From the NCBI RefSeq assembly GCF_004342265.1, contig NZ_SMCS01000001.1:186001-250000 (forward strand): a stretch of 64,000 bases of DNA, read 5' to 3'. The translations under genes were made by a program, and so were the position numbers. The notes beneath the pieces were generated by a model. It was given only the letters and a program-made list of their open reading frames with translations, did no database searches and was not told the origin of the DNA. The stretch comes from Luteibacter rhizovicinus. Its GTDB lineage: Bacteria > Pseudomonadota > Gammaproteobacteria > Xanthomonadales > Rhodanobacteraceae. This document shows, one piece after another, positions 1 through 64,000 of this stretch (the first letter of the stretch is position 1; each line of letters opens with the position of its first letter).

Positions 1-239
1 AATGGAAGGCCGAGCGCATGCGGGCGGCCATCGAGCCGGCGATGTACGCCACCGACGTCGCCATCGAGCAGGCCGTCGCGGGCGTTCCGTTCCGCGATGC
101 TTATCGTGCCGCCGCGGAAACGGCGGCTTCGGCGGGCGACGGGCGTACGCCCGAGTCCAGCCTCGCGGCACGCGTGTCGCCGGGTGCCGGATACGATCTT
201 CGGCTGGATGCGCTGCGCGCGCGTCTGACGCGGAGTTGA
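1..239 (+). CDS. argH: argininosuccinate lyase, C-terminal end (partial)
   Basis: This is the last ~79 codons of an open frame that enters from the left edge and ends with TGA at 237-239. The peptide ([25 protein letters not shown], quoted in part) matches the C-terminal helical region of argininosuccinate lyase, where ATD-A-E is followed by PFR-AY. The enzyme splits argininosuccinate into arginine and fumarate, the last step of arginine synthesis. Only the tail is visible, so catalytic residues cannot be checked. It lies 22 nt before proB on the same strand, the usual arg-pro gene order in Xanthomonadales. Confidence 0.8.
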
Positions 240-261
240 CGATTACCTGAAGGGGAGCGGG

Positions 262-1383
262 ATGGGGAGCGGGTTCGTGGAACAGGCGCTGCCATCCTGG
301 CGGCGTGCGGTACTCAAAGTCGGCAGCAGCCTGCTCGCCGCCGACGAGGGTGGGCTGAGTCCGCGGTACGCCGCCGCACTGGCGGCCTTCGTCGAGCGCA
401 GCCGCGCGAACGGGCGCGATGTCGTGATCGTTTCCTCGGGCGCCGTGGCGGCGGGCCGCGCGCTGGCGACGCCAGGGCAGGCGATGGGATTGCCGGCGCG
501 GCAGGCACTCGCCGCGCTGGGTCAGACGCGGCTGATCGCTCTTTGGCAGGGATTCTTCGACGCACCGGTCGCCCAGGTCCTGCTTACCCACGACGACCTT
601 CGTCACCGCCGTCGCTACCTCAACGCTCGTTCCACGCTACGTGAACTGCTCGCGCTACGGGCCATTCCCGTCATCAACGAGAACGATACCGTCGCGGTCG
701 ACGAGCTGAAACTCGGCGACAACGACAATCTCGCCGCGATCGTCGCGGCGCTGGTCGACGCGGATATTCTGCTTATCGCGACGGATATCGGCGGCCTGTA
801 CAGCGCCAATCCCCGCATAGCGCCGGATGCGGCCCCGATCGACGATGTGGCGGCCGTGACGCCGGAGCTTTACGCGATAGCCGGTGGCAGCGGATCGAGG
901 TCCGGTACGGGCGGCATGCGCACCAAACTGGAAGCCGCCGAAAAAGCCGCGGCGGCCGGAATAGAAACGATTCTGTTCGACGGCACCGATGCGACAGTCG
1001 TGGGACGGCTGGCCGACGGCATGCTCTCGGGTACCCGTATCCGCGCGCCGCGTACACGGCTGGCGGCACGCAAGTACTGGCTGCGTCACGCGCCTTCGGC
1101 GGGAAGCATCACGATCGATCCGGGTGCGGCGCGCGCCGTGCGCGAACGCGGCGCGTCGTTGCTGCCGGGCGGCGTACTCGGTGCGACCGGCGACTTCGCA
1201 CGCGGCGATGTCGTGGAAATCGCCTGCGAGGAAGACGGTTTGCCGGTCGGTCGCGGCATCAGTCAGTACGCGGCGGTGGATATCCGCCGCATCGCGCGGA
1301 AACACACACGCGACATCGATGCCGTGCTGGGTTATAGCTATGGCGAGAATGTCATCCATCGCGACGATCTGGTCGCGCTGTGA
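262..1383 (+). CDS. proB: glutamate 5-kinase
   Basis: This cytosolic enzyme phosphorylates the gamma-carboxyl of glutamate, the first step of proline synthesis. The 373-aa product has the amino-acid-kinase fold (residues ~15-260) with KVGSS near the N-terminus, the [17 protein letters not shown] substrate/ATP block and [19 protein letters not shown]-type domain follows (~280-365), as in full-length bacterial ProB. The ATG at 262 has a purine-rich ribosome site (AGGGGAG) a few bases upstream. It is followed almost directly by proA, which makes a two-step proline operon. Confidence 0.96.
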
Positions 1384-1397
1384 ATCGGGAGGCAAGC

Positions 1398-2648
1398 ATG
1401 AGTACGTCGATACGCGAACAGGCACTGGCCTGCCGGGAGGCGTCGATCCATGTCGCGGGGCTGTCGACGGAGCGCAAGCGCGCGTTGCTGCACGACATGG
1501 CGGTGGCACTGGCGGCGGACGCTGCAACCGTCCTTGCCGCGAACGCGCGCGATATGGAAGCCGCACGCGCGAACGGTATCGGCGCGGCGATGCTCGACCG
1601 GCTGCGTCTGGACGAGGGCCGTCTCGATGGCATCGTCCGCGCGATCGGGGCGGTCGCGGCGTTACCCGATCCGGTCGGGCGGGTTACGCGTTCCGAAGTG
1701 CGGCCGAACGGGCTTGTCGTGGAGCGCGTTCGCGTTCCGCTTGGTGTCATTGCGATGATTTACGAAGCGCGCCCGAACGTTACCGCCGATGCCGCCGCGC
1801 TGTGTCTTATGGCAGGGAATGGCGTGATTCTCCGCGGCGGTTCGGATGCGATGCATTCGAATCTTGCCATCGCCACCGCCATGCGTAGCGCATTGCCCGC
1901 GCATGGCGTACCGGTCGATGCGCTTACGCTGGTCGGCGATCCGTCGCGCGAAACGATGGTCGAACTGCTGCAGCTGGTCGATATCGTCGACCTCGCGATT
2001 CCTCGTGGCGGGGAAGGGCTGATCGGCTTCGTCACCGAGCATGCGCGCGTGCCGGTCATCAAACACTACAAGGGCGTATGCCACCTTTACGTCGACAGCG
2101 CGGCCGATCCGGCGCTGGCGTTGCGACTGCTGGTGAACGGCAAAACGAGCCGGCCCGGCGTATGCAATGCGCTGGAGACGCTGCTGGTCCATGCGGACAT
2201 CGCGGATACGTTCGTTCCCGCCGCCGTCGCCGCGTTGCGCGAGCGAGGCGTCGAGGTCCGGGCGTGCGAACGATCGCGAGCCATTGTCGCGGATCTGGCC
2301 GCCGCCGATAACACCGACTACGGCGCGGAGTTCCTGGACCTGGTGATCGCCATGCGCGTCGTCGACGATCTCGATGCCGCTATCGCGCATATCCGCCGCT
2401 TCGGTTCCGATCACACGGAAGTCATCGCCACGCGCGACGAGATCGCTGCGGAGCGTTTCGTGCGCGAGCTGCGTTCGGCGGTGGTGATGGTGAATGCGTC
2501 GTCGCGATTCAGCGATGGCGGGGAGTTGGGACTGGGGACGGAAATCGGCATTTCCACGACGCGGCTGCATGCGTATGGGCCGATGGGGGCGGAGTCGCTG
2601 ACGGTAGAGCGTTTTGTGGTGCGTGGTAACGGGCAGGTTCGGGAGTAG
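1398..2648 (+). CDS. proA: gamma-glutamyl phosphate reductase
   Basis: This cytosolic enzyme reduces gamma-glutamyl phosphate with NADPH to glutamate semialdehyde, the second step of proline synthesis. The 416-aa protein shows the aldehyde-dehydrogenase-like fold with the catalytic cysteine in [15 protein letters not shown] and the C-terminal [17 protein letters not shown] block. A GTG at 1380 is in frame, but the ATG at 1398 is preferred because GGGAGG (1387-1392) sits at good spacing before it. It starts 14 nt after the proB stop, so the two are surely cotranscribed. Confidence 0.96.
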
Positions 2649-2674
2649 TGTGGTTACCCACGGCCGAAGCAGTT

Positions 2675-2820
2675 TCTCTGTGGGAGCGCGCCTGCGCGCG
2701 AAAGCCAACGGAGCGATGATGCCGAACGTTCATTCGCGACTCATAAGCCCGGGCTTGCGATGCCACCCATTCGTTTCATCGCTTCGTTGGCTTTCGCGCG
2801 CAGGCGCGCTCCCACAGAGA
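2675..2820. repeat. REP-like inverted pair (two 45-nt arms)
   Basis: The left arm (2675-2719) and right arm (2776-2820) are reverse complements over 45 nt with a single mismatch, separated by 56 nt. Each arm contains TGTGGGAGCGCGCCTGCGCGCGAA-type sequence with an internal GCGCGC palindrome, the style of REP elements seen in Pseudomonas and Xanthomonadales. It lies between the convergent ends of proA and a minus-strand gene, where such elements can act as transcript ends. The adjoining tandem array looks derived from its right edge. Confidence 0.8.
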
Positions 2821-2904
2821 GCCTCCCACAGAGAGCCTCCCACAGAGAGCCTCCCACAGAGAGCCTCCCACAGAGAGCCTCCCACAGAGAGCCTCCCACA
2901 GAGA
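2807..2904. repeat. 14-bp tandem array grown from the REP end
   Basis: The unit gcctcccacagaga repeats perfectly six times (2821-2904). It is preceded by a near-copy one base short (from 2808), which is the last part of the REP right arm. The array stops just before the stop codon of the minus-strand gene at 2911. This looks like slippage expansion of the REP edge. Confidence 0.9.
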
Positions 2905-2910
2905 GCCTTG

Positions 2911-3609
2911 TCAGAGAACCGCAGCCAGCGCCGCGCGAAGACGATCGGCTTCGTCCTGCATCGTGTTGAACGCACGCTCCATGGCATCGGCGAACCTGTC
3001 CCGGTCCAGCGCCACGGTTTCGGGGCGGCCTGTTTCGTCCGATGCGTATTCGATCAGCACGCGCTGTCCGTCGATCCACGATTGCGTGCCGAAAATGAAG
3101 TCCGGCTCGTCATATCGGGACGAACCCTCTTCCGGCGCGCTGGCGAGTGCGGTGCGTCCGTCGCGTGGTGCATCGCGCAGCAGGTCGATCGCTCCGCGGA
3201 ATTCCTCCGGTTCGCCGAGGAAGGCATCGATGCGATCCATCCGCGGACCGACGAAGATTTCCACGTCGCCCGATGTCGCGAGATGACGCGCATAGCCATC
3301 AAGGCGCGCGAGACGATTCGTCAATACCGGTTTCACCGCCGCGACATAACTATCCGTGGCGCGTGGATTCTCGCGCAGCCATGCACTGCTGACATCGTCG
3401 CTGGCGACGACGTAACCGTTCGTCGATGCTTCGATGCCGCGATGGGAAAGACCGGCAGGCCGTGTGGGCAGCTCGACGGGAAGTCCACCGGCAAGCAGGC
3501 CCAGCGCGCGCCGCCCCGGTACCTTGCGCAACCAGTGCGTCACCGCCTGTATGGCGAAACCGTCACCGCGCTCGCTATAGGGAAGCGGATAGACATCCGT
3601 TGTCGCCAT
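2911..3609 (-). CDS. unknown protein translationally coupled to kynU
   Basis: I do not recognise this 232-aa protein. It begins MATTDVYPLPYSERGD and has no signal peptide or membrane segment; it looks soluble and acidic, ending in a helical region (FADAMERAFNTMQDEADRLR). The open frame runs further upstream inside kynU, but the ATG at 3607-3609 overlaps the kynU stop as TGATG, the usual sign of coupled translation. The position suggests a role beside kynurenine metabolism, but nothing in the sequence proves it. The 14-bp repeat array starts six bases beyond its stop codon. Confidence 0.75.
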   Translation of the reverse strand: MATTDVYPLPYSERGDGFAIQAVTHWLRKVPGRRALGLLAGGLPVELPTRPAGLSHRGIEASTNGYVVASDDVSSAWLRENPRATDSYVAAVKPVLTNRLARLDGYARHLATSGDVEIFVGPRMDRIDAFLGEPEEFRGAIDLLRDAPRDGRTALASAPEEGSSRYDEPDFIFGTQSWIDGQRVLIEYASDETGRPETVALDRDRFADAMERAFNTMQDEADRLRAALAAVL

Positions 3610-4883
3610 CAGCGCGAACGCCAGGCGACGACGGCTTCGGCGAAACCGAGGCAGTCGCTGAAACGGTTGTACAGCGGCGTCGGCGAGATGCGGATGACGT
3701 CCGGTTCGCGCCAGTCGCCAATGATGCCGTTGGCCATCAGATAATCGAAAAGCGAGCGGCCGGCGTCGCGACCCGCGCGTACGCGAATCGACAGCTGGGC
3801 ACCGCGCTGCGAGGGATCGGCGGGCGTCACCACTTCGAGCGTTTCGGCCAGACGTTCGCGCACCAGCCACTCAAGATATCCGGTGAGCTGTCGCGACTTG
3901 GCGACCAGCCGGTCCATGCCCGCGCGATGGAAGACGTCCAGCGAGACGCGCAACGGCGCGAGCGCGAGGATCGGGGGGTTGGAAAGCTGCCAGCCGTCCG
4001 CACCGGGGATGGGAACGAACTCGGGTCCCATCCTGAAGCGGGTCGACTTGTCGTGCCCCCACCAGCCCGCGAAGCGCGGCAGGTCGGCCTTGCCGTGACG
4101 CTCGTGGACGAAGGCGCCACCCACGGCGCCCGGGCCGCCGTTGAGGTATTTGTAGCTGCACCAGATCGCGAAATCGGCGCCGGAGTCATGCAGTTTCAGC
4201 GGCAGGTTGCCGACCGCATGGGCAAGGTCGAAACCGACCAGGCAACCACGCGCATGCGCGGCGCGCACGATGGCGGCGAGGTCGAACGACTGGCCGGTGC
4301 GGTACTGGATGCCCGGCAGCAGGACCAGTGCGATGCGCGAGCCATGCTCGGCCAGTACGCGCTCGATGGCTGCCTGCGACAGCGTGCCGTTCGGACCGTC
4401 GGCTTCCACTTCGATCAGCGCGGTGGCCGGGTCGAAACCATGGAAGCGGACCTGCGATTCGACGGCGTAGCGATCGGTCGGAAACGAGCCGGCTTCGATG
4501 AGAACGGCGGGACGTTGCGCGGTGGGCCGGTAGAAACTGACCATCATCAGGTGCAGATTCACGCCGAGCGTGTTCATGGCGACCACTTCGTCGGGTCGCG
4601 CGCCGACGATTTCGGCCAGGTTGTCGCGCACGTACTCGTGATAATCCAGCCACGGCAGGCGACCGCGGAAGTGACCTTCGACGGCCAGCTCGCCCCAGTA
4701 GTCCAGTTCGTCGTTCAGCGCGGCGCGCACGGCGCGAGGTTGCAGTCCGAGCGAATTGCCGCAGAAGTACAGGCTGTCGTGGCCTTCATGCGGAGGGATA
4801 TGAAATTCGTCGCGGAAGGTGCGCAGCGGATCGGCGGCATCCTGGGCATCGGCCCAGGCGCGTGTGGCTTCGTAGGACGTCAT
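3609..4883 (-). CDS. kynU: kynureninase
   Basis: This PLP enzyme cleaves kynurenine or 3-hydroxykynurenine to (hydroxy)anthranilate and alanine in tryptophan breakdown or NAD synthesis. The 424-aa protein has the fold-type-I pattern: DLAHAVGN, the PLP lysine in WCSYKYLNGGPG, and RMGPEFVPIPGADGWQLSNPP, all typical of the family. Length is normal. Its stop overlaps the next gene (TGATG). An ACMSD-like gene lies just upstream on the same strand, which supports a kynurenine-pathway cluster; kynA and the dioxygenase genes are not in view. Confidence 0.95.
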   Translation of the reverse strand: MTSYEATRAWADAQDAADPLRTFRDEFHIPPHEGHDSLYFCGNSLGLQPRAVRAALNDELDYWGELAVEGHFRGRLPWLDYHEYVRDNLAEIVGARPDEVVAMNTLGVNLHLMMVSFYRPTAQRPAVLIEAGSFPTDRYAVESQVRFHGFDPATALIEVEADGPNGTLSQAAIERVLAEHGSRIALVLLPGIQYRTGQSFDLAAIVRAAHARGCLVGFDLAHAVGNLPLKLHDSGADFAIWCSYKYLNGGPGAVGGAFVHERHGKADLPRFAGWWGHDKSTRFRMGPEFVPIPGADGWQLSNPPILALAPLRVSLDVFHRAGMDRLVAKSRQLTGYLEWLVRERLAETLEVVTPADPSQRGAQLSIRVRAGRDAGRSLFDYLMANGIIGDWREPDVIRISPTPLYNRFSDCLGFAEAVVAWRSR

Positions 4884-4898
4884 GGGGACTCGGGAATA

Positions 4899-5396
4899 TT
4901 AGGTGGACATGTGCGAGGCGATATCGTCGCACCCACGATCGAAGGCGGCGTTCCACGCGGCGGCGCCGGTCGGGCGCACGCAACGCAACTGGATGGCCCG
5001 GTCGCCGACGAACCAGTAACGCTCGCGGTAGTTGAGTTTCACGCCGCTTTCCTGCGCCGTGTAAATGTATTCGTTCGCTGCCGTCGAGGGAGTGGCCGCA
5101 TAGCCGGTCATGCCCTTCGCGCGGATCGTGAAACCGTCGATGTATTGTTTGAACGCCGCTACGCTGGCTACCTGCTTCACTGTCACGGTGACGCGCGCCA
5201 GCGCATTCGTTGCCGTCGACGGATCGGGCACCTGGAACACCTGGACTTCCGGATCGCCATCGGTCTGCATGATGCTGAGCCACGTGTCGGGCGTGCTGAA
5301 GCGGACCGAGCCGTTGGCCATCAGGACGTCGGCGGAGAAAGCTGCCGGGCTGGCGAGCAGCAGGGCGGCTATGAGCGGCTTGAACGTGCGGGTCAT
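4899..5396 (-). CDS. small exported protein of unknown function
   Basis: The 165-aa product starts MTRTFKPLIAALLLASPAAFSADV, a clear Sec signal peptide with cleavage near AFSA-D. The mature ~140 residues look beta-rich and carry two cysteines near the end (LRCVRP, RGCDD) that could form a disulfide in the periplasm. I see no known catalytic motif. It sits between kynU and the ACMSD-like gene with gaps of 15 and 12 nt, so all three are probably one transcript, although a periplasmic role in kynurenine breakdown is not obvious. Confidence 0.8.
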   Translation of the reverse strand: MTRTFKPLIAALLLASPAAFSADVLMANGSVRFSTPDTWLSIMQTDGDPEVQVFQVPDPSTATNALARVTVTVKQVASVAAFKQYIDGFTIRAKGMTGYAATPSTAANEYIYTAQESGVKLNYRERYWFVGDRAIQLRCVRPTGAAAWNAAFDRGCDDIASHMST

Positions 5397-5408
5397 GCGC
5401 GTTTCCTG

Positions 5409-6428
5409 TCAGGACGTCGTTGTCTGGAATCGGGACGCGGGGAGGCCCAGCCATTCCAGCGCGGTGCCGTGAAACAGGCGCGCGCGGGACGTATCGTCGA
5501 GCCCCAGTGCCTCGATCCCGCTCCCGGGCACCTGTTCCCCCAACGGGAAAGGATAGTCGGTTCCGAGCATCACGCGCTCGACTCCCGTCACATCCAGCAG
5601 ATACCGCAGGGCGAGGGGATCGTGCACACAGGAGTCGAAGAAAAGACGCGACAGATATTCGCGTGGATTGCGGGCGTTGTCCGTGGCGACGATGTCGGGG
5701 CGCATGCGGAATCCGTGTTCGATGCGGCCGATCGTGTACGGGAAACTGCCGCCCCCGTGGGCGAGCATGATTTTCAGGCCGGGCAGGCGTTCCAGCACAC
5801 CGCCGAAGACCAGCGAACACGCCGCGCGCGACTGCTCCGCCGGCATGCCTACCAGCCAGGGCAGCCAGTACTTCGGCATGTCGGCACCGCCCATCATGTC
5901 CCAGGGGTGCACGAGGATGGCGGCGCCCATGTCCGCAGCGGCTTCGAAGAACGGAAACAGCTCGGGCGCGTCGAGATTCCAGTCGTTGCAGTGCGACCCG
6001 ATCTGTACGCCTTGCAGGCCCAGTTCGTCGAGGCAGCGTTCCATTTCCTGGATCGCCAGCGTCGGCGACTGCAGCGGGACGGTACCGATGCCCGCGTAGT
6101 GACGCGGATGGGTTTCGCATACCGCGGCCATCGAGTCGTTCAGATGGCGATGCAGTTCCAGCGCCTGATGGCCTTTGGCCCAGTACGAGAACATCACCGG
6201 TACGGTGGAAATTACCTGCACGTCGACGCCGTAACGGGCGTAATCGGCGATCCGGTGTTCGGCGTCGAACGCCGATTCCCACACTTCGCGGAAGAACTTG
6301 CCGTCCTTGTAAATCCGGTGATGGCCGCCGGTGCGCGTCATGACCGGAAAACGCTCGTCGGCGTACTTGCCGGCCAGGTCGGGCCAGTCGCGCGGGAGGA
6401 TATGGGCGTGCGTGTCGATTTTCAGCAT
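5409..6428 (-). CDS. ACMSD-like amidohydrolase (aminocarboxymuconate-semialdehyde decarboxylase)
   Basis: The 339-aa protein belongs to the amidohydrolase-2/ACMSD family, zinc enzymes that decarboxylate 2-amino-3-carboxymuconate semialdehyde downstream of 3-hydroxyanthranilate. It shows the N-terminal HxH metal pair (IDTHAHILP), HPWDMMGG in the middle, LAHGGGSFPYTIGR and the C-terminal catalytic aspartate in LGTDYPFPLGE. Length fits ACMSD (about 335). Clustering with kynU supports this over other family members such as resorcylate decarboxylase. Confidence 0.88.
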   Translation of the reverse strand: MLKIDTHAHILPRDWPDLAGKYADERFPVMTRTGGHHRIYKDGKFFREVWESAFDAEHRIADYARYGVDVQVISTVPVMFSYWAKGHQALELHRHLNDSMAAVCETHPRHYAGIGTVPLQSPTLAIQEMERCLDELGLQGVQIGSHCNDWNLDAPELFPFFEAAADMGAAILVHPWDMMGGADMPKYWLPWLVGMPAEQSRAACSLVFGGVLERLPGLKIMLAHGGGSFPYTIGRIEHGFRMRPDIVATDNARNPREYLSRLFFDSCVHDPLALRYLLDVTGVERVMLGTDYPFPLGEQVPGSGIEALGLDDTSRARLFHGTALEWLGLPASRFQTTTS

Positions 6429-6483
6429 GTGATCGAGTGTAGCCGCATCCCCGTTAGCCTACGTTTCGCGTTGCAGCAAGGGC

Positions 6484-8553
6484 TCAGGTTTCGGCGTTGC
6501 GCCTGGCGATGACGTGCTGGGTCGTGTCGACGTTATCGGTCAGCCGGTCGGTCACGCGGACGATGGAGTCAGCCAGTTCCCGGTCCCGCATCCGTGTCAG
6601 TTGCTCGGTCAGCTGGCGCTGCATCGCGCGCAGGTCGGCGGGAGGGGCGGGGTCGCGGCTTTCGCTCAATGCCGCCGCCTGCTCGTGCAGGACGTCGGCC
6701 GAAGCGGTGACGAAGGGGCCGACCAGTTCCCATTCCGGGGGTACCGCTTCGCCGTCGATAAGGGCTTCCAGCGTCATCGCGGTCCGGGCCAGGCGGTTGC
6801 CGTTCGCATACAGCGTTTCGGCCAGTTCCTGCAGGTGCCTTGGGGTTCCGGGTTCGGCACGCATACGATCGACCGAGGCCAGCGCATTGGTGCGCGCCGT
6901 ACGTGCGGCGGTTCGGGCGTCGTGACGTTTCGCGCGGCTTTCCGGAGACGCCAGCACGCGGACATACGTGGCGTATGCGTCGAGCATGTCCGCCAGCGCC
7001 ACGCGTGCGCGGTTGCGCTCCCAGGTAGGCCACAGAACGTAAGCAAGCAGCGCCATGCCGCTGCCCAGGGCCGTATTGAGCACGCGGTCGGACATCGCGG
7101 CGGACGAATCCACGCCCTCGAACGAGAGCAGCACGACGACCGTCCCCGTGAGTGCCGCGACCGCGACGCCGTAATGCGCCGTGGCCAGATAGCGGAAGGC
7201 GACGCAGAGCACGCCCATGACCGCGATATGCGCCCAGATCACGTTTGGCGTGATGCCGAGCAGGAACGAGGTAAGGACCAGCCCGAGAATCGTGCCCACG
7301 ACACGCAGCAGCCCGAAATTGAGCGTGGCGGCGAAGTCGGGGCGCAGCACGATGGCGGCCGTCATTGGCATCCAGTAGCCATGCGGCAGATTGGCGTAGC
7401 GCGACACGGCAAACGCCAGCGTGAGGACCACCGCGCAGCGGACCGCGTGCCGGAACGCGACGGAGTGGGGGGTGATGTTGGCGCGTAGCGTGGCCAGTAC
7501 GGAAGCGCTGCGCAGCGTTTCGGGCAGGGCGACTTCGGCCTCCTGTGCGCGCAATTCGCCGCGGCTGCCGGCCCAGTTGGTATTGCGGACCGCAGCCGCA
7601 AGCTGGCCGGATAGCGCGCGGATATGCGCCGTCATGCCGGCTCCCGCCGAACCGCCGAGCAGGGCACGTTCGCTGGCTTGCAGGGTCTTCAGCGCGCGGT
7701 CCGCGCGTTCGGGCGGTTCGGCCGCTTCCAGTGCGTCGGCCGTGGCGGAAAGCACGCGCGCGGCGTCGGCCCGGAACATGTCCTGCATGCCGTCGCGGCG
7801 GCGATCGAGTTCGCCCATGGCGACCAGTTCGAGACGGATGCGCTCGGCCAGTTCCAGCAATACGCGAAAGGCTTCCATGGCACGACCGCGCGCGCGATGG
7901 CGGCCCAGCAGCGTGTTCTGCAACACCGTCATGCTGTCGGTGAGGCCTGGCGCGTCGCTATCGTCCTGGCGTTGGCGGGCAAGTTCGGCGAGGCCGCGAT
8001 AGACATCCGCCAGTGCCTGACGCTCGGGGCGATAGCGCTGCAAGGGCCACGCGGCGATGGAAAACAGCGCCAGCAGCATGCCGCCGGAAAAGATGAGCGC
8101 CCCGCCGATCAGTGCGTCGCCCAGAGGTTTGGGCGTGGCCGCGGTAATCACGAGCAGCAGCATGCTGGTCATGCCAACGCGCGCGATGTCCGGCCCGAAC
8201 ACGACGAGCAGGCCGCCGAAAAAACCGCATAGCGCTGTCGCGATCGACATGGGCAGCACCCACGCACCGAGCAGGAATCCGGCCAGCGATGCGACGCCGG
8301 CGGCCAGTGCGGCGAGGAAGAGTCTGCTCAGTCGTTGCTGGTAAGGGCCCGGCTGGTCCGAGAACATCGTATCGAGCGCGCCGGCCGCGATACCGATACC
8401 GACCTGCGGATAATCGAAATAGATACCCAGCGCCAGCGGAAGGACAACCGCCGCCGTATTGCGCAACGCGACGCGCATGGGCACGTCGGGCCGCTTGGTC
8501 TTGATCAGGCTGTCCAGCACGCTTGCGCGGAGCGAATACCCGCCCGTGGTCAT
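6484..8553 (-). CDS. FUSC-family inner-membrane transporter (YccS/AaeB-like)
   Basis: The 689-aa integral membrane protein has two hydrophobic bundles (about residues 35-180 and 385-530), each followed by a soluble helical region, the layout of the FUSC/aromatic-acid exporter superfamily. The second bundle includes PHGYWMPMTAAIVLRPDFAATLNFGLLRVVGTILG, a hallmark segment (quoted in parts). Such proteins are thought to export aromatic or other small acids, but the substrate here is unknown. It is 55 nt from the adjacent amidohydrolase gene, so a link to aromatic metabolites is possible but unproven. Confidence 0.85.
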   Translation of the reverse strand: MTTGGYSLRASVLDSLIKTKRPDVPMRVALRNTAAVVLPLALGIYFDYPQVGIGIAAGALDTMFSDQPGPYQQRLSRLFLAALAAGVASLAGFLLGAWVLPMSIATALCGFFGGLLVVFGPDIARVGMTSMLLLVITAATPKPLGDALIGGALIFSGGMLLALFSIAAWPLQRYRPERQALADVYRGLAELARQRQDDSDAPGLTDSMTVLQNTLLGRHRARGRAMEAFRVLLELAERIRLELVAMGELDRRRDGMQDMFRADAARVLSATADALEAAEPPERADRALKTLQASERALLGGSAGAGMTAHIRALSGQLAAAVRNTNWAGSRGELRAQEAEVALPETLRSASVLATLRANITPHSVAFRHAVRCAVVLTLAFAVSRYANLPHGYWMPMTAAIVLRPDFAATLNFGLLRVVGTILGLVLTSFLLGITPNVIWAHIAVMGVLCVAFRYLATAHYGVAVAALTGTVVVLLSFEGVDSSAAMSDRVLNTALGSGMALLAYVLWPTWERNRARVALADMLDAYATYVRVLASPESRAKRHDARTAARTARTNALASVDRMRAEPGTPRHLQELAETLYANGNRLARTAMTLEALIDGEAVPPEWELVGPFVTASADVLHEQAAALSESRDPAPPADLRAMQRQLTEQLTRMRDRELADSIVRVTDRLTDNVDTTQHVIARRNAET

Positions 8554-8614
8554 GGCTTCTCGATGCTCGTCCTTTGAGGCGTCGATTGTGCCGGATTGTT
8601 GCTGACTGGGGGTG

Positions 8615-9178
8615 TTACGCCCGACCCGCGAACTCGCCCGTTACCGTATTCACCGTGACCTTCTCGCCCGTCGTGATGTATTCGGGGACCTGGATCTCGA
8701 CGCCGGTTTGCAGGGTGGCCGGCTTGGTGCGCTTCGTCGCGCTGGCGCCCTTCATTTCCGGAGCCGTGTCGGTCACGGTCAGCACGACGCTGGTCGGTAC
8801 CTGCAAGGCGACCGGCGCGTCGTCGATGATCTGGACGTAATAGCCCTCGACGCCTTCGACGACGTAGCCCTCGTTGTCGCCGACGATCTCGGGACCAAGC
8901 AGGTACTGCGTAAAGTCTTCCTTGTCCATGAAGACGAACGCTTCGCCGTCCATGTACGAAAAGTCCGCTTCGCGGCGCGTGAGTTCCATTTCCTTCAGTT
9001 CGTCGTCCGCGCGCAGGCTGAGGTCGAATTTTCGGTTGGCCGGAATCGAGTAGAGCGTGAAGCGGTAGGTGACGTTGCCGCCGCGCGCGCTGGGCGAGCT
9101 GCGCTCGATGTCGCGGACCTGATAGACGGTACCCTCGTTCTCGACGACGTTACCTTTCTTGACTTCGGATGCTTTCAT
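8615..9178 (-). CDS. efpL: elongation factor P-like protein EfpL (YeiP)
   Basis: This 187-aa three-domain EF-P paralogue helps ribosomes through difficult peptide bonds. The loop tip reads SPSARGGN, the arginine-type loop of YeiP/EfpL, not the lysine- or rhamnosylated-arginine-type loop of canonical EF-P. Other family blocks are [38 protein letters not shown] and VQVPEY-like [13 protein letters not shown]. Length matches E. coli YeiP. No modification enzyme gene lies nearby, as expected since EfpL is not known to need one. Confidence 0.93.
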
Positions 9179-9217
9179 GGAATGAGCCGATGGGTTGGTT
9201 CGGGATAGGAAGATGGA

Positions 9218-9985
9218 TTACTTGGCGGCCAGACGCACGGCGCCATCGAGACGGATCGTCTCGCCGTTGATGTAGATATTGGTCAGGATGAACGCGACGG
9301 TATCGGCGAATTCTTCCGGCTTGCCCAGACGCGAAGGGAAGGGGATAGACGCGCTCAGCGATTCCTGCACCAACGGCGGCATGTTGTCGACCATGGGCGT
9401 CCAGAAGATGCCCGGAGCGATAGTGGCGACACGGATGCCGAAGCGCGCGAGTTCGCGCGCCATCGGAAGCGTCATGCCGACGATGCCGCCTTTCGATGCG
9501 GAGTAGGCGGCCTGGCCGATCTGGCCTTCGTAAGCCGCGACCGAGGCGGTGTTCACGATGACGCCGCGCTCGCCGTCCTCGCCCGTGGCATTGCCCTGCA
9601 TCAGGGACGCGGCGGCCTTGGCGACGTTGAAGCTGCCGACGAGGTTGACCATCACCGTGCTGGCGAACGTCGACAGCGGCATCGGGCCTTCCTTGCCCAG
9701 CACGCGACCGGCGCCAAGGATGCCCGCGCAATTGACGACGACATTCAGGCCACCCATGGCGTCGCGGGCGGCCGCGACGTTGGCGGCGACGCCTTCCTCG
9801 GACGTGACGTCGGTCCGCTGGAAGCTGGCCTTCGTTCCGAGCGCTGCCGCGGCGGCATGGCCTTTTTCTTCGTTGACATCGAAGAGGGCGACCTGCGCGC
9901 CGCTGGCGATCAGCTTCTGGGCGACGGCGTGGCCGAGACCTGAGGCACCGCCGGTGATGATCGCTTTGACCTGGTCGAGCTGCAT
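9218..9985 (-). CDS. SDR dehydrogenase, 3-hydroxyacyl-CoA dehydrogenase type-2-like
   Basis: The 255-aa classical short-chain dehydrogenase begins MQLDQVKAIITGGASGLGHAV (Rossmann TGxxxGxG), has the VNCAG structural motif and the YSASK catalytic Tyr-Lys pair. The overall pattern (GASGLG, FDVNEEKG, PFPSRLGKPEEFA) is that of HSD10/type-2 3-hydroxyacyl-CoA dehydrogenases, which oxidise 3-hydroxy(2-methyl)acyl-CoA with NAD. It may serve fatty-acid or branched-chain amino-acid breakdown; the leucine-degradation genes ~2 kb away fit this. It is on the same strand as efpL, 39 nt apart. Confidence 0.88.
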   Translation of the reverse strand: MQLDQVKAIITGGASGLGHAVAQKLIASGAQVALFDVNEEKGHAAAAALGTKASFQRTDVTSEEGVAANVAAARDAMGGLNVVVNCAGILGAGRVLGKEGPMPLSTFASTVMVNLVGSFNVAKAAASLMQGNATGEDGERGVIVNTASVAAYEGQIGQAAYSASKGGIVGMTLPMARELARFGIRVATIAPGIFWTPMVDNMPPLVQESLSASIPFPSRLGKPEEFADTVAFILTNIYINGETIRLDGAVRLAAK

Positions 9986-10034
9986 AAAAGTCTCACGTGC
10001 ATGGGCTAGAGGCGGAATGGTAGCCGAGGCGCCG

Positions 10035-10625
10035 CTACGGCGCGCGGGTGGCTGCCGAGCCTATCGCCAGCAAATCCGCCAGTTCCGGACTGCCGGCCAG
10101 CTCGGGGAAGCGGATCAGCGGGGCGGGGACGGCAGGCGGCGTATGCAGGGTTTTCTGCCATACGCCCACGTCCCACCAGCGATCGAGCTTGTAGCCCGCG
10201 TCCCGCCAGATGCCGGCGGGCGTGAAGCCCATGGATTCGTGCAATGCCACGCTGGTCTCGCCGGGTAGCGTGATGACGCCTACGGCCTGGTTGATCCGCT
10301 GCATGTTCATGACGTCGAGCAAGGTCGCGTACAGGCGCCGCGCGATGCCACGGCGACGCGCGTTGCCGTGGACGTAAATCGAGGTTTCGGCGATCCAGTC
10401 GTAGGCCGCGCGCTCACGGAATCTGCCGCAGTACGCATAGGCGAGCACGGTGCCGTTTTCTTCCCAGACCAGCCACGGATAACTCTGCATGCGCGCGACG
10501 ATGCGTTCGCGCATGGCGTCGTCGCCCGGCAGTCCCGTTTCGAAGGTGATCGCGCTGTCTTCGACGATGGGCGCGTAAATCGCGTGACAGGCGGCGGCGT
10601 CATGCGGCGTGGCAATGCGGATCAC
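10035..10625 (-). CDS. GNAT acetyltransferase (phosphinothricin acetyltransferase-like)
   Basis: The ~196-aa GNAT protein begins with GTG (MIRIATPHDAAACHAIYAPIVEDS) overlapping the stop of the gene before it as GTGA, which fixes the start. It contains ETSIYVHGNARRRGIARRLYATLL (acetyl-CoA binding R/Q-x-x-G-x-G/A) and ALHESMGFTPAGIWRDAGYKLDRWWDVGVWQK, the pattern of the PAT/Bar-like N-acetyltransferases. These acetylate small amines such as methionine sulfone or phosphinothricin. The ~30-residue C-terminal tail is extra relative to the family. Confidence 0.85.
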   Translation of the reverse strand: MIRIATPHDAAACHAIYAPIVEDSAITFETGLPGDDAMRERIVARMQSYPWLVWEENGTVLAYAYCGRFRERAAYDWIAETSIYVHGNARRRGIARRLYATLLDVMNMQRINQAVGVITLPGETSVALHESMGFTPAGIWRDAGYKLDRWWDVGVWQKTLHTPPAVPAPLIRFPELAGSPELADLLAIGSAATRAP

Positions 10626-11086
10626 AGGTTCTTTTCCATGAAGATGCTGGCGGGGTTCGCATAGTGATTGCCAAATGGCGGGCAACGGCGATAACCGGCC
10701 CGTTCGTAGAGTTCCAGCGATTCGGTCTGCGCGGTGCCCGTTTCCAGGCGCACGATACGACCGCCCGCTTTGCGCACCTGGCCTTCCAGCGCTTCGAGCA
10801 TCTGCTTGCCCAGGCCCATGCCCCGGCAGGCGGGCAGTACGTACATGTGTTTCAGTTCGACGTAGTCGTCGTGGTCCACGCAGGCACCGCACGCGAGCGG
10901 CGTGCCGTCCACGCGCGCTGTCATGAAGCTGACGTTCGGCTGGCGCAATGCTTCCAGGCCGATCGACTCGCGACTGGTCGTCGTGTACAGGTCGGACAGG
11001 TAGCCATCGAACTGTTCGATCAGCGGGAGTATGTCGGCCTTGCCCGGATCGTCGGTGGCGAAGATGAGTTGCGGCGGCTGGGGCAT
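10622..11086 (-). CDS. GNAT N-acetyltransferase
   Basis: The 154-aa GNAT-fold protein has the acetyl-CoA binding segment MYVLPACRGMGLGKQMLEALE and a C-terminal LYERAGYRRCPPFGNH block. The latter resembles small GNATs that act on small molecules. The substrate is unknown. Its stop overlaps the next gene's GTG start, so it is translationally coupled to a second GNAT, and a third lies 6 nt upstream. Confidence 0.85.
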   Translation of the reverse strand: MPQPPQLIFATDDPGKADILPLIEQFDGYLSDLYTTTSRESIGLEALRQPNVSFMTARVDGTPLACGACVDHDDYVELKHMYVLPACRGMGLGKQMLEALEGQVRKAGGRIVRLETGTAQTESLELYERAGYRRCPPFGNHYANPASIFMEKNL

Positions 11087-11092
11087 TGCGCG

Positions 11093-11587
11093 TTATTCCT
11101 GGAGATCGCGAATGAAGAACTTATCGCAACTGAAGTGGCCCGTGCCGCCCATGGGCGCGTCGAGCGTGCGAAAGCCGTGGCGCCGGTAGAGCGTTTGTGC
11201 GGCATCCATGCCGGACAGGGTCTCCAGATAACACTGGCGGAATCCCAGGTCCCGGGCGGTCGCGAGACAGCGCTCCATCATCGCGCCGCCCGCGCCGATG
11301 CCGCGGGCTTCGGGCAGGAAGTACATTTTGCGAAGTTCGCAGACGCTGGAGTCGCCGCCTTCCAGCGGAGCGACGCCAGCGCCGCCGATGACAACGCCTT
11401 CGCGCTCCACGACGAAATACGCGCGGCGCCCGCCCGCATAGGCATGGCTCATCCCGCCGACTTCCGCATCGTGGATGGCGAAGCCGGGACCGTCGGCGCC
11501 GAATTCCGGCATGACGGTACGGATGATGGCGGCGATAACGCCATCGTCGCGGGATTCGATGGAGCGGATGGCGAAAGGCGTGGTCAT
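11093..11587 (-). CDS. GNAT N-acetyltransferase
   Basis: The ~164-aa GNAT protein (MTTPFAIRSIESRDDGVIAAI) shows MYFLPEARGIGAGGAMMERCLATA and LYRRHGFRTLDAPMGGTGHFSCDKFFIRDL. The end is typical of GNATs once annotated as MarR-associated acetyltransferases. A TTG nine codons upstream (11614) could also start it; the ATG at 11587 is preferred as the family begins here. It is first in a run of three tightly spaced minus-strand GNAT genes. Confidence 0.83.
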   Translation of the reverse strand: MTTPFAIRSIESRDDGVIAAIIRTVMPEFGADGPGFAIHDAEVGGMSHAYAGGRRAYFVVEREGVVIGGAGVAPLEGGDSSVCELRKMYFLPEARGIGAGGAMMERCLATARDLGFRQCYLETLSGMDAAQTLYRRHGFRTLDAPMGGTGHFSCDKFFIRDLQE

Positions 11588-11657
11588 GGGAGGATTCGTG
11601 GCCTGGCGTGGCAATTCGTTCCGATTCTAGCCAAATCCGTCGCCGCCGATTTCTGAG

Positions 11658-12155
11658 TTGCGTCACGGCCGGGGTGGACCCTCGTACGGGGATGTATTCG
11701 TGTCCGATCAGCTTGCCGGGCGTGGCGGCCAATGGCCTGTGGGGCCGACGGTGGGTTTGAGCCTGAGCTTCAGTGCGCTGAACACGGCGAACGCGGGGTT
11801 CGGTCGCGGCTGGTCGCTGTCGACGACGCGCTACGACGGCCGGCGGCACGTGTTGCAGTTATCGACCGGCGAGTCGTTCAGGGCGGATGGCCGGTCGTCG
11901 GGACGATGACCTTCAAGGACCGCAAGCTGCGCTCGATCGCATAGGTGCGATAAGCGGCGCAGACGGCATACGTTATCGGTACTACGAGGCCGGAAAGCTT
12001 GCGCACGAGGCGGGTGAGGACGAATCGTCGTCGTTCCATGCCTTCGCCGGTCAGACATTGGCCGACCATGGGCGAATGGTGAGTGGCGCTATGACGAAGA
12101 AGTCGTACGCGCCCGTGTCACCCGGCTGGCGGTTTCCTTGCCAAGTTGCGCGGCA
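11658..12155 (+). pseudogene. RHS/YD-repeat protein remnant
   Basis: Short stretches in different frames resemble the core of an RHS-type protein. GLSLSFSALNTANAGFGRGWSLSTTRYD and LQLSTGESFRADG occur at ~11754-11890, then in another frame TFKDRKLRSIA, then YRYYEAGKLAHEAGED at ~11975-12020, then EWRYDEEVV at ~12080. They follow one another in the order expected of one gene but are broken by stops and frameshifts. I read this as a decayed fragment of a large RHS gene. Its end runs into the 3' end of the convergent HMG-CoA lyase gene. No other feature is visible in this gap. Confidence 0.6.
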
Positions 12156-12994
12156 AGCCATGCACCCGTAGCCACGAGTGCGTCCAGATCGACACCCGTG
12201 TGCATGCCCATGCCGCTCAGCATGTACACCACGTCCTCGCTCGCGACATTTCCGGTAGCGCCTTTCGCATACGGGCAGCCGCCCGTGCCCGACACGGCGC
12301 TGTCTACGACGCGGACGCCTTCTTCAAGGCAGGACAGGATGTTCGCCAATGCCTGGCCGTAAGTGTCGTGGAAATGTACCGCGAGGGCGTGCATCGGCAC
12401 GTCGACGGCAACGGCATGCAGCATCGCGCGCGCCTTCGCTGGCGTGCCGATGCCGATGGTGTCGCCAAGCGAAATTTCGTAGCAACCCAGCTCGTGCAGG
12501 CGGCGAGCGACGCGTACCACGTCGGCGACGGGTACCTCGCCTTGATAGGGGCAGCCGAGTACCGTGGAAACATAGCCGCGAACTTTCACGCCATCGGCCT
12601 TGGCGCGCTCCAGTACGGGGAGGAAGCGTTCGATGGATTCGTCGATCGTGGCGTTGATATTCGCTCGGTTGAACGCTTCGGACGCGGCGGTGAACACGGC
12701 CACTTCCGTCGCGCCGACGTCGCGTGCGCGCTCGTAGCCGGTCAGGTTGGGGACGAGTACGGGATAGGAAACGCCGGGCAATTTGCGAATGCCGTGAAAT
12801 ACGTCGGTGGCATCGGCAAGTTGCGGCACCCATTTCGGACTGACGAAGCTGGTGGCTTCGATCGTCGTCAGACCGGTGGCCGACAGGCGATCGATCAGTT
12901 CGATCTTGGTCGACGTGGGCAGCAGGGTCTTTTCGTTCTGCAGGCCATCGCGCGCGCCGACTTCGACGATGCGTACGTGATTGGAACCGGTCAT
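12089..12994 (-). CDS. liuE: hydroxymethylglutaryl-CoA lyase
   Basis: The 301-aa TIM-barrel enzyme splits HMG-CoA to acetoacetate and acetyl-CoA, the last step of leucine breakdown. It shows IVEVGARDGLQNEK (metal and substrate site), EISLGDTIGIG and the active-site cysteine loop in VSGTGGCPYAKGATGNVASEDVVYML. The last residues (RARTTSSS) depart from the family and overlap the RHS remnant, so the native 3' end may have been replaced. It starts 11 nt after the stop of the biotin-carboxylase subunit gene, so the two form an operon. Confidence 0.94.
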   Translation of the reverse strand: MTGSNHVRIVEVGARDGLQNEKTLLPTSTKIELIDRLSATGLTTIEATSFVSPKWVPQLADATDVFHGIRKLPGVSYPVLVPNLTGYERARDVGATEVAVFTAASEAFNRANINATIDESIERFLPVLERAKADGVKVRGYVSTVLGCPYQGEVPVADVVRVARRLHELGCYEISLGDTIGIGTPAKARAMLHAVAVDVPMHALAVHFHDTYGQALANILSCLEEGVRVVDSAVSGTGGCPYAKGATGNVASEDVVYMLSGMGMHTGVDLDALVATGAWLAAQLGKETASRVTRARTTSSS

Positions 12995-13005
12995 GGGTCT
13001 GTCCT

Positions 13006-15000
13006 TCAGGTCGCGTCGACGAAGCGTACGAGCACGCTGTCCGCGTCCACGAAATCGCCTTGCGCCGCCATGATGGACTGGATGGTGCCGGCACGCGGCG
13101 CCTTCAAGGCCAGTTCCATTTTCATCGCTTCCATGACCATCAGTTCCTGGCCTTCCTCGACGGCATCGCCGACGGCCGTTTTCACTAGCACGATACGGCC
13201 GGGCATCGGCGCGGTGACGTGTTTCGCGCCTTGTGCTTCCGTGCTGATCCAGGCGAAAGCGGGCGCCTGCTCGAAGATCCAGCGCTGCGCGTTCGTGTCG
13301 TGCACGCGGATGCGGCCGTGGCCGATCGACAGCGGCACGCGACGGGCATGCTCGTCGAAACGTGCGCTGAGCGTGTCACCCGAGAGGCGGGCACCCGAGA
13401 CAGTGCACGCCGCGTCGGCATGGCGCAGTACGTAGTGGCCATCGTGTCCGTGCGCGTCGATTTCATGGCGAACGTTGCCTTCCATCAGCGCCACGACGCG
13501 CTTGCCAGGATGACCCAGCCGCCATGCGTCGGCGACGGCCCAGGGCGAGCCGGGATCGCCGTCCGGTGCTTTCTGGCGGGCCTCTTCGGTGAGGAGCGCC
13601 GCCGTTGCCGCAGCGAAGACCGTATCGGAACATGCTGTCGTGGTGCCGGTCAGGAATTGGTCGAGATGCCGGTCGAGGTAACCGGTGTCGATGCTGCCTC
13701 CGACGATGGCCGGATGGCGCACCAGTCGTTCGAGGAAGGCGATATTGGATTTCGGTCCGACGATGTCGCTGGCGGCCAGCGCTTCGCTCAGGCGTTCGAG
13801 CGCGGCTTCGCGCGTGGCGTCGTGAACGATGAGTTTGGCGATCATCGGGTCGTAGAAAATCGTGACCGTGTCGCCTTCGACAACGCCGCCATCCAGACGC
13901 ACGTGCGCCGAAGGCTGGGGCAGGGTCAGGCGGCGCAACTTGCCGGAGCCTGGCAGGAAGTTCTGTTCCGGATCTTCGGCGTAAAGCCGCACTTCGATGG
14001 CGTGGCCGTGCGCACGAACGTCGTCCTGCGCGAGCGGCAGCGGCTCGCCCGAAGCGATGCGCAGCTGCCATTCGACCAGATCCAGTCCGAGCGTTTCCTC
14101 GGTCACCGGATGTTCGACCTGAAGACGGGTATTCATCTCCATGAAGAAGAACTCGCCATCCTGCGCGACGATGAATTCGACGGTGCCCGCGCCCACGTAG
14201 TTCACGGCTTTCGCGGCAGCGACCGCCGCGGCGCCCATGCGCGTGCGGCGTTCGGCATCGAGGAAGGGGGAGGGCGTTTCTTCCAGCACTTTCTGATAGC
14301 GCCGCTGCGCCGAGCATTCGCGCTCGTTCAGATGGATGACGTTGCCCTGCGTGTCGCCGAACACCTGGAATTCGATGTGACGCGGATGCTCGACATAGCG
14401 TTCGAGAATGACGCGTGTGTCGCCGAACGCATTGGCGGCTTCGCGCTGCGCGGAGGCCAGCGCCTCCGCGAAGTCGCCGGCCGTGCGCACGATACGCATG
14501 CCTTTGCCGCCGCCGCCCGACGCGGCCTTGATCATCAGCGGGAAACCCGTGCGGGCAGCCTCGTCGGCCAGCCGGACCGGGTCCTGATCGGCGCCGTGGT
14601 AGCCCGGCACTAGCGGGACATCGTGGGTTTCCATCAACGCCTTGGCGGCGGCCTTGGAACCCATTGCGTCGATGCTTTCCGGGCGCGGGCCGATGAACAC
14701 GATGCCGGCTTCGGCGCAGGCGCGTGCGAACGCGGTGTTTTCCGACAGGAAACCGTAGCCTGGGTGGATGGCCTGGGCACCGGCGCGTTTTGCTACCTCG
14801 ATGATGGCGTCGGCACGCAGATAGGACTCGGCCGGGCGCGGGCCACCGATAGGCCAGGCCTCGTCGGCAAGACGGACGTGCTGGGCATCGGCGTCGGCGG
14901 TGGAATAGACCGCGACGGTGCGGATGCCGAGCCGCCGGCAGGTCCGGATCACACGGCAGGCGATTTCGCCTCGGTTGGCGATCAAAATACAGTCGAACAT
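13006..15000 (-). CDS. liuD: methylcrotonyl-CoA carboxylase biotin-containing (alpha) subunit
   Basis: The ~664-aa protein holds biotin carboxylase (residues 1-450: ILIANRGEIACRVIRTCRRLG, GGGGKGMRIV, EMNTRLQVEHPVTE), a linker, and a biotin-carrier domain at the C-terminus with MVMEAMKMEL, where the second K is biotinylated. It carboxylates biotin for conversion of 3-methylcrotonyl-CoA in leucine catabolism; pairing with HMG-CoA lyase favours this over acetyl- or geranyl-CoA carboxylase. I start it at MFDCILIANRG (ATG at 15000), not eight codons upstream. The carboxyltransferase partner and the isovaleryl-CoA dehydrogenase genes are not in the window. Confidence 0.92.
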   Translation of the reverse strand: MFDCILIANRGEIACRVIRTCRRLGIRTVAVYSTADADAQHVRLADEAWPIGGPRPAESYLRADAIIEVAKRAGAQAIHPGYGFLSENTAFARACAEAGIVFIGPRPESIDAMGSKAAAKALMETHDVPLVPGYHGADQDPVRLADEAARTGFPLMIKAASGGGGKGMRIVRTAGDFAEALASAQREAANAFGDTRVILERYVEHPRHIEFQVFGDTQGNVIHLNERECSAQRRYQKVLEETPSPFLDAERRTRMGAAAVAAAKAVNYVGAGTVEFIVAQDGEFFFMEMNTRLQVEHPVTEETLGLDLVEWQLRIASGEPLPLAQDDVRAHGHAIEVRLYAEDPEQNFLPGSGKLRRLTLPQPSAHVRLDGGVVEGDTVTIFYDPMIAKLIVHDATREAALERLSEALAASDIVGPKSNIAFLERLVRHPAIVGGSIDTGYLDRHLDQFLTGTTTACSDTVFAAATAALLTEEARQKAPDGDPGSPWAVADAWRLGHPGKRVVALMEGNVRHEIDAHGHDGHYVLRHADAACTVSGARLSGDTLSARFDEHARRVPLSIGHGRIRVHDTNAQRWIFEQAPAFAWISTEAQGAKHVTAPMPGRIVLVKTAVGDAVEEGQELMVMEAMKMELALKAPRAGTIQSIMAAQGDFVDADSVLVRFVDAT

Positions 15001-15179
15001 GCTGGCCCGCAGTGTCGGTAACAAACGGCGAACGCTAACAGATTCGCCGTTTTCGGCGGGTTGCGGCGCAGCAATTCCGGGTGCGTGAAGTCGTTGCGAT
15101 TTGCAGTGAATCGGCCTCTCCCCTAGCCTTATACCCCAGGCTGGGGCTTCCGGCCGTTGTCATCCCCCCCTCTAGCGAG

Positions 15180-15668
15180 ATGTCCATGCAGATTGCAAAC
15201 CGCCACGCCGTTTCCTTCCATTACACGCTGACCGACGATCAGGGCAACGTCATCGACAGCTCCGACGGTCGTGAGCCGCTGGCATACATCCATGGCGAAG
15301 GCCATATCGTTCCGGGTCTGGAAAAGGCGCTGGAAGGCCGTTCGGAAGGCGACCAGTTCAAGGTCGATGTGATTCCCGAAGAGGGTTACGGCGTTCGCCA
15401 TCCCGAACTGGTGCAAATCGTGCCGCGCGAGGCCTTCCAGGGTGTGGAAGACCTGCAGCCGGGCATGCAGTTCCAGGGTCGCAACGACCAGGGCAGCATC
15501 AACGTAACCATCGCCTCCATCGACGGCGACAACGTCACGGTCGACGGCAATCACCCGCTCGCTGGACAGACGCTGCATTTCGCAGTGGAAATCGCGAATG
15601 TGCGCGAAGCGTCCGCAGAAGAACTCCAGCACGGTCACGTGCATGGCGAAGGTGGTCATCACCACTAA
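15180..15668 (+). CDS. slyD: FKBP-type peptidyl-prolyl isomerase SlyD
   Basis: This 162-aa cytosolic prolyl isomerase/chaperone begins MSMQIANRHAVSFHYTLTDD. It has the SlyD FKBP core (EPLAYIHGEGHIVPGLEKALEG), the inserted flap domain (~70-130: PEEGYGVRHPELVQ, HPLAGQTLHF) and a short metal-binding histidine tail (HGHVHGEGGHHH). The tail is shorter than in E. coli. The ATG at 15186 is an equally possible start; in-frame codons upstream of 15180 look non-coding. A strong terminator follows directly. Confidence 0.95.
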   Translation: MSMQIANRHAVSFHYTLTDDQGNVIDSSDGREPLAYIHGEGHIVPGLEKALEGRSEGDQFKVDVIPEEGYGVRHPELVQIVPREAFQGVEDLQPGMQFQGRNDQGSINVTIASIDGDNVTVDGNHPLAGQTLHFAVEIANVREASAEELQHGHVHGEGGHHH

Positions 15669-15673
15669 GTAGA

Positions 15674-15700
15674 AGGGCGGCCTCAGGGTCGCCTTTTTTC
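15674..15700 (+). terminator. intrinsic terminator of slyD
   Basis: GGGCGGCC-TCA-GGGTCGCC hairpin followed by six T residues, five bases after the slyD stop codon. Confidence 0.88.
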
Positions 15701-15761
15701 TTCACGCCTTTTCGGGGACGGCTCGGCTTTGCCATCGCTTTCGCGCTGTGACGTTTCGGGG

Positions 15762-16002
15762 AGAGCCGTCGGCCACCACCCTCGACGCTCCGGCTTCACC
15801 GTCGCTCGGGGAAGGAGAGCCGCTTTGCGGCTTTTGTCTGATGGCTGCGCCCCGTCGCGCCCGCGCTGCGGGCGGGGGTTTTTGATTCGGCCTCCCTGCC
15901 TCAGCAAAAACGGCGGACCGTCCAGGTCCGCCCCCTGCGGGCCTTGTCCGCCCGCCGCGCTCGGTTGCGCAAGTCGCGTCGAGGGTGGTGGCCGACGGCT
16001 CT
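15762..16002. repeat. intergenic element bounded by 26-bp perfect inverted repeats
   Basis: The arms at 15762-15787 and 15977-16002 are exact reverse complements (agagccgtcggccaccaccc and on). Similarity continues imperfectly ~15 nt outward on both sides. The 189-nt interior is GC-rich with smaller hairpins (such as GCCGC-TTT-GCGGC near 15830) and no convincing gene. Together with the slyD terminator this accounts for the 444-nt gap before pldA. It looks like a non-coding mobile or dispersed element. Confidence 0.6.
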
Positions 16003-16112
16003 TCCGAACGTTGCGGTTACGTGGAGGAGAGCATTGCGTCGATGCATTGGTATAGCTGACCCCATCCGATGCACGCCTCCCCAAGGCACGAGCGTGAGGC
16101 GGCGAAGAACGC

Positions 16113-17183
16113 TCAGTACCAATCGAGCAACGACACGCCCAAGCCCAGATAGGTCGCCTTGTGGTTGTAGTCGATCATGCTCTCGCCATATCCGTTGAAT
16201 ACTTCCAGATAGCCGCGGAAGTTGTTCACTATCGGGAAGCTCCAGGTAAAGCGCAGCGAGCCGTGCGATTCGTCGCCGCCGCGGAAGGAGTGACGCGCGG
16301 CGAGGGCGAATTCGTTCGAGCGCCATTCGCGCACGACCTGGATTTCTCCGCGGCCCATGTAGTTCGAGATGTCCGGGTTGTCGTCGGTTTTCCGGTCTTC
16401 CGGAATGCGCCACCACGGGCGCAGCATGACGGTCCAGCCTTCACGTTCCAGGCCAATGTTGGCGATGACGCGGTTCCAGCTCCGGGAGAGCGGGTCGCCC
16501 CGTCCGTTGGACTGGTGGGCTACGCCGATGCCCGCGAGCTTGCCGGTCCAGCCGAGAATTTCGTAGTTCGTATTGAATACGAGCATCGCCTCGGGCTCAT
16601 AGTTCGTTTCGCGGAACGGGCGCGAGAGATCCTTGTTGTAGACCTGCCAGCGGGACGACTGGGTATAGCCGACCCACAGGTCGCCGGCATCGCCGAAGAC
16701 GCCTTGCCAGACCTTGGTCTTCAGGCTCAGCTGGAACTTCATTTCGGCGTTCTGAAGGCCCTGTGGCGTGTCGACCGTATGATTCGGCGAAGGACTGTGC
16801 GGCGTCTGGTTCTGGTCACTGCTGATGAAATACGGCAGCACGTAAGTGGGCCTGTAGCCGCGCAGATTCATCGTGCCGAGCTTGCTTTCCGGCGACAGTT
16901 CCCAGCGACTGTCCAGCAACGAAAGCGGCTTCGCGACATTGCCGCTGTCCCGCGTGGCCGCGTCGACCACGGGCGAATTGCGCGCGGCGGTATCGTCTTT
17001 CCTGGCGGAGGTTTCCATCCGCGGCCGCCCGACCGCCTTGTCGTAACAGGCGAGGCGCTGTGCATCGGTTTCGATGGCGGAGCAGGCGCGTATGTCCATC
17101 GGACTGGGATTCTGTGCCCACGCGCTTCCCATGTTCAGGCACGCCAAAGCGCCTACGGCCGTTGCCGTCGTCAATCGTTTCAT
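16113..17183 (-). CDS. pldA: outer-membrane phospholipase A
   Basis: The 356-aa protein starts with a Sec signal peptide (MKRLTTATAVGALACLNMGSAWA). It then has a ~90-residue N-terminal extension and the 12-strand OMPLA barrel ending LGLGVSLLDWY with a terminal aromatic. The catalytic set is visible in GVAHQSNGRGDPLSRSWNRV: His and Ser of HQS and the Asn of SWNR, matching H142, S144 and N156 of E. coli PldA. OMPLA hydrolyses misplaced outer-leaflet phospholipids and is activated by dimerisation with calcium. It is monocistronic by position. Confidence 0.94.
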   Translation of the reverse strand: MKRLTTATAVGALACLNMGSAWAQNPSPMDIRACSAIETDAQRLACYDKAVGRPRMETSARKDDTAARNSPVVDAATRDSGNVAKPLSLLDSRWELSPESKLGTMNLRGYRPTYVLPYFISSDQNQTPHSPSPNHTVDTPQGLQNAEMKFQLSLKTKVWQGVFGDAGDLWVGYTQSSRWQVYNKDLSRPFRETNYEPEAMLVFNTNYEILGWTGKLAGIGVAHQSNGRGDPLSRSWNRVIANIGLEREGWTVMLRPWWRIPEDRKTDDNPDISNYMGRGEIQVVREWRSNEFALAARHSFRGGDESHGSLRFTWSFPIVNNFRGYLEVFNGYGESMIDYNHKATYLGLGVSLLDWY

Positions 17184-17306
17184 CCGCTAAAGCTCCCTTG
17201 ATGCCCGCTGGCAACAGGGAGTGTATCCGGCGCGAACGTGTGAATTCCGTGCAGTACGCCAATGCGGGAAATGCGGGAGGCCGGCTGGCCTCCCGCGTGC
17301 GATCGC

Positions 17307-17753
17307 TTATTTATGTTTCAGCCATGCCTCGTACTCGCTCTTCGATATTTTTCCATCGCGGTTCTTGTCCGCGTACTGGAAGTCGTTGGCGAGTAGCGGA
17401 TAGGCCGACGCCTGACTTTCGGAAATGGACTGCCCGCCATTGGCGAGCGTGGCGAAGTCCGGCGCCGGGCCCGCTTTGGGCATCGGGTTTGGCGCGGTGT
17501 CGACCGTCACCTGGCCCTGCGGCGTCGACATGGTGGTGCCACCACGGGCGCCGGCTTCCGGCGATGACGGCATAGCCGTCGCGGAGTCGCCAGGCGGCGG
17601 TGGCGGTGGGGGCAGGGGAGGATTGGGCGGAGGTACGTGGCCCGGCGGCGGGGGAGGCGGCATGGGCGGCGCAGGCGGAACATTCTGGGCGAACAGCGCG
17701 CCGGCGACGAGCAGCGACGTACCCGCAAGCATCACTCGAATCTGTTTGTTCAT
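17307..17753 (-). CDS. exported proline-rich EF-hand protein
   Basis: The 148-aa product begins MNKQIRVMLAGTSLLVAGALFAQ, a signal peptide, after a CGGAGG ribosome site. Residues ~25-55 are a proline-rich run with stretches of consecutive prolines; a spacer follows. The end carries one EF-hand-type calcium loop, DKNRDGKISKSEYEAW, just before the stop. It is probably a periplasmic or cell-wall-spanning calcium-binding protein of unknown role. An upstream in-frame start (~17834) is rejected because it lacks a ribosome site. Confidence 0.82.
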   Translation of the reverse strand: MNKQIRVMLAGTSLLVAGALFAQNVPPAPPMPPPPPPGHVPPPNPPLPPPPPPPGDSATAMPSSPEAGARGGTTMSTPQGQVTVDTAPNPMPKAGPAPDFATLANGGQSISESQASAYPLLANDFQYADKNRDGKISKSEYEAWLKHK

Positions 17754-17909
17754 CTGGTTTAGCCTCCGTATGAAGACCTGGTGCGTGAACCTCCACCGCG
17801 TCCCATGCAATGGAATCATTGCCGACGCTAGCAAGCGACGATTTAATGGGGGCCCAATCCGAATAGCGCCTGCACTGGCGCGTCACGGGTTTCAGACGGC
17901 GTCTCCACA

Positions 17910-19151
17910 GTGAATGTGATCCGGCTTTCGCAACGTTCGGCCCAGCTCGTCCACCTGGCGGCACAAGGCATGCTCAGGGACCCCTCGCGGAAGGCGCGGC
18001 CATCCGATATACCCGCCGCCATCGCGCGTATGGGCATGTTGCAGATCGACACGATCAATGTCGTCGCGCGCAGTCCTTATTTCGTGCTGTTTTCCCGCCT
18101 CGGCGCTTATCGCCTGGAATGGCTGGAGGACGCGCTTGCGACAGGTCTTCTTGCCGAATGCTGGGCGCACGAGGCATGTTTCGTCGCCGCTGCGGATTAC
18201 CGGTATCACCGCGACTTTCGCCAGAGTCGCGCCGGACACTGGGCCCATCGCAGCGCGTCGAAAACGTATGCCCAGGCCCGGGGCGACATGGACGCGCTAC
18301 TGCTACGCGTCCGCGAGAACGGACCCATGCGCGCCAGCGACTTCGAACGCGATATGCCTGCAACGAAGGGCTGGTGGGGCTGGAAGCCCGAGAAGCGTTG
18401 GCTGGAAGCCTGGTTCGCCATGGGCGGTCTGATGGTGTCCCGGCGCGACCGGTTCCAGCGTGTCTACGATCTGGCCGAACGGGTGCTGGCGGGCTGGCCC
18501 GTGCCGCCGCCCACGAGCGTGCTGAGCGATGAAGCGATCCGCAGCCACTTCATCGGAGACAGCGTTCGTGCGCTGGGTGTGACCCGCGCTCGCTGGATAG
18601 CCGATTATTGCCGGCTGACGCCGCGTGTCACCGACGATGAGCTTGCACCGATGGTCGCGCGCGGCGAGCTGCTCCAGGTTGCGGTCGACGGATGGGACGG
18701 TCCGGGCTACGCGCATCCGTCGCAGGTGGACTTGCTGGCCGATGGTGCCCGCTCCGCCTTGCGGGCCACGAAGACGGCCCTGCTGTCGCCTTTCGATCCT
18801 ATCGTGTGGGATCGCGCCCGCGCGCTGGACCTGTTCGACTTCGAGTACACGCTGGAGTGTTACACCCCGGAGCCGAAGCGGCGATTCGGCTATTTCGTCC
18901 TGCCGATCCTGCATCGAGGCCGCCTGGTCGGCCGGCTGGATGCCAAGGCCCATCGCCAGGAAGGGCGATTTCAGGTGAAGGGGATATGGCTGGAAGACGG
19001 CGTCGAGGCGGACGATGCCCTGATGGTCGGCCTTGTCAGGACGCTGCGTGCGTGCGCGGCATGGCATGGCGCGCCGCGCGTCGTCGTGGATCGCAGCGAG
19101 CCCCGCGGCCTGGCCACGGGGCTCAATCGGATGCTGGCCAGAGAGACCTAG
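17910..19151 (+). CDS. ycaQ: YcaQ-type winged-helix DNA glycosylase
   Basis: The 413-aa protein belongs to the HTH_42/AlkZ-like family. YcaQ (AlkX) removes alkylated bases and unhooks interstrand crosslinks. The catalytic QxD motif is present as MLQIDTINVVARSPY (Q45, D47). Tandem winged helices make up the protein, with the C-terminal LLSPFDPIVWDRARALDLFDFEY block typical of the family. Translation starts at a GTG (17910). Its last four bases overlap the end of the convergent lipoprotein gene. Confidence 0.9.
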   Translation: MNVIRLSQRSAQLVHLAAQGMLRDPSRKARPSDIPAAIARMGMLQIDTINVVARSPYFVLFSRLGAYRLEWLEDALATGLLAECWAHEACFVAAADYRYHRDFRQSRAGHWAHRSASKTYAQARGDMDALLLRVRENGPMRASDFERDMPATKGWWGWKPEKRWLEAWFAMGGLMVSRRDRFQRVYDLAERVLAGWPVPPPTSVLSDEAIRSHFIGDSVRALGVTRARWIADYCRLTPRVTDDELAPMVARGELLQVAVDGWDGPGYAHPSQVDLLADGARSALRATKTALLSPFDPIVWDRARALDLFDFEYTLECYTPEPKRRFGYFVLPILHRGRLVGRLDAKAHRQEGRFQVKGIWLEDGVEADDALMVGLVRTLRACAAWHGAPRVVVDRSEPRGLATGLNRMLARET

Positions 19152-19633
19152 CGGGTCGAGGCCGGAGCGGGGGCGTCGGTGCAGGACTTTCCGTGCAGTG
19201 CTTGCTTCAGCTGGGAGGCCAGCGAGGTGCAACGGGCACTCAGCTGATCGCGCATGTCCGGGTCCTGCGACTGGCGAAGCAGGCTGGTGCGCATATCTTC
19301 GTAGCGGGTCTCGATATCCCCCGATTTATAGATGCCGGCGGCCAGGTGGCAGCTCTTGTAGCTGGCCAGATACTCGTCGCAGGCCGCGATGCCGGTGTTT
19401 TCCGGCAGGGGCGCGTTGTTGGCGGAGGCTTGCCTGGACGTGCGGGGAGTGGTGGAGGTCGTCTTCGTGCCGCCGGACGTCGTGTGGGTGGACGTCGCCG
19501 GTGCGGCGGGGACGACCGTTGTCGACGTCGTGGTGACCGTCTTCGTGGCTGGCTTGGCCTTGTGGTCGGCGCAGGCCGCCAGGGCAAGGGCACAGAAGGC
19601 CAGCGGAACGAGGCGTGCGATCGGGTTGTTCAT
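19148..19633 (-). CDS. threonine-rich lipoprotein
   Basis: The 161-aa product begins MNNPIARLVPLAFCALALAACAD. The lipobox LAAC puts the lipidated cysteine at about residue 22. A Thr/Ser/Ala-rich linker follows (~28-65, including TKTVTTTSTTVV), then a helical domain with cysteines at ACDEY, SCHLA, RCTSL and SCTDA. The start is set by a GGGGGAG ribosome site; an upstream in-frame extension is rejected. The function is unknown. Gene ends overlap ycaQ tail to tail. Confidence 0.82.
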   Translation of the reverse strand: MNNPIARLVPLAFCALALAACADHKAKPATKTVTTTSTTVVPAAPATSTHTTSGGTKTTSTTPRTSRQASANNAPLPENTGIAACDEYLASYKSCHLAAGIYKSGDIETRYEDMRTSLLRQSQDPDMRDQLSARCTSLASQLKQALHGKSCTDAPAPASTR

Positions 19634-19810
19634 GGGGCTCCCCCTTCGTGGGTGGTGGATGGATACCGTGGCGCGGGCCACTCGAGGATACGGCGGCGCC
19701 AAGCATGCGACCTTTCGGGGTGAACGCAATGTCAGGGTGCGACGAGACAGTCTTTATACCCGTTCAGGCACGAAAAGGTCGGTGCCATCGCTATTTACAC
19801 ATTCTGCGCG

Positions 19811-20013
19811 TATGATCCTTCCACTGTGTTTGCCGGGGTCACAGAGTTCCGTTGACCCGATGCCGCTGATTTTGTGTCCGCAACATCGCTTCGCTCCTCG
19901 CGTTTCCTAGCACACCAGTTCAGTCCGCCCGCGAATTCCGGGGGTTGGTCTTGAAGTAACAGGCCGTCATAGGGCGGCGTATCTAAAGCAAAGTTAAGTA
20001 TTGGAGTGTTTCT
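19811..20013 (+). promoter_or_regulatory. promoter and long leader of the first cold-shock gene
   Basis: TATGAT (19811-19816) is followed seven bases on by CTGTGTTTGCCGGGGTCAC. The same arrangement precedes the two downstream csp genes, so it is probably the -10 box and leader start, giving a ~190-nt 5' UTR. Unlike those two, it has no TGTAGG-N6-CCTACA dyad upstream. The rest of the gap from 19634 to here shows nothing. Confidence 0.55.
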
Positions 20014-20223
20014 ATGTCGGATCGTGAGATCGGCACCGTAAAGTGGTTCAACGACGCCAAGGGCTTCGGCTTCATCAGCCGCGATAGCGGTCCTGACGTC
20101 TTCGTGCACTTCCGCGCCATCACCGGCAACGGCTTCAAGTCGCTGCAGGAAGGCCAGAAGGTCAGCTTCAAGGTCGTCAATGGCCAGAAGGGTCTTCAGG
20201 CCGAGGAAGTCCAGGCCGCTTGA
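20014..20223 (+). CDS. cold-shock protein (CspA family)
   Basis: The 69-aa single cold-shock domain ([26 protein letters not shown]) has RNP1 (KGFGFI) and RNP2 (VFVHF), which bind single-stranded RNA and DNA and melt structure in cold-stressed mRNA. It is the first of three csp genes within 1.3 kb. A very long leader, as in E. coli cspA, suggests post-transcriptional control. Its own terminator follows. Confidence 0.96.
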
Positions 20224-20254
20224 TCGGTTCCGGCATCTGGCAGTAAGTAAAGAC

Positions 20255-20293
20255 GAAGTCGGGCGATGACGTCCGGCTTCTTTGTGTTTTTTT
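20255..20293 (+). terminator. intrinsic terminator of the first csp gene
   Basis: An 11-bp stem GAAGTCGGGCG-ATGA-CGTCCGGCTTC (two G-T pairs) followed by a T-rich run (TTTGTGTTTTTTT). Confidence 0.85.
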
Positions 20294-20352
20294 GGTTTCG
20301 ACTTGCCGAATTCACTAAGAATTCACGAAAAATAATGAGAAAAGGGCACATT

Positions 20353-20396
20353 TGTAGGCATTCACCTACATAAGTTCGCTCAAAACTCGTTATGAT
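20353..20396 (+). promoter_or_regulatory. csp2 promoter with TGTAGG-N6-CCTACA dyad
   Basis: A perfect 18-bp dyad TGTAGG-cattca-CCTACA (20353-20370) lies exactly 20 nt before TATGAT (20391-20396). No good TTGACA-like -35 is present, and the dyad overlaps where it would be. The same dyad with the same 20-nt spacing precedes the third csp gene. It is probably a regulator site. Confidence 0.6.
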
Positions 20397-20404
20397 CGAC
20401 ATGC

Positions 20405-20537
20405 TGTGTTTGCGCGGTCACGCGAGCGGCCCGATGTAAGCGAGAGTACCCGCTGCATCGCCTCACCCGTTCCTGCATGCTCAGTAAGTCGTCGGCTGGC
20501 AAGCCGATTTTTAAATGTGTGGATCGAGGTGTGTGTA
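20405..20537 (+). promoter_or_regulatory. conserved long 5' leader of csp2
   Basis: About 130 nt of untranslated leader, nearly identical to that of the next csp gene (20939-21071). It includes GATGTAAGCGAGAGTACCCG, a hairpin TCGGCT-GGCA-AGCCGA (20492-20507) followed by five T residues, and the GAGGTGTGTGT ribosome-site region just before the start codon. The hairpin plus T-run resembles a weak terminator, so attenuation or a temperature-dependent fold is plausible. Confidence 0.6.
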
Positions 20538-20750
20538 ATGGCTGACAACAAGACGGGTACGGTTAAGTGGTTTAACGATGCGAAGGGCTTCGGCTTCATT
20601 TCGCCGGACGACGGCAGCGCCGACGTGTTCGTGCACTTCCGTGCCATCACGGGCAATGGCTTCAAGTCGCTGGCGGAAGGCCAGAAGGTTAGCTTCAACG
20701 TCGTGAACGGCCAGAAGGGCCTTCAGGCTGAGGAAGTCAAGGCGAACTAA
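20538..20750 (+). CDS. cold-shock protein (CspA family)
   Basis: The 70-aa cold-shock domain protein ([26 protein letters not shown]) has intact RNP1 and RNP2. It is closest to the first csp product, sharing [16 protein letters not shown] and [13 protein letters not shown]. It is preceded by the leader duplicated before the third gene and followed by its own terminator, so each csp is a separate transcription unit. Confidence 0.96.
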
Positions 20751-20771
20751 TCGCTTAGACCTCTGGTACGT

Positions 20772-20804
20772 AAAAAAGCCGGGCGGCGACGCCCGGCTTT
20801 TTTT
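20772..20804 (+). terminator. intrinsic terminator of csp2
   Basis: Perfect stem AAGCCGGGCG-GCGA-CGCCCGGCTT with A-run before and T-run after. Confidence 0.93.
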
Positions 20805-20885
20805 ATGGCTGCTCAGGGCCTTAGGCTCGTGCCTGGCCGGTATTACCGCCCGAAATCGCGACGCAGGTGTCAAAAACACGACGTT

Positions 20886-20929
20886 TGTAGGCATTTTCCT
20901 ACAGCACTTTGGGTGAATCTGAGTATTAT
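20886..20929 (+). promoter_or_regulatory. csp3 promoter with TGTAGG-N6-CCTACA dyad
   Basis: The dyad TGTAGG-catttt-CCTACA (20886-20903) lies 20 nt before TATTAT (20924-20929), the same geometry as in front of csp2. The bases between differ between the two genes, so the dyad and -10 are the conserved parts. Confidence 0.6.
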
Positions 20930-20938
20930 CGAAGCCGC

Positions 20939-21071
20939 TGTGTTTGCGCGGTCACGCGAGTGGCCCGATGTAAGCGAGAGTACCCGCTCCATCGCCTCAC
21001 CCGGTCCTGCATGCTCAGTAAGTCGTCGGCTGGCAAGCCGATTTTCCAGTGTCTGGATTGAGGTGTGTGTT
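20939..21071 (+). promoter_or_regulatory. conserved long 5' leader of csp3
   Basis: Near-copy of the csp2 leader. Only scattered substitutions are seen over ~110 nt, including the TCGGCT-GGCA-AGCCGA hairpin (21026-21041) followed by four T residues. The stretch between the csp2 terminator and this leader holds only the promoter. Confidence 0.6.
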
Positions 21072-21284
21072 ATGGCGGAACAAGTAACAGGTACGGTTAA
21101 GTGGTTCAACGACGCGAAGGGCTTTGGCTTCATCACGCCCGACGCGGGCGGCGCGGACTTGTTTGTTCACTTTAAGTCCATCAAGGGCAACGGCTTCAAG
21201 TCGTTGGCGGAAGGTCAGAAGGTCAAGTACGTTCCTGCTCAGGGACAGAAAGGTCCTCAGGCCGAAGACGTCGAGCCGATCTGA
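21072..21284 (+). CDS. cold-shock protein (CspA family)
   Basis: The 70-aa cold-shock domain protein ([26 protein letters not shown]) has RNP1 intact and RNP2 as LFVHF. It is more divergent than the other two in its second half ([28 protein letters not shown]), although its leader is almost the same as that of csp2. This contrast points to selection on, or recent copying of, the leader. Confidence 0.96.
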
Positions 21285-21306
21285 CATTTCCGGATCATGT
21301 TTCGAT

Positions 21307-21338
21307 GGGCCGGGCGGCGACGCCCGGCCTTTTTTTTA
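21307..21338 (+). terminator. intrinsic terminator of csp3
   Basis: GGCCGGGCG-GCGA-CGCCCGGCC stem followed by eight T residues. Confidence 0.93.
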
Positions 21339-21358
21339 CGCGGGGGAGCATCCGGGGT

Positions 21359-22225
21359 ATGACCGAAGAAGGTGCATTCGGCAGCATCGCGCAAAACGTA
21401 CGGATCGCGCGCAGTTCCAACGGCGCTCAGGCAGGACTGCTGGTCTACGAGCCGAAATTGCCGCGAACCGCCCTGATGTGGGTGCCCGCCATGGGAGTTC
21501 CCGCCCGCCACTATGAAGCGTTGGCCATGGCGCTTGCATGCCGTGGTGTCGCGGTGGGGGTGCACGAATGGCGAGGCATCGGTTCCAGCAACCGACGAGC
21601 AGGCAGAGGTTCGGACTGGGGTTATCGCGAACTGCTGAAAGACGATCTTCCGGCGAGTCACGAGGCTCTTCAGGCGGCACTGCCGGATGTCCCGTTATGG
21701 CTGGGTGGTCACAGCCTCGGCGGCCAGCTGGCCAGTTTGTTCGCGGCTATCTCGACGGAGGCTCCGAAGGGCATCGCGCTGGTTGCCAGTGGGTCGCCGT
21801 ACTGGCGCAACTTCGGCCTTGCCGTGGGCATGGCCTACGTGGGCGCCCCGTTGCTCGCCGCTCTGGTCGGCTATCTGCCCGGTCGGCGTATCGGGTTCGG
21901 CGGCAACGAGGCTCGGGGCGTCATTGCCGACTGGTCGCGTAGCGGTCGCACGGGGCGCTACAGTGCCCGTGGCCTGGATGTCGATCTCGACGCTGTGCTG
22001 CGAAAGCAGCCGTCGCCGATCCTTGGTCTGCGCCTGCGGGACGACTGGCTGGGTCCGGCGGCGTCCCTTCAGTACCTCATGGACAAGATGCCCGCGGCAG
22101 CGCGCACGCTGGACGTTGTCGGGCCGGACCAGTTCGATGGCCAGCCCGCCGATCATTTTGCGTGGATGAAACGGCCGGATGCCATCGCCCGCCGGATCGC
22201 CGACTGGATGGGCCAGACCGCTTGA
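21359..22225 (+). CDS. alpha/beta hydrolase (YheT/serine aminopeptidase-like)
   Basis: The 288-aa alpha/beta-hydrolase (MTEEGAFGSIAQNVRIARSS) has a nucleophile elbow GHSLGGQLA, the oxyanion-loop-like MWVPAMGVPARHY, and a probable catalytic His near the end (DHFAWMKR). It resembles predicted alpha/beta hydrolases with a COG4757-like pattern; no substrate can be named. I start at the ATG at 21359 after a GGGGGAG-containing stretch, not upstream inside the csp3 terminator. It opens a same-strand run of four genes. Confidence 0.83.
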   Translation: MTEEGAFGSIAQNVRIARSSNGAQAGLLVYEPKLPRTALMWVPAMGVPARHYEALAMALACRGVAVGVHEWRGIGSSNRRAGRGSDWGYRELLKDDLPASHEALQAALPDVPLWLGGHSLGGQLASLFAAISTEAPKGIALVASGSPYWRNFGLAVGMAYVGAPLLAALVGYLPGRRIGFGGNEARGVIADWSRSGRTGRYSARGLDVDLDAVLRKQPSPILGLRLRDDWLGPAASLQYLMDKMPAAARTLDVVGPDQFDGQPADHFAWMKRPDAIARRIADWMGQTA

Positions 22226-22281
22226 ATCGACGCGGGCTCGCCGGAAGGTAAGGTTTCTTCTTCTTTCCTCGCGGGACGGAT

Positions 22282-23340
22282 ATGACTCTCTTCGAATCCT
22301 TGCAGCAGCGCGATGTGATTTTCCGCAACCGTATCGTTGTCGCGCCGATGTGCCAGTACTCGGCTATCGATGGCATGCCCGACGAATGGCATCTCGTCCA
22401 CCTCGGTAGCCGGGCGGTGGGAGGCGCGGGCGCCGTCGTTTCCGAAGCGACGGCGGTGTCTCCGGAAGGCAGGATTTCCGCAGGCGATGTCGGTATCTGG
22501 AACGACGCGCAGGTAGCTTCCTGGCGGCGTATCGCGGACTTCGTGCGCCGACAGGGCGCCGTTCCCGGTGTGCAGTTGGCTCATGCGGGGCGCAAGGCCA
22601 GCGTCCATGCGCCCTGGCTTGGCGGCGGCCCCTTGTCTGAAGCCGAAGGCGCGTGGGCAACGGTCGCGCCGTCCGCCGTGCCGTTCGATGGCGACTGGCA
22701 CGTCCCCGTAGCGATGGACGACGCGGCTATCGCCAAAGTGGTCGCGGATTTTCGCGCGGCGGCGGTGCGTGCGCGCGACGCCGGGTTCGATCTGGTGGAA
22801 TTGCATGCGGCGCACGGTTATCTGCTGCACCAGTTCCTTTCGCCGCTCAGCAATCGCCGCGACGACGCATTCGGTGGCGATTTTGCAGGACGCACGCGCC
22901 TGTTGCTCGACGTCGTTCGCGCAGTGCGCGAAGTCTGGCCTTCGCATTTACCTCTGTGGGTGCGTATCTCCGCCACGGATTGGGCGGACGGTGGCTGGAC
23001 ACCCGACGAAAGCGTCGAGCTGGCGCGCCGCCTGAAGCCGCTGGGTGTCGATCTTGTCGACACGTCGTCCGGTGGACTGGTGCCTCGCGTGAAGATCCCG
23101 CTCGCTCCCGGGTATCAGGTGCCGTTCGCTACCCGCATTCGAACCGAGGCGGATATCGCCGTGGGCGCGGTGGGACTTATCACGAGTCCGGAGCACGCCG
23201 AAGCGATCGTTCGCGAAGGCCATGCGGACATGGTGCTGATCGCGCGGGAAAACCTTCGCGATCCGTATTTCCCGCGCACCGCGGCGGCTGCACTGGGTGT
23301 GTCGGTCGACGCGCCAAAGCAGTACGCTCGTGCCTGGTAA
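22282..23340 (+). CDS. Old Yellow Enzyme, NADPH dehydrogenase of the YqjM class
   Basis: The 352-aa FMN TIM-barrel ene-reductase starts NRIVVAPMCQYSAIDGMP. The cysteine in APMCQYSA marks the thermophilic-like/YqjM class. It has GVQLAHAGRKAS (substrate histidine region), LHAAHGYLLHQFLSPLSNRR and the phosphate-binding end (VLIARENLRDPYFP). Such enzymes reduce activated C=C bonds of enones, nitro-esters or quinones, often in electrophile or oxidative stress. It lies 56 nt after the hydrolase and 18 nt before the pirin gene. Confidence 0.93.
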   Translation: MTLFESLQQRDVIFRNRIVVAPMCQYSAIDGMPDEWHLVHLGSRAVGGAGAVVSEATAVSPEGRISAGDVGIWNDAQVASWRRIADFVRRQGAVPGVQLAHAGRKASVHAPWLGGGPLSEAEGAWATVAPSAVPFDGDWHVPVAMDDAAIAKVVADFRAAAVRARDAGFDLVELHAAHGYLLHQFLSPLSNRRDDAFGGDFAGRTRLLLDVVRAVREVWPSHLPLWVRISATDWADGGWTPDESVELARRLKPLGVDLVDTSSGGLVPRVKIPLAPGYQVPFATRIRTEADIAVGAVGLITSPEHAEAIVREGHADMVLIARENLRDPYFPRTAAAALGVSVDAPKQYARAW

Positions 23341-23358
23341 CGCAGAGGTAGTCCACAC

Positions 23359-24234
23359 ATGTCCGTGACGGCAATTTCGGTGGAAGGACGCGAACGCGAC
23401 CTAGGCGATGGCTTTGTCGTTCGCCGTCTGCTGCCCCATCTACAGGCACGGCACGTCGGTCCGTTCGTATTCTTCGATCAGATGGGGCCGGCCGATTTTG
23501 CCGAGGATTCCGGCATGGATGTACGGCCGCATCCGCATATCGGTCTGGCCACCGTTACCTGGCTTTTCCAGGGTGCGATCCGTCATCGGGACAGTCTGGG
23601 CAGCAACGTCGATATCCATCCGGGCGATGTGAACTGGATGACGGCAGGGCGCGGCATCGTCCATTCGGAACGCACGCCGCCGGACGAACGTCACCATGGA
23701 CAGAACCTGCATGGCATCCAGGTGTGGGTCGCCCTGCCCAAAGCGTTCGAGGAAATCGAGCCCGAGTTTCATCATCACTCCGCCTCGGAACTGCCAAGGG
23801 TCGAACTCGACGGCGCACGTCTCACGGTCATTGCCGGCGAAGCCTTTGGCCGGGAGTCGCCGGTGAAGGTGTTCGCGCCGATGTTCTTCGTCGAGGCGCG
23901 CCTCGAGGCTGGCGCATCGATCGTCCTTCCGGACATCCATTCGGAGTGGGGCGCGTATGTCGTGGAAGGTCATGCGACGTTTGGCGGGCTCGATCTGCCC
24001 GCGCTCGGCATGGGAGTGCAATACGGTGGCGAACCGCCGGTACTCAAGGCGACGGAATCGTCGTTGATCATGCTTTTCGGCGGCGCGCCGCTCGATGGAG
24101 AACGTCACCTCTGGTGGAACTTCGTATCCAGTTCGAAGGAGCGGATCGAACAGGCGAAAGACGACTGGCAGGCACAACGGTTCGGAACAGTGCCGGGTGA
24201 CGACGGCGAATTCATTCCACTGCCGACGTACTGA
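23359..24234 (+). CDS. pirin family protein
   Basis: The 291-aa bicupin pirin (MSVTAISVEGRERDLGDGFVVRR) has N-terminal cupin metal ligands in RPHPHIGLATVTWLFQGAIRHRDSLG and the typical VNWMTAGRGIVHSER. Pirins bind iron, and some have quercetin dioxygenase activity; the physiological role varies. Length is typical. It is 18 nt downstream of the ene-reductase, so they are probably cotranscribed as a redox-stress set. Confidence 0.93.
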   Translation: MSVTAISVEGRERDLGDGFVVRRLLPHLQARHVGPFVFFDQMGPADFAEDSGMDVRPHPHIGLATVTWLFQGAIRHRDSLGSNVDIHPGDVNWMTAGRGIVHSERTPPDERHHGQNLHGIQVWVALPKAFEEIEPEFHHHSASELPRVELDGARLTVIAGEAFGRESPVKVFAPMFFVEARLEAGASIVLPDIHSEWGAYVVEGHATFGGLDLPALGMGVQYGGEPPVLKATESSLIMLFGGAPLDGERHLWWNFVSSSKERIEQAKDDWQAQRFGTVPGDDGEFIPLPTY

Positions 24235-24250
24235 CGAGACGAGATCCGCC

Positions 24251-24553
24251 ATGAGCGAGTTCGCATCCTTCAAGGATTTTTATCCTTACTACCTCGGCGA
24301 ACACCGCGACGTGCGCTGCCGCCGCATGCATTTCGCCGGCAGCTGGGTCGTTATTCTTGCGTTGGTGTTGTTGGTATCGACGGGCCAGCTGCGTTGGCTG
24401 CTGCTGGCCCTGGTCGGTGGTTATGGATTCGCATGGATCGGGCACTTCGTATTCGAAAAGAACCGGCCGGCGACGTTCCGGCATCCGCTCTGGAGCCTGA
24501 TGGGCGACTGGGTGATGTTCTGGCAAATACTGCGCGGGCGCGTGTCGCTCTGA
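24251..24553 (+). CDS. Mpo1-like (DUF962) membrane protein
   Basis: The 100-aa protein (MSEFASFKDFYPYYLGEHRD) has two hydrophobic segments (~32-48 and ~50-65) and conserved histidines in YYLGEHRDVRCRRMHFAG and IGHFVFEKNRPATFRHP. This is the Mpo1/YGL010w-like family, related to 2-hydroxy fatty acid dioxygenases. The bacterial function is not settled. It starts 16 nt after the pirin stop. It converges on cqsA with only 26 nt between. Confidence 0.88.
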   Translation: MSEFASFKDFYPYYLGEHRDVRCRRMHFAGSWVVILALVLLVSTGQLRWLLLALVGGYGFAWIGHFVFEKNRPATFRHPLWSLMGDWVMFWQILRGRVSL

Positions 24554-24579
24554 CGAGCGGCACGCCCCGCGTTTGTTCG

Positions 24580-25839
24580 TCAGGCCACGTATTCCAGCGA
24601 TCGTTGCGCACCGCGCTTCGCGCGGCGACTGGCGCTCCATGCGGGAAGATCGAGTTCGTCGCGTGCCTTCGTGCACACGTCGACGAGGCGTTCCACGTCG
24701 CTATCGCTCATGCCCGCATTCAGCGTGAGTCGAAGTAGCGAACGATTGACCGTTGTAGCGGGCGCACTGAAAACCGAACCGAAGATGCCGTAGCGTTCGA
24801 GCACGTCGCGTACCTTGCCAGTCAGAATCTCGACGCCTGCCTCGAATGCAACGATTTGCTCGGTGCCGTCGGCGATGGGATAGCCTAGCCGGGTCAGTTC
24901 GCAGCGCACGTGCCGGGTAACCTGACGCAGTCGCGTACGTCGCCAGCCCTCTGTCTGGATAACCCGGTGCGACGCCGACATGCCTGCCAGTTCGGAGGGC
25001 AGTAGCGACGAGCTGAAGATCGCGGGCAAAGCCTCGCAGCCGAAATAATCCTTGAAACGATCGGTGCAGGCGATGAATCCGGCGCGCGAGCAATAGGCCT
25101 TCGCCAGACTGGCGGTGATGAAATGGACCCGGTCCTGAAGCCCAAGACTGGCCACCAGACCTTCGCCACGCGTGCCGTGCGTGCCGAGAGAATGGGATTC
25201 GTCCACGATCAGGACGCAGCCCGATGCCTGGGCGACCGCGGCGATCTCGACGAGCGGCGCCAGACTGCCATTCGTGCTGTAGACCGCGTCGACGACGATG
25301 ACTCCCGGTCCGTTGCGCAAGACCTGTCGTTCCAGGTGGGCTGTGTCGTTGTGCAGCACCGACACCGCTCGCGCTCCGGCGCTGCGAATGCCCTCCCAGA
25401 GAGACGCGTGCGCCAGCATGTCGATGTAGACCGGCGTGCGATCGTCCGCGATCGACTGGATAAGGCCCACGTTCGCTGCGTAACCCGATTGCGCCAATAT
25501 GCCGTTCTCCGTGCCGACAGCACGGGCGAGTTCGTACTCCACGCGATGCAATGGATCGTCCGCATCCTGCATGAACAGCGCGGACATCATCATCCCAAGG
25601 CCACCCTTTGCGAGCGACGAGCGCTGCGCCTCGACAATGTCGGGGTGGCCGGCAATCGACAGATAGTCGTTGCTTTGTAGCAAGAGATCGTTCGTCGTAG
25701 GCTTACGGCCGCGCAAAATGTGACGGCCACCCCAGTCGATGGCCACCCGTTCGTTGTGAAATTTATCCACGCGGCGATTGACGAACTCCGGAAGGGCGGG
25801 AGCTTTCAGGACGCGGTGCAGGACGGATACGTTCTCCAT
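24580..25839 (-). CDS. cqsA: CqsA-like alpha-hydroxyketone autoinducer synthase
   Basis: The 419-aa PLP-dependent alpha-oxoamine synthase is clearly closer to Vibrio CqsA/Legionella LqsA than to BioF or KBL. Shared blocks include LLLQSNDYLSIAGHPDI, QSGYAANVGLIQSI, YIDMLAHASLWEG, GPGVIVVDAVYST, LIVDESHSLGTHG (D213), the PLP lysine in ITASLAKAY (K247), PAIFSSSLLPSE and GIFGSVFSAPAT. CqsA joins an acyl-CoA with S-adenosylmethionine or 2-aminobutyrate to form CAI-1-type signals. A matching sensor kinase and response regulator lie just upstream on the same strand. The ribosome site AGAGG is 8 nt before the ATG and can be base-paired away by the leader. Confidence 0.92.
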   Translation of the reverse strand: MENVSVLHRVLKAPALPEFVNRRVDKFHNERVAIDWGGRHILRGRKPTTNDLLLQSNDYLSIAGHPDIVEAQRSSLAKGGLGMMMSALFMQDADDPLHRVEYELARAVGTENGILAQSGYAANVGLIQSIADDRTPVYIDMLAHASLWEGIRSAGARAVSVLHNDTAHLERQVLRNGPGVIVVDAVYSTNGSLAPLVEIAAVAQASGCVLIVDESHSLGTHGTRGEGLVASLGLQDRVHFITASLAKAYCSRAGFIACTDRFKDYFGCEALPAIFSSSLLPSELAGMSASHRVIQTEGWRRTRLRQVTRHVRCELTRLGYPIADGTEQIVAFEAGVEILTGKVRDVLERYGIFGSVFSAPATTVNRSLLRLTLNAGMSDSDVERLVDVCTKARDELDLPAWSASRRAKRGAQRSLEYVA

Positions 25840-25847
25840 GGTGATTT

Positions 25848-25952
25848 CCTCTCTCTCTTAGTGGTTATGTCTGGGCGACATCACACACGCCGCGGATCGC
25901 AGCGCGCGCACGCCGACCTCGCCCTGGTCGGCGCATATAAGAGAGACAGAGG
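25848..25952 (-). promoter_or_regulatory. cqsA leader with Shine-Dalgarno-sequestering stem
   Basis: In the minus-strand transcript the stretch over 25952-25938 can pair with 25860-25848 in a 13-bp stem with a 2-nt bulge, and the second arm contains the AGAGG ribosome site. The enclosed loop holds another hairpin, CGCCGACC/GGTCGGCG (25911-25918 with 25926-25933). This would hide the start region of cqsA if the transcript begins upstream of 25952. A TTATAT-like -10 just inside it would give a shorter RNA that escapes. Confidence 0.5.
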
Positions 25953-26100
25953 CGGCACGTTTTGAGACGCCCCTAGCCGTTAGGTGTAGGTAACGAGAGA
26001 AGGCGTGCGCGGGCCTACGCTTAGGCAACGCGCACACGAACCCCGGCTCGCACCGGAGCGACACCTGTGGGAAATACCTTACTGGATAGGCGTTGGGGGG

Positions 26101-27138
26101 CTAGAGGAACCGGCCGCGGCTGTCCGCGGCAAGGCTGAGATCCTGTTCACGCAGCCAGCTGCGGTAGGACTTGACGTGCTGGAGCCGGAACCGCTCCACA
26201 TCGTCGATCAGCGCGTAGTAGTACCACTGCTCGCCGGATATCGCCGTGGCCGGGTACATATGGGCTTCGGGCTGGGAAATGCTCTTGTGGTAGAAGCCGT
26301 CGCGCGAGGCGAACCAGGGCAGGGCTTCGCAAGAACGCATCGATTCGAGCACCGAATCGGGTGCGCCCAGATCGGATGCGATCTCGAAGTGCGTACGCAG
26401 GTCCTCGTCCGTCTGCACCAGCAGGAACCGGCCGATGCCCCACGCATCGAGCAGCAGCAAACCGGTCGGATTGCAGTGCACGTAGCACTCCACCGGCTGG
26501 AACGTGGCCGTTACGCCTTGCAGTACCTCGCGGAAAGCGGGGTCTCGAAGGAACCGGAAATTGCCAAGGGCCAGGGTTTCGGCGACGAAAGCGCTGGCGC
26601 GTTCGAAATAGCGACGCTGGAGCTCGACGATCGCCGTTTGCAGCTTTTCGATCGCCAGCGGGTCGTTTTTGCGGATGAAACGGTCGATGACGCCTGAATT
26701 GAAGGCGTCGATGGCCGTGGCGTCGTCGGCCCGGCCGGTCAGCAGGATCTTGCCGATATGAGGGTTCGGCAAGCGTTTGCAGAAGGTAATGCCATCCATG
26801 TCCGGCATCGCCTGATCGACGACGACGACCGAGATTTCGGCGAAACGCTCGGGGTCGTACACCACGCGATGGATCGAATCGATATCCAGCGCGACCAGTT
26901 CCTGGGTTTCCGACGGCCGGTCTTTCCAGCGATATAGCCAGCCGCCGCCCGGAACGGGCCGGCTGCCGGTATTGCCCAGCGTGGACAGCGCGGCGCGCGG
27001 CGAACTGAACGTGCGCACGCGCATCATCGGATCGAGCAGCAACGGGACGACGTCGAGGTATTCCTCGTGGTCGTCCACCAGCACGGTGGTGGTGGGAAAG
27101 TGGAAGGGCTGGATATCGCCCTGCGCATTCAACGTCAT
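26101..27138 (-). CDS. LqsR-like response regulator of the cqs locus
   Basis: The 345-aa protein has a receiver-like N-terminus: acidic pair VDDHEEY (22-23), phospho-acceptor VVVVDQAMPDMDG (D108) and LLTGRADDATAIDAF with conserved T. A ~35-residue insert (GGGWLYRWKDR onward) separates the first strands from D108, and the usual K-P is replaced by FIRKND. The C-terminal ~170 residues match no DNA-binding, GGDEF or HD-GYP pattern I know, which recalls LqsR of Legionella. Its ATG overlaps the kinase stop as TGATG (a GTG at 27141 is the alternative), so kinase and regulator are coupled. Confidence 0.82.
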   Translation of the reverse strand: MTLNAQGDIQPFHFPTTTVLVDDHEEYLDVVPLLLDPMMRVRTFSSPRAALSTLGNTGSRPVPGGGWLYRWKDRPSETQELVALDIDSIHRVVYDPERFAEISVVVVDQAMPDMDGITFCKRLPNPHIGKILLTGRADDATAIDAFNSGVIDRFIRKNDPLAIEKLQTAIVELQRRYFERASAFVAETLALGNFRFLRDPAFREVLQGVTATFQPVECYVHCNPTGLLLLDAWGIGRFLLVQTDEDLRTHFEIASDLGAPDSVLESMRSCEALPWFASRDGFYHKSISQPEAHMYPATAISGEQWYYYALIDDVERFRLQHVKSYRSWLREQDLSLAADSRGRFL

Positions 27139-28511
27139 CACTGCGTGTCGCCGGTATCCGGAAGAGGAAAGTCGAGGGTGAACTCGGTGAACTCACCCCA
27201 GTTGGAATGGCAGACGATGCCTCCGCCCATATGCTCCATCGCCGCGAGGGAAAAAGCGAGCCCTATTCCGAGGCCGGTGACGCCGCCTTCGTGGCCTTCG
27301 CTGGAATAAGAGTAGAAACGGTTAAATATCCGTGGCAGGACATCGGGTGGAATGCCGGGACCCGAATCGTAAACCCGGATGCGGTTGGAGGTCTCGCCGG
27401 GCTCGATATAAATGCCGATTTCGCCCTTACCGGCACGTCCCGTATGGAACAAGGCGTTGCGAAGAAGATTGAACAGAACATGCACGAACAGGCTTTCCGC
27501 CCCCATCAGCGTGAAATCGCCCGTCGGGGACAGCATGATCCGGTCGCGCTCGGCACGCGAGCCATACGGATACCGGCGTAGCGCCTGCTCGACGCACTCC
27601 CTTGCCGACAGCGGGTGGAGAGGTACCTCTCCGATGGGGCGGGCCGCAAGCAACAGCATGTCGATGATCGTGTTGGCGTAGGTGACCTCGCGCTCCATGA
27701 CGCCGACGCTGCGTTCCAGCGCATGCAGATTCTGCTCTCGCAGTTCCGGCACGGGCAGACCTTCGCTTTCGGCCAGCCGGTGACTGCGGATGAGGTCAGG
27801 CATGAACCGGCCGACGGCCTTCGCGGCGATCCGCAACGATCCGAGCGGTGTACGCAACTCATGGGCGATGTTGTTCGACGCGGCGGTCAGGGCGTCGAGG
27901 CGCGATTGTTCGGCCATCGACGACGACACGCTACACACCGCGCCGCCGACCATCGCGAACAGGAGCAGGGGAATGTATTCGAGCATCGGCGCCACGTGCA
28001 GATGCGCGGCCGGCGACAGAAGGAACGCGATGGTCGCGAAGATGCTGCCCACCGTGAACACCAGCAGGAAGCTGGCGACATCGAAGAGCATCATGAGCAG
28101 CATGACGGCCGCCATGTGCGTCATCAGCCATGCGGGGGTGGCATTGCGCAGCGTCATGTAGCCCACGAAGAAGGGCAGCGCGATCGTCATCGCCAGATAC
28201 CAGTACGACGGTAGCCAGGCCCTGAACCGTCGCGGCCACCAGGGAAGCAGCGCCAGGGGCAGGAAGGTCGCGCTGCATGCCAGCCGCAGCGGCAGGTTCT
28301 CGTAGGGCTGGGGAAACAGGAAGGCCCATACCGGGTAATAGATGGCGAGCGAGAAGCAGCCGACCACGCCGATCGCCACCATCTTGGGCTGCGAATAGCG
28401 CGTGCGCGCGAACATCGTCGACTCGAAGCGCCCCATTGCCCGCAGGAACAGCCAGGCCTGCATCCGCACGAAGCGAACTGGGTTGGCGAACTTATGCCCG
28501 GCTGGAGACAT
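27138..28511 (-). CDS. cqsS: CqsS-like membrane sensor histidine kinase without receiver domain
   Basis: The 457-aa kinase has about six hydrophobic segments (residues ~44-195), then HisKA (NNIAHELRTPLG, H217) and HATPase (NLLRNALFHTG, YDSGPGIPP, GLGIGLAFS). The first helices read YYPVWAFLFPQPYENLPLR, almost the same as the CAI-1 receptor CqsS of Vibrio (FPQPYENLPLR), which strongly indicates an alpha-hydroxyketone sensor. It ends after the ATPase domain, so the receiver found in CqsS is absent; the coupled regulator must take the phosphate. Start is uncertain: the ATG at 28436 would match CqsS length better than 28511. Confidence 0.88.
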   Translation of the reverse strand: MSPAGHKFANPVRFVRMQAWLFLRAMGRFESTMFARTRYSQPKMVAIGVVGCFSLAIYYPVWAFLFPQPYENLPLRLACSATFLPLALLPWWPRRFRAWLPSYWYLAMTIALPFFVGYMTLRNATPAWLMTHMAAVMLLMMLFDVASFLLVFTVGSIFATIAFLLSPAAHLHVAPMLEYIPLLLFAMVGGAVCSVSSSMAEQSRLDALTAASNNIAHELRTPLGSLRIAAKAVGRFMPDLIRSHRLAESEGLPVPELREQNLHALERSVGVMEREVTYANTIIDMLLLAARPIGEVPLHPLSARECVEQALRRYPYGSRAERDRIMLSPTGDFTLMGAESLFVHVLFNLLRNALFHTGRAGKGEIGIYIEPGETSNRIRVYDSGPGIPPDVLPRIFNRFYSYSSEGHEGGVTGLGIGLAFSLAAMEHMGGGIVCHSNWGEFTEFTLDFPLPDTGDTQ

Positions 28512-28577
28512 GGCGTGGACGCTGGGAAGCGCCCCCTCCGGATGCGTGCATGGCTAGGGCGAGGGAGGGCGGCATGT

Positions 28578-28967
28578 TCAGCGGAAATTCTGGTGACAGG
28601 ACTGGCACGCGTCGCTCACTGGCTTCAGCGCGACGGTCAGTGCCGCGCACGTCGCGGGCGCGGCCTTTGTTGCCCCGGCCAACGCGGTGTCGAGTTGGCG
28701 GGCGGCGTCGTAGAAGCCCTTGTCCATGCTGGGGAAGGCTTCTTCGATGTCGGCGGCGGCACTGGTCAGACGCGCCAGCCGTGCCGCAGTCGCGGGGCCA
28801 TCGCATTGCTGGCTGCGCAGGCTGTTCCTGAGGACCCCGACATGATGCTGCATGACCGCCATCACCCCCCGATGATAGGGCGTGCCCTGGCGCAGGGCAC
28901 TAAAGGCGAAGGTAGCACCCATGGCACCCACGGCGAGGCCCAGGACGATCAGGAGCAGGGCGCGCAT
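28578..28967 (-). CDS. exported monohaem cytochrome c'-like protein
   Basis: The ~129-aa protein starts MRALLLIVLGLAVGAMG, a signal peptide or N-terminal anchor. It is mainly helical and ends with a single CxxCH haem site, DACQSCHQNFR, at the very C-terminus. That is the placement seen in four-helix cytochrome c' and related proteins. An alternative start lies ten codons upstream (28997). The role is unknown; electron transfer or gas binding in the periplasm is plausible. Confidence 0.8.
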   Translation of the reverse strand: MRALLLIVLGLAVGAMGATFAFSALRQGTPYHRGVMAVMQHHVGVLRNSLRSQQCDGPATAARLARLTSAAADIEEAFPSMDKGFYDAARQLDTALAGATKAAPATCAALTVALKPVSDACQSCHQNFR

Positions 28968-29101
28968 GGGCAGTCCATTGATTCGGGCCGTCAGCATAGC
29001 GAACGGGTCGATTCTTTCAATATGGGATAATCCGCGCAGAGTCGGCGACGACGCCCGTTCCCGTTAGCGGCCGACACTCGCATTCCCAGAGCTTCCCTCG
29101 C

Positions 29102-29881
29102 ATGAATCCTAACCAGGCCGAGCGTTTCGCCGGCATCGAACGTCTGTACGGTACGGGTACCCTCGACCGCCTTGCCCAGGCTCACGTGTGCGTTATCGGC
29201 GTGGGTGGCGTGGGGTCCTGGGCCGCCGAGGCCCTGGCACGCAGCGGGGTCGGGCGGCTGACCCTGATCGATGGCGACGATGTCTGTCTGTCGAACACCA
29301 ACCGCCAGATGCATGCCCTCGAGGGCCAGTACGGCAAGCCCAAGGTCGGGGTCGTCGCCGAGCGCGCCCACGCCATCAATCCGGCCATCCGCCTGGAGGC
29401 CATGGAGCGTTTCCTTACCTCGTCGTCCCTCGACGAACTGCTGGACCGGAAGTACGACGTCGTCCTCGACGCGTGCGACGCGCTGAAGGTCAAGCTGGAA
29501 ACCATCGTCTGGTGTCGCCGGCGGAAGCTGCCGCTGGTGACGGTCGGGGCGGCTGGCGGACGTACCGACCCGACCCTGGTCCGGGTGCGCGATCTTTCGC
29601 GTACCGAGCACGACGCGATGCTCAGCATGATCCGCAAGAAGCTCCGTCAGGAGCACGGCTTTCCGCGCAATCCCGATCGCTTCTTCGGCGTATCGGCGGT
29701 GTACTCGCTGGAGAATGTCCGCTACCCGCAGCCGGATGGCTCGGTGTGCGGCGTGCGCCCACCGGGTGGGGACGCGCTGAAACTGGACTGCGGCGGCGGT
29801 CTGGGTGCCGCCGCCCACGTCACCGGTGCGTTCGCGTTCGCGGCGGTGGGCAAGGTGATGAGCCTTCTGACGAAGGCCTGA
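29102..29881 (+). CDS. tcdA: tRNA threonylcarbamoyladenosine dehydratase
   Basis: The 259-aa ThiF/E1-like enzyme (CsdL/YgdL) begins NPNQAERFAGIERLYGTGTL, has the nucleotide loop VIGVGGVGSWAAEALARSGVG and the DGDDVCLSNTNRQ block. It closes t6A37 of ANN-decoding tRNAs to cyclic ct6A in an ATP-dependent step. Length fits. It is usually served by the CsdA/CsdE sulfur relay, not seen in this window. Confidence 0.94.
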   Translation: MNPNQAERFAGIERLYGTGTLDRLAQAHVCVIGVGGVGSWAAEALARSGVGRLTLIDGDDVCLSNTNRQMHALEGQYGKPKVGVVAERAHAINPAIRLEAMERFLTSSSLDELLDRKYDVVLDACDALKVKLETIVWCRRRKLPLVTVGAAGGRTDPTLVRVRDLSRTEHDAMLSMIRKKLRQEHGFPRNPDRFFGVSAVYSLENVRYPQPDGSVCGVRPPGGDALKLDCGGGLGAAAHVTGAFAFAAVGKVMSLLTKA

Positions 29882-29899
29882 AGCAACCGCCGGTCGCGA

Positions 29900-30640
29900 T
29901 TACCAACCCATGTAATGCCCGCCGTTGATCGCCAGGTTCGACCCGGTGATCCAGCTCGATTCTTCCGCGGTAAGGAAGGCCACCGCGTGCGCGATTTCCT
30001 CGGGACGGCCAAGGCGGCCGACCGGGATCTGGGCGATGATTTTCTCGCGGATATCGTCGGGTACGGCCATGACCAGGTCCGTACCCACGTAGCCCGGGGA
30101 CACCGTATTGACGGTAATGCCGAAGCGGGCGTTTTCCTGGGCCAGCGAGATCGTGAATCCGTGCACGCCGGCCTTGGCGGCGGCGTAGTTCGCCTGACCG
30201 TACTGACCCTTCTGGCCGTTGATCGAACTGATCTGCACGATGCGGCCCCAGCGCCGGGCGCGCATGCCCTCGATGACGGGGCGGGTCACGTTGAAGCAGG
30301 CGTTGAGGTTGGTGTTCACCACCTCGGTCCACTGCTGGTAGTCCATCTTGTGGAAGGTGGTATCGCGAGTGATGCCCGCATTGTTTATCAGGACTTCGAC
30401 CGGGCCGGCCAGATCCTCGACTCCGCGGATCATGGCCTCGGCCGAGACCGGATCGGAGACGTCGCCCGCCACCATCACGACCTCGATGCCGTCACGGATC
30501 ATGTCCTCGCGCCAGGCGGCGGCGCGGGCCTCGTCGCGATAGTTGGTGGCGACGCGATGACCCTGTCGCGCCAGATAGCGCACGATCGCGGTACCGATTC
30601 CTCCGGTGCCACCCGTGACCAATGCCGTGCGCTGCGTCAT
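29900..30640 (-). CDS. phaB: acetoacetyl-CoA reductase
   Basis: The 246-aa SDR reduces acetoacetyl-CoA to (R)-3-hydroxybutyryl-CoA for polyhydroxyalkanoate synthesis. It opens MTQRTALVTGGTGGIGTAI, has LINNAGITRDTTFHKM, the active-site serine/tyrosine in SSINGQKGQYGQANYAAAKAG, and ends with INGGHYMGW, all PhaB-type features. FabG is the alternative, but the NGQKGQ-GQ block and terminal NGGxxM favour PhaB. No phaA or phaC is in the window. Confidence 0.92.
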   Translation of the reverse strand: MTQRTALVTGGTGGIGTAIVRYLARQGHRVATNYRDEARAAAWREDMIRDGIEVVMVAGDVSDPVSAEAMIRGVEDLAGPVEVLINNAGITRDTTFHKMDYQQWTEVVNTNLNACFNVTRPVIEGMRARRWGRIVQISSINGQKGQYGQANYAAAKAGVHGFTISLAQENARFGITVNTVSPGYVGTDLVMAVPDDIREKIIAQIPVGRLGRPEEIAHAVAFLTAEESSWITGSNLAINGGHYMGW

Positions 30641-30710
30641 GCCTACCTCGTCGGGAAAGAAGATGTCCGGGCGGCGGGACGTGCCGGGGACAAGCGAGTC
30701 TTATAGCGTC

Positions 30711-31574
30711 TCAGCCGTATGGATGGCTACTGCGACGTAGCGTCGCAGGGTCGAAATCCCGCAATGCGTGACGCAGGAGGTCTTCCGGCGAGCCGGCCAT
30801 GCCGGAAACGGGCATGCCCAGCTGTGCGATGGCGAGACGAAGGGCGGGAAGGGGATCCCGCGCGTCGACCGGCAGATCGGCCGCGGATTTGGACAGCTTT
30901 CTGCCTTGCGCATCCGTCACCAGCGGCAAATGCATATAGCGCGGCGTGGCGACGCCCAGCAGGGTCTGGAGCCATATCTGCCGGGGAGTGGAGTCGAGCA
31001 GGTCGGCACCTCGTACGACTTCGGTGATGCCCTGCGCGGCATCGTCCACGACGCAGGCCAACTGGTAGGCCCAATAGCCTTCGACACGCCGGAGGACAAA
31101 ATCGCCGACGTCGTCGCGAAGGCTCTGCGACTGTCGACCCTGCAATGCATCGTCGAAGGTCACCACGGTATCGGGCACCCGAATGCGCCACGCGGGTGGG
31201 CGGGCCGGATCGGGCGCGGCTACGCAGTGGCCGTCCCGGTGCAGTCCGCCGGCAGGCACGAGGTCCATCCGGCTGCACCAGCAGGGAAAGACATGGTCTT
31301 GCGCCCGGAGCCGGTCGAGGGTTTCTTCGTAAGCGGCATGCCGCGTCGACTGGAAGACGGGCGGGGCGTCCGGATGCAGGCCGAAGGCCGTTAGCGTGCG
31401 CAGTATCGTGCGGGCGGACCCGGGCACCTCCCGGGGAGGATCGACGTCCTCGACCCGAACCAGCCACTCGCCTCCCGCATGCCGGGCGCAAAGCCAGCTG
31501 CCGACGGCAGCGACGAGCGAGCCGAAATGCAGCGAACCGGTGGGCGAGGGGGCGAATCGACCGCGATATGTCAT
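30711..31574 (-). CDS. gluQ: glutamyl-Q tRNA(Asp) synthetase
   Basis: The 287-aa truncated GluRS paralogue charges glutamate onto the queuosine base at position 34 of tRNA(Asp). It has the class-I start RGRFAPSPTGSLHFGSLVAA (HIGH-type HFGS), zinc-site cysteines in CWCSRMDL and HRDGHC, and the KMSKS-like KLSKSAADL. It lacks the anticodon-binding domain, as expected. The divergent gene is htpX; a 16-bp palindrome sits between them. Confidence 0.95.
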   Translation of the reverse strand: MTYRGRFAPSPTGSLHFGSLVAAVGSWLCARHAGGEWLVRVEDVDPPREVPGSARTILRTLTAFGLHPDAPPVFQSTRHAAYEETLDRLRAQDHVFPCWCSRMDLVPAGGLHRDGHCVAAPDPARPPAWRIRVPDTVVTFDDALQGRQSQSLRDDVGDFVLRRVEGYWAYQLACVVDDAAQGITEVVRGADLLDSTPRQIWLQTLLGVATPRYMHLPLVTDAQGRKLSKSAADLPVDARDPLPALRLAIAQLGMPVSGMAGSPEDLLRHALRDFDPATLRRSSHPYG

Positions 31575-31604
31575 GGAAGAGGGAAATGGGTGGAACGACC
31601 GGAT

Positions 31605-31620
31605 ATGAGAAACTTCTCAT
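31605..31620. promoter_or_regulatory. 16-bp palindrome between gluQ and htpX
   Basis: ATGAGAA-AC-TTCTCAT is a perfect dyad, 31 nt upstream of the gluQ start and 167 nt upstream of htpX. It could be an operator for either gene. I do not recognise the motif. Confidence 0.4.
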
Positions 31621-31786
31621 GCAGGGTCGGGGAGGTCGGGTTTGAGTGTAGGCGATGCGGATGGCGCAAGTGCGCGTCGCGCCTCGGGTTAGCTGTCGTG
31701 GCCCTTGAATCGTTCAGGTCGGACCCCGAAAACTACGTGACAGGGCAGCGCGCGGTCCCCTTCATGACTGCCCCCAAGAGACAGCC

Positions 31787-32671
31787 ATGCTACGAATTCT
31801 GCTTTTCCTCGGTACCAATATCGCCGTCCTCATCCTGCTCAGCATCGTCTGCCGGCTTTTCGGCATCGACGCATGGGCCGCCCAGCGTGGCGTAGGGATG
31901 GGCGGATTGCTGGTGTACGCCGCCGTCTTCGGCATGGGCGGCGCCTTTATTTCGCTGGCCATCTCCAAGTGGATGGCAAAAATGTCGACGGGCGCGAAGG
32001 TCATTAAGGAGCCCGCCAACGAGAACGAGCGCTGGCTGCTCGACACGGTTCGCCGTCACGCCGAGAAGGCGGGTATCGGCATGCCCGAGGTCGCGATCTA
32101 CGACGGCCCGGAAATGAACGCCTTCGCCACGGGCATGAGCAGGAACAATGCGCTCGTTGCCGTCAGCTCCGGTCTGCTCCAGCAAATGGATCGCGAGCAG
32201 GTGTCGGCCGTACTCGGCCACGAAATCGGCCACGTCGCCAACGGCGACATGGTGACGCTGACGCTGATCCAGGGCGTACTCAATACCCTGGTGATCGTGG
32301 CGGCGCGTATCGTGGGCCGACTCGTCGACAGCTGGTTGAACGGCGGTCGCGAACGCGATGGCGGCGGCATGGGCTACTTCGTGGTCGTGCTGGTATTGCA
32401 GATCGTGTTCGGCCTGTTCGCTTCGATGATCGCGATGGCGTTCTCGCGCTGGCGCGAATTCCGGGCGGATGCCGCGGGTGCGAATCTGGCCGGTCGCGGC
32501 GCGATGATTTCGGCCCTGCAACGCCTGTCGGCCAATCACGGCGAAAGCACGCTGCCGCAGACGATTCAGGCTTTCGGCATTTCGGGTCATCTGGCCACGG
32601 GCCTCAAGCGCCTGTTCATGAGCCATCCGCCGCTGGAAGAGCGCATTGCCGCCCTGCAGTCGGCCCGTTAA
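31787..32671 (+). CDS. htpX: membrane zinc protease HtpX
   Basis: The 294-aa M48 protease removes damaged inner-membrane proteins. It has two N-terminal membrane segments (~4-24 and ~38-58), the zinc site VLGHEIGHVANGD, a second hydrophobic pair after it (~160-225), and the third ligand in FREFRADAAGA-type sequence (WREFRADAAGANLAG). Length and layout match E. coli HtpX. It is followed by a terminator. A heat-shock gene, htpG, comes next but has its own unit. Confidence 0.96.
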   Translation: MLRILLFLGTNIAVLILLSIVCRLFGIDAWAAQRGVGMGGLLVYAAVFGMGGAFISLAISKWMAKMSTGAKVIKEPANENERWLLDTVRRHAEKAGIGMPEVAIYDGPEMNAFATGMSRNNALVAVSSGLLQQMDREQVSAVLGHEIGHVANGDMVTLTLIQGVLNTLVIVAARIVGRLVDSWLNGGRERDGGGMGYFVVVLVLQIVFGLFASMIAMAFSRWREFRADAAGANLAGRGAMISALQRLSANHGESTLPQTIQAFGISGHLATGLKRLFMSHPPLEERIAALQSAR

Positions 32672-32688
32672 GTACGACACTTACGTCG

Positions 32689-32722
32689 AACGGCCGGTGC
32701 TCGTGGGCACCGGCCGTTTTCT
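32689..32722 (+). terminator. intrinsic terminator of htpX
   Basis: 12-bp stem AACGGCCGGTGC/GCACCGGCCGTT with a 6-nt loop and TTTTC tail. Confidence 0.88.
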
Positions 32723-32785
32723 TGTGCAGGGCCGGTCGGTCCATCGCATAATTGCTCCTATGTTCCACTATCCGGCGAACCATCC

Positions 32786-34651
32786 GTGACCCAGGAAACC
32801 CGCAAGTTCGAAGCCGAAGTCTCCCAGGTACTGCACCTGGTGACCCATTCGCTGTACTCGCACAAGGAAATCTTCCTTCGCGAGCTTATTTCCAACGCCT
32901 CCGACGCCTGCGACAAGCTGCGTTTCGAATCGCAATCCCATCCCGAACTGCTGGACGGCGATGCCGAGCTGCGCATCCAGGTCAGCTGGGATCCGGAGGC
33001 CCGCACCATCAGCGTCCGCGACAACGGCGTCGGCATGAGCCGCGACGAAGTCGTGGCGAACATCGGCACGGTTGCCAGTTCGGGCACGCGCCGCTACCTC
33101 GAGGCGCTGTCGGGCGAGCAGAAGGCCGATGCGCGACTTATCGGTCAGTTCGGCGTGGGCTTCTATTCCGCGTTCGTCGTGGCCGACCGCGTGACGGTGC
33201 TGACGCGGCGCGCCGGTAGCGCGGCCAGCGAAGGCGTGCGCTGGGAAAGCGACGGCAAGGGCGAATACAGCCTCGACGACGTCGAATTGCCCGCTCGCGG
33301 CACGACGGTCATCCTGCACCTGAAGGCGGACGAGGACGAGTTCCTGCAGCCGTGGACGTTACGCTCGACGATTGCGAAATATTCCGACCACGTTGCCTTT
33401 CCCATCCGCATGCCGAAGGATAGCGACGGCAAGCCGGATACGGACGAGTGGGAAACGATCAACTCCGCTTCGGCGTTGTGGGCGCGTCCCAAGTCGGATA
33501 TTTCCGACGAGGACTACCAGAGCTTCTACAAGGCACTGGGTCACGACTTCAACGACGCGCTGGCGTGGACGCATAACCGCGTCGAAGGCAGCCAGAGCTT
33601 CACGACGCTGCTCTATATTCCGTCGCAACCGCCGTTCGATCTGATGATGGGCGGCAGCGACGAGCGCAAGGGTCTGAAGCTGTATATCAAGCGCGTCTTC
33701 ATCATGGATGCCGCCGAAGAACTGCTGCCGAAATATCTGCGATTCGTCCGTGGCGTGGTCGATGCAGACGATCTGCCGCTGAACGTCAGTCGCGAAATTC
33801 TGCAGAAGAACCGCCAGCTCGATCGCATTCGCGGCGCCTGCGTAAAGCGCGTACTGGATCTTCTCGAAAAACTGTCGCGCGACGAACCGGCGAAGTTCAC
33901 GACCTTCCTGGATGCCTTCGGCAACACGCTCAAGGAAGGTATCGTCGAAGATGCCGGCAATCGCGAACGCATCGCGAAGCTGCTGCGCTTTGCATCCACG
34001 AAGGGCGAGGGCGCCGGCAAGACGGTGTCGCTCGACGATTACATCGGGCGCATGCAGATTGGCCAGGACATCATCTGGTACGTCACGGCCGATAGCTACG
34101 CCGCGGCCGCAGGCAGCCCGCAACTGGAAGCCCTGAAGGCCAAGGGCGTCGAAGTGCTGCTGATGTTCGATCGCATCGACGAATGGATGCTCGGTTATCT
34201 GAACGAGTACGAGGGCAAGCGCCTGCAGAACGTGGCAAAGGGCGAGTTGCCGCTGGACGAAGCCGACAAGCGGAAGCAGGAAGCCGCCACGCAGGCTGCC
34301 GAGCCGCTGCTGGCACGCATCAAGACGTTGCTTAGCGATCGTGTGAGCGACGTCCGCGTATCGGCTCGCCTGACCGATTCGCCGTCTTGCCTTGCACTGG
34401 CTGATTACGACATGGCGCCGCATCTCGCCCGTCTTCTTCGCGAGGCCGGTCAGGACGTGCCCGATGCGAAACCCGCGCTGGAAGTGAATCCGGAACATCA
34501 ACTGCTGAAGCGCCTGGCCACCGAAACCGACGACGCGAAGGCCGCCGATCTGGCGGGTCTTCTGCTGGAGCAGGCGGAGATCACGGCCGGCGCGCAGCTG
34601 GCCGATCCGGCGGCGTTCGTGCAGCGGATGAATCGGGTGTTGCTGGGGTAA
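32786..34651 (+). CDS. htpG: chaperone HtpG (Hsp90)
   Basis: The 621-aa cytosolic Hsp90 has the GHKL ATPase domain (ELISNASDACDKLRF, DNGVGMSRDEVVANIGTVASSGT, GQFGVGFYSAFVVAD), the middle domain (LYIKRVFIMD, LPLNVSREILQKNRQLDRIR) and a C-terminal dimerisation domain. Length is close to E. coli HtpG (624). It helps fold or remodel client proteins with DnaK. A perfect hairpin follows the stop. Confidence 0.97.
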   Translation: MTQETRKFEAEVSQVLHLVTHSLYSHKEIFLRELISNASDACDKLRFESQSHPELLDGDAELRIQVSWDPEARTISVRDNGVGMSRDEVVANIGTVASSGTRRYLEALSGEQKADARLIGQFGVGFYSAFVVADRVTVLTRRAGSAASEGVRWESDGKGEYSLDDVELPARGTTVILHLKADEDEFLQPWTLRSTIAKYSDHVAFPIRMPKDSDGKPDTDEWETINSASALWARPKSDISDEDYQSFYKALGHDFNDALAWTHNRVEGSQSFTTLLYIPSQPPFDLMMGGSDERKGLKLYIKRVFIMDAAEELLPKYLRFVRGVVDADDLPLNVSREILQKNRQLDRIRGACVKRVLDLLEKLSRDEPAKFTTFLDAFGNTLKEGIVEDAGNRERIAKLLRFASTKGEGAGKTVSLDDYIGRMQIGQDIIWYVTADSYAAAAGSPQLEALKAKGVEVLLMFDRIDEWMLGYLNEYEGKRLQNVAKGELPLDEADKRKQEAATQAAEPLLARIKTLLSDRVSDVRVSARLTDSPSCLALADYDMAPHLARLLREAGQDVPDAKPALEVNPEHQLLKRLATETDDAKAADLAGLLLEQAEITAGAQLADPAAFVQRMNRVLLG

Positions 34652-34662
34652 AGCCCTCGAAA

Positions 34663-34694
34663 GCGAAAGGGATGGCGCTTGCCATCCCTTTCGC
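34663..34694 (+). terminator. perfect hairpin after htpG
   Basis: 14-bp perfect stem GCGAAAGGGATGGC/GCCATCCCTTTCGC with loop GCTT, 11 nt after the htpG stop. There is no T-run, so it may be a transcript-stabilising or rho-assisted end. Confidence 0.65.
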
Positions 34695-34796
34695 GGGTGA
34701 GCTCCCATCGTCTCTCAGGCGCACGCCCCCAGATGTCCCGAACAATCGAACACGCAGGTCGGAAGTAAGAACGTGAGGTTCGGTGCCCTCATCGTC

Positions 34797-34917
34797 GTTC
34801 CGGCGCACGCCGGAACCCGCAGCGAGACGATGAGTTGTCGCGGTCGCCTTCAGGCCGGATCGTCGGCGTTGGGGCTCGCCCCACGTGGTCGCTGCGGACC
34901 CCGGCGTACGCCGGGGT
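34797..34917. repeat. pair of CCGGCGYACGCCGG palindromes
   Basis: GTTCCGGCGCACGCCGGAAC (34797-34816) and ACCCCGGCGTACGCCGGGGT (34898-34917) are perfect hairpins with a shared core, 81 nt apart. They look like small dispersed palindromic elements. The rest of the 320-nt gap between htpG and the transporter shows no gene. Confidence 0.55.
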
Positions 34918-34971
34918 GACGGTGAGGGAACACCGTGAGGCGAAGGTTCGCGTGTTGCTTACAATGGCCCC

Positions 34972-35880
34972 ATGTCCGCACTCCTCATCCTCTTCGTCTG
35001 CCTGGCCCTCGGCATCCTCTGTCGCCGCTACGCGAAGCTTCCCGACGGCATCGTCCCCGGTATCAACTGGTTCGTACTCAACATCGCGCTACCCGCGCTG
35101 GTGCTGGCGCTGGTGCCGCGGGTCCGCATCGACGCGCACCTGTGGTTTCCGGTGTTCGCGATGTTCCTTACGTTCTTCGGTGCCTGGGCATTGTTCACGA
35201 CGCTCGGGCGGACCCTCGGCTGGTCGCGGGCGCGCATCGGCTGCCTGACCCTGGTCTGCGGTCTCGGCAATACCTCGTTCATGGGCTATCCGATGATGGA
35301 AGCCCTGCACGGAAAGGAAGGACTCGCGATTGCCGTCATCGCCGACCAGCTCGGCTGTTTTCCGTTGCTGGCGGCTGGCGGCATTGTCGTGGCGTCGTTG
35401 TACTCGGGGCGTTCCGCCAGCCCGGCGCTCGTGGCGCGCAGGCTACTGACCTTTCCCGCCTTCCTTTCCCTGATCGCGGGTGTCGTTGTCGGGGCAGCGG
35501 GTGGCTGGCCGGAATCCGTCGATCGCGTTCTGATGCAACTGGGCTCGACACTGACGCCGCTGGCGCTGTTTTCCGTGGGCCTGCAGTTCAAGTTACATCT
35601 GCATCGCGATCAGCTCGGCGCGCTGGTCGCCGGTCTTGGGTGGAAATTGCTGCTCGCGCCGGTCATTGGCCTCGCCGTCGGTATGGCGGCGGGCGTCACG
35701 GGTCTCACGTTGATCGTCGGCGTGCTGCAAGCAGCCATGGCGCCGATGATCTCGGCGGCGATTCTGGCCGACCAGTACGATCTGGAACCCCGGCTCGCCA
35801 ACACCGTGCTCGGTGCGGGGATATTGCTGTCGCTGGCGACCATTCCCCTTGGGAATCTGCTGTTGACCCACATCCTCTGA
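34972..35880 (+). CDS. AEC-family transporter (auxin efflux carrier/malonate-type)
   Basis: The 302-aa inner-membrane protein has about ten hydrophobic helices in two five-helix repeats, including INWFVLNIALPALVLALVP and LVCGLGNTSFMGYPMMEALHG, both typical of bile/arsenite/auxin-type AEC permeases. Bacterial members move organic acids such as malonate or malate; the substrate here is unknown. It starts at MSALLILFVCLALGILCRRY. hslR follows 6 nt after its stop. Confidence 0.9.
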   Translation: MSALLILFVCLALGILCRRYAKLPDGIVPGINWFVLNIALPALVLALVPRVRIDAHLWFPVFAMFLTFFGAWALFTTLGRTLGWSRARIGCLTLVCGLGNTSFMGYPMMEALHGKEGLAIAVIADQLGCFPLLAAGGIVVASLYSGRSASPALVARRLLTFPAFLSLIAGVVVGAAGGWPESVDRVLMQLGSTLTPLALFSVGLQFKLHLHRDQLGALVAGLGWKLLLAPVIGLAVGMAAGVTGLTLIVGVLQAAMAPMISAAILADQYDLEPRLANTVLGAGILLSLATIPLGNLLLTHIL

Positions 35881-35886
35881 TTCGTG

Positions 35887-36285
35887 ATGACCGATCCGTC
35901 GAAAACTTCCGAAGTACGCGCCGATGTGTGGCTATGGGCCGCCCGTTTCTTCAAGACGCGCAGTCTGGCCAAACAGGCAATCGACGGTGGGAAGGTCGAA
36001 CTAAATGGCGCGGCCTGCAAACCCGCCAGACCGATAACCGTCGGCGACCGGCTGCGTGTATCGCGCGGCGAGGAAAAGCTGGAATGCGAGGTGATCGCGC
36101 TATCGGTAAAACGTGGTCCGGCATCCGAGGCGCAGAAGCTCTATAGCGAAACGGAAGAGAGCGCGGCCGGGCGCGAACGCCAGCGCGAAGATCGACGGAT
36201 GACCGGCGGGGCGCTGCTGCGTCCTGCCTCGCGTCCGGACAAAAAAGCGCGACGCCTGATCCAGGCCGTCAAGGATTCGCTGTAG
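35887..36285 (+). CDS. hslR: heat-shock protein 15, S4-domain ribosome recycling factor
   Basis: The 132-aa RNA-binding protein has an N-terminal S4 domain (VRADVWLWAARFFKTRSLAKQAIDGGKVELNG) and a basic C-terminal tail (ERQREDRRMTGG, RPDKKARRLIQAVKDSL), the Hsp15 layout. Hsp15 binds stalled 50S subunits carrying nascent peptide after heat shock. I choose the ATG at 35887 over the GTG one codon earlier. It is likely cotranscribed with the transporter. Confidence 0.92.
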   Translation: MTDPSKTSEVRADVWLWAARFFKTRSLAKQAIDGGKVELNGAACKPARPITVGDRLRVSRGEEKLECEVIALSVKRGPASEAQKLYSETEESAAGRERQREDRRMTGGALLRPASRPDKKARRLIQAVKDSL

Positions 36286-36358
36286 ACACCCGCTAGCCCC
36301 GACTTAGCCCTCCCTTCGACATCTGCTCCGGAGTGAATCGTGGCAAGCTCGCCACACC

Positions 36359-37018
36359 ATGGACGCAAGGGGCGGGACGATGGCGAGCAGTGGGCAGGAT
36401 CTGGAACTATTCGTACGGGATGCGCTGATCGGTGGACACTCCCGTAGCGAGATCGACAAGGCATTGACGGATGCCGGCTGGGCGCCGGAGCAGGCACACG
36501 CCGCATTGGCGGCTTACGCCGATACGACGTTCGCTGTTCCGGTGCCGCGACCCCGTCCCTACCTTTCCGCACGCGAGGCGTTTCTCTACCTCGTTCTGTT
36601 CACCACGCTCTATATCAGTGCATACCATCTCGGCGCACTGTGCTTCGAACTGATCGATCGAGCATTCCCTGACCCGGTAACGAATTACTTCACGCTTTTC
36701 GGCAATCGCATCCGCTGGTCGGCTGCGTCGATCATCATCGCTTTTCCGGTGTACCTCTTTCTTTCGCGGAAAATCGGGCGCGAACTTGCGGAGCAACCGG
36801 TGAAGCGGCAATCGTCGGTGCGTCGATGGCTGACTTACCTGACGCTTTTCGTGGCGGCGGTCATTCTGATCTGCGATCTGATCACGCTGGTGGATAACGT
36901 GCTTGGCGGTGAGCTGACGCTTCGCTTCATTCTCAAGGTCGTTGTCGCGGCCGCGATCGCGACGACGGTATTCGCCTATTACCTGTGGGATCTTCGACGC
37001 GACGAGCACATGCCATGA
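36359..37018 (+). CDS. DUF5671-like membrane protein
   Basis: The 219-aa protein begins with a soluble ~60-residue helical region (LFVRDALIGGHSRSEIDKALTDAGW, like a small helical DNA- or protein-binding module). About four membrane segments follow (~78-100, ~118-140, ~160-182, ~190-210). This resembles DUF5671 membrane proteins. The function is unknown. Its stop overlaps the next start (ATGA). Confidence 0.78.
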   Translation: MDARGGTMASSGQDLELFVRDALIGGHSRSEIDKALTDAGWAPEQAHAALAAYADTTFAVPVPRPRPYLSAREAFLYLVLFTTLYISAYHLGALCFELIDRAFPDPVTNYFTLFGNRIRWSAASIIIAFPVYLFLSRKIGRELAEQPVKRQSSVRRWLTYLTLFVAAVILICDLITLVDNVLGGELTLRFILKVVVAAAIATTVFAYYLWDLRRDEHMP

Positions 37019-37443
37019 TGCGCGGCAATGGCGTTCGCCTTTTGGCCGTCGTGGTATCGATCGTGATGGTTGTCGCCGTTGTTGCCGCGATCTGTGTCGA
37101 AGGAACCCCGCAGCATCAGCGAGAGCTTCGTACGGACAAAATTCGCATCGCAGATCTGGATCGTCTGTCCGTCGCCATCCGGGCTTACGAAGGAACGAAG
37201 GGAGTGCTACCCGAAACGCTTGCCGCCTCGGGTGCTGTCATGGCGATAGTCGACCCCGTGACGGGGGCACCCTACGAATACGGGATCACCGGCAAGAGCA
37301 CCTGGCGACTGTGCGCGACATTCGCCGAGCCATCGGAACCGGAGGCGCGCGATACATTCGTCGTCGAGGGGGCGTTTCACTTGCCGAGGCAACACGTCGC
37401 GGGAAGGCAATGTTTCGATCAGAAGATCGGTGTGCGCCGCTGA
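37015..37443 (+). CDS. unknown membrane-anchored exported protein
   Basis: The 142-aa protein has one N-terminal transmembrane helix (MMRGNGVRLLAVVVSIVMVVAVVAAICVEG) and a periplasmic domain with IADLDRLSVAIRAYEGTKGVLPETL and DPVTGAPYEYGITGKSTWRLCATF. The latter recalls type II secretion/pseudopilin-like C-terminal regions (DP-TG-PYEY). It overlaps the DUF5671-like gene by 4 nt and should act with it. No closer assignment is possible. Confidence 0.75.
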   Translation: MMRGNGVRLLAVVVSIVMVVAVVAAICVEGTPQHQRELRTDKIRIADLDRLSVAIRAYEGTKGVLPETLAASGAVMAIVDPVTGAPYEYGITGKSTWRLCATFAEPSEPEARDTFVVEGAFHLPRQHVAGRQCFDQKIGVRR

Positions 37444-37469
37444 GCGATGGGTATCTTGCGAAAAAGCGC

Positions 37470-37587
37470 CCCACACGTGCCACAAAGCTGCTGGCGTCGT
37501 GACACGTGTGGGCAACGCCCACGGGAGTTTCGAGGAGAGTCGGTCGTCCCGTGAAACTTGCCGGGATGGCCATGGCGGCCATCCCGG
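37470..37587. terminator. hairpins between convergent genes (before katA end)
   Basis: Two structures lie here: CCCACACGTG (37470-37479) with CACGTGTGGG (37503-37512), and a strong stem CCGGGATGGCC-ATGGC-GGCCATCCCGG (37561-37587) just past the catalase stop. The second is the likely transcript end for the catalase gene, though without a clear T-run. Confidence 0.6.
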
Positions 37588-37608
37588 GAATCAATCAGAC
37601 CACTTCGA

Positions 37609-39093
37609 TCAAACTACTTCCTCGACCGTACGGCCTTCCGGTGCCGATGGGGGTGTCGAGGCAAGGGCCTTGCGCACGCCTTCGGCGTAGGCGGGATCGG
37701 CCTTGGTGAAGTGACCCATCTGACGTTCGACGATGGCGGCCGGCACGCCCTGCATCGCGGCGGCGATGTTGTTGAACAGCGCCTGCTTCTGCGAGGCATT
37801 CATCAGGCGGAAGAGGTTACCGGCCTGCGTGTAGTCGTCGTTGCCCGCGCGGTGATCGTAACGATCGGCGTCGCCGGAAATCTTCAGCGGCGGCTCCTTC
37901 ACCGAAGGCTTCTCGACCGGACCACCGAATGAATTCGGCTCGTAGTTCACGCTACCGCCGCCGTTCGTGTCGAAGCGCATCTGGCCATCGCGATAATAGT
38001 TGTGCACCGGGCACTTCGGCGCGTTGACCGGCAGCGACTCGTGATTCACGCCCAGGCGATAGCGCGCGGCGTCGGCGTAAGAGAACAGCCGGAACTGCAG
38101 CATCTTGTCCGGGCTGTAGCCGATACCGGGCACCACATTGGCCGGCGAGAAACTCGATTGCTCGACCTGCGCGTGATAGTTGTCCGGATTGCGGTTCAGT
38201 TCGAATTCGCCGACTTCGATCAGCGGATAGTCGGCATGCGGCCAGATCTTCGTCAGGTCGAACGGGTTGTACGACGTGGTTTCGGCTTCGGCCTCCGGCA
38301 TGATCTGCACGAACATCTTCCAGCGCGGGAACTCGCCACGCTCGATAGCTTCGAACAGGTCGCGCTGATGCGATTCGCGGTCGTTGCCGACCAGCGCCGC
38401 AGCGTCGGCGTTCGTGATGTTGGCAATGCCCTGCTGGGTCTTGAAGTGGAACTTCACCCAGAAGCGTTCGTTGGCGGCGTTGATGAAGCTATAGGTGTGG
38501 CTGCCGAATCCGTCGACGTGACGGTAAGACTTCGGCAGGCCGCGATCGCTCATCAGGATCGTTACCTGATGCAGCGATTCGGGCGACAACGACCAGAAAT
38601 CCCACGCGGCGGTGTTGCTGCGCATGTTCGTGCGCGGATCGCGCTTCTGCGTGTGGATGAAATCGGGGAATTTGTAGGGATCGCGCACGAAGAAGACCGG
38701 GGTGTTGTTACCCACCAGGTCCCAGTTGCCTTCGCCCGTGTAGAACTTCAGCGCGAAGCCGCGCACATCGCGTTCGGCATCCGCCGCGCCGCGCTCGCCG
38801 GCCACGGTGGAGAAGCGCAGCAGCATGTCGGTCTTCTTGCCGACCGCCGAGAACACATCGGCCTTGCTGTATGCCGTGATGTCCTTCGTGATCGTCAGCG
38901 TGCCGAAGGCGGCCGAACCCTTGGCGTGGACGACACGCTCAGGAATGCGTTCGCGGTTGAAGTGTGCATGCTTTTCGAACAGCTCCCGATCCTGGATCAG
39001 GACCGGACCGCGCGGGCCGGCGGTCAGGCTGTTCTGGTTGTCGGCTACGGGCGAACCACCGGCTGTCGTGAGCGTTTTGCGGTCGGTCGTCAT
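37609..39093 (-). CDS. katA: haem catalase (small-subunit type)
   Basis: The 494-aa monofunctional catalase breaks hydrogen peroxide to water and oxygen. It shows the distal histidine block [21 protein letters not shown], the asparagine region [19 protein letters not shown] and the haem tyrosine in [15 protein letters not shown]. The length indicates a small-subunit (clade 3) enzyme. It lies divergent to nothing close and has a probable OxyR-type promoter upstream. It is cytosolic by lack of a signal peptide. Confidence 0.96.
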
Positions 39094-39171
39094 GGCTGTA
39101 TTTCTCCTGCTCGGGTCGTTGATGCCCGAGTATCCCCCGAGCCGTATGACCGACTATAGGCAGATTCAGCC

Positions 39172-39200
39172 ATTATAAGAATTCGATTGTTCTCATCGAT
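39172..39200 (-). promoter_or_regulatory. probable catalase promoter with OxyR-like dyad
   Basis: On the minus strand TATAAT (39177-39172) is 79 nt from the catalase start. CGAT-N7-ATCG (39184-39198) overlaps the -35 region; its spacing is that of an OxyR half-site (ATAG-N7-CTAT) but the bases match only partly. Confidence 0.35.
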
Positions 39201-39224
39201 CCGATAGGCAGGATCAATCGTCGC

Positions 39225-41810
39225 TCAGAGCATGCGGCGAAGGCGATAGAGCGCATCCAGCGCGTCGCGGGGGCTCAGCGCATCGGGGTCCAGGGCACGC
39301 ACTGCTTCTTCCACGGGCGAGGGAAGCGGTGGAGCGAACAGGCCCATCTGCGGAGTGGCGGAGGACATGGGGGCCGCTACAGCCGCCGTGACCTCGTGCC
39401 CCTGTTCCAGCGCCGACAGATAACGCCGGGCGTCGGCGATCACCGCCTTGGGCAGACCCGCCAGCGCGGCCACCTGCAGGCCGAAGCTGCGATTGGCCGG
39501 ACCTTCCTTCACGGTATGCATGAAGACCAGTTGCTCGCCGTATTCCACGGCATCCAGATGTACGTTGGCGATGGCCGGAAACTCGCCCGCCAGTTCGGTC
39601 AGCTCGAAGTAGTGCGTCGCGAACAGCGTGAACGCGCGGCTGGTCGCCGCCAGATGAACCGCGGCGGCCCTGGCCAGCGAAAGGCCGTCGTACGTGCTGG
39701 TACCGCGCCCCACCTCGTCCATCAGCACGAGGCTGCATTCGGTGGCGTTGTGGAGGATGTTCGCCGTCTCGCTCATTTCCACCATGAAGGTGGACTGGCC
39801 TCGCGACAGGTCGTCGCCCGCTCCGATGCGGGTGAATATCCGGTCGATCGGTCCGATCGTCGCGGCAGCGGCCGGTACATAGCTGCCCACGTGCGCCAGC
39901 AGGACGATCAGTGCGTTCTGCCGCATGTAAGTCGACTTACCGCCCATGTTCGGGCCGGTGATGACCAGCATGCGCCGCGCGTCGTCCAGGTTCAGGTCGT
40001 TCGGTTCGAACGGCTCGTCGCGGACTTTTTCGACGACCGGATGACGACCGCGCGAAATGTGGATGCCCGCTTCGTCGGTGAGCGAAGGCGCGGCCCAGTC
40101 GAGCGCTTCGGCGCGTTCGGCCAGATTGGCCAGTACGTCCAGCTCCGCCATGGCCGCCGCCGCGATCTTGAGTTCGGGCAGGTGCTCCGTGAGCTTGTCC
40201 AGCAACAGTTCGTACAGTGCGCGTTCGCGCATCAGCGAACGTTCCTTGGCGGACAGCACCTTGTCCTCGAAGATTTTCAGTTCTTCGGTGATGTAGCGCT
40301 CGGCGTTCTTGGTCGTCTGCCGGCGCGTGTAGTGCGTCGGAGCCTTTTCGGCGTTGGCCTTGGTGATTTCGATGTAATAACCGTGGACGCGGTTGTAACC
40401 GACCTTCAGCGTGGAGATGCCGCTGGCGGCTTTTTCGCGTTCTTCCATGTCGACCAGGAACTGATCGGCGTTGGTGGACAGCTGGCGCAGTTCGTCCAGT
40501 TCCTCGTCATAGCCCTCGGCCAGCACGCCGCCGTCGCGAAGCAGTACGGGCGGTTGCTCGATGACGGCGCGCGCCAGAAGCTCGGCGGTGTCGCGGTGAT
40601 CGCCGATGCGTTCGACAAGGCTGTGCAGCAACGGGCTGTCCAGTCCCTCGATGTCCTCGCGCAGGCGCGGCGCCGCGGCGAGGCCATCGCGCAGCGTCGA
40701 CAGGTCGCGCGGGCGGGCGGAACGGAGCGCCACGCGCGCGAGAATGCGCTCCAGGTCGCCGATGCCGCGTAGACGTTCGCGCAGGGCTTGCTGGCGGCGT
40801 GAGTCGAGCAGGCTGCCGATGGCCTGATGGCGCTGACGCAGCACGTCGCGACTGCGCAACGGGCGGTTCAGCCAGCGGCGCAGCAGACGCGCGCCCATTG
40901 GGGTGACCGTCTCGTCCAGTACACCGAGCAGCGTGTTCTCGACACGGCCGCTCTGGTGCGTGTCGATTTCGAGATTGCGTCGCGTGGCGGCATCCATCGC
41001 GATCGTTTCGCGCGCGCTTTCCACGGCCATGCCGGTCAGATGGGGCAGGGCGCTCTTCTGGGTTTCTTCCACGTAACCGAGCAGGCAACCGGCCGCGGCC
41101 ACGCCGAGCGGCATGCCGTCCACGCCAAAGCCCAGCAGGTCGCGCGTGCGGAAGAAGCGACACAGCTCGCGCCGCGCGCTGTCGAATTCGAAATGCCACG
41201 GCTGACGTTTGCGCAGACCCGGCAGGGCCGATACCAGCTTGGGCCACGCGACGTCGTCGCTGACCAGCGTCTCGGCCGGCTGAAGCCGTGCGAGCTCGGC
41301 GGCGAGCCCCTCGGCGTTGGGTACTTCGTTGACGAGGAAACGGCCGGTGGACAGGTCGACCCAGGCCAGGCCATAGCCGCTCGGGCCGGCCGCGATCGAC
41401 AACAGCAGGTTGTCGCGCCGCTCTTCCATCAACGCGGCATCGGTCACCGTGCCCGGCGTAACGATACGCACGACTTCGCGCTTGACCGGCCCCTTCGACG
41501 TGGCCGGATCGCCGATCTGCTCGCATAGCGCGACGGATTCGCCGAGCCTGACCAGACGCGCGAGGTAATTCTCTACCGCGTGATACGGCACGCCCGCCAT
41601 CGGAATGGGCGCGCCCGCCGACTGGCCGCGCTGCGTGAGGGTGATATCGAGCAGTCGCGCCGCCTTGCGGGCGTCGTCGTAGAACAGCTCGTAGAAATCG
41701 CCCATGCGGAAGAACAGGAGGATGTCCGGGTATTCCGCTTTCGTGCCCAGGTACTGGCGCATGAAGGGCGTGTGTCCGCCGGTCGAACGATCTTCTTCTG
41801 TGGTTGCCAT
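39225..41810 (-). CDS. mutS: DNA mismatch repair protein MutS
   Basis: The 861-aa mismatch sensor has the N-terminal mispair-binding F-x-E motif in [12 protein letters not shown]. Connector, lever and clamp regions follow, then the C-terminal ABC ATPase: Walker [30 protein letters not shown] and [16 protein letters not shown], ending with a helix-turn-helix tail ([16 protein letters not shown]). Length matches E. coli MutS (853). It starts repair with MutL, which is not in the window. Confidence 0.98.
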
Positions 41811-41994
41811 GATTCCACTGCATGCGATGGTGATGGCGCAGCACCCATTGCCGGCCAGCCCTACATGATAAGCGACGGGGGACGCCGGAACGCGGTCTGA
41901 CGCAATCCCCGACCATGCTCACGTTTTCCTTGGAAGTCCCGATGATATGCTCCACGCACGGGGGTTCCAGGATATTGGTTTCCAAGGAGTTGTC

Positions 41995-42504
41995 ATGTTC
42001 GACATTCGAAGTCGTACGCGGCTGCGTCTGCCTCGGGGAGTTTTCGTCCTCGGCGTTCTGGCGACAGCACAGGTTTTTTGTATCGCAAGCGCAACCGATG
42101 CCGGCGCCACGAAGCCATTCGGCGGCAACTGGGGCTATAAGCAGACCTGCGGGCAGGGCCATTCGGCTACCGTAACGCTGACCCAGACCGGCAATGACGT
42201 GGCCGGAGACTGGACCGACGGCACCCGCGTCAGCGGGACGGACGGTTCCCTCAAGGGCAGTATCCGCGACGGCAAGCTCTTCGTGCGCTATTGCGGCGGG
42301 GACGAGCAGGCCGGCTACGCGGTATGCCCCAAATACGAGGCTAACGAGAGCGATTACTTCGTCCGCCAGGGTTCCGATCTGGTCTGGTATCAGATGATCG
42401 GCAAGAAGGGCGAAAACGCGTTCCGCAAGTACGTCGTGATGCATCCCGTCGTGAAGGGCAAGCCTCTTCCTGTCGACACGCACTGCGCCGCGGATGCGAA
42501 CTGA
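41995..42504 (+). CDS. exported protein, candidate immunity for the next effector
   Basis: The 169-aa protein starts MFDIRSRTRLRLPRGVFVLG after an AAGGAG site and has a signal peptide ending near SATDA. The mature part looks lipocalin-like beta-rich (GGNWGYKQTCGQGHSATVTLTQTGNDVAGDWTDG) with four cysteines. I know no family for it. It ends 32 nt before an X-T4SS effector gene on the same strand, so by the arrangement at the other four effectors it is the likely periplasmic immunity protein. Confidence 0.75.
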   Translation: MFDIRSRTRLRLPRGVFVLGVLATAQVFCIASATDAGATKPFGGNWGYKQTCGQGHSATVTLTQTGNDVAGDWTDGTRVSGTDGSLKGSIRDGKLFVRYCGGDEQAGYAVCPKYEANESDYFVRQGSDLVWYQMIGKKGENAFRKYVVMHPVVKGKPLPVDTHCAADAN

Positions 42505-42536
42505 CCACCGACCCCTGAGTACGAAGGAAGAATCCC

Positions 42537-44363
42537 ATGCCAGGTTTAACGGATAACGAAGCAAAGGCCGTCGCGTATTTCGCCATCGGCGTGAGTTCCG
42601 AAGGTGCGGATCAGGCGTATCGCCTGAGCTTCGCCGGAAACACGACGCGCGACGCGCACGGAAATGTCCAGCTTCACCCGGTCGCCGCCAGCGGCTATTC
42701 GATCGGCACATTGCAGAGCGATCTCGGCCAGAGCGGCGGTGCGGTCGCCACCCAGCTCGTCGACTCGTACCAGACCTGGGCGCATACCGCGCATCCGGAC
42801 TGGGCGCTGAGCGCCGCGCAGCGGACGCAGACCATCGCCGACTTCAGCCGCAACGGTCATCAGATCAATGCCGATCACGGCCGCGACATCGACCCGTCGG
42901 TCAAGTCGCATATGAACGAATTCCTCGCCAGCAACGACGGTGTGACGTTCGTGCATAACCGCGACGTCCAGCAGGTGGACAAGCTGATGACCGATGTCGT
43001 CACGCCCTTGCGTGGCAGCCAGCTCTATCAGAACGCTTCCGCGGACGACCAGGCGCGTCTGATCGCCATCAGCGCGAAGGCATACAACCAGAGCGAGCGC
43101 TGGGGACAGCGGATCGTCAATAACGTCGGTAACGGGACTTACCACAGTGTCGCCGACGTGAGCGGCGCCATCGACCAGTTCCCGGGCTATATGCAGAGCG
43201 GCCGCGATGCCGCGCTGCGTGGTGCCGACCTGTTCAACACGATGCAGCACTCCACCGCGAACAGCTCGATGCACGCACCGTGGCAGAACGTGGTGGCCAA
43301 CCCGCTGGTCAACCCGACCCAGTTGAGTGCCGATACCGCGCATCCGCATCTGGGGCAGGAATATCACGTGGTGAAAGATGCCTTCGTCGATCCGGCACAT
43401 GGCAAGCAGATGGTGAACGCTCTCGAAGCCGGCGGTTCCTATGCGAAGACGGCCAACGGGCGAGGCTTCTATGCCGAAGGCCGCGATTTCGTCGAGTGGG
43501 ACAAGGCCGGGCACGGCCGCGCCTTCGTCGGCGGACAGTGGAGCGACGTTTCCCGCAGCGATATTTCGACCGTCGCCAATCGCGACCATACGCTCGACCT
43601 GAACATCCGGCGCAACGGTGCCGATGAGCGTTTGCTGCATGTCACTCATCCGGGTGCGGTCACGCGTAACCCTCCTGCCGCGGCGAGTCATAGTCATGCC
43701 TCGACGGATCACGTGCAGCGTCCGGGTTCCCTGCGCGAACACGATCACGGGCCCGAGGTACACGCTTTGCAGACTCAAATGGCTCAGCTCGGCTTACAGG
43801 GTGCCAATGGTCGCCCCATTACGCCGGACAGCGATTTCGGCGGGAATACGAAGTCGGCGGTGGAAGCATTCCAGCGCAGCCAGAATCTGCACGTCGACGG
43901 TATTGCCGGAGCGCAGACGCTCGAAGCCCTGAATCGCGCCACGCAACAGCAGGCCGCCGCGCAAACGCCGGCTACCCTCACCGATGCGGCGCATCCCGGC
44001 AACGCGATGTATCAACAGGCGCTGGGCGCAGTGCATCGCGTGGACGCGGAGCAGGGGCGTACGCCGGATCAGCGCAGCCATAACCTCGCCGCGGCGTTGG
44101 CTGTCGCCGGTCACGGTCAGGGTCTGAACCGGATCGATCATGTCGTGCTCAGCGACGATGCGACCCGCGCATTCGCCGTGCAGGGCGATATGAACTCGCC
44201 GTTCAAGCGATACACAGAGGTCAACGTGGGACAGGCTGTGGGCACGCCCATCGCGCAAAGCAGTGCCGAATGGCAACGCAATCCGCAGCAGCCGCAACCG
44301 GTCCAGACCGTGCAGCAACCGCAACAAGCCCCGCAGGCCGATCAGCCCTCGATGCACCGCTGA
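42537..44363 (+). CDS. X-T4SS effector, lysozyme-like with peptidoglycan-binding and XVIPCD
   Basis: The 608-aa protein is an antibacterial X-Tfe. Residues ~1-230 form a helical domain (YSIGTLQSDLGQSGGAVATQLVD, NQSERWGQRIVNNVGNG) like lysozyme-like toxins of Xanthomonas. A middle region of unknown role follows (~255-380), then a PG_binding_1 domain (~405-470: HALQTQMAQLG, KSAVEAFQRSQNLHVDGIAG). The XVIPCD lies at ~485-585 (MYQQALGAVHRVDAEQGRTPDQ, NRIDHVVLSDDATRAFAVQGD), with a Q/P-rich tail. VirD4 recruits such proteins through XVIPCD. It is the only effector here on the plus strand and converges on virD4. Confidence 0.88.
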   Translation: MPGLTDNEAKAVAYFAIGVSSEGADQAYRLSFAGNTTRDAHGNVQLHPVAASGYSIGTLQSDLGQSGGAVATQLVDSYQTWAHTAHPDWALSAAQRTQTIADFSRNGHQINADHGRDIDPSVKSHMNEFLASNDGVTFVHNRDVQQVDKLMTDVVTPLRGSQLYQNASADDQARLIAISAKAYNQSERWGQRIVNNVGNGTYHSVADVSGAIDQFPGYMQSGRDAALRGADLFNTMQHSTANSSMHAPWQNVVANPLVNPTQLSADTAHPHLGQEYHVVKDAFVDPAHGKQMVNALEAGGSYAKTANGRGFYAEGRDFVEWDKAGHGRAFVGGQWSDVSRSDISTVANRDHTLDLNIRRNGADERLLHVTHPGAVTRNPPAAASHSHASTDHVQRPGSLREHDHGPEVHALQTQMAQLGLQGANGRPITPDSDFGGNTKSAVEAFQRSQNLHVDGIAGAQTLEALNRATQQQAAAQTPATLTDAAHPGNAMYQQALGAVHRVDAEQGRTPDQRSHNLAAALAVAGHGQGLNRIDHVVLSDDATRAFAVQGDMNSPFKRYTEVNVGQAVGTPIAQSSAEWQRNPQQPQPVQTVQQPQQAPQADQPSMHR

Positions 44364-44370
44364 CGCGGCA

Positions 44371-44404
44371 GCCGGACCTTCGGACAATCGTCCGAAGGTC
44401 CGGC
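44371..44404. terminator. bidirectional hairpin between effector and virD4
   Basis: Perfect 15-bp stem GCCGGACCTTCGGAC/GTCCGAAGGTCCGGC with loop AATC in the 49-nt gap between two convergent stops. Confidence 0.75.
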
Positions 44405-44412
44405 CCGTTCCC

Positions 44413-46098
44413 TCAAACGGCCAAACGCGGAATATCCACCTTAGGCATAAGACGCGAAGTGAAATACCGATCCTGGTAATAACGAATCTTGTCGCACTTC
44501 ACCGGGTGCGGAATACCTTCGTACAGGAACACTTCCTTGTCGGTCCCCATGGCCTTCAGCTCCTGCGGCAACATCAGGGCGCGTTTCTCTTCCGATTCAC
44601 TACGGGAAACATCGCCACGGTTGCGTCCGCGCGTGACGTTTTCCTTGCGCACGGTGGTGTAGCCGAGCATGTCCGAATAATCGTTCGCATCCTGCTGCTC
44701 GCGCGGCGCGAAGACAATCTGCAAAGCATGGTTGGTAATCACCGTGCGCGAGACATCCTTGCCATAGGTCGCATCGAGCTGGGCCATGCTCTGGATGATC
44801 GGCAGCAGACGGATGTTGTAGCCGGCCATGTACGACACCGCGGAAGCGATGATCTCCACCTTGCCGATCGACGTGAACTCGTCCATCAGCAGCAGGCATT
44901 GATGCTTAAGCGCCGGGTTGTTCTGCGGCAGCTCCTTGGTATTCAGATTGATCAGCTGACTGAAGAACAGATTGACGATCAGGCGGCTCTCGGCCAGCTT
45001 GTTTGGCTGGATACCGATATAGATGGTCATCCGCTTGCGCCGCACGTCGGTGAGCAGGAAGTCGTCGTCGCTGGTCGCCGCATCCAGCACCGGATTGATC
45101 CACGCGTTCAGCGGTTCCTTGAACGTGCCGAGAATCGACGCGAAGGTTTCGTTCGCCTGCGACAGCAGGTTGGCGAAAGCCGATTGCGCGTTGCTGCTGA
45201 GGAAGGTCTGCTGGGCTAGCCACTGATAAAGCTGACGAAGGTCGGTACCGTCGCCGGAGGACAGGCGATAGATCGTGCCGAGCGTCGGTTTGTTCCGAAG
45301 CTGCAGCGGCACGCCGCGTTTCTCGTCGTCGTCCCACTTTTCGAACAGATACAGCGCAAACGCCATGAATGCATTACGTGCCTGGCTGACCCAGAATTTC
45401 TGGTCGTCGGCGCCATCCGGATAAAGCATCGACGCGATGCTCATCAGATCCGATACGCGGAAAGCGGGATCGCTGGACACGTAGCTCAACGGATTCCAGC
45501 GATGACTGCGGCGATCCTCGGCGAACGGGTTGAACAGGTAAATCTCCTGTCCCTGACTGGCTCGCCAGCCGCTGGTCAGCTCGAAGTTCTCCTGCTTGAT
45601 ATCCAGCACCACGATCGATTCCTGGTAATCGAGAAGGTTCGGAATCACCACGCCAACACCCTTGCCCGAGCGAGTCGGCGCGGCAAGGATCACGAACTGC
45701 TGCCCACTCAGCCGCACCAGGTCGCCTTTGAACTTGCCGACCAGAATGCCGTTCTTCGACGACTTGAGCATGCCTAGCTTTCTCAGGTCGCCCGCCCGCG
45801 CGAAGCGGGCATCGCCATGCATGGACTGTTTCTTCGTCCGGTACATGAAGTACAGCACGACTACCCATGCCAGCAGCGGCACGGTAAAGCCGACGATACC
45901 GGCAACGTGAATGCGCATCGCATACCGCTGCACCTGCGGCAGGTCCAGCGAGCGCACGTACTGCCAGTAGGTTTCCCACGTCAGCGGCACGTTGCTGAGT
46001 TTGAGGAACAGCTGTATCAGATAGCCGGACAGGTACTCGCCCGCTACCAGGGCGACCAACGCGAGTCCGGCCGCCCAATATCCCCTGGTCTTGCTCAT
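44413..46098 (-). CDS. virD4: type IV secretion coupling protein VirD4
   Basis: The 561-aa inner-membrane ATPase delivers effectors to the secretion channel. Two N-terminal membrane helices (~8-28, ~68-88) precede the motor domain with Walker A (LAAPTRSGKGVGVVIPN) and Walker B (CLLLMDEFTSIG). In Xanthomonas the all-alpha domain of VirD4 binds the XVIPCD of effectors. It is transcribed on the same strand as the virB genes but separated from them by the ~10-kb effector array. Confidence 0.95.
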   Translation of the reverse strand: MSKTRGYWAAGLALVALVAGEYLSGYLIQLFLKLSNVPLTWETYWQYVRSLDLPQVQRYAMRIHVAGIVGFTVPLLAWVVVLYFMYRTKKQSMHGDARFARAGDLRKLGMLKSSKNGILVGKFKGDLVRLSGQQFVILAAPTRSGKGVGVVIPNLLDYQESIVVLDIKQENFELTSGWRASQGQEIYLFNPFAEDRRSHRWNPLSYVSSDPAFRVSDLMSIASMLYPDGADDQKFWVSQARNAFMAFALYLFEKWDDDEKRGVPLQLRNKPTLGTIYRLSSGDGTDLRQLYQWLAQQTFLSSNAQSAFANLLSQANETFASILGTFKEPLNAWINPVLDAATSDDDFLLTDVRRKRMTIYIGIQPNKLAESRLIVNLFFSQLINLNTKELPQNNPALKHQCLLLMDEFTSIGKVEIIASAVSYMAGYNIRLLPIIQSMAQLDATYGKDVSRTVITNHALQIVFAPREQQDANDYSDMLGYTTVRKENVTRGRNRGDVSRSESEEKRALMLPQELKAMGTDKEVFLYEGIPHPVKCDKIRYYQDRYFTSRLMPKVDIPRLAV

Positions 46099-46211
46099 GC
46101 AATCTATCCTGGTACTTGTGTTGTTACAGGGCCTGCACCCTGAGTGGCTCTGGAGGTCATATAAGCAACGTTATCGCGCCGGGCGCGGCAACGTGATTCC
46201 ATTGGTGCTGC

Positions 46212-46535
46212 TCAGTGTTCGTGCGGAGATGCTTCCGGGCGTCCACCGCCCTTCCAGCCGCCGCTGGTTATGGCCTGGGGACAAATCGATACATATTCTC
46301 TGAGCGCCTTTCTGTCGTCGCCCGTCCAAGGTCTTCCATATTTATTAGGCTCGTTACATGCCCCTGTATACATCCACTGTCCTGTGTGGGGAGGAATAGG
46401 TATCCAGCACGGAGCGAATATCTTCTGACCTTTCGTGCAGAACAAAAAAGGATCGTCATCGCGAAAGCTAAAGTGTTGTTGGGCGCTGACCGCTCCGGTA
46501 ACGAACAAGGCAGCCAATATGATCCAGCCTTTCAT
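46212..46535 (-). CDS. small exported four-cysteine protein
   Basis: The 107-aa product (MKGWIILAALFVTGAVSAQQ) has a signal peptide and a good AAGGA ribosome site. The mature ~90 residues have four cysteines (FCTK, APCW, GACNE, SICPQ), so two disulfides are likely. No family is recognised. It lies between the lipase effector and virD4 on the same strand, in DNA less GC-rich than its neighbours. It could be a spare immunity protein or a secretion accessory factor; VirB7 is unlikely because there is no lipobox. Confidence 0.72.
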   Translation of the reverse strand: MKGWIILAALFVTGAVSAQQHFSFRDDDPFLFCTKGQKIFAPCWIPIPPHTGQWMYTGACNEPNKYGRPWTGDDRKALREYVSICPQAITSGGWKGGGRPEASPHEH

Positions 46536-46619
46536 ATGAATTCCTTCGCATTTCAGTCAAAGGGGAAACGGTTGTCTGGAAGCAGGATGTCGGCCATAAC
46601 CACCTGCCAGATTTTCGGG

Positions 46620-48179
46620 CTACATCCCGGGAGATGGACCTGCTTTCTGCACTGACTGTTGTTGCAATTCTTGCTGCTGCGCCTGGGCTAGTTGTTTCTG
46701 CGCCGCAAGTTGCTCCCAGTTAACACTGCTGCGTTCGATCGATGTCGCCATCGCCTCTTGCGTCGGCACATCCACGATGCGCTTCAGCGGCGAGTTCAGT
46801 TCGCCCTGCACGGCATAGGTACGAGCGGCATCGTCGCTAAGCTCGGCATGGTCGATCCGGGTCAGGCCGTCGCGTCGCGCGGCAACCGTTAGCGAAGCAG
46901 CCAGATTGTCGCTGCGCTGATCGGGAGTGCGTTGGTGCGCCGCGTCCAGTTCATGCACTGCCCCGCGAGCCTGCTGGTAAAGCGGGTGATCGGGGTGTCC
47001 GGTCTGATCCAGACGAACGGGAGCTGGCGTGGCAGGCTTGTCGTCGAACCACGAGCCCGGATGACTCAGCGTATCCCACGCTTGCGAGGCTTTCTCGCTG
47101 ATCGCGTGCCCGGCGGAATGAAGACCCTCCGAGATATCCTTGCCCACGTGGCTGATGGTGTCTCCGATCTCATGAGCAACATGCAGCGCCGCATTTCCGA
47201 CGGCTTGCGCGTCCTCGACGACTTCCTTGCGAACGTGATCGATCGTCTGTCCGACCTCCTGGGCGACATGTTGGGCTGCGTGGCCCACGGCATGAACGCC
47301 TTCTTCCAGCTTTTCGACCGCGGCATGACCCACGCCATAAGCGGTCTCGCCGATAGCCTTCGGTATTTCCCAGCCTGCGGAAAGACCCTTGCGGATGTCC
47401 TGCACGTCGTTCCGGTAACGGTCGACCATACCTTCATGTGCGAGGTATCGAGCCTGACTTTCCGGATTGATGATGCTTTGACCGAGCAATTTGCTCTCGG
47501 GCACGAAGTTGTCGATGGCATGCGCGCCGAAGTCGATCGCCTTGACCGGGTTACGCAGGCTCAGCACGCCGCTGTCGTCGCGATAGCCGGCCTTGGATAA
47601 GGTGTCGATATCCTGCTGCGCCGCGTAGATGCGTACTTCGCCGAAATGCGGGCTGGCCGCGCTGACTACGTCGCCCGCACGAACATGATCGATCACCTGA
47701 TGACCACCCTCCGGTACGCCGTGCAGCAAACCTGCCGCGCCGTAGGCGTTGAAGGTCTCGCCCTTCAGTCCGAATTTGGCGGCGCTGATTTCGGCCAGCG
47801 TGCCGCCGAGAGAATGGCCGGTGACGGTGATATTCGGCGAACGATCGTTGAGCTCGGCTTCCTGCTTTGCCTTGTCGATCACGCGCTGTGTGAAGGCGAC
47901 GGCATCAGGCGCCTGGGCATTTATTCCAGTGAGTACCATGCCTGCGTCGACGCCACCGTCGTGCACCGGTTCGCGGTCGAACTCCGTGCCGCGATAGGCA
48001 ATGATTACTTCATTGGTGTCGAGCCGGAGATAGGCGGTGGCCTGAAATCCCGTGTGCGGATTGTTCGCGTTGTCTATGGCTTTATAGGCCACGCCACCAA
48101 GCTCGATGCGCTTGTCGAGCACCGGGTCGTGGTACGAGTCCTGTGCAAGCAACGCGTAGTCAGTTGAGCTGAGAGTCAT
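46620..48179 (-). CDS. X-T4SS effector, class-3 lipase with XVIPCD
   Basis: This 519-aa antibacterial effector has an N-terminal alpha/beta lipase (residues ~1-260) with VIIAYRGTEFDRE and the nucleophile elbow TVTGHSLGGTLAE (S123). It probably attacks phospholipids of rival cells. Residues ~270-375 are amphipathic 11-residue-type repeats (AVGHAAQHVAQEVGQTIDHV), which may insert into membranes. The XVIPCD spans ~395-490 (HPLYQQARGAVHELDAAHQRTPDQ), with a Q-rich tail. The start overlaps the stop of its immunity gene (ATGA). Confidence 0.92.
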   Translation of the reverse strand: MTLSSTDYALLAQDSYHDPVLDKRIELGGVAYKAIDNANNPHTGFQATAYLRLDTNEVIIAYRGTEFDREPVHDGGVDAGMVLTGINAQAPDAVAFTQRVIDKAKQEAELNDRSPNITVTGHSLGGTLAEISAAKFGLKGETFNAYGAAGLLHGVPEGGHQVIDHVRAGDVVSAASPHFGEVRIYAAQQDIDTLSKAGYRDDSGVLSLRNPVKAIDFGAHAIDNFVPESKLLGQSIINPESQARYLAHEGMVDRYRNDVQDIRKGLSAGWEIPKAIGETAYGVGHAAVEKLEEGVHAVGHAAQHVAQEVGQTIDHVRKEVVEDAQAVGNAALHVAHEIGDTISHVGKDISEGLHSAGHAISEKASQAWDTLSHPGSWFDDKPATPAPVRLDQTGHPDHPLYQQARGAVHELDAAHQRTPDQRSDNLAASLTVAARRDGLTRIDHAELSDDAARTYAVQGELNSPLKRIVDVPTQEAMATSIERSSVNWEQLAAQKQLAQAQQQELQQQSVQKAGPSPGM

Positions 48180-48817
48180 TTAAGTTTCTCCTCAGCCTTC
48201 ATCGAGATCGAAAACGTATCGTCCGGATTCTTGAAGTCGGTGCGTTTCGCGTTCCCGGAATTGATCAGGTCCATATCGGTGGCGAAATAGGAACGCTTCG
48301 AGAAGTAGCGGGTATCTGTCTTCCCGGCCAACAGGTTGTCATGGAACAGAGAGCCGCTGAAACCCATCTTCTGGACGTAGACATCCACGCCGGCGGCTAC
48401 GACGGACCAATGGCATACGCCCATGCCGAAATAGTCCTCGTCCTGCAGCAGGTCCACAAAGACGGTGCCTTTGTAGACATGGTCGCTCGTGCGGGTCAGT
48501 TCGAGGGGGACGCGTTTTTCCGGCGCGACGGTAGCACCGGTGATCGGTGTCAGCGGTACGCAGCGATCGTTGCTCACCTTGTAGTCGACGGATCCTTCGA
48601 TGCGGTCGAATGGACCCGGTGCGTCATCGATCGTCACAGTGATCTCGTAACGCATCTTCGGGTTCGGGTTCTGCTTGATGTCGGGCTTTTTCATGGTTGC
48701 GCCATATGCGGAAGGGGTCAGGGCCAAAAGCACGGCCAGCAAGGACGTCAAGCGTCGGGGCGTGACGGCTGGCCCCGTGCTGACTTCTCGTGCGCGCACT
48801 GAATAGTGATTGGTCAT
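48176..48817 (-). CDS. immunity protein for the lipase effector
   Basis: The 213-aa exported protein (signal peptide ~20-40: RRLTSLLAVLLALTPSAYGA) has a beta-rich mature domain: MRYEITVTIDDAPGPFDRIEGSVDYKV, RCVPLTPITGATVAPEKRVPLEL, TVFVDLLQDEDYFGMGVCHWS. This pattern is shared by proteins found next to XVIPCD lipases in Xanthomonadales, such as the XAC0573-type inhibitor; I state that from memory. It overlaps the lipase gene by 4 nt, which ties the pair together. Confidence 0.85.
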   Translation of the reverse strand: MTNHYSVRAREVSTGPAVTPRRLTSLLAVLLALTPSAYGATMKKPDIKQNPNPKMRYEITVTIDDAPGPFDRIEGSVDYKVSNDRCVPLTPITGATVAPEKRVPLELTRTSDHVYKGTVFVDLLQDEDYFGMGVCHWSVVAAGVDVYVQKMGFSGSLFHDNLLAGKTDTRYFSKRSYFATDMDLINSGNAKRTDFKNPDDTFSISMKAEEKLK

Positions 48818-48825
48818 TGCTTCTC

Positions 48826-50130
48826 CTACATGCCCGGCGTGGGAGTGGCGGGCCGTTGGAGCGGCGGCTGCAATTCCTGACCTTGCGCGGCCTGGCCTTG
48901 CTTGGACATCATCTGTTGCCAGGCTTCGCTGCTCTTTTCGATAGGGGTGGCGACCGCTTGCTGGGTTTCGACTTCGGCAACCCGCTTGAGCGGGGAGTTG
49001 AAGTCGCCCTGCACGGCGAACGTCCGGCTGGCGTCCGGATTGAGCACGGCGTGGTCGACCCGGTTCATGCCTTCGCGGCGAGCCGCTACAGTAAGTGCCG
49101 CAGCGAGATTGTCGCTGTGTTGATCCGGGGCGCGCTGGTGTTCCGAATCCAGCCGATGCACGGCATGGCGGGCTTGCTGATATAGCGCGTGATCGGGATG
49201 GGTATCGGTGTCCAGGCGAGGGGGCGCGGCCGTCTGGCGATGCATCGCTTCCAGCGTTTTCGGGCCGGCGATGCCGTCTACTGGCAGCCCGCGATCGTGC
49301 TGGAACTTTTCCACCGCCGCCATGGTGTGTTGGCCATAGCTGCCATCGGTCTTCAGCGCGTGGCCTTTTTCATCGCCATAGCCGAGCCGATTGAGCGAAT
49401 GCTGCAGATCGCTGACATCCCGTCCATGTGCGCCCTTGCGGAGCGTGCCATCGGTGTGAGCAGAGGGCGCTGTTTCCGGGTGGGCATGCGCTGCGGGCGC
49501 TGGCTTCGGCTGCCGATGCTCGGGTTTGACGATGACCGGCTGCTCGGCGACCTTCGTGCTGTCCTGTCCATGCACGGGCGCGTTGACGCGAAACTCGGGC
49601 TTCGCGCGCAAGGCACCGACAATTTCGAAGCGCTTACCGTCCCAGTAGCCGTCGGGAGAAACAGTTACCTCGGCAGGGCCGGTGCTGACCTGCGAACCGA
49701 TGAACTGGAGGTGGCCGTCTTTGTCATAGCCTTTGACGATGCCGACGTGCTGGCCTGAGCCATGCTTGTCCCGGAATAGCAGTACATCCCCGGGCTGCAG
49801 GGAGCCGTGTTGCTTATGCGCCTCGGCGGCTGGCACCACGTCGAAATGTTGCTTCGCGTACGGTTTGACGGTGCTGCCTTCGAAGAGGTCGTGCGTTCCG
49901 AAGGGCGCGTTGCCGACGTTGTAGCCGGCGTTCTTCAGGCCGCGCCAGACGAACGACGAGCAATCCACGCCATAGCGTCCGTCGTGGTCGTTGTCCTGCT
50001 CGGTCCGGCTGCTGTCCGTGTGTAGATTTCCGCCCTTGTTGCTGAGCGTCATGTCGGGGCGACCGTATTCATACTTACGGTTGCTGTTGAGGAAGTGTTC
50101 GTAAGCTTCGGTGTAGATATCGCGACTCAT
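48826..50130 (-). CDS. X-T4SS effector, NlpC/P60-like peptidase with XVIPCD
   Basis: The 434-aa effector has an N-terminal NlpC/P60/CHAP-like cysteine peptidase (residues ~1-175): catalytic cysteine in RYGVDCSSFVWRGL (C57) and histidine in GSGQHVGIVKGYD. It probably cuts peptidoglycan stem peptides in the target periplasm. A PG_binding_1 domain (~235-295: DLQHSLNRLGYGD, AAVEKFQHDRGLPVDGIAGPKT) and XVIPCD (~310-400: ALYQQARHAVHRLDSEHQRAPDQ) follow. I start at the ATG at 50130, not the TTG before it. The immunity gene ends 3 nt upstream. Confidence 0.92.
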   Translation of the reverse strand: MSRDIYTEAYEHFLNSNRKYEYGRPDMTLSNKGGNLHTDSSRTEQDNDHDGRYGVDCSSFVWRGLKNAGYNVGNAPFGTHDLFEGSTVKPYAKQHFDVVPAAEAHKQHGSLQPGDVLLFRDKHGSGQHVGIVKGYDKDGHLQFIGSQVSTGPAEVTVSPDGYWDGKRFEIVGALRAKPEFRVNAPVHGQDSTKVAEQPVIVKPEHRQPKPAPAAHAHPETAPSAHTDGTLRKGAHGRDVSDLQHSLNRLGYGDEKGHALKTDGSYGQHTMAAVEKFQHDRGLPVDGIAGPKTLEAMHRQTAAPPRLDTDTHPDHALYQQARHAVHRLDSEHQRAPDQHSDNLAAALTVAARREGMNRVDHAVLNPDASRTFAVQGDFNSPLKRVAEVETQQAVATPIEKSSEAWQQMMSKQGQAAQGQELQPPLQRPATPTPGM

Positions 50131-50133
50131 CAA

Positions 50134-50742
50134 TTAGTCCTCCGATCCGGCCAGACCCATCGAAAATTCTTCGAGCGTGTCCTTGTCGACCCAGCCGGCC
50201 GCGCAGTCGCCGGTATAGGCGACTGCGTTGCCATTGCGTCGGCACGCGGAGCCCGTGGCGGGACGTATCCATTGCACCGGCTGGTTGCCCTGCGTGCACA
50301 GGTCATTGCCCTTGCAACGGGCAACGCTTTCGACAGGGACCGCTTTGACGAAGTAACGCTCCTGCTTATCTTTGGTAGCGGTCGCTTCGATGCAGACGAA
50401 CTGTTTGTTGGCGAGCCGGGCGACCGGATGGCCGCTGTTGACCGCGTCGGTAAGTGTCACGCCGTTCTTGGCGACTACGGCGCCATAGAGCATGTCGTCG
50501 CCGCACTCGCTGAGGTCGACCTGGTAGCCATCGACCGTACAGGCCGGATTGCCATAGGCATCCTGCTTGCACTGGACCGGTACTCCCGGAGCCATGGCGG
50601 ACAATCGGGCACGCTGTGCGTCGACGACGGCGTCTTTGTTGTGAGGCGCCTGTGCTGCTGCACTGTGGTCAAGACCCACGGCGTGACCTGACGAGGCCAA
50701 CGAACACAGCACGAGCAGGCAAGCAATCTGAACACTTTTCAT
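50134..50742 (-). CDS. exported candidate immunity protein for the NlpC/P60 effector
   Basis: The 202-aa protein (MKSVQIACLLVLCSLASSGHA) has a signal peptide and a GGAG ribosome site that sets the start. The mature domain is cysteine-rich (about nine Cys: VQCKQ, PACTV, SECGDD, FVCIE, ARCKGNDLCTQG, SACRR, GDCAAG), suggesting a disulfide-braced periplasmic fold. I know no named family. It sits 3 nt before the peptidase effector. The same frame stays open far upstream through the next effector gene, but that is not coding. Confidence 0.8.
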   Translation of the reverse strand: MKSVQIACLLVLCSLASSGHAVGLDHSAAAQAPHNKDAVVDAQRARLSAMAPGVPVQCKQDAYGNPACTVDGYQVDLSECGDDMLYGAVVAKNGVTLTDAVNSGHPVARLANKQFVCIEATATKDKQERYFVKAVPVESVARCKGNDLCTQGNQPVQWIRPATGSACRRNGNAVAYTGDCAAGWVDKDTLEEFSMGLAGSED

Positions 50743-50834
50743 GTGAACTCCCATCGCGGCGCTGACTGGAGCGAACCGCGTTTCATGCGATACATGGATT
50801 TCTCCATGGCTTGATCGACCAGAAGTGATTCGGT

Positions 50835-50866
50835 GACGACCGGCGGGGAGGGCCTCGCCGGTCGTC
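50835..50866. terminator. hairpin after the GH19 effector
   Basis: 11-bp perfect stem GACGACCGGCG/CGCCGGTCGTC with a 10-nt loop, 8 nt past the stop of the effector at 50874. It has no T-run on the minus strand. It may separate the effector-immunity cassettes. Confidence 0.55.
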
Positions 50867-50873
50867 GTCCGAA

Positions 50874-52205
50874 CTACATACTGTGCGCGGGGTTTGTCGG
50901 CTGCTGCACCTGTCGCTGCTGCTCCCGTTCGTGAGAAGGCTGCGCGGCGGGTTCCGTCTGGGCCAGCGCGGCGCTGCTCTTCTCGACCGGTGTGGTGACC
51001 GCCTGTTGAGTCTGCACATCCGCTACGCGCTTCAACGGCGAGTTCAGGTCTCCCTGCACCGCATAGGCGCGACTCGCGTCGTCGCTGAGCGACACATGGT
51101 CGATCTTGCTCATTCCCTCGCGGCGCGCGGCTACGGTAAGCGCCGCGGCCAGATTGTCGCTTTGCTGATCGGGTGCGCGATGGTGCTGGGCATCGAGACG
51201 ATGCACGGCGTTGCGGGCCTGCTCGTAGAGCGTGTGATCCGGGTGGGCGACGTTGTCCAGGCGCAAGGGGGCGTGAGCTTGCGGGGCAGGGGTGTGTTCG
51301 CGGTTGGCAGTGGCGAGCTGCTGCTGGTGCGCGACCGCTTCCAGTGTCTTCGGCCCGGCCACGCCATCGACCTTCAGATGGTGGTCGCGCTGGAACGCCT
51401 CCAGGGCGGATTTGGTCGCGGGACCGAAATCGCCATCGGCGTGCAAGGTTTTCTTGCTGGCGTCGGTATAACCGAGCTGACCGAGGTCCGACTGCAGCTT
51501 GCGCACGGCTTCGCCATCCGCGCCCTGCTTGAGCGACGTGCCCGGCGACGCATGCTGCGGGGCATCGTGGGAGCGCTGCGGATGCGTCTGCGCGGGAAGT
51601 TCGGCGACGCCCTTGGACAGGCGCTCCATCACTTCGGGCGTGAGCTTCTTCTCCCAGTCGGCGAAGCGCTCGCGACGATCTTCCAGACCGTTGTACTTGC
51701 CGTTGACGGCCTTGGTCGCCGCCTTCACGTCTTCGCGCGCGGCTTCCGGGACGCGGTTCTCCCAGTACCACACGGCGATCTTCGACGCGGTTTTCGGCTC
51801 GGCGGCGAGTTCCGGGTGCTTGACCAGATCGACACCGAGCGCTTCGCCCGCGGCGCGGTAATTGTCTTTGCCCGTCAGCTGGATATAGCCGCGGCCGTGA
51901 TACTTGTAACCATCGCCGGGCTGATCGTTGCCATTGCGGCCGCCGTACATCAGTTCGGCCAAATGCTCGGGCTTGCCCTGTAAGGCATCCTTGCGCGCGG
52001 CTTCCAGCTTTTCCGGACCCTGGCGCCATGCGGATTCGACCGGGATCTGCGAGATCCCCTTGGTATAACGGAAACCCTCTTCGAGACGGTTCAGTCCATT
52101 CGATTCGTGGGTGACCTGGGCCATGAAATTGGCCAGTTCCCTGGGTGATTTGATGCCGGCTGCCGCAGCTTCCGACAACACTTGCGCTTCACGATCAATC
52201 GCCAT
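50874..52205 (-). CDS. X-T4SS effector, GH19-type lysozyme with XVIPCD
   Basis: The 443-aa effector has a GH19 chitinase/lysozyme-like domain (residues ~1-195): NFMAQVTHESNGLNRLEEGFRY with the catalytic glutamate (E34), and YHGRGYIQLTGKDNYRAAGE. In bacteria this fold cuts peptidoglycan glycan strands. A PG_binding_1 domain (~230-290: KLQSDLGQLGYTD, KSALEAFQRDHHLKVDGVAG) and XVIPCD (~315-410: TLYEQARNAVHRLDAQHHRAPDQ) follow. The preceding gene encodes a LprI-type lysozyme-inhibitor protein, which fits a glycan-cutting toxin. Confidence 0.93.
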   Translation of the reverse strand: MAIDREAQVLSEAAAAGIKSPRELANFMAQVTHESNGLNRLEEGFRYTKGISQIPVESAWRQGPEKLEAARKDALQGKPEHLAELMYGGRNGNDQPGDGYKYHGRGYIQLTGKDNYRAAGEALGVDLVKHPELAAEPKTASKIAVWYWENRVPEAAREDVKAATKAVNGKYNGLEDRRERFADWEKKLTPEVMERLSKGVAELPAQTHPQRSHDAPQHASPGTSLKQGADGEAVRKLQSDLGQLGYTDASKKTLHADGDFGPATKSALEAFQRDHHLKVDGVAGPKTLEAVAHQQQLATANREHTPAPQAHAPLRLDNVAHPDHTLYEQARNAVHRLDAQHHRAPDQQSDNLAAALTVAARREGMSKIDHVSLSDDASRAYAVQGDLNSPLKRVADVQTQQAVTTPVEKSSAALAQTEPAAQPSHEREQQRQVQQPTNPAHSM

Positions 52206-52292
52206 GTGTAACTCCTGTTTGACTTTCCACTACATGTCGGCGTCGCTCCGTGCTCGCCATGTTGCCCCGCCAGTCCTGGCGGGAATCGGATA

Positions 52293-53309
52293 TCAGGGGA
52301 GTTCGACTTCAGGCAGGTGAGAAGGGTCGAAGTCCTTGAAGGTCACCGTACCCAGTTCCTTTGCCGTCAGCTCCAACTGCTTCTTCTTGCCCGTCTCGCG
52401 GTCTTCCACCCGGCGCACGACTTTCGCGACGAGCCAATCTTTCTTCTCGGCGGAATATTTGAAGGTGTATTCGTCCGCCCAGTGCTCGCGCCCGCCACCG
52501 CCATTGACGACGGTGAACTGGCCCGGCTCCAGCCGCGTATAGCCGAACGGATCGCCCGCGACGCCGCCACAGCTGGCGCAGGGAACGATGCGGTTGTTGT
52601 GCGCGAACTTCTGCAACTGGCCGGATGCGTCGCGTACGAGCAGGACCACATCGCGCGCGGGACCTTCGCCCAGCTTTTCGTTGCCGTTGTCCGGCGGGTC
52701 CAGCACCAGCACGGCGTCGGCTCGTCCGTCGCCATTGAGATCGCCCGTCTGGGAATCGAGAATCTTTGCACCGCCTGTCGCGAACGCTTTCAGGTCATCC
52801 ATCTTGCTTCCTTTTTCCTGTGCGGCGACTGGCGATACGGCGGCGCCAGTCGCTCCCGCAGCGGCTGGCTGACGGGCATATGGATTGTTCGATGCGGAAG
52901 CCGAGCCAGACAGCATCGCTTCAAGTTCATCGGCCCTGGCCGCAGTCTTCGTTAACGTACATACATTCGTGTTGGCGTTCTGCGGCGTGCTTCCCACCGC
53001 GGCCTGAGCGCCACAGGCTTTTTCCTTGGCCACCACCCATGCTCTTTCCTCGTCGCGCAGAGCCGTTCTCTTCGCCGGTGCGAGCTGCGACTGCAACTTG
53101 CGGTAGGCGGCATTCAGGCGCCCGTCCTGATAGGTGAATTCGGTACTCGCACAGGCCTGCGTATCGGCGGAACTATGTGCCGCGGCGGTGCACTGGAGAT
53201 ACGAGTCGCGCAAATGGGGCGCTTGAGCGGATGTCGTTCCCGCGATCGCAGGCACGATGGATGCCATGCTGCAAAGGGACAACGCAATGATGTATGGGGA
53301 GTACTTCAT
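52293..53309 (-). CDS. LprI-type lysozyme inhibitor/immunity protein
   Basis: This 338-aa exported protein (signal peptide MKYSPYIIALSLCSMASIVPAIA) has an N-terminal LprI/DUF1311-like domain (~35-125: CTAAAHSSADTQACASTEF, RLNAAYRKLQSQL, LRDEERAWVVAKEKAC), the family known for lysozyme inhibition. After a linker comes a second domain (~170-330) with TGDLNGDGRADAVLVLD, ASCGGVAGDPFG and GGREHWADEYTFKYS. The second domain recurs in the candidate immunity protein at 54639-55589. It precedes the GH19 effector by 87 nt and is the likely inhibitor of it. Confidence 0.86.
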   Translation of the reverse strand: MKYSPYIIALSLCSMASIVPAIAGTTSAQAPHLRDSYLQCTAAAHSSADTQACASTEFTYQDGRLNAAYRKLQSQLAPAKRTALRDEERAWVVAKEKACGAQAAVGSTPQNANTNVCTLTKTAARADELEAMLSGSASASNNPYARQPAAAGATGAAVSPVAAQEKGSKMDDLKAFATGGAKILDSQTGDLNGDGRADAVLVLDPPDNGNEKLGEGPARDVVLLVRDASGQLQKFAHNNRIVPCASCGGVAGDPFGYTRLEPGQFTVVNGGGGREHWADEYTFKYSAEKKDWLVAKVVRRVEDRETGKKKQLELTAKELGTVTFKDFDPSHLPEVELP

Positions 53310-53378
53310 GGGAGGACTATTTCCTTATGAGCAGCTTGTTCGTGCCAGTGACTTCGGGGACAACGGCGTGGTCGCGCA

Positions 53379-54608
53379 TCACCTCTGCATTCCGGATGCT
53401 TGCTGCTCTGGCATGAGGCCTGGCGACTGCGCATGGAACTGATGTTGTTGTTGCGTCTGTGCCGGAGCCTGCGTCTGTTGGTTCCAGATCGCGCTGCTCT
53501 GCACAAGAGGCGTATCCATGCCCTGGACGGTACCCACATCGGCGTATTGCTTGAATGGGGACTGCATGTCGCCCTGCACGGCAAATGTCTTGCTGGCGTC
53601 GTCGCTCAGCAGGACATGGTCGACGCGATGCATGCCCGCGCCCCGCGCGGCGACCGTCAGTGCGCCAGCGAGATTGTCGCTGTGCTGATTCGGGGCGCGG
53701 CAATGTTCCGCGTCCAGCCGATGAACGCCGTCCCGCGCTTGCTGGAATAAGGGGTAGTCGGGGTGCGTCGGATGGTCGAGACGGGGCGCGGCGACGGTCG
53801 CGTCACGCTGCTGCTGCATCTCGTGAAGCGCGTTGAGTGTCGTCGGGCCGGCGATGCCATCGGCCGCCAGGTGATGGCCGTTGGCATCCTTATGACCCAG
53901 TTCGCTCAGTCGGTTCTGCAATTCGTGGACAGCGGCGCCATGGGCGCCTTGCTTGAGCACGTTGTCGGCGATCGTGACGTGGACTGACTGCTGATCGGTT
54001 TGCTGGTGCGTCGCATCTTGAGCGGCATGCTGTTCTGCTAATTGGGAGGAAATCGGAGCAATGTCTCCTTTCTTCCAACCTTCGGCCTGGCTGACGCCGT
54101 CGGCGAGGGCCGACTTCTCTTCGTCGGACATGTTCTTGATTACGATGTCACGAAGGTTTACGCCCTGCCGGTCACCCTCGGCATAAATGGTCCTCAGCTG
54201 GGCGTCATGATGAGCGCTGCCGCTGTAATCAGCCGTCGAATACGATTTGACCATTTCGGCAACTGTTTTGCCTCCCATGCCATCGACCAATAGCTTCAAT
54301 TGGGCATTGCGTCCGGCCTCGTGGCTTTCGAATACGGCATTACCCCATTGGTCGAGGTCTACTATCCCTTGATATCTTGATTGCGCCTCTTCCAAGGCGC
54401 GTTCTCTTGATCGGGAGCTGTGGATCGTTGTGTCTGCACTATTTGCATGTTCAAACTTCAGGTTCCCAGGGTTGTTGTTTCGCCATGCCACCGTGCCGTT
54501 GGTTGCCTGCAAGTGAGAGCCATCGTCCATTTCGTAAATACGCGTCTTGCCTTCGGCTTTGACCAGTCGAGTGATTTTCTTGTCGGATAGAACGTCATCC
54601 ATCGTCAT
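53379..54608 (-). CDS. X-T4SS effector, RNNNPGN-type muramidase-like with XVIPCD
   Basis: The 409-aa effector begins with a domain (residues ~1-185) containing AWRNNNPGNLKFEHANSADT, FESHEAGRNAQLKLLVDG and MVKSYSTADYSGSAHHDAQLRTIY. This resembles phage structural/lytic proteins of the P5 type; a peptidoglycan-lytic role is inferred. A PG_binding_1-like domain, shorter than in the others (~215-265: ELQNRLSELGHKD, GIAGPTTLNALH), and XVIPCD (~280-375: PLFQQARDGVHRLDAEHCRAPNQ) follow, with a Q-rich tail. Its candidate immunity gene ends 30 nt upstream. Confidence 0.88.
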   Translation of the reverse strand: MTMDDVLSDKKITRLVKAEGKTRIYEMDDGSHLQATNGTVAWRNNNPGNLKFEHANSADTTIHSSRSRERALEEAQSRYQGIVDLDQWGNAVFESHEAGRNAQLKLLVDGMGGKTVAEMVKSYSTADYSGSAHHDAQLRTIYAEGDRQGVNLRDIVIKNMSDEEKSALADGVSQAEGWKKGDIAPISSQLAEQHAAQDATHQQTDQQSVHVTIADNVLKQGAHGAAVHELQNRLSELGHKDANGHHLAADGIAGPTTLNALHEMQQQRDATVAAPRLDHPTHPDYPLFQQARDGVHRLDAEHCRAPNQHSDNLAGALTVAARGAGMHRVDHVLLSDDASKTFAVQGDMQSPFKQYADVGTVQGMDTPLVQSSAIWNQQTQAPAQTQQQHQFHAQSPGLMPEQQASGMQR

Positions 54609-54638
54609 TCTCCTTTTCCATGTCTGAATAGTCCTGAT

Positions 54639-55589
54639 TTACCAGCCCCAGCTACAATCGTGCCGTATCACTTTGCAAGAACCTTTGCCGCCTTCGTTGC
54701 ACTCATTCAAGGCTTCTGAGGCGACTTCCTTCAGAGCTTTCTTCTTTTGTGACGAGGCTGCGTAGAACACCCCCGAGCTATCTTTCGCCAGCGCAAGACA
54801 TCCATTTGCCTGTTTAAAAAGGACGCGACAGTTGCCACTGGATTGACAACTTTCCTGCATGCTCTTTTCAAGACTGACCGGGTCTCGTTCGCCAATAATC
54901 ATCGAGAACGTTTGGGCTTGATCGTTCACCACGAGAGCATTCCAAAATACCGGTGCTCGCCACCGAGGGTCGAAATCCGCGAGTAGACCAGATGTTGGTA
55001 GTGGAACCTTGTCAACGTGTTTAGCACCTTCGCCCAGGTTGTCGAACCAGGTACTTACGGCATCCGTAACACGCCATTGCTTCGTCGCCGCGTTGTACGA
55101 AAAGTTGTAGATGAAGGACGATACCTGCCGCCCACCATAATTGTGTTCGATGTGTATGTGGCCAGGCGTTAACGTTGTCAGTTCACGGTCGAAAGGGTCC
55201 TCGAACGTCGCCCCGCATACCGAACATGCAATGACGCGATCGTTACGAGCCACTTCCTTGAAAACTCCGTCTATCTTGCGCAGCACCAGCAAGGGCCGCT
55301 GCCCTGATGTGATATCCGGATCGGATGCGTTCTTCTTCTGCCGCTCCATGACTGCCACGGCGTCCGAGCCATCGGTACTACCAGTCGCTTTGTAAAAGAT
55401 CAGCTTGCTGTCGGCGGGCACGAGTTCCCGTACTTCGGCAGGGGCGTCCTGCGGTACAGCCGACTTCGAGGCATGAGACTCATCTCCATGCGTTGTCGTC
55501 GCTTCTTGCGCGTGGGCTGGAGCCAAAGCGAAGAGCGCCAAGGACAGGGCGCACAGAGAGGGGATTGCGATCCGTTGCATATTCACCAT
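54639..55589 (-). CDS. exported two-module protein with DUF4189 tail, candidate immunity
   Basis: The ~316-aa protein has a signal peptide (MQRIAIPSLCALSLALFALAPAHA). The first domain (~60-225: VARNDRVIACSVCGATFEDPFD, GGRQVSSFIYNFSYN) is homologous to the C-terminal domain of the LprI-type protein at 52293-53309. The last ~70 residues (CRVLFKQANGCLALAKDSSG, ALNECNEGGKGSCKVIRHDC) form a DUF4189 domain, as in the next two genes. Upstream in-frame codons are rejected. It precedes the muramidase-like effector and is probably its immunity protein. Its GC content is visibly lower than the effectors'. Confidence 0.8.
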   Translation of the reverse strand: MVNMQRIAIPSLCALSLALFALAPAHAQEATTTHGDESHASKSAVPQDAPAEVRELVPADSKLIFYKATGSTDGSDAVAVMERQKKNASDPDITSGQRPLLVLRKIDGVFKEVARNDRVIACSVCGATFEDPFDRELTTLTPGHIHIEHNYGGRQVSSFIYNFSYNAATKQWRVTDAVSTWFDNLGEGAKHVDKVPLPTSGLLADFDPRWRAPVFWNALVVNDQAQTFSMIIGERDPVSLEKSMQESCQSSGNCRVLFKQANGCLALAKDSSGVFYAASSQKKKALKEVASEALNECNEGGKGSCKVIRHDCSWGW

Positions 55590-55623
55590 TACGTACTTCG
55601 ATCCATTCGTTTTAGTTCGGGAG

Positions 55624-56121
55624 TCATTGAACTCGTTCTGCAAAGCTGCATTGGCTGTAGACGATTTGGCAAGCCTTGCTTCCTGTGCATCTGTTGAGCG
55701 CGCGCTCCTCTGCTTCTTTCTGAGTCGCAGCACCTGCTGCATGTACAGGCCCACCGTCTGTGCTTTGCGAAACGGCAGCACACTGGTTGTAGAAAGAAAG
55801 CAATATTGCGCAGTTCCTGCCACCGTTCTTTGAGCAGAGGTCGAGCGCAACCCGATTAGCGTCTGATTTGCTTTCTTGTCCCTCAACCGTACCAGCTCGA
55901 CCTGTATCCGAATCCATGGCGATGGCTCCCCACCGGTCTGCCCATACGGCCTGTGGCTGCGCAGGCTGCTGCTGAGCCGGATTTTCTTGGTAGTAAGGCG
56001 AGTTCTGTTGGTCGGGTGGAATACAGCCGGGATTGCCTGCCGATGGCACACCTGGAGCGCACTGCGACCAAGCCGCAGGTACGCAGAGACAAAATCCTAG
56101 TGCTGCTAAGAGCTTCGTCAT
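55624..56121 (-). CDS. DUF4189 exported protein
   Basis: The 165-aa protein (MTKLLAALGFCLCVPAAWSQ) has a signal peptide, a proline/glutamine-rich N-terminal stretch (CAPGVPSAGNPGCIPPDQQNSP) and a DUF4189 domain (AVWADRWGAIAMDSDTG, ANRVALDLCSKNGGRNCAILLSFYNQCAA, CQIVYSQC) with paired cysteines. It is a paralogue of the adjacent gene at 56148-56648. No effector directly follows it; it may be orphan immunity or a cell-envelope accessory of the secretion system. GC is low for the region. Confidence 0.82.
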   Translation of the reverse strand: MTKLLAALGFCLCVPAAWSQCAPGVPSAGNPGCIPPDQQNSPYYQENPAQQQPAQPQAVWADRWGAIAMDSDTGRAGTVEGQESKSDANRVALDLCSKNGGRNCAILLSFYNQCAAVSQSTDGGPVHAAGAATQKEAEERALNRCTGSKACQIVYSQCSFAERVQ

Positions 56122-56147
56122 TTCGTGCCTTATTCCATGGCTTTGAG

Positions 56148-56648
56148 CTATTGAACTCGTTCTGGGTAACTGCATTGGCTATATACAACCTTGCATTCCT
56201 TGCGTCCGCCGCAATCATCAAGGGCGCTTCGTTCAGCCTCATCTTTGCCCGCAGCGCTAGCAGCAAAGATCGTGCCTCCCCCTAGATTTTGCGTGGCGGC
56301 CGCACATTGGTTGTGGAAGGCAAGCAGTATTTTGCAGTCTTGACCGCCGTCTCTTTCACATAAATCCAGTGCAACCTGGTTGGCCTCTGATTTGCTCGTT
56401 CGGCCAGTGATTGTGCCGGCTCGTCCCGAGTTTGCATCCAATGCAATGGCACCCCAACGATCCGCCCACACAGCTCGGGGCTGTGGGGCTTGTTGTTGCG
56501 TAGAGTTTCCATTGTTATACGGAGAGTTTGGCTGATCGGGTGGGATGCATCCGGGATTGCCTGCCGACGGAATACCCGGTGCGCATTGCGACCATGCGAT
56601 AGGAGCGTAGAGAAGGCCTATGACGACAATCGAGTAGATGATTTTCAT
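56148..56648 (-). CDS. DUF4189 exported protein (tandem paralogue)
   Basis: The 166-aa protein (MKIIYSIVVIGLLYAPIAWSQ) has a signal peptide, then CAPGIPSAGNPGCIPPDQPNSP and a DUF4189 domain (AVWADRWGAIALDANSG, LDLCERDGGQDCKILLAFHNQCAA, CKVVYSQCSYPERVQ). It is plainly a tandem duplicate of the gene at 55624-56121. It starts 2 nt after the virB6 stop, so it is part of the secretion operon. The function is not established. Confidence 0.83.
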   Translation of the reverse strand: MKIIYSIVVIGLLYAPIAWSQCAPGIPSAGNPGCIPPDQPNSPYNNGNSTQQQAPQPRAVWADRWGAIALDANSGRAGTITGRTSKSEANQVALDLCERDGGQDCKILLAFHNQCAAATQNLGGGTIFAASAAGKDEAERSALDDCGGRKECKVVYSQCSYPERVQ

Positions 56649-56650
56649 TG

Positions 56651-57817
56651 TTATCCTTCGCCGGGCCTGCCGTATTCTTTCGATCTCATAGTGTCAGAAG
56701 CGACGGCTGTGTTACCGCCCATGCCAAGCGAGCCAACCATCGGCGTTCGGGTGGCTCCTGTATTCGCATGAGCAATTGAAGAGCTGATGGGTGGCGCTTC
56801 GCCCTGCGGTGCCCTACCTTGCGCCAACGCCTGCTGATCGCGAGCACCAGCGCCACGTGACCCGATGCTACCGAATGACGAATACGAAGCGAATTGCCCC
56901 AACGTACCCTGGAAGAACGCGGCGGCCATTGGCGGCGCCATGACGATCAGGGTCGATAGCAGGAGGCCGAGGCCGCCTTGCTGCAATGCCATGCTGTTGA
57001 TGCCGTCGGTCGATCCGATCCCGATGTTTGGCAACGTAAGAAGGTACTTCACGGCGAATGCCGCGGTTACAGCAGCCATCATCTTCATGGCGATGCTTAC
57101 CATCACGCTCAGTACGGCCAGCGAGAACACTGTGCCTATACCGTAGTAAAGCCATTTGCTGAATAGTTGTTTGGTCTGGTCGAACAGCAGGCACATGATG
57201 AAGATCGGGCCGAAGCCGACAAACAGGGCCAGCGCGATTTTGTTGAGCAGAAGCATCGAGCCGGCGATGACGCTGGGGCCCGCGATGCCGATGCCGGTGA
57301 ACCAACGGTCGCGATCCTTGGCATCCTGGGCCACCGAGTTGCCACCGACGTCGATGGAGTCGATAGTAGCCATGGCCGCTTCCATGCCGGCCAGGTTGGT
57401 GTCGATGGATTGAAAGGGGCTGGCATCCCCGCCGGTGACGTAGCTGGCGATGGCACTCGACATCCCGTCGCTTAATGTCCAGTAGACCGACGACGACGAG
57501 TAGGCGGCTGTGGTCGCGACGAAGACAATCAGCGTGGCACGGAGCGAATCGCCTACCAGCACCATCATGGGCTGACGAGATTGCCCGGTGACGATACGAA
57601 AACCCTGGAACATGATCCAGACGGTAAGCACCACCACGGCTACTATGCCGATGATCGTCGCCGACCCCGAGAGCAGCTTCCACTGAAGGATGTCGATCTC
57701 GTTGCGCAGGAAGTTGTTGATCGTCTGGAAGAAGATGAACTGGGTCGCGCCGTCGAGCGGACCGCTGGCCATCGCCAGTACCGACTTGCCCAAGAGACTT
57801 CCCATCAGGTCGACCAT
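56651..57817 (-). CDS. virB6: type IV secretion inner-membrane protein VirB6
   Basis: The 388-aa polytopic protein has about five to six membrane segments (e.g. ~52-72, ~90-108, ~178-205, ~212-245, ~275-300). It also has the conserved tryptophan region FSKWLYYGIGTVFSLAVLSVMVSIAMKMM (quoted as parts of the VirB6/TrbL pattern). The C-terminal ~75 residues are Gly/Ala/Gln-rich and probably cytosolic. VirB6 forms the base of the inner-membrane complex. It follows virB5 on the same strand. Confidence 0.92.
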   Translation of the reverse strand: MVDLMGSLLGKSVLAMASGPLDGATQFIFFQTINNFLRNEIDILQWKLLSGSATIIGIVAVVVLTVWIMFQGFRIVTGQSRQPMMVLVGDSLRATLIVFVATTAAYSSSSVYWTLSDGMSSAIASYVTGGDASPFQSIDTNLAGMEAAMATIDSIDVGGNSVAQDAKDRDRWFTGIGIAGPSVIAGSMLLLNKIALALFVGFGPIFIMCLLFDQTKQLFSKWLYYGIGTVFSLAVLSVMVSIAMKMMAAVTAAFAVKYLLTLPNIGIGSTDGINSMALQQGGLGLLLSTLIVMAPPMAAAFFQGTLGQFASYSSFGSIGSRGAGARDQQALAQGRAPQGEAPPISSSIAHANTGATRTPMVGSLGMGGNTAVASDTMRSKEYGRPGEG

Positions 57818-57913
57818 GACACTGTTTTCCTTATCGAATGAAACGACGCGCTATTGCCATGAGTAATAGGCGGAAAGGATATCGCTGGTGTATTCACGCG
57901 CACGATTGCGACG

Positions 57914-58807
57914 TCACCAGCCATTGGAATCCCCGATGCCGAGCGTCTTCATGCCTGAGGGCGTTGAGCTCTGAACACCTTTAAGCGCAGTCGCAAGTGC
58001 AGCGCCCGTAGTCAGTCCACTGATCGCCGAGCCAATATCCACGCCACCTATGCCCGGAATATTAATGCTGCCCAGGGAACTGGTGGTCTTGCCCGTCGCG
58101 GCGGCGTTGGCGGCGAGGGTCTGGGTGGCTCGCAGATAGCGCAGATTGGCCTCGTACGCATAGTTCACCGCCTGCATCTGCTGCTGGTCGAGGGCGATGA
58201 GGTTGTACAGGGCGGTGAGCTTGTTGGTGTTGTTCTCCAGCTTGCCGTACTGGTTGGGGTCGCCGCTGTTGATCTGCTCGCGCTCTTTCAGCAACGCACG
58301 CAGCATGTCGTCGCGGGTCTTGCTGGTGGCGTACACGGTCAGCATGTACTGGTACTGGGCATTTTCGATGTCGACGATTTTCTGGCAGGTTGCTTGTTGA
58401 GGCTGGGCGACGCTCTGGCAATGCACGCCGTCATCGAGTTTTGCGGTGCTGGTCGGGGTAGGGAGAGCCTGGGTTGGATCGCCCATTCGTACGCCCGGCT
58501 GATCCGCGCTGTAGTTATCGCCGATGATCAGCTTCTTGTTGATGCTGTCCAGATTGGCGTTCATCGTCTGGTTGCCGCCATTCGCAGTCGTGCCGAGGAC
58601 ATTGTTCAGGTCGTCGGTGCGGGTGCTGATGTGCGACGTATCGCTTTTGATCTCTCCAAGCGTGTCGTGGGTCGTTTGGTCCGTTACCTCCCATTGCGCA
58701 TGTGCAGCCGGTGTGGCGGCGCAAAGCAGCAATAGCGTGGCGATGGCTCCGAACAGACGGCGCATGGGAGTGTGTGTGGCGGTGCGGGTGTTCGATAACT
58801 TTGTCAT
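57914..58807 (-). CDS. virB5: type IV secretion pilus-tip protein VirB5
   Basis: The 297-aa exported protein has a signal peptide (MRRLFGAIATLLLLCAATPAAHAQW, after a short lead). A long helical region follows (~140-230: IVDIENAQYQYMLTVYATSKTRDDML, YAYEANLRYLRATQTLAANAAAT), then a glycine-rich end. This matches VirB5-like minor pilins in X-T4SS loci. I start at MTKLSNT (58807), since GGAG lies just before it, rather than four codons upstream. Position between virB4 and virB6 supports the call. Confidence 0.85.
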   Translation of the reverse strand: MTKLSNTRTATHTPMRRLFGAIATLLLLCAATPAAHAQWEVTDQTTHDTLGEIKSDTSHISTRTDDLNNVLGTTANGGNQTMNANLDSINKKLIIGDNYSADQPGVRMGDPTQALPTPTSTAKLDDGVHCQSVAQPQQATCQKIVDIENAQYQYMLTVYATSKTRDDMLRALLKEREQINSGDPNQYGKLENNTNKLTALYNLIALDQQQMQAVNYAYEANLRYLRATQTLAANAAATGKTTSSLGSINIPGIGGVDIGSAISGLTTGAALATALKGVQSSTPSGMKTLGIGDSNGW

Positions 58808-58836
58808 AGGGTTCTCCATCCTTCAGGGCTGATGGG

Positions 58837-61308
58837 TCAGACCGCTGCCGAGCGGTTTGGCAGCGTGGAGTGGGTCGGTTTGGTGGGTTTGGTCTTGCCA
58901 CTGCCCTTGCGGTTTTCGTAGAACGTGTTCAACCACTGGTCCGGGCGCAGGTCGTCGGCGGAAACGCCTTCGGCTGCTGCGCGTTCGCGCAGTATGTCGT
59001 GCATGATTTCGATGTTGTCCGTCGAGGCGGAAATGACCGCCAGCGCATCGTCCATCCCGCGCAGATTCAACTGGCAGACCGACGAGGCATGACCCTGCTT
59101 GACTAGGAAGCAGCGCGAGCGCTCGTCCAGACTGACAACGACCTGGTATTCCGCGTCTGTCAGCTTCAGGCCGTCGATATAGTCTTCGCGGCTCGCATTC
59201 GGATTGGGCAGCAGGATCATGGTTGCGGTCTGTTCGATCAGTGCGGCCGAAATGTCGCTGGCCAGCGCGTCCTCGGGACTCTGCGTGGCGAAGATGCCCA
59301 TGCCGTTCTGTTTACGAATGGTCTTCTGCTTGTTCTTCGCGAACTCCTTGAGCCCGCCCTTGCCGTCGAGGATCTTCCAGAATTCGTCCATCACATAGAT
59401 CAATGGCCGGCCATCGATCAGGGCTTCAAGACGGTGCAGCAGGTAGTTGATGACCGGCGCGCGCACTTCGGCATTGTCGATGATGTCGGTGTAGTCGAAG
59501 CCGATGATATTGGCGCGGGTCAGGTCGACGGTATCTTTGGGATTGTCGAAGACCCAGCCCAGCGAATTGCCGGCCGTCCATTTGCGCATGCGGATGAAGA
59601 GACCGTCGTCGCCGACGTTGGGCAGGCTCTTCTGGAAGTTGGTCATGTTGCGCAGGTGTATCGGCGTATCGAGGATATTCTCCACGGCGCGGAAGATATC
59701 CTCTTCTTCGCGCGAGCTGTACACCGTCTTGCCCACCAGGACCTTGATCAGGTCGGCCAGGAACTGAACGTTGGCTTCGCTACGCTCGCACTGGAACGGA
59801 TTGAAACCGGTCGGCTGGCCGTTCTCGAGCGCGAGATAATTTCCGCCACAGGCACGCACGAAGATCTCGGCGCCGCGATCCTTGTCGAAGAAGAAAATCG
59901 TCGGCGACGGGTTCAGCTTCTGCACCTGGCTGAGCAGGAAGTTGATCAGCGCGGTCTTACCCGTACCGGACTTACCGATCACCATGGTGTTGGCGATGGC
60001 CTTTTCGCCCAGCGAATTTTCGGCGGGGTGGGTGGCGTGGAAGTTGAAGTAGTACGGCTGGCCGTTGGTCGTCTGCAACGTGGTGACGCAGTCGCCCCAG
60101 GGATTGTTTTCTTTCTTGCCGGTAGCGAAATTGTGCAGCGGCGACAGGCCCAGGAAGTTGAGCGAGCTGACGTTCGCCATGCGGGTGCGGTACTTCCAGT
60201 TCGCCGGGAACTGCGAATAGAACGCCGAGGTGACCGCCAGATCTTCCTTGACCGAAATGAAGCCAGCGTTGGAGAGTTCCGCGCGCGTCGCGGCGATATG
60301 CTGGGGAAGAAGTTCCTGGCTGGACGAGTAAATCGCTATGCAGAAGTGATATTCGCCCAGCACGAAGTTGCCCGAAGCGAGCTGATCCATGGCCAGATCC
60401 ATCTCGACGATCTGGCTCACCGCCTTGTCGCCGGAGGAGATCATCATGCCCTTGGTGCGCTCAAGCGCCTTGAGCGCGTCCTGGCGTCCCATGGGACTAA
60501 AAGAGTGGGTTATGACGTACTCGAAGTCGAGATATTTCAGACCATTGAGGATGCCCGGGTAGGTGCCATCCGTGTATTCCTTGATGTTCAGGATCGCGCC
60601 GAAGTGGTTCACACCAGTAGGCGTCGTCAACACGAAATCGCCGGTTTTGGAGGAAAAACGCTGACGGCTGACGGGCAGATAGGCATGGACCGCCGCCGGC
60701 AGCACCGGCACGGGCTCATCGATGCGATTGAGCAGGTAGCCGAAGAATTCCAGGGCTTCGGAAAAGACGACGCCGTTGGATGCTTCGTACATGCCCAGCC
60801 GATACGGCGCATAGTCCTTGAGCACCGCTTCGACGTTGCCGGCCAGTTCCAGAATCGTGGCGATGGCCTGAGTCTGCTCCGCTTCCAGCTGGCTGACGTC
60901 GGACGATTTTTCGGCGAAACGCTTACCGCTGACGACCGGGCGGTAGATCATCGTCAGATAAAGTTCGTTCTGCATCAGCTTCTGAGTCGACAACGCCTCG
61001 TAGTACGCGTCGGACATGGTCTGATTGAACGCCTGCTTGAAGTGACTTTTGTTCTTGATGCGTCGGCGGCGGCGCACGTCATGGACCCAGAACGCGACGT
61101 TGACGAAATCCGGTGCGCGCAGGGTCTGCAGCATACGGTTGAAGGTATTGTGCCGGTGCTCGATGTCCCATTCTTCGCGGCCCACGAAGGGCAATCCCGC
61201 CAGTCGCCACACCAGCAGAAAATCGCCGCCGGTCGTTTTCAGGACGGTCGGCGAGACATGGGTGGATAGCGGGACGAACTCGGCAATGGACGCGTCTGGT
61301 GTGAACAT
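58837..61308 (-). CDS. virB4: type IV secretion ATPase VirB4
   Basis: The 823-aa ATPase powers pilus and channel assembly. It starts MFTPDASIAEFVPLSTHVSP; an open-frame extension of ~85 codons upstream lies inside virB3 and is rejected. An N-terminal CagE/TrbE-like domain (~1-430) is followed by the RecA-like motor with Walker A (NTMVIGKSGTGKTALINF), Walker B (PLIYVMDEFWKIL) and ATQSPEDAL. Length is typical. Confidence 0.96.
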   Translation of the reverse strand: MFTPDASIAEFVPLSTHVSPTVLKTTGGDFLLVWRLAGLPFVGREEWDIEHRHNTFNRMLQTLRAPDFVNVAFWVHDVRRRRRIKNKSHFKQAFNQTMSDAYYEALSTQKLMQNELYLTMIYRPVVSGKRFAEKSSDVSQLEAEQTQAIATILELAGNVEAVLKDYAPYRLGMYEASNGVVFSEALEFFGYLLNRIDEPVPVLPAAVHAYLPVSRQRFSSKTGDFVLTTPTGVNHFGAILNIKEYTDGTYPGILNGLKYLDFEYVITHSFSPMGRQDALKALERTKGMMISSGDKAVSQIVEMDLAMDQLASGNFVLGEYHFCIAIYSSSQELLPQHIAATRAELSNAGFISVKEDLAVTSAFYSQFPANWKYRTRMANVSSLNFLGLSPLHNFATGKKENNPWGDCVTTLQTTNGQPYYFNFHATHPAENSLGEKAIANTMVIGKSGTGKTALINFLLSQVQKLNPSPTIFFFDKDRGAEIFVRACGGNYLALENGQPTGFNPFQCERSEANVQFLADLIKVLVGKTVYSSREEEDIFRAVENILDTPIHLRNMTNFQKSLPNVGDDGLFIRMRKWTAGNSLGWVFDNPKDTVDLTRANIIGFDYTDIIDNAEVRAPVINYLLHRLEALIDGRPLIYVMDEFWKILDGKGGLKEFAKNKQKTIRKQNGMGIFATQSPEDALASDISAALIEQTATMILLPNPNASREDYIDGLKLTDAEYQVVVSLDERSRCFLVKQGHASSVCQLNLRGMDDALAVISASTDNIEIMHDILRERAAAEGVSADDLRPDQWLNTFYENRKGSGKTKPTKPTHSTLPNRSAAV

Positions 61309-61373
61309 GATTCTCGATACCGTATGAAACTCAAGAAAGGCCCTGGCAGGTACTGCCAGGGCATCTAGCGAAT

Positions 61374-61682
61374 TTACTGTTTCTTCTTCTTCGGATCGCG
61401 ATAACTGTTGGGCGTGAATACCCACATGCCGTCGTGCTCCTGCACGTTCCGCACACGAGTGCGGAACTGCAGGCGCAGGCCAAGCAGACGGAAGATCATC
61501 TCGTCGCGACGCGCCATCTGGCGCATCACGAAGATCACCGTCGGGATCAGCAACAGAAACCACATGTTGAAGTACATCGCCATCAGCAAGCCGCCGCCGG
61601 CACCCATGAAGAAGGGTATGTAAGGCACCCCCATGAACATGGGTGGACGGGTGCAGCCGCGGAACAGCGCGTTCTTATGCAT
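61374..61682 (-). CDS. virB3: type IV secretion protein VirB3
   Basis: The 102-aa membrane protein (MHKNALFRGCTRPPMFMGVP) has the VirB3 start pattern (LFRGxTRPxxxxGVP) and one long hydrophobic stretch that can form two short helices (~23-55). It has a basic C-terminus (RDPKKKKQ). VirB3 works with VirB4 and VirB6 in the inner membrane. It overlaps virB2 by 8 nt. Confidence 0.94.
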   Translation of the reverse strand: MHKNALFRGCTRPPMFMGVPYIPFFMGAGGGLLMAMYFNMWFLLLIPTVIFVMRQMARRDEMIFRLLGLRLQFRTRVRNVQEHDGMWVFTPNSYRDPKKKKQ

Positions 61683-62115
61683 AGTTCTGCAGAACGTGGA
61701 GCACGCTGTGCATCGAATCCATCAGCATGGCGGTGGTGTTGCCGCTGCTGGACGTGCATGCCTGGGCGCCGCCGCCGGTGCCGTTGCCGCCGACGACCAT
61801 GTTCGCCACCTGGGCTGCGGCACCGATCAGTACGCCACCGATCATGACCGGTGCCACGTCGGCAATGCGCTTGTGCGCGAAAGCTATCTGATAGCCGGAG
61901 AAAATGACCGCGACGGTCACGACGACGATGGATGCGGCGTTCAGCAGGCTGTTGATGTTCTGGAAAAAGCCGCAGACCTTGGTGCCGGTCTGTTCGATCT
62001 GGGCAAACGCGATCTCGGGAATGAGCAGCGAAGCGATCACGGCGAAAACCACCAGCGCGCTAAGCGACGGAGACTTGGACTGAGCGACAGTGTTCGAGAG
62101 AGAGGGCAGGGCCAT
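61675..62115 (-). CDS. virB2: type IV secretion major pilin VirB2
   Basis: The 146-aa prepilin has a long leader with a hydrophobic segment (SALVVFAVIASLLIPEIAFA, signal-peptide end). Two membrane helices follow, joined by a short loop (IVVVTVAVIFSGYQIAF; VAPVMIGGVLIGAAAQVANMVVGG), the VirB2 topology. The C-terminal tail (ACTSSSGNTTAMLMDSMHSVLHVLQNY) is longer than in classical VirB2, as reported for X-T4SS pilins. It overlaps virB3. Confidence 0.92.
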   Translation of the reverse strand: MALPSLSNTVAQSKSPSLSALVVFAVIASLLIPEIAFAQIEQTGTKVCGFFQNINSLLNAASIVVVTVAVIFSGYQIAFAHKRIADVAPVMIGGVLIGAAAQVANMVVGGNGTGGGAQACTSSSGNTTAMLMDSMHSVLHVLQNYA

Positions 62116-62356
62116 CGCAATACTTCCTTATGGACAAATGCAAACGTTGTGCGGCTGTCGGCTGACGTCCGCGCGGAGAATGGCTGCGCGAAACGCAGCC
62201 AGGTTCACTACGGCACGTCCCGGTACAGGCCGGGACGGTGTTGCGGCCCGAGGGCCATCTCGACAGGCGTCGGAGCGCGCTGCCAAAGAGAGTGAGCGGG
62301 ACAGGCGCGGCAACCGGACTTCGTCCGGCCGCCATGCAGGTACACCGCAAGAAAAA
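62116..62356 (-). other. virB1-virB2 spacer with three hairpins
   Basis: The 241-nt spacer inside the virB operon holds three perfect dyads: GGCTGCG/CGCAGCC (62182-62200), CGTCCCGG/CCGGGACG (62216-62237) and CCGGAC-TTC-GTCCGG (62314-62328). Other junctions in the operon are tight or overlapping, so this may be a processing, attenuation or promoter region that sets pilin level. No gene is evident. Confidence 0.5.
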
Positions 62357-63394
62357 TCAGAAAACGAAAGCGTCATCGCGCACTCCCGTACGAAGGTCGG
62401 CCTGATCGCCCATCGGCACAGACGGTGCGGGCACCGCAGCGGACTGTGCCGTGGGTGAGGGGGGCGTGGCGTCGGCTCCGGTGGGAGGCGATTCCGGTTC
62501 GCCCGGACCCCGGACCTGGGGTACGAAAATGTCGGCGCCCGGCGCGCCAGCCACGATGGGCTGGTTGGCCGCGAGTTTGGGCGCGGCGGCGATGGCCTGG
62601 GCGATCTGCGTCACGGCCTGTCCCGCTACCGCGGTGACGGCTGCGGCATTCATCGGGACCACGGGTTGTTGCGCCACGGGAATACCGGTTTGCTGCGTGG
62701 GTATCAGGCTTTGTGCGCCGTGCATGCCATCGACTGGCATTCCCGTAGCGGGATTGATCTGGTTCGGAACGTTCGACCCGATGGCGGTGGCCAGCGCCGG
62801 CGCGATCGCTGCCGACGCGGCGGCGTCGAGCACGCTGCGTATGGCAACGCGATACGCGGGACCGTCGGTCGTTACCGTAGTGACGCCCTTGACGCGGCCG
62901 CCGGGGTTGGCCGTCGCATTGACCACTTGCAGTGGAATAGCCGAAGTGGAGTCCGGGGCCTGTTGTCCGATCGAGGCGTAAACCTTCTGGACATAGCCGT
63001 CCTGGAAACCGGTCGTGAAGTTGCCCGAGTAGTAGCAGCTGAACGACTTGCCCCAGTCGCCACCCGCACTGGCATAGCAGGCGGCGAGGATCTGAGATCC
63101 CGCGACGAGATTCGGGCACACCTGGAAAGCTTTCTCGTAGGAGTCGAGACCGAACTTGCCGAGGTTGGCGCGGTTTACCTGTGCTATGCCCAGCGAATAG
63201 TTGTAGCCCTTCTCGTCGAGCATGCGCACCGTCGCCATCGCCTCGCCGAGGTTCTGCGGCTGACGTACCAGCTGCGCGCCAACGACGCCGATCGCAAACG
63301 GGTTGCGGCCGGATTCGACTTCGACGATGTGCTGCATCACCTCAGCCGGGACGGCAAGGTTCTGGCACGCTAGCATTTCCAATCCTGGTATCAC
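62357..63394 (-). CDS. virB1: type IV secretion lytic transglycosylase VirB1
   Basis: The 345-aa protein has an N-terminal SLT-type transglycosylase domain (~15-150): catalytic glutamate in MQHIVEVESGRNPFAIGVV, YNYSLGIAQVNRANLGKFG and AACYASAGGDWGKSFSCYYSGN. It opens the peptidoglycan for the secretion channel. A long Pro/Ala/Val-rich tail (~195-345) follows. There is no classical signal peptide, which is common in VirB1 homologues. It lies between virB11 and virB2 as in Xanthomonas. Confidence 0.93.
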   Translation of the reverse strand: MIPGLEMLACQNLAVPAEVMQHIVEVESGRNPFAIGVVGAQLVRQPQNLGEAMATVRMLDEKGYNYSLGIAQVNRANLGKFGLDSYEKAFQVCPNLVAGSQILAACYASAGGDWGKSFSCYYSGNFTTGFQDGYVQKVYASIGQQAPDSTSAIPLQVVNATANPGGRVKGVTTVTTDGPAYRVAIRSVLDAAASAAIAPALATAIGSNVPNQINPATGMPVDGMHGAQSLIPTQQTGIPVAQQPVVPMNAAAVTAVAGQAVTQIAQAIAAAPKLAANQPIVAGAPGADIFVPQVRGPGEPESPPTGADATPPSPTAQSAAVPAPSVPMGDQADLRTGVRDDAFVF

Positions 63395-63432
63395 CTTTAC
63401 AACTCCTGCTTCCTGACCGACTCAGTCGATCG

Positions 63433-64000
63433 TTACCCTGCACTCGCCGCAAACGCTCGATTCGGGTTGAAATCAATGCCGGTGATGTAGCGGCGCCCGG
63501 CATGCGCCTTGATATGCACGACGATGTCGATGGTCATCATCAGCAATCGTTTGATCGTGGAAAACTCCAGCCCGGAGCCTTCCGTGGAAGCCTTTACCAT
63601 CAGCGCGAGCTGATCCCAGGTCTGTTCGGTGCTGCCGGCGTGGCAGCTGGTGATCGAACCGGGATGACCCGACGCGCAGTTACGGATGAAGTAGAACGAT
63701 TCGTCGCCGCGCAGCTCGGCCAGAATGATCCGGTCGGGCTTCATGCGCAGGCATGCCTCCATGCAGCTCTTCGCGGTGACGTTGCTGGTGCTCTGGCCAC
63801 CTTTCGAATAGAGCAGGTGCACCACGTTCGGCTGATCGATGAATAGTTCGCGTGCGTCTTCGATGGTGACCAGCCGTTCCTCGTCGGGAATGTGGTGCAC
63901 CAGCGATTTCATGAACGTGGTTTTGCCGCTGCCGGTGGCACCGGCGACGACGATGTTTTTCTTGCTCAGTACGGCTTTGCGGAAAAAGTCGGCGTAGCGT
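63433..64000 (-). CDS. virB11: type IV secretion ATPase VirB11 (partial)
   Basis: This is the C-terminal ~188 residues of VirB11; the gene continues past the right edge. Walker A reads KNIVVAGATGSGKTTFMKSLV. ILAELRGDESFYFIRNCASGHPGSITSCHAGS (in parts) gives the Walker B/His-box region of the traffic ATPase. VirB11 is the hexameric switch between pilus assembly and secretion. Its end is 38 nt before virB1, and virB7-B10 are expected further right. Confidence 0.96.
   Translation of the reverse strand, partial: RYADFFRKAVLSKKNIVVAGATGSGKTTFMKSLVHHIPDEERLVTIEDARELFIDQPNVVHLLYSKGGQSTSNVTAKSCMEACLRMKPDRIILAELRGDESFYFIRNCASGHPGSITSCHAGSTEQTWDQLALMVKASTEGSGLEFSTIKRLLMMTIDIVVHIKAHAGRRYITGIDFNPNRAFAASAG

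What the first reader, a model, noticed from the sequence alone, without database searches (positions are those of the whole stretch)
24580..28511. A CqsA/CqsS-type alpha-hydroxyketone quorum-sensing locus in a Xanthomonadales-like genome
The synthase matches CqsA in blocks specific to that branch (LLLQSNDYLSIAGHPDI, DESHSLGTHG, PAIFSSSLLPSE, GIFGSVFSAPAT). The kinase shares YYPVWAFLFPQPYENLPLR with the CAI-1 receptor CqsS. A response regulator lies between them, all on one strand. These signals are known from Vibrio (CAI-1) and Legionella (LAI-1), while Xanthomonadales are known for DSF signalling. A complete synthase-sensor-regulator set here suggests a separate signal channel, perhaps controlling the nearby killing system; the last point is speculation.
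Basis: partly seen in the sequence, partly recalled or inferred. Interest (0 to 1): 0.82.

Follow-up and report, generated by a model that had tools for sequence, protein, structure and literature searches.

The report
Luteibacter alpha-hydroxyketone quorum-sensing locus
This is a complete Legionella/Janthinobacterium-type chemical signalling system (signal maker, membrane sensor, response regulator) in the soil bacterium Luteibacter; the kind of system is known, but here the signal-maker gene seems to carry a folded RNA leader, and some relatives appear to have lost the maker while keeping an altered sensor.

Summary
At 24580-28511, all on the minus strand, lie a CqsS/LqsS-type histidine kinase, an LqsR-type regulator and an alpha-hydroxyketone synthase. 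The synthase passes the curated CqsA model (537.9 bits, cut-off 428; BioF 230.5 of 426). The regulator matches the solved Legionella LqsR over nearly its full length, so the set is Lqs/Jqs-like, not Vibrio-like (no receiver fused to the kinase). The genome is a Luteibacter. The cassette is old: the synthase is in 23 of 23 Luteibacter and 35 of 233 family genomes, with shared flanking genes where read.

(2) C193 sits where V. cholerae C170 sets tail length, predicting a long-tailed signal. (3) The synthase has a conserved leader predicted to hide its ribosome-binding site (family 23 of 33 at 123 nt, 32 of 33 at 193 nt; outside 15 and 24 of 58). Signal and targets are untested.

The parts
27138..28511 (-). 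Sensor histidine kinase, LqsS/JqsS/CqsS type (457 aa): N-terminal membrane sensor, HisKA with H217, HATPase; no receiver domain
   Evidence: Vibrio CqsS alignment; W128, T131, F185, C193 correspond to V. cholerae W104, S107, F162, C170.
26101..27141 (-). LqsR-type response regulator (346 aa; GTG start overlaps the kinase stop by 4 nt, or ATG at 27138); phospho-acceptor D109; unassigned output domain
   Evidence: match to 6sy9 over residues 10-335; D109 invariant in 35 of 35 aligned.
24580..25839 (-). Alpha-hydroxyketone autoinducer synthase, CqsA/LqsA/JqsA family (419 aa), K247 in SLAK
25837..25949 (-). Structured RNA leader of the synthase mRNA (model R1 match, 81 bits; next hit in the genome has E 0.54)
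   Evidence: (z -5.21 for 25837-25945).
25938..25946 (-). Predicted stem P0, 5' arm TCTCTCTTA
   Evidence: Fold; pairs with 25852-25860; p 0.055 against shuffles.
25852..25860 (-). Predicted stem P0, 3' arm TAAGAGAGA, overlapping the purine-rich ribosome-binding region
25910..25934 (-). Hairpin P1 (GCGCCGACC / GGTCGGCGT) with loop AGGGCGA
   Evidence: 92% of cells paired, 4 of 10 pairs with two-sided changes across 19 Luteibacter; one pair is unpaired in 11 of 19.
25873..25878 (-). TCGCCC, complementary to the P1 loop GGGCGA (predicted loop-loop or pseudoknot pairing)
   Evidence: 6 of 6 pairs kept in 19 of 19 rows, one pair with a two-sided change (2 rows), five never vary.
28578..28997 (-). 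Cytochrome c'-like gene; upstream boundary of the cassette (not part of it)
24095..24553 (+). Mpo1-like gene; downstream boundary of the cassette (not part of it)

Best explanation
This is an alpha-hydroxyketone quorum-sensing cassette of the Lqs/Jqs kind. The PLP enzyme joins an acyl-CoA to an amino-acid-derived substrate (S-adenosylmethionine or aminobutyrate in Vibrio) to make a CAI-1/LAI-1-like signal; the membrane kinase senses it and changes phosphorylation of D109 of the LqsR-type regulator, whose output domain acts by an unknown route. From the specificity residues (W128, T131, F185, C193) I predict a signal with a tail near C10, as in V. cholerae, rather than C8. In this family the genes are collinear (kinase, regulator, synthase), and synthase translation is probably held down by an RNA leader that pairs with its ribosome-binding site. 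Shown: gene content, family membership, shared flanks, residue patterns, leader conservation and predicted fold. Inferred: chemistry, sensing, phosphotransfer, translational control.
For: Synthase over the curated CqsA cut-off, nearest solved proteins CqsA, separated from the genome's own two AOS paralogues in the tree. LqsR match. Kinase aligned with Vibrio CqsS, with the W104 and F162 positions invariant in 71 of 71 synthase-linked kinases. Synthase in 23 of 23 Luteibacter, kinase-regulator-synthase order read in all 23; same cassette order in 18 of 18 first-copy loci, three of them from other genera. All 35 family genomes with synthase have the regulator. The homologous jqsA of Janthinobacterium affects violacein and its mutant is partially restored by cqsA and lqsA (PMC3566124, passages). 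Leader.
Against: No chemistry or expression data. The sensor has no family model of its own in the libraries used; kinase identity to Vibrio CqsS is only 31%. L183 and G189 differ from the Vibrio gatekeeper residues F160 and F166, so the tail-length prediction rests on one position. The leader stem P0 beats shuffles at p<0.05 in only 10 of 33 leaders taken singly, this one at 0.055; fold z-scores are near zero in some Luteibacter; model R1 does not find leaders in Pinirhizobacter, g2 or Tahibacter.
Confidence: 0.87

Rival explanations
1. The enzyme is an ordinary alpha-oxoamine synthase (BioF, KBL, SPT or ALAS) beside an unrelated two-component system.
For: Same fold family; two further AOS-family genes lie elsewhere in the genome.
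Against: BioF, KBL, SPT and ALAS models score far below their cut-offs while the CqsA model passes; the tree places it inside the CqsA/LqsA group; the kinase and regulator are CqsS/LqsR relatives and travel with it.
Confidence: 0.02
2. The cassette is a recent horizontal acquisition, perhaps from Burkholderiales.
For: Many Paraburkholderia and Rhodocyclales carry homologues; presence is patchy across the family (5 of 26 genera), and of two genomes of g12 one has it and one does not.
Against: Present in all 23 Luteibacter, shared flanking genes in five genera, family sequences group together apart from some long-branch rows, and the gene order differs from the convergent order of 52 of the 80 named loci. 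An old transfer into the family ancestor is not excluded.
Confidence: 0.05
3. The leader is not a regulator: the hairpins are G+C-rich folding of a promoter region or a protein-binding palindrome.
For: P0 is not significant leader by leader; purine-rich ribosome sites pair easily with pyrimidine runs; a loop of fixed sequence can also be a DNA site. 24 of 58 outside leaders and 10 of 36 window genes meet the same criterion at 193 nt.
Against: Stem letters change together while the loop stays; the loop and its complement change together once; Tahibacter leaders with other letters fold to the same plan; 32 of 33 against 24 of 58.
Confidence: 0.3

Closest known systems
Jqs system of Janthinobacterium sp. 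HH01 (JqsA, JqsS, JqsR)
   Same: Same three components with a separate regulator likened there to LqsR; free-living environmental host (PMC3566124, abstract and passages).
   Different: Here the genes are collinear kinase, regulator, synthase with a structured synthase leader; targets unknown. Jqs sequences themselves were not compared.
Lqs system of Legionella pneumophila (LqsA, LqsS, LqsR; 6sy9)
   Same: Regulator homologous over residues 10-335; regulator encoded apart from the kinase (PMC3376566, passages and section 11).
   Different: No hdeD between the genes (by the review that gene is peculiar to L. pneumophila); no second sensor of the LqsT sort found in this genome. LqsA and LqsS sequences were not compared.
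Cqs system of Vibrio (CqsA, CqsS)
   Same: Same enzyme family; sensor positions W104, F162 and C170 kept, S107 as T.
   Different: Vibrio CqsS is a hybrid kinase with its own receiver, feeding LuxU/LuxO; here a separate LqsR-type regulator (circuit from PMC3376566, passages).

Membership tests
CqsA/LqsA/JqsA alpha-hydroxyketone synthase | Passes curated equivalog model NF005526 | tested here: met
   537.9 bits, cut-off 428.
CqsA/LqsA/JqsA alpha-hydroxyketone synthase | PLP lysine and active-site residues in register with CqsA | tested here: met
   K247, D213, H216 invariant in 11 aligned synthases and aligned with 3hqt; that this lysine holds PLP is recalled.
CqsA/LqsA/JqsA alpha-hydroxyketone synthase | Makes an alpha-hydroxyketone or its amino form | not testable with these tools
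   Needs extracts and mass spectrometry.
CqsS/LqsS sensor kinase | Sensor domain homologous to CqsS with ligand-determining residues | tested here: met
   W128, T131, F185, C193 at V. cholerae W104, S107, F162, C170 (roles from PMC3376566 section 11); F160 and F166 are L183 and G189, not kept.
CqsS hybrid kinase (Vibrio) | C-terminal receiver domain | tested here: not met
   Pfam finds HisKA and HATPase only; the V. campbellii ORF has 690 aa against 457 here.
LqsR response regulator | Receiver plus the LqsR-specific C-terminal domain | tested here: met
   6sy9 aligned over residues 10-335, 170 bits; D109 invariant in 35 of 35.
LqsR response regulator | Phosphorylated by the cognate kinase and dimerises | not testable with these tools
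   Needs biochemistry.
BioF / KBL / SPT / ALAS | Passes the respective curated models | tested here: not met
   bioF 230.5 of 426.45; glycine C-acetyltransferase 188.3 of 460; SPT 186.7 of 500; ALAS 176.8 of 338.55.
Known Rfam RNA family (for the leader) | Match at the gathering score | tested here: not met
   Only 4 sub-threshold matches at 25700-26300; the one bacterial family, sX13, 14.9 of 50 bits on the opposite strand. The other Luteibacter leaders were not searched (one search was too large).

The most novel reading that the evidence does not exclude
Rhodanobacteraceae put signal production under a new family-specific RNA switch: a leader with an anti-ribosome-site stem and a P1 loop that pairs with a downstream segment sets synthase translation by an internal cue (a metabolite such as the enzyme's own substrate, temperature, or a small RNA). 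Where the synthase was lost, the kinase-regulator pair was kept and re-tuned to another input, with S107 and F162 equivalents replaced in parallel in two genera.
Probability: 0.3. Interest if true: 0.75.

Novelty: new variant of a known kind. Interest (0 to 1): 0.5.

Why it matters
It shows that a signalling language known from Vibrio, Legionella and Janthinobacterium is old, general equipment of Luteibacter, a soil and plant-associated genus of Xanthomonadales, an order better known for DSF signalling. The family offers matched natural variants: complete loci, receptor-only loci and empty sites at one address. That makes it possible to test which receptor residues depend on the presence of the synthase, and what the LqsR-type output does without its signal. 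Two paper searches listed no report of a structured leader on an alpha-hydroxyketone synthase (4 papers, listing only, one of them on Legionella CsrA targets and not read, none).

Tried and rejected
Plain BioF-type enzyme: rejected. Recent transfer: rejected. Phage cargo: no viral contig hit in one scan with a single-protein query, which finds close relatives only. Plasmids: 7 records, five Vibrio, one Cupriavidus, one Tistrella, best identity 53.4%. Neighbouring acetoacetyl-CoA reductase gene at 29900-30640 as part of the pathway: not pursued; it lies beyond tcdA, and the same gene stands beside tcdA in genomes without the cassette too. A coding reading of the leader (short frame from 25936): no call tested it; not favoured, because the ATG is not kept in most rows and indels shift frames in the alignment. 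sX13 small RNA as the leader's partner: an sX13-like gene exists (43.2 bits, below its cut-off of 50; 13 of 23 Luteibacter at E 0.001, none over the cut-off), but the published target mark is GGGG (PMC3771888, passages) and the P1 loop has GGG only; left open. DSF synthase: 4 of 7 enoyl-CoA-hydratase-family hits were scanned against NCBIfam, and no DSF synthase name was among the best 25 families shown for each; the library may lack a model, so DSF is undecided. Duplex test of P0 arms against other species' arms: matched arms better on average (mean difference -5.35 kcal/mol), and in all but 7 of 23 Luteibacter no other-genus arm does as well; not better in Pinirhizobacter (32 of 32 others as good), g2 (20 of 31 each) or Oleiagrimonas (12 of 32), and 3-13 of 27 others do as well in Tahibacter.

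Limits. The kinase comparison used 17 family kinases (7 of 23 Luteibacter) plus 51 outside loci, 2 Vibrio and 1 Cupriavidus. The leader alignment A5 used 19 of 23 Luteibacter; the four left out (L023, L026, L032, L051) were then all found by the model (60.1, 60.8, 37.9, 57.5 bits); by eye L023 lacks the loop complement and L026 and L032 keep it only with a G-U pair. The pair counts use a structure drawn from these same sequences, and related sequences can beat shuffles without any structure, as the tool warns. Only the best 80 of 530 named relatives were kept. Sequences counted are related and not independent; leaders of 193 nt reach into the regulator gene where the gap is short (168 and 148 nt in two rows). 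Regulator pieces: in G250 it lies on two contigs, and in G254 synthase and regulator are partial; the synthase of G016 is listed with one TGA inside the match. The list of genomes without a match was cut off, so whether every member of g4 and g6 is receptor-only is not shown. Oleiagrimonas is a long branch, and the regulator-only tree (quick method) does not resolve its place.
Full report
What is there. Kinase and regulator overlap by 4 nt (or by 1 nt if the regulator starts at the ATG at 27138); a gap of 261 nt separates regulator and synthase.

Synthase. It scores 537.9 bits against NCBIfam's alpha-hydroxyketone-type autoinducer synthase model (cut-off 428), against 230.5 of 426.45 for BioF. 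The nearest solved proteins are V. cholerae CqsA at 344 bits, then AOS enzymes near 136 bits. The genome's two other AOS-family genes are only 29 and 31% identical. In a tree of 84 sequences (quick method) it falls in the CqsA/LqsA group, away from those two.

Regulator and kinase. Pfam sees a receiver only, but residues 10-335 of 346 align with structure 6sy9 (that 6sy9 is Legionella LqsR is my reading of the entry together with the structure paper cited in PMC10692735, which I did not see). The kinase has HisKA and HATPase domains (HisKA just under its cut-off) and no receiver. Its sensor aligns with Vibrio CqsS. So the architecture is that of Lqs and Jqs systems (PMC3376566 and PMC3566124, passages). 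No second sensor of this type was found in the genome at E 0.1.

Host and spread. The synthase model is passed in 26 of 61 relatives: all 23 of the genus (this genome included) and 3 of 14 others of the family, none of 24 genomes of other families. Across the family, 35 of 233 genomes in 5 of 26 genera have it at E 1e-100, and 49 of 233 in 10 of 26 genera have the regulator at E 1e-30. All 35 with synthase have the regulator (on two contigs in G250, partial in G254); 14 have the regulator without a synthase match. In the named collection 530 of 550 candidate stretches encode relatives; the best 80 were kept. Of these 80, 20 Xanthomonadales loci are collinear kinase-regulator-synthase, 1 further Lysobacteraceae locus is collinear with two regulators, 52 are convergent (synthase facing regulator and kinase; in 4 of them the stretch ends within the regulator), 2 Variovorax read synthase-kinase-regulator, and 5 show neither partner, 3 of those on short contigs or near a contig end.

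One address, three states. The cassette lies between a cytochrome c'-like gene and an mpo1-like gene. The 18 first-copy loci (15 Luteibacter, three other genera) all have kinase-regulator-synthase with tcdA upstream, though some lack cytochrome c', mpo1 or pirin. Of 11 same-family genomes without synthase whose site was read, 2 keep kinase and regulator, 7 have cytochrome c' directly beside mpo1, and 2 lack mpo1 there and have no cassette. Reading 8 more genomes of the two receptor-only genera gave the same picture, 10 of 10 in all. In g6 the regulator match ends about 10-160 nt from mpo1; in g4 the gap is about 1.8 kb, and in the one locus read for frames it holds a 565-aa gene. Four further genomes have a distant kinase-regulator pair (36-38%) without synthase elsewhere. 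In the joint kinase-regulator tree the 10 receptor-only rows form one clade (100/100) that is sister to Luteibacter, Pinirhizobacter and Oleiagrimonas, with synthase-bearing Tahibacter and g2 outside (Oleiagrimonas is a long branch). That favours loss of the synthase. The flank tree is poorly resolved at depth and puts the receptor-only genera among genera with empty sites. Branches to the receptor-only groups are long in the kinase-regulator tree (0.32 plus 0.41 or 0.52) but short in the flank tree (0.06 plus 0.10 or 0.13; the nodes are not strictly the same), while within each group both proteins are again well kept.

Receptor residues. V. harveyi F175 (V. cholerae C170) sets tail length (PMC3285556, passages); F162 and W104/S107 bear on head-group recognition (PMC3376566 section 11). 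Counted from its GTG start, the V. campbellii Phe is residue 175. The matching residues here are W128, T131, F185 and C193. Position 131 is S or T and position 185 is F in 71 of 71 synthase-linked kinases; the receptor-only kinases have A (6) or I (4), and L (6) or M (4). W128 is kept in all 81. Of 42 columns conserved at 97% or more, all six g6 kinases differ at 4 of 14 sensor columns and 0 of 28 kinase columns (Fisher p 0.009); all four g4 kinases at 1 of 14 and 0 of 28. At 90% the counts are 6 of 30 and 1 of 59 for g6 (p 0.005), 4 of 30 and 2 of 59 for g4 (p 0.17, not significant). Different replacements in g4 and g6 point to separate changes. Residue 193 is Cys in 7 of 7 Luteibacter compared, Pinirhizobacter and Oleiagrimonas, Phe in 6 of 6 Tahibacter, Ser in both g2, Ala in all 10 receptor-only kinases and in 35 of 51 outside loci. 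This predicts a long-tailed signal here and a C8-type signal in Tahibacter (inference).

Leader RNA. The stretch before the synthase folds well in this genome: z -5.21 against 200 shuffles; five other Luteibacter gave -3.40, -1.34, -3.98, -4.46 and -2.20. Hairpin P1 with loop GGGCGA keeps 92% of its pairs with changes on both sides at 4 of 10 pairs, and GGGCGA is complementary to a downstream TCGCCC in 19 of 19 aligned Luteibacter leaders, changing together to AGGCGA and TCGCCT in two related species (covariation score 0.192 against 0.148 in shuffles, 0 of 500 as high; slid versions at most 0.164). P1 with P2 gives 90.4% paired and score 0.291 against 0.237. A covariance model finds all 23 Luteibacter leaders, including 4 not used to build it, and the Oleiagrimonas leader, ending with an ATG at the expected start (E 0.0024), but not those of Pinirhizobacter, g2 or Tahibacter (53 sources). 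It occurs once in this genome; the next hit has E 0.54. The purine-rich ribosome site pairs at least 50 nt upstream in the minimum-energy fold in 32 of 33 family synthase leaders of 193 nt, against 24 of 58 outside synthase leaders and 10 of 36 other genes of the window; with 153 nt 23 of 33, 17 of 58 and 10 of 36; with 123 nt 23 of 33, 15 of 58 and 6 of 36. Seven of seven Tahibacter leaders share the plan with other letters. Family leaders have mean z -2.46 (18 of 33 at -2 or below), window genes -0.71 (8 of 37), outside synthase leaders -0.86 (13 of 58). Against this: P0 alone reaches p<0.05 in only 10 of 33, several Luteibacter have z near 0, and the fold statistics count related sequences as if independent. 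No Rfam family fits.

Literature. Searches for alpha-hydroxyketone with Xanthomonad and quorum sensing (no paper), Luteibacter with quorum sensing (15 of 36 listed), Luteibacter with signal terms (20 of 319 listed), CqsA with Luteibacter (no paper) and alpha-hydroxyketone with four related genera (12 of 371 listed) listed no paper on this system in these bacteria. The library holds open-access papers only. NCBI's model already names such synthases, so the annotation itself is not new.

Verdict. A real, old Lqs/Jqs-type system in Luteibacter: new variant of a known kind, with a conserved synthase leader and a series of sender losses with sensor changes as the parts worth following up.

Noticed in passing
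   Followed up: partly
L031:8995-10209 (= L110) and L030:8807-9973: Second, solo synthase (55% and 51% identity) in L. jiangsuensis CC60 and Luteibacter sp. Sphag1AF without kinase or regulator match nearby; in CC60 it lies beside a gene with a methylglyoxal-synthase domain and genes that look by eye like T6SS parts.
   Followed up: partly
L157, L158, L159, L160: LqsS-LqsR-like pairs (36-38% regulator identity) without synthase at other sites in four family genomes of three genera.
   Followed up: partly
L175:1501-1616: sX13-like small RNA gene (43.2 bits, below cut-off) downstream of a gene that looks by eye like polA.
   Followed up: partly
L156:4589-6286: 565-aa gene, by eye an M28-type peptidase, standing where the synthase is in complete loci; no NCBIfam match at 1e-10.
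   Followed up: no
L062:2336-7212: Lysobacteraceae bacterium PS02065 has two LqsR-type regulators on either side of the kinase, all collinear with the synthase.
   Followed up: no
window 20406-21284: Two cold-shock-type genes in tandem whose upstream stretches also look duplicated (similar translated N-terminal extensions; by eye).
   Followed up: no
G016:C1:27022-28215 (L170): The synthase of this Luteibacter is listed with one TGA inside the matched stretch; whether the gene is interrupted was not examined.
   Followed up: no
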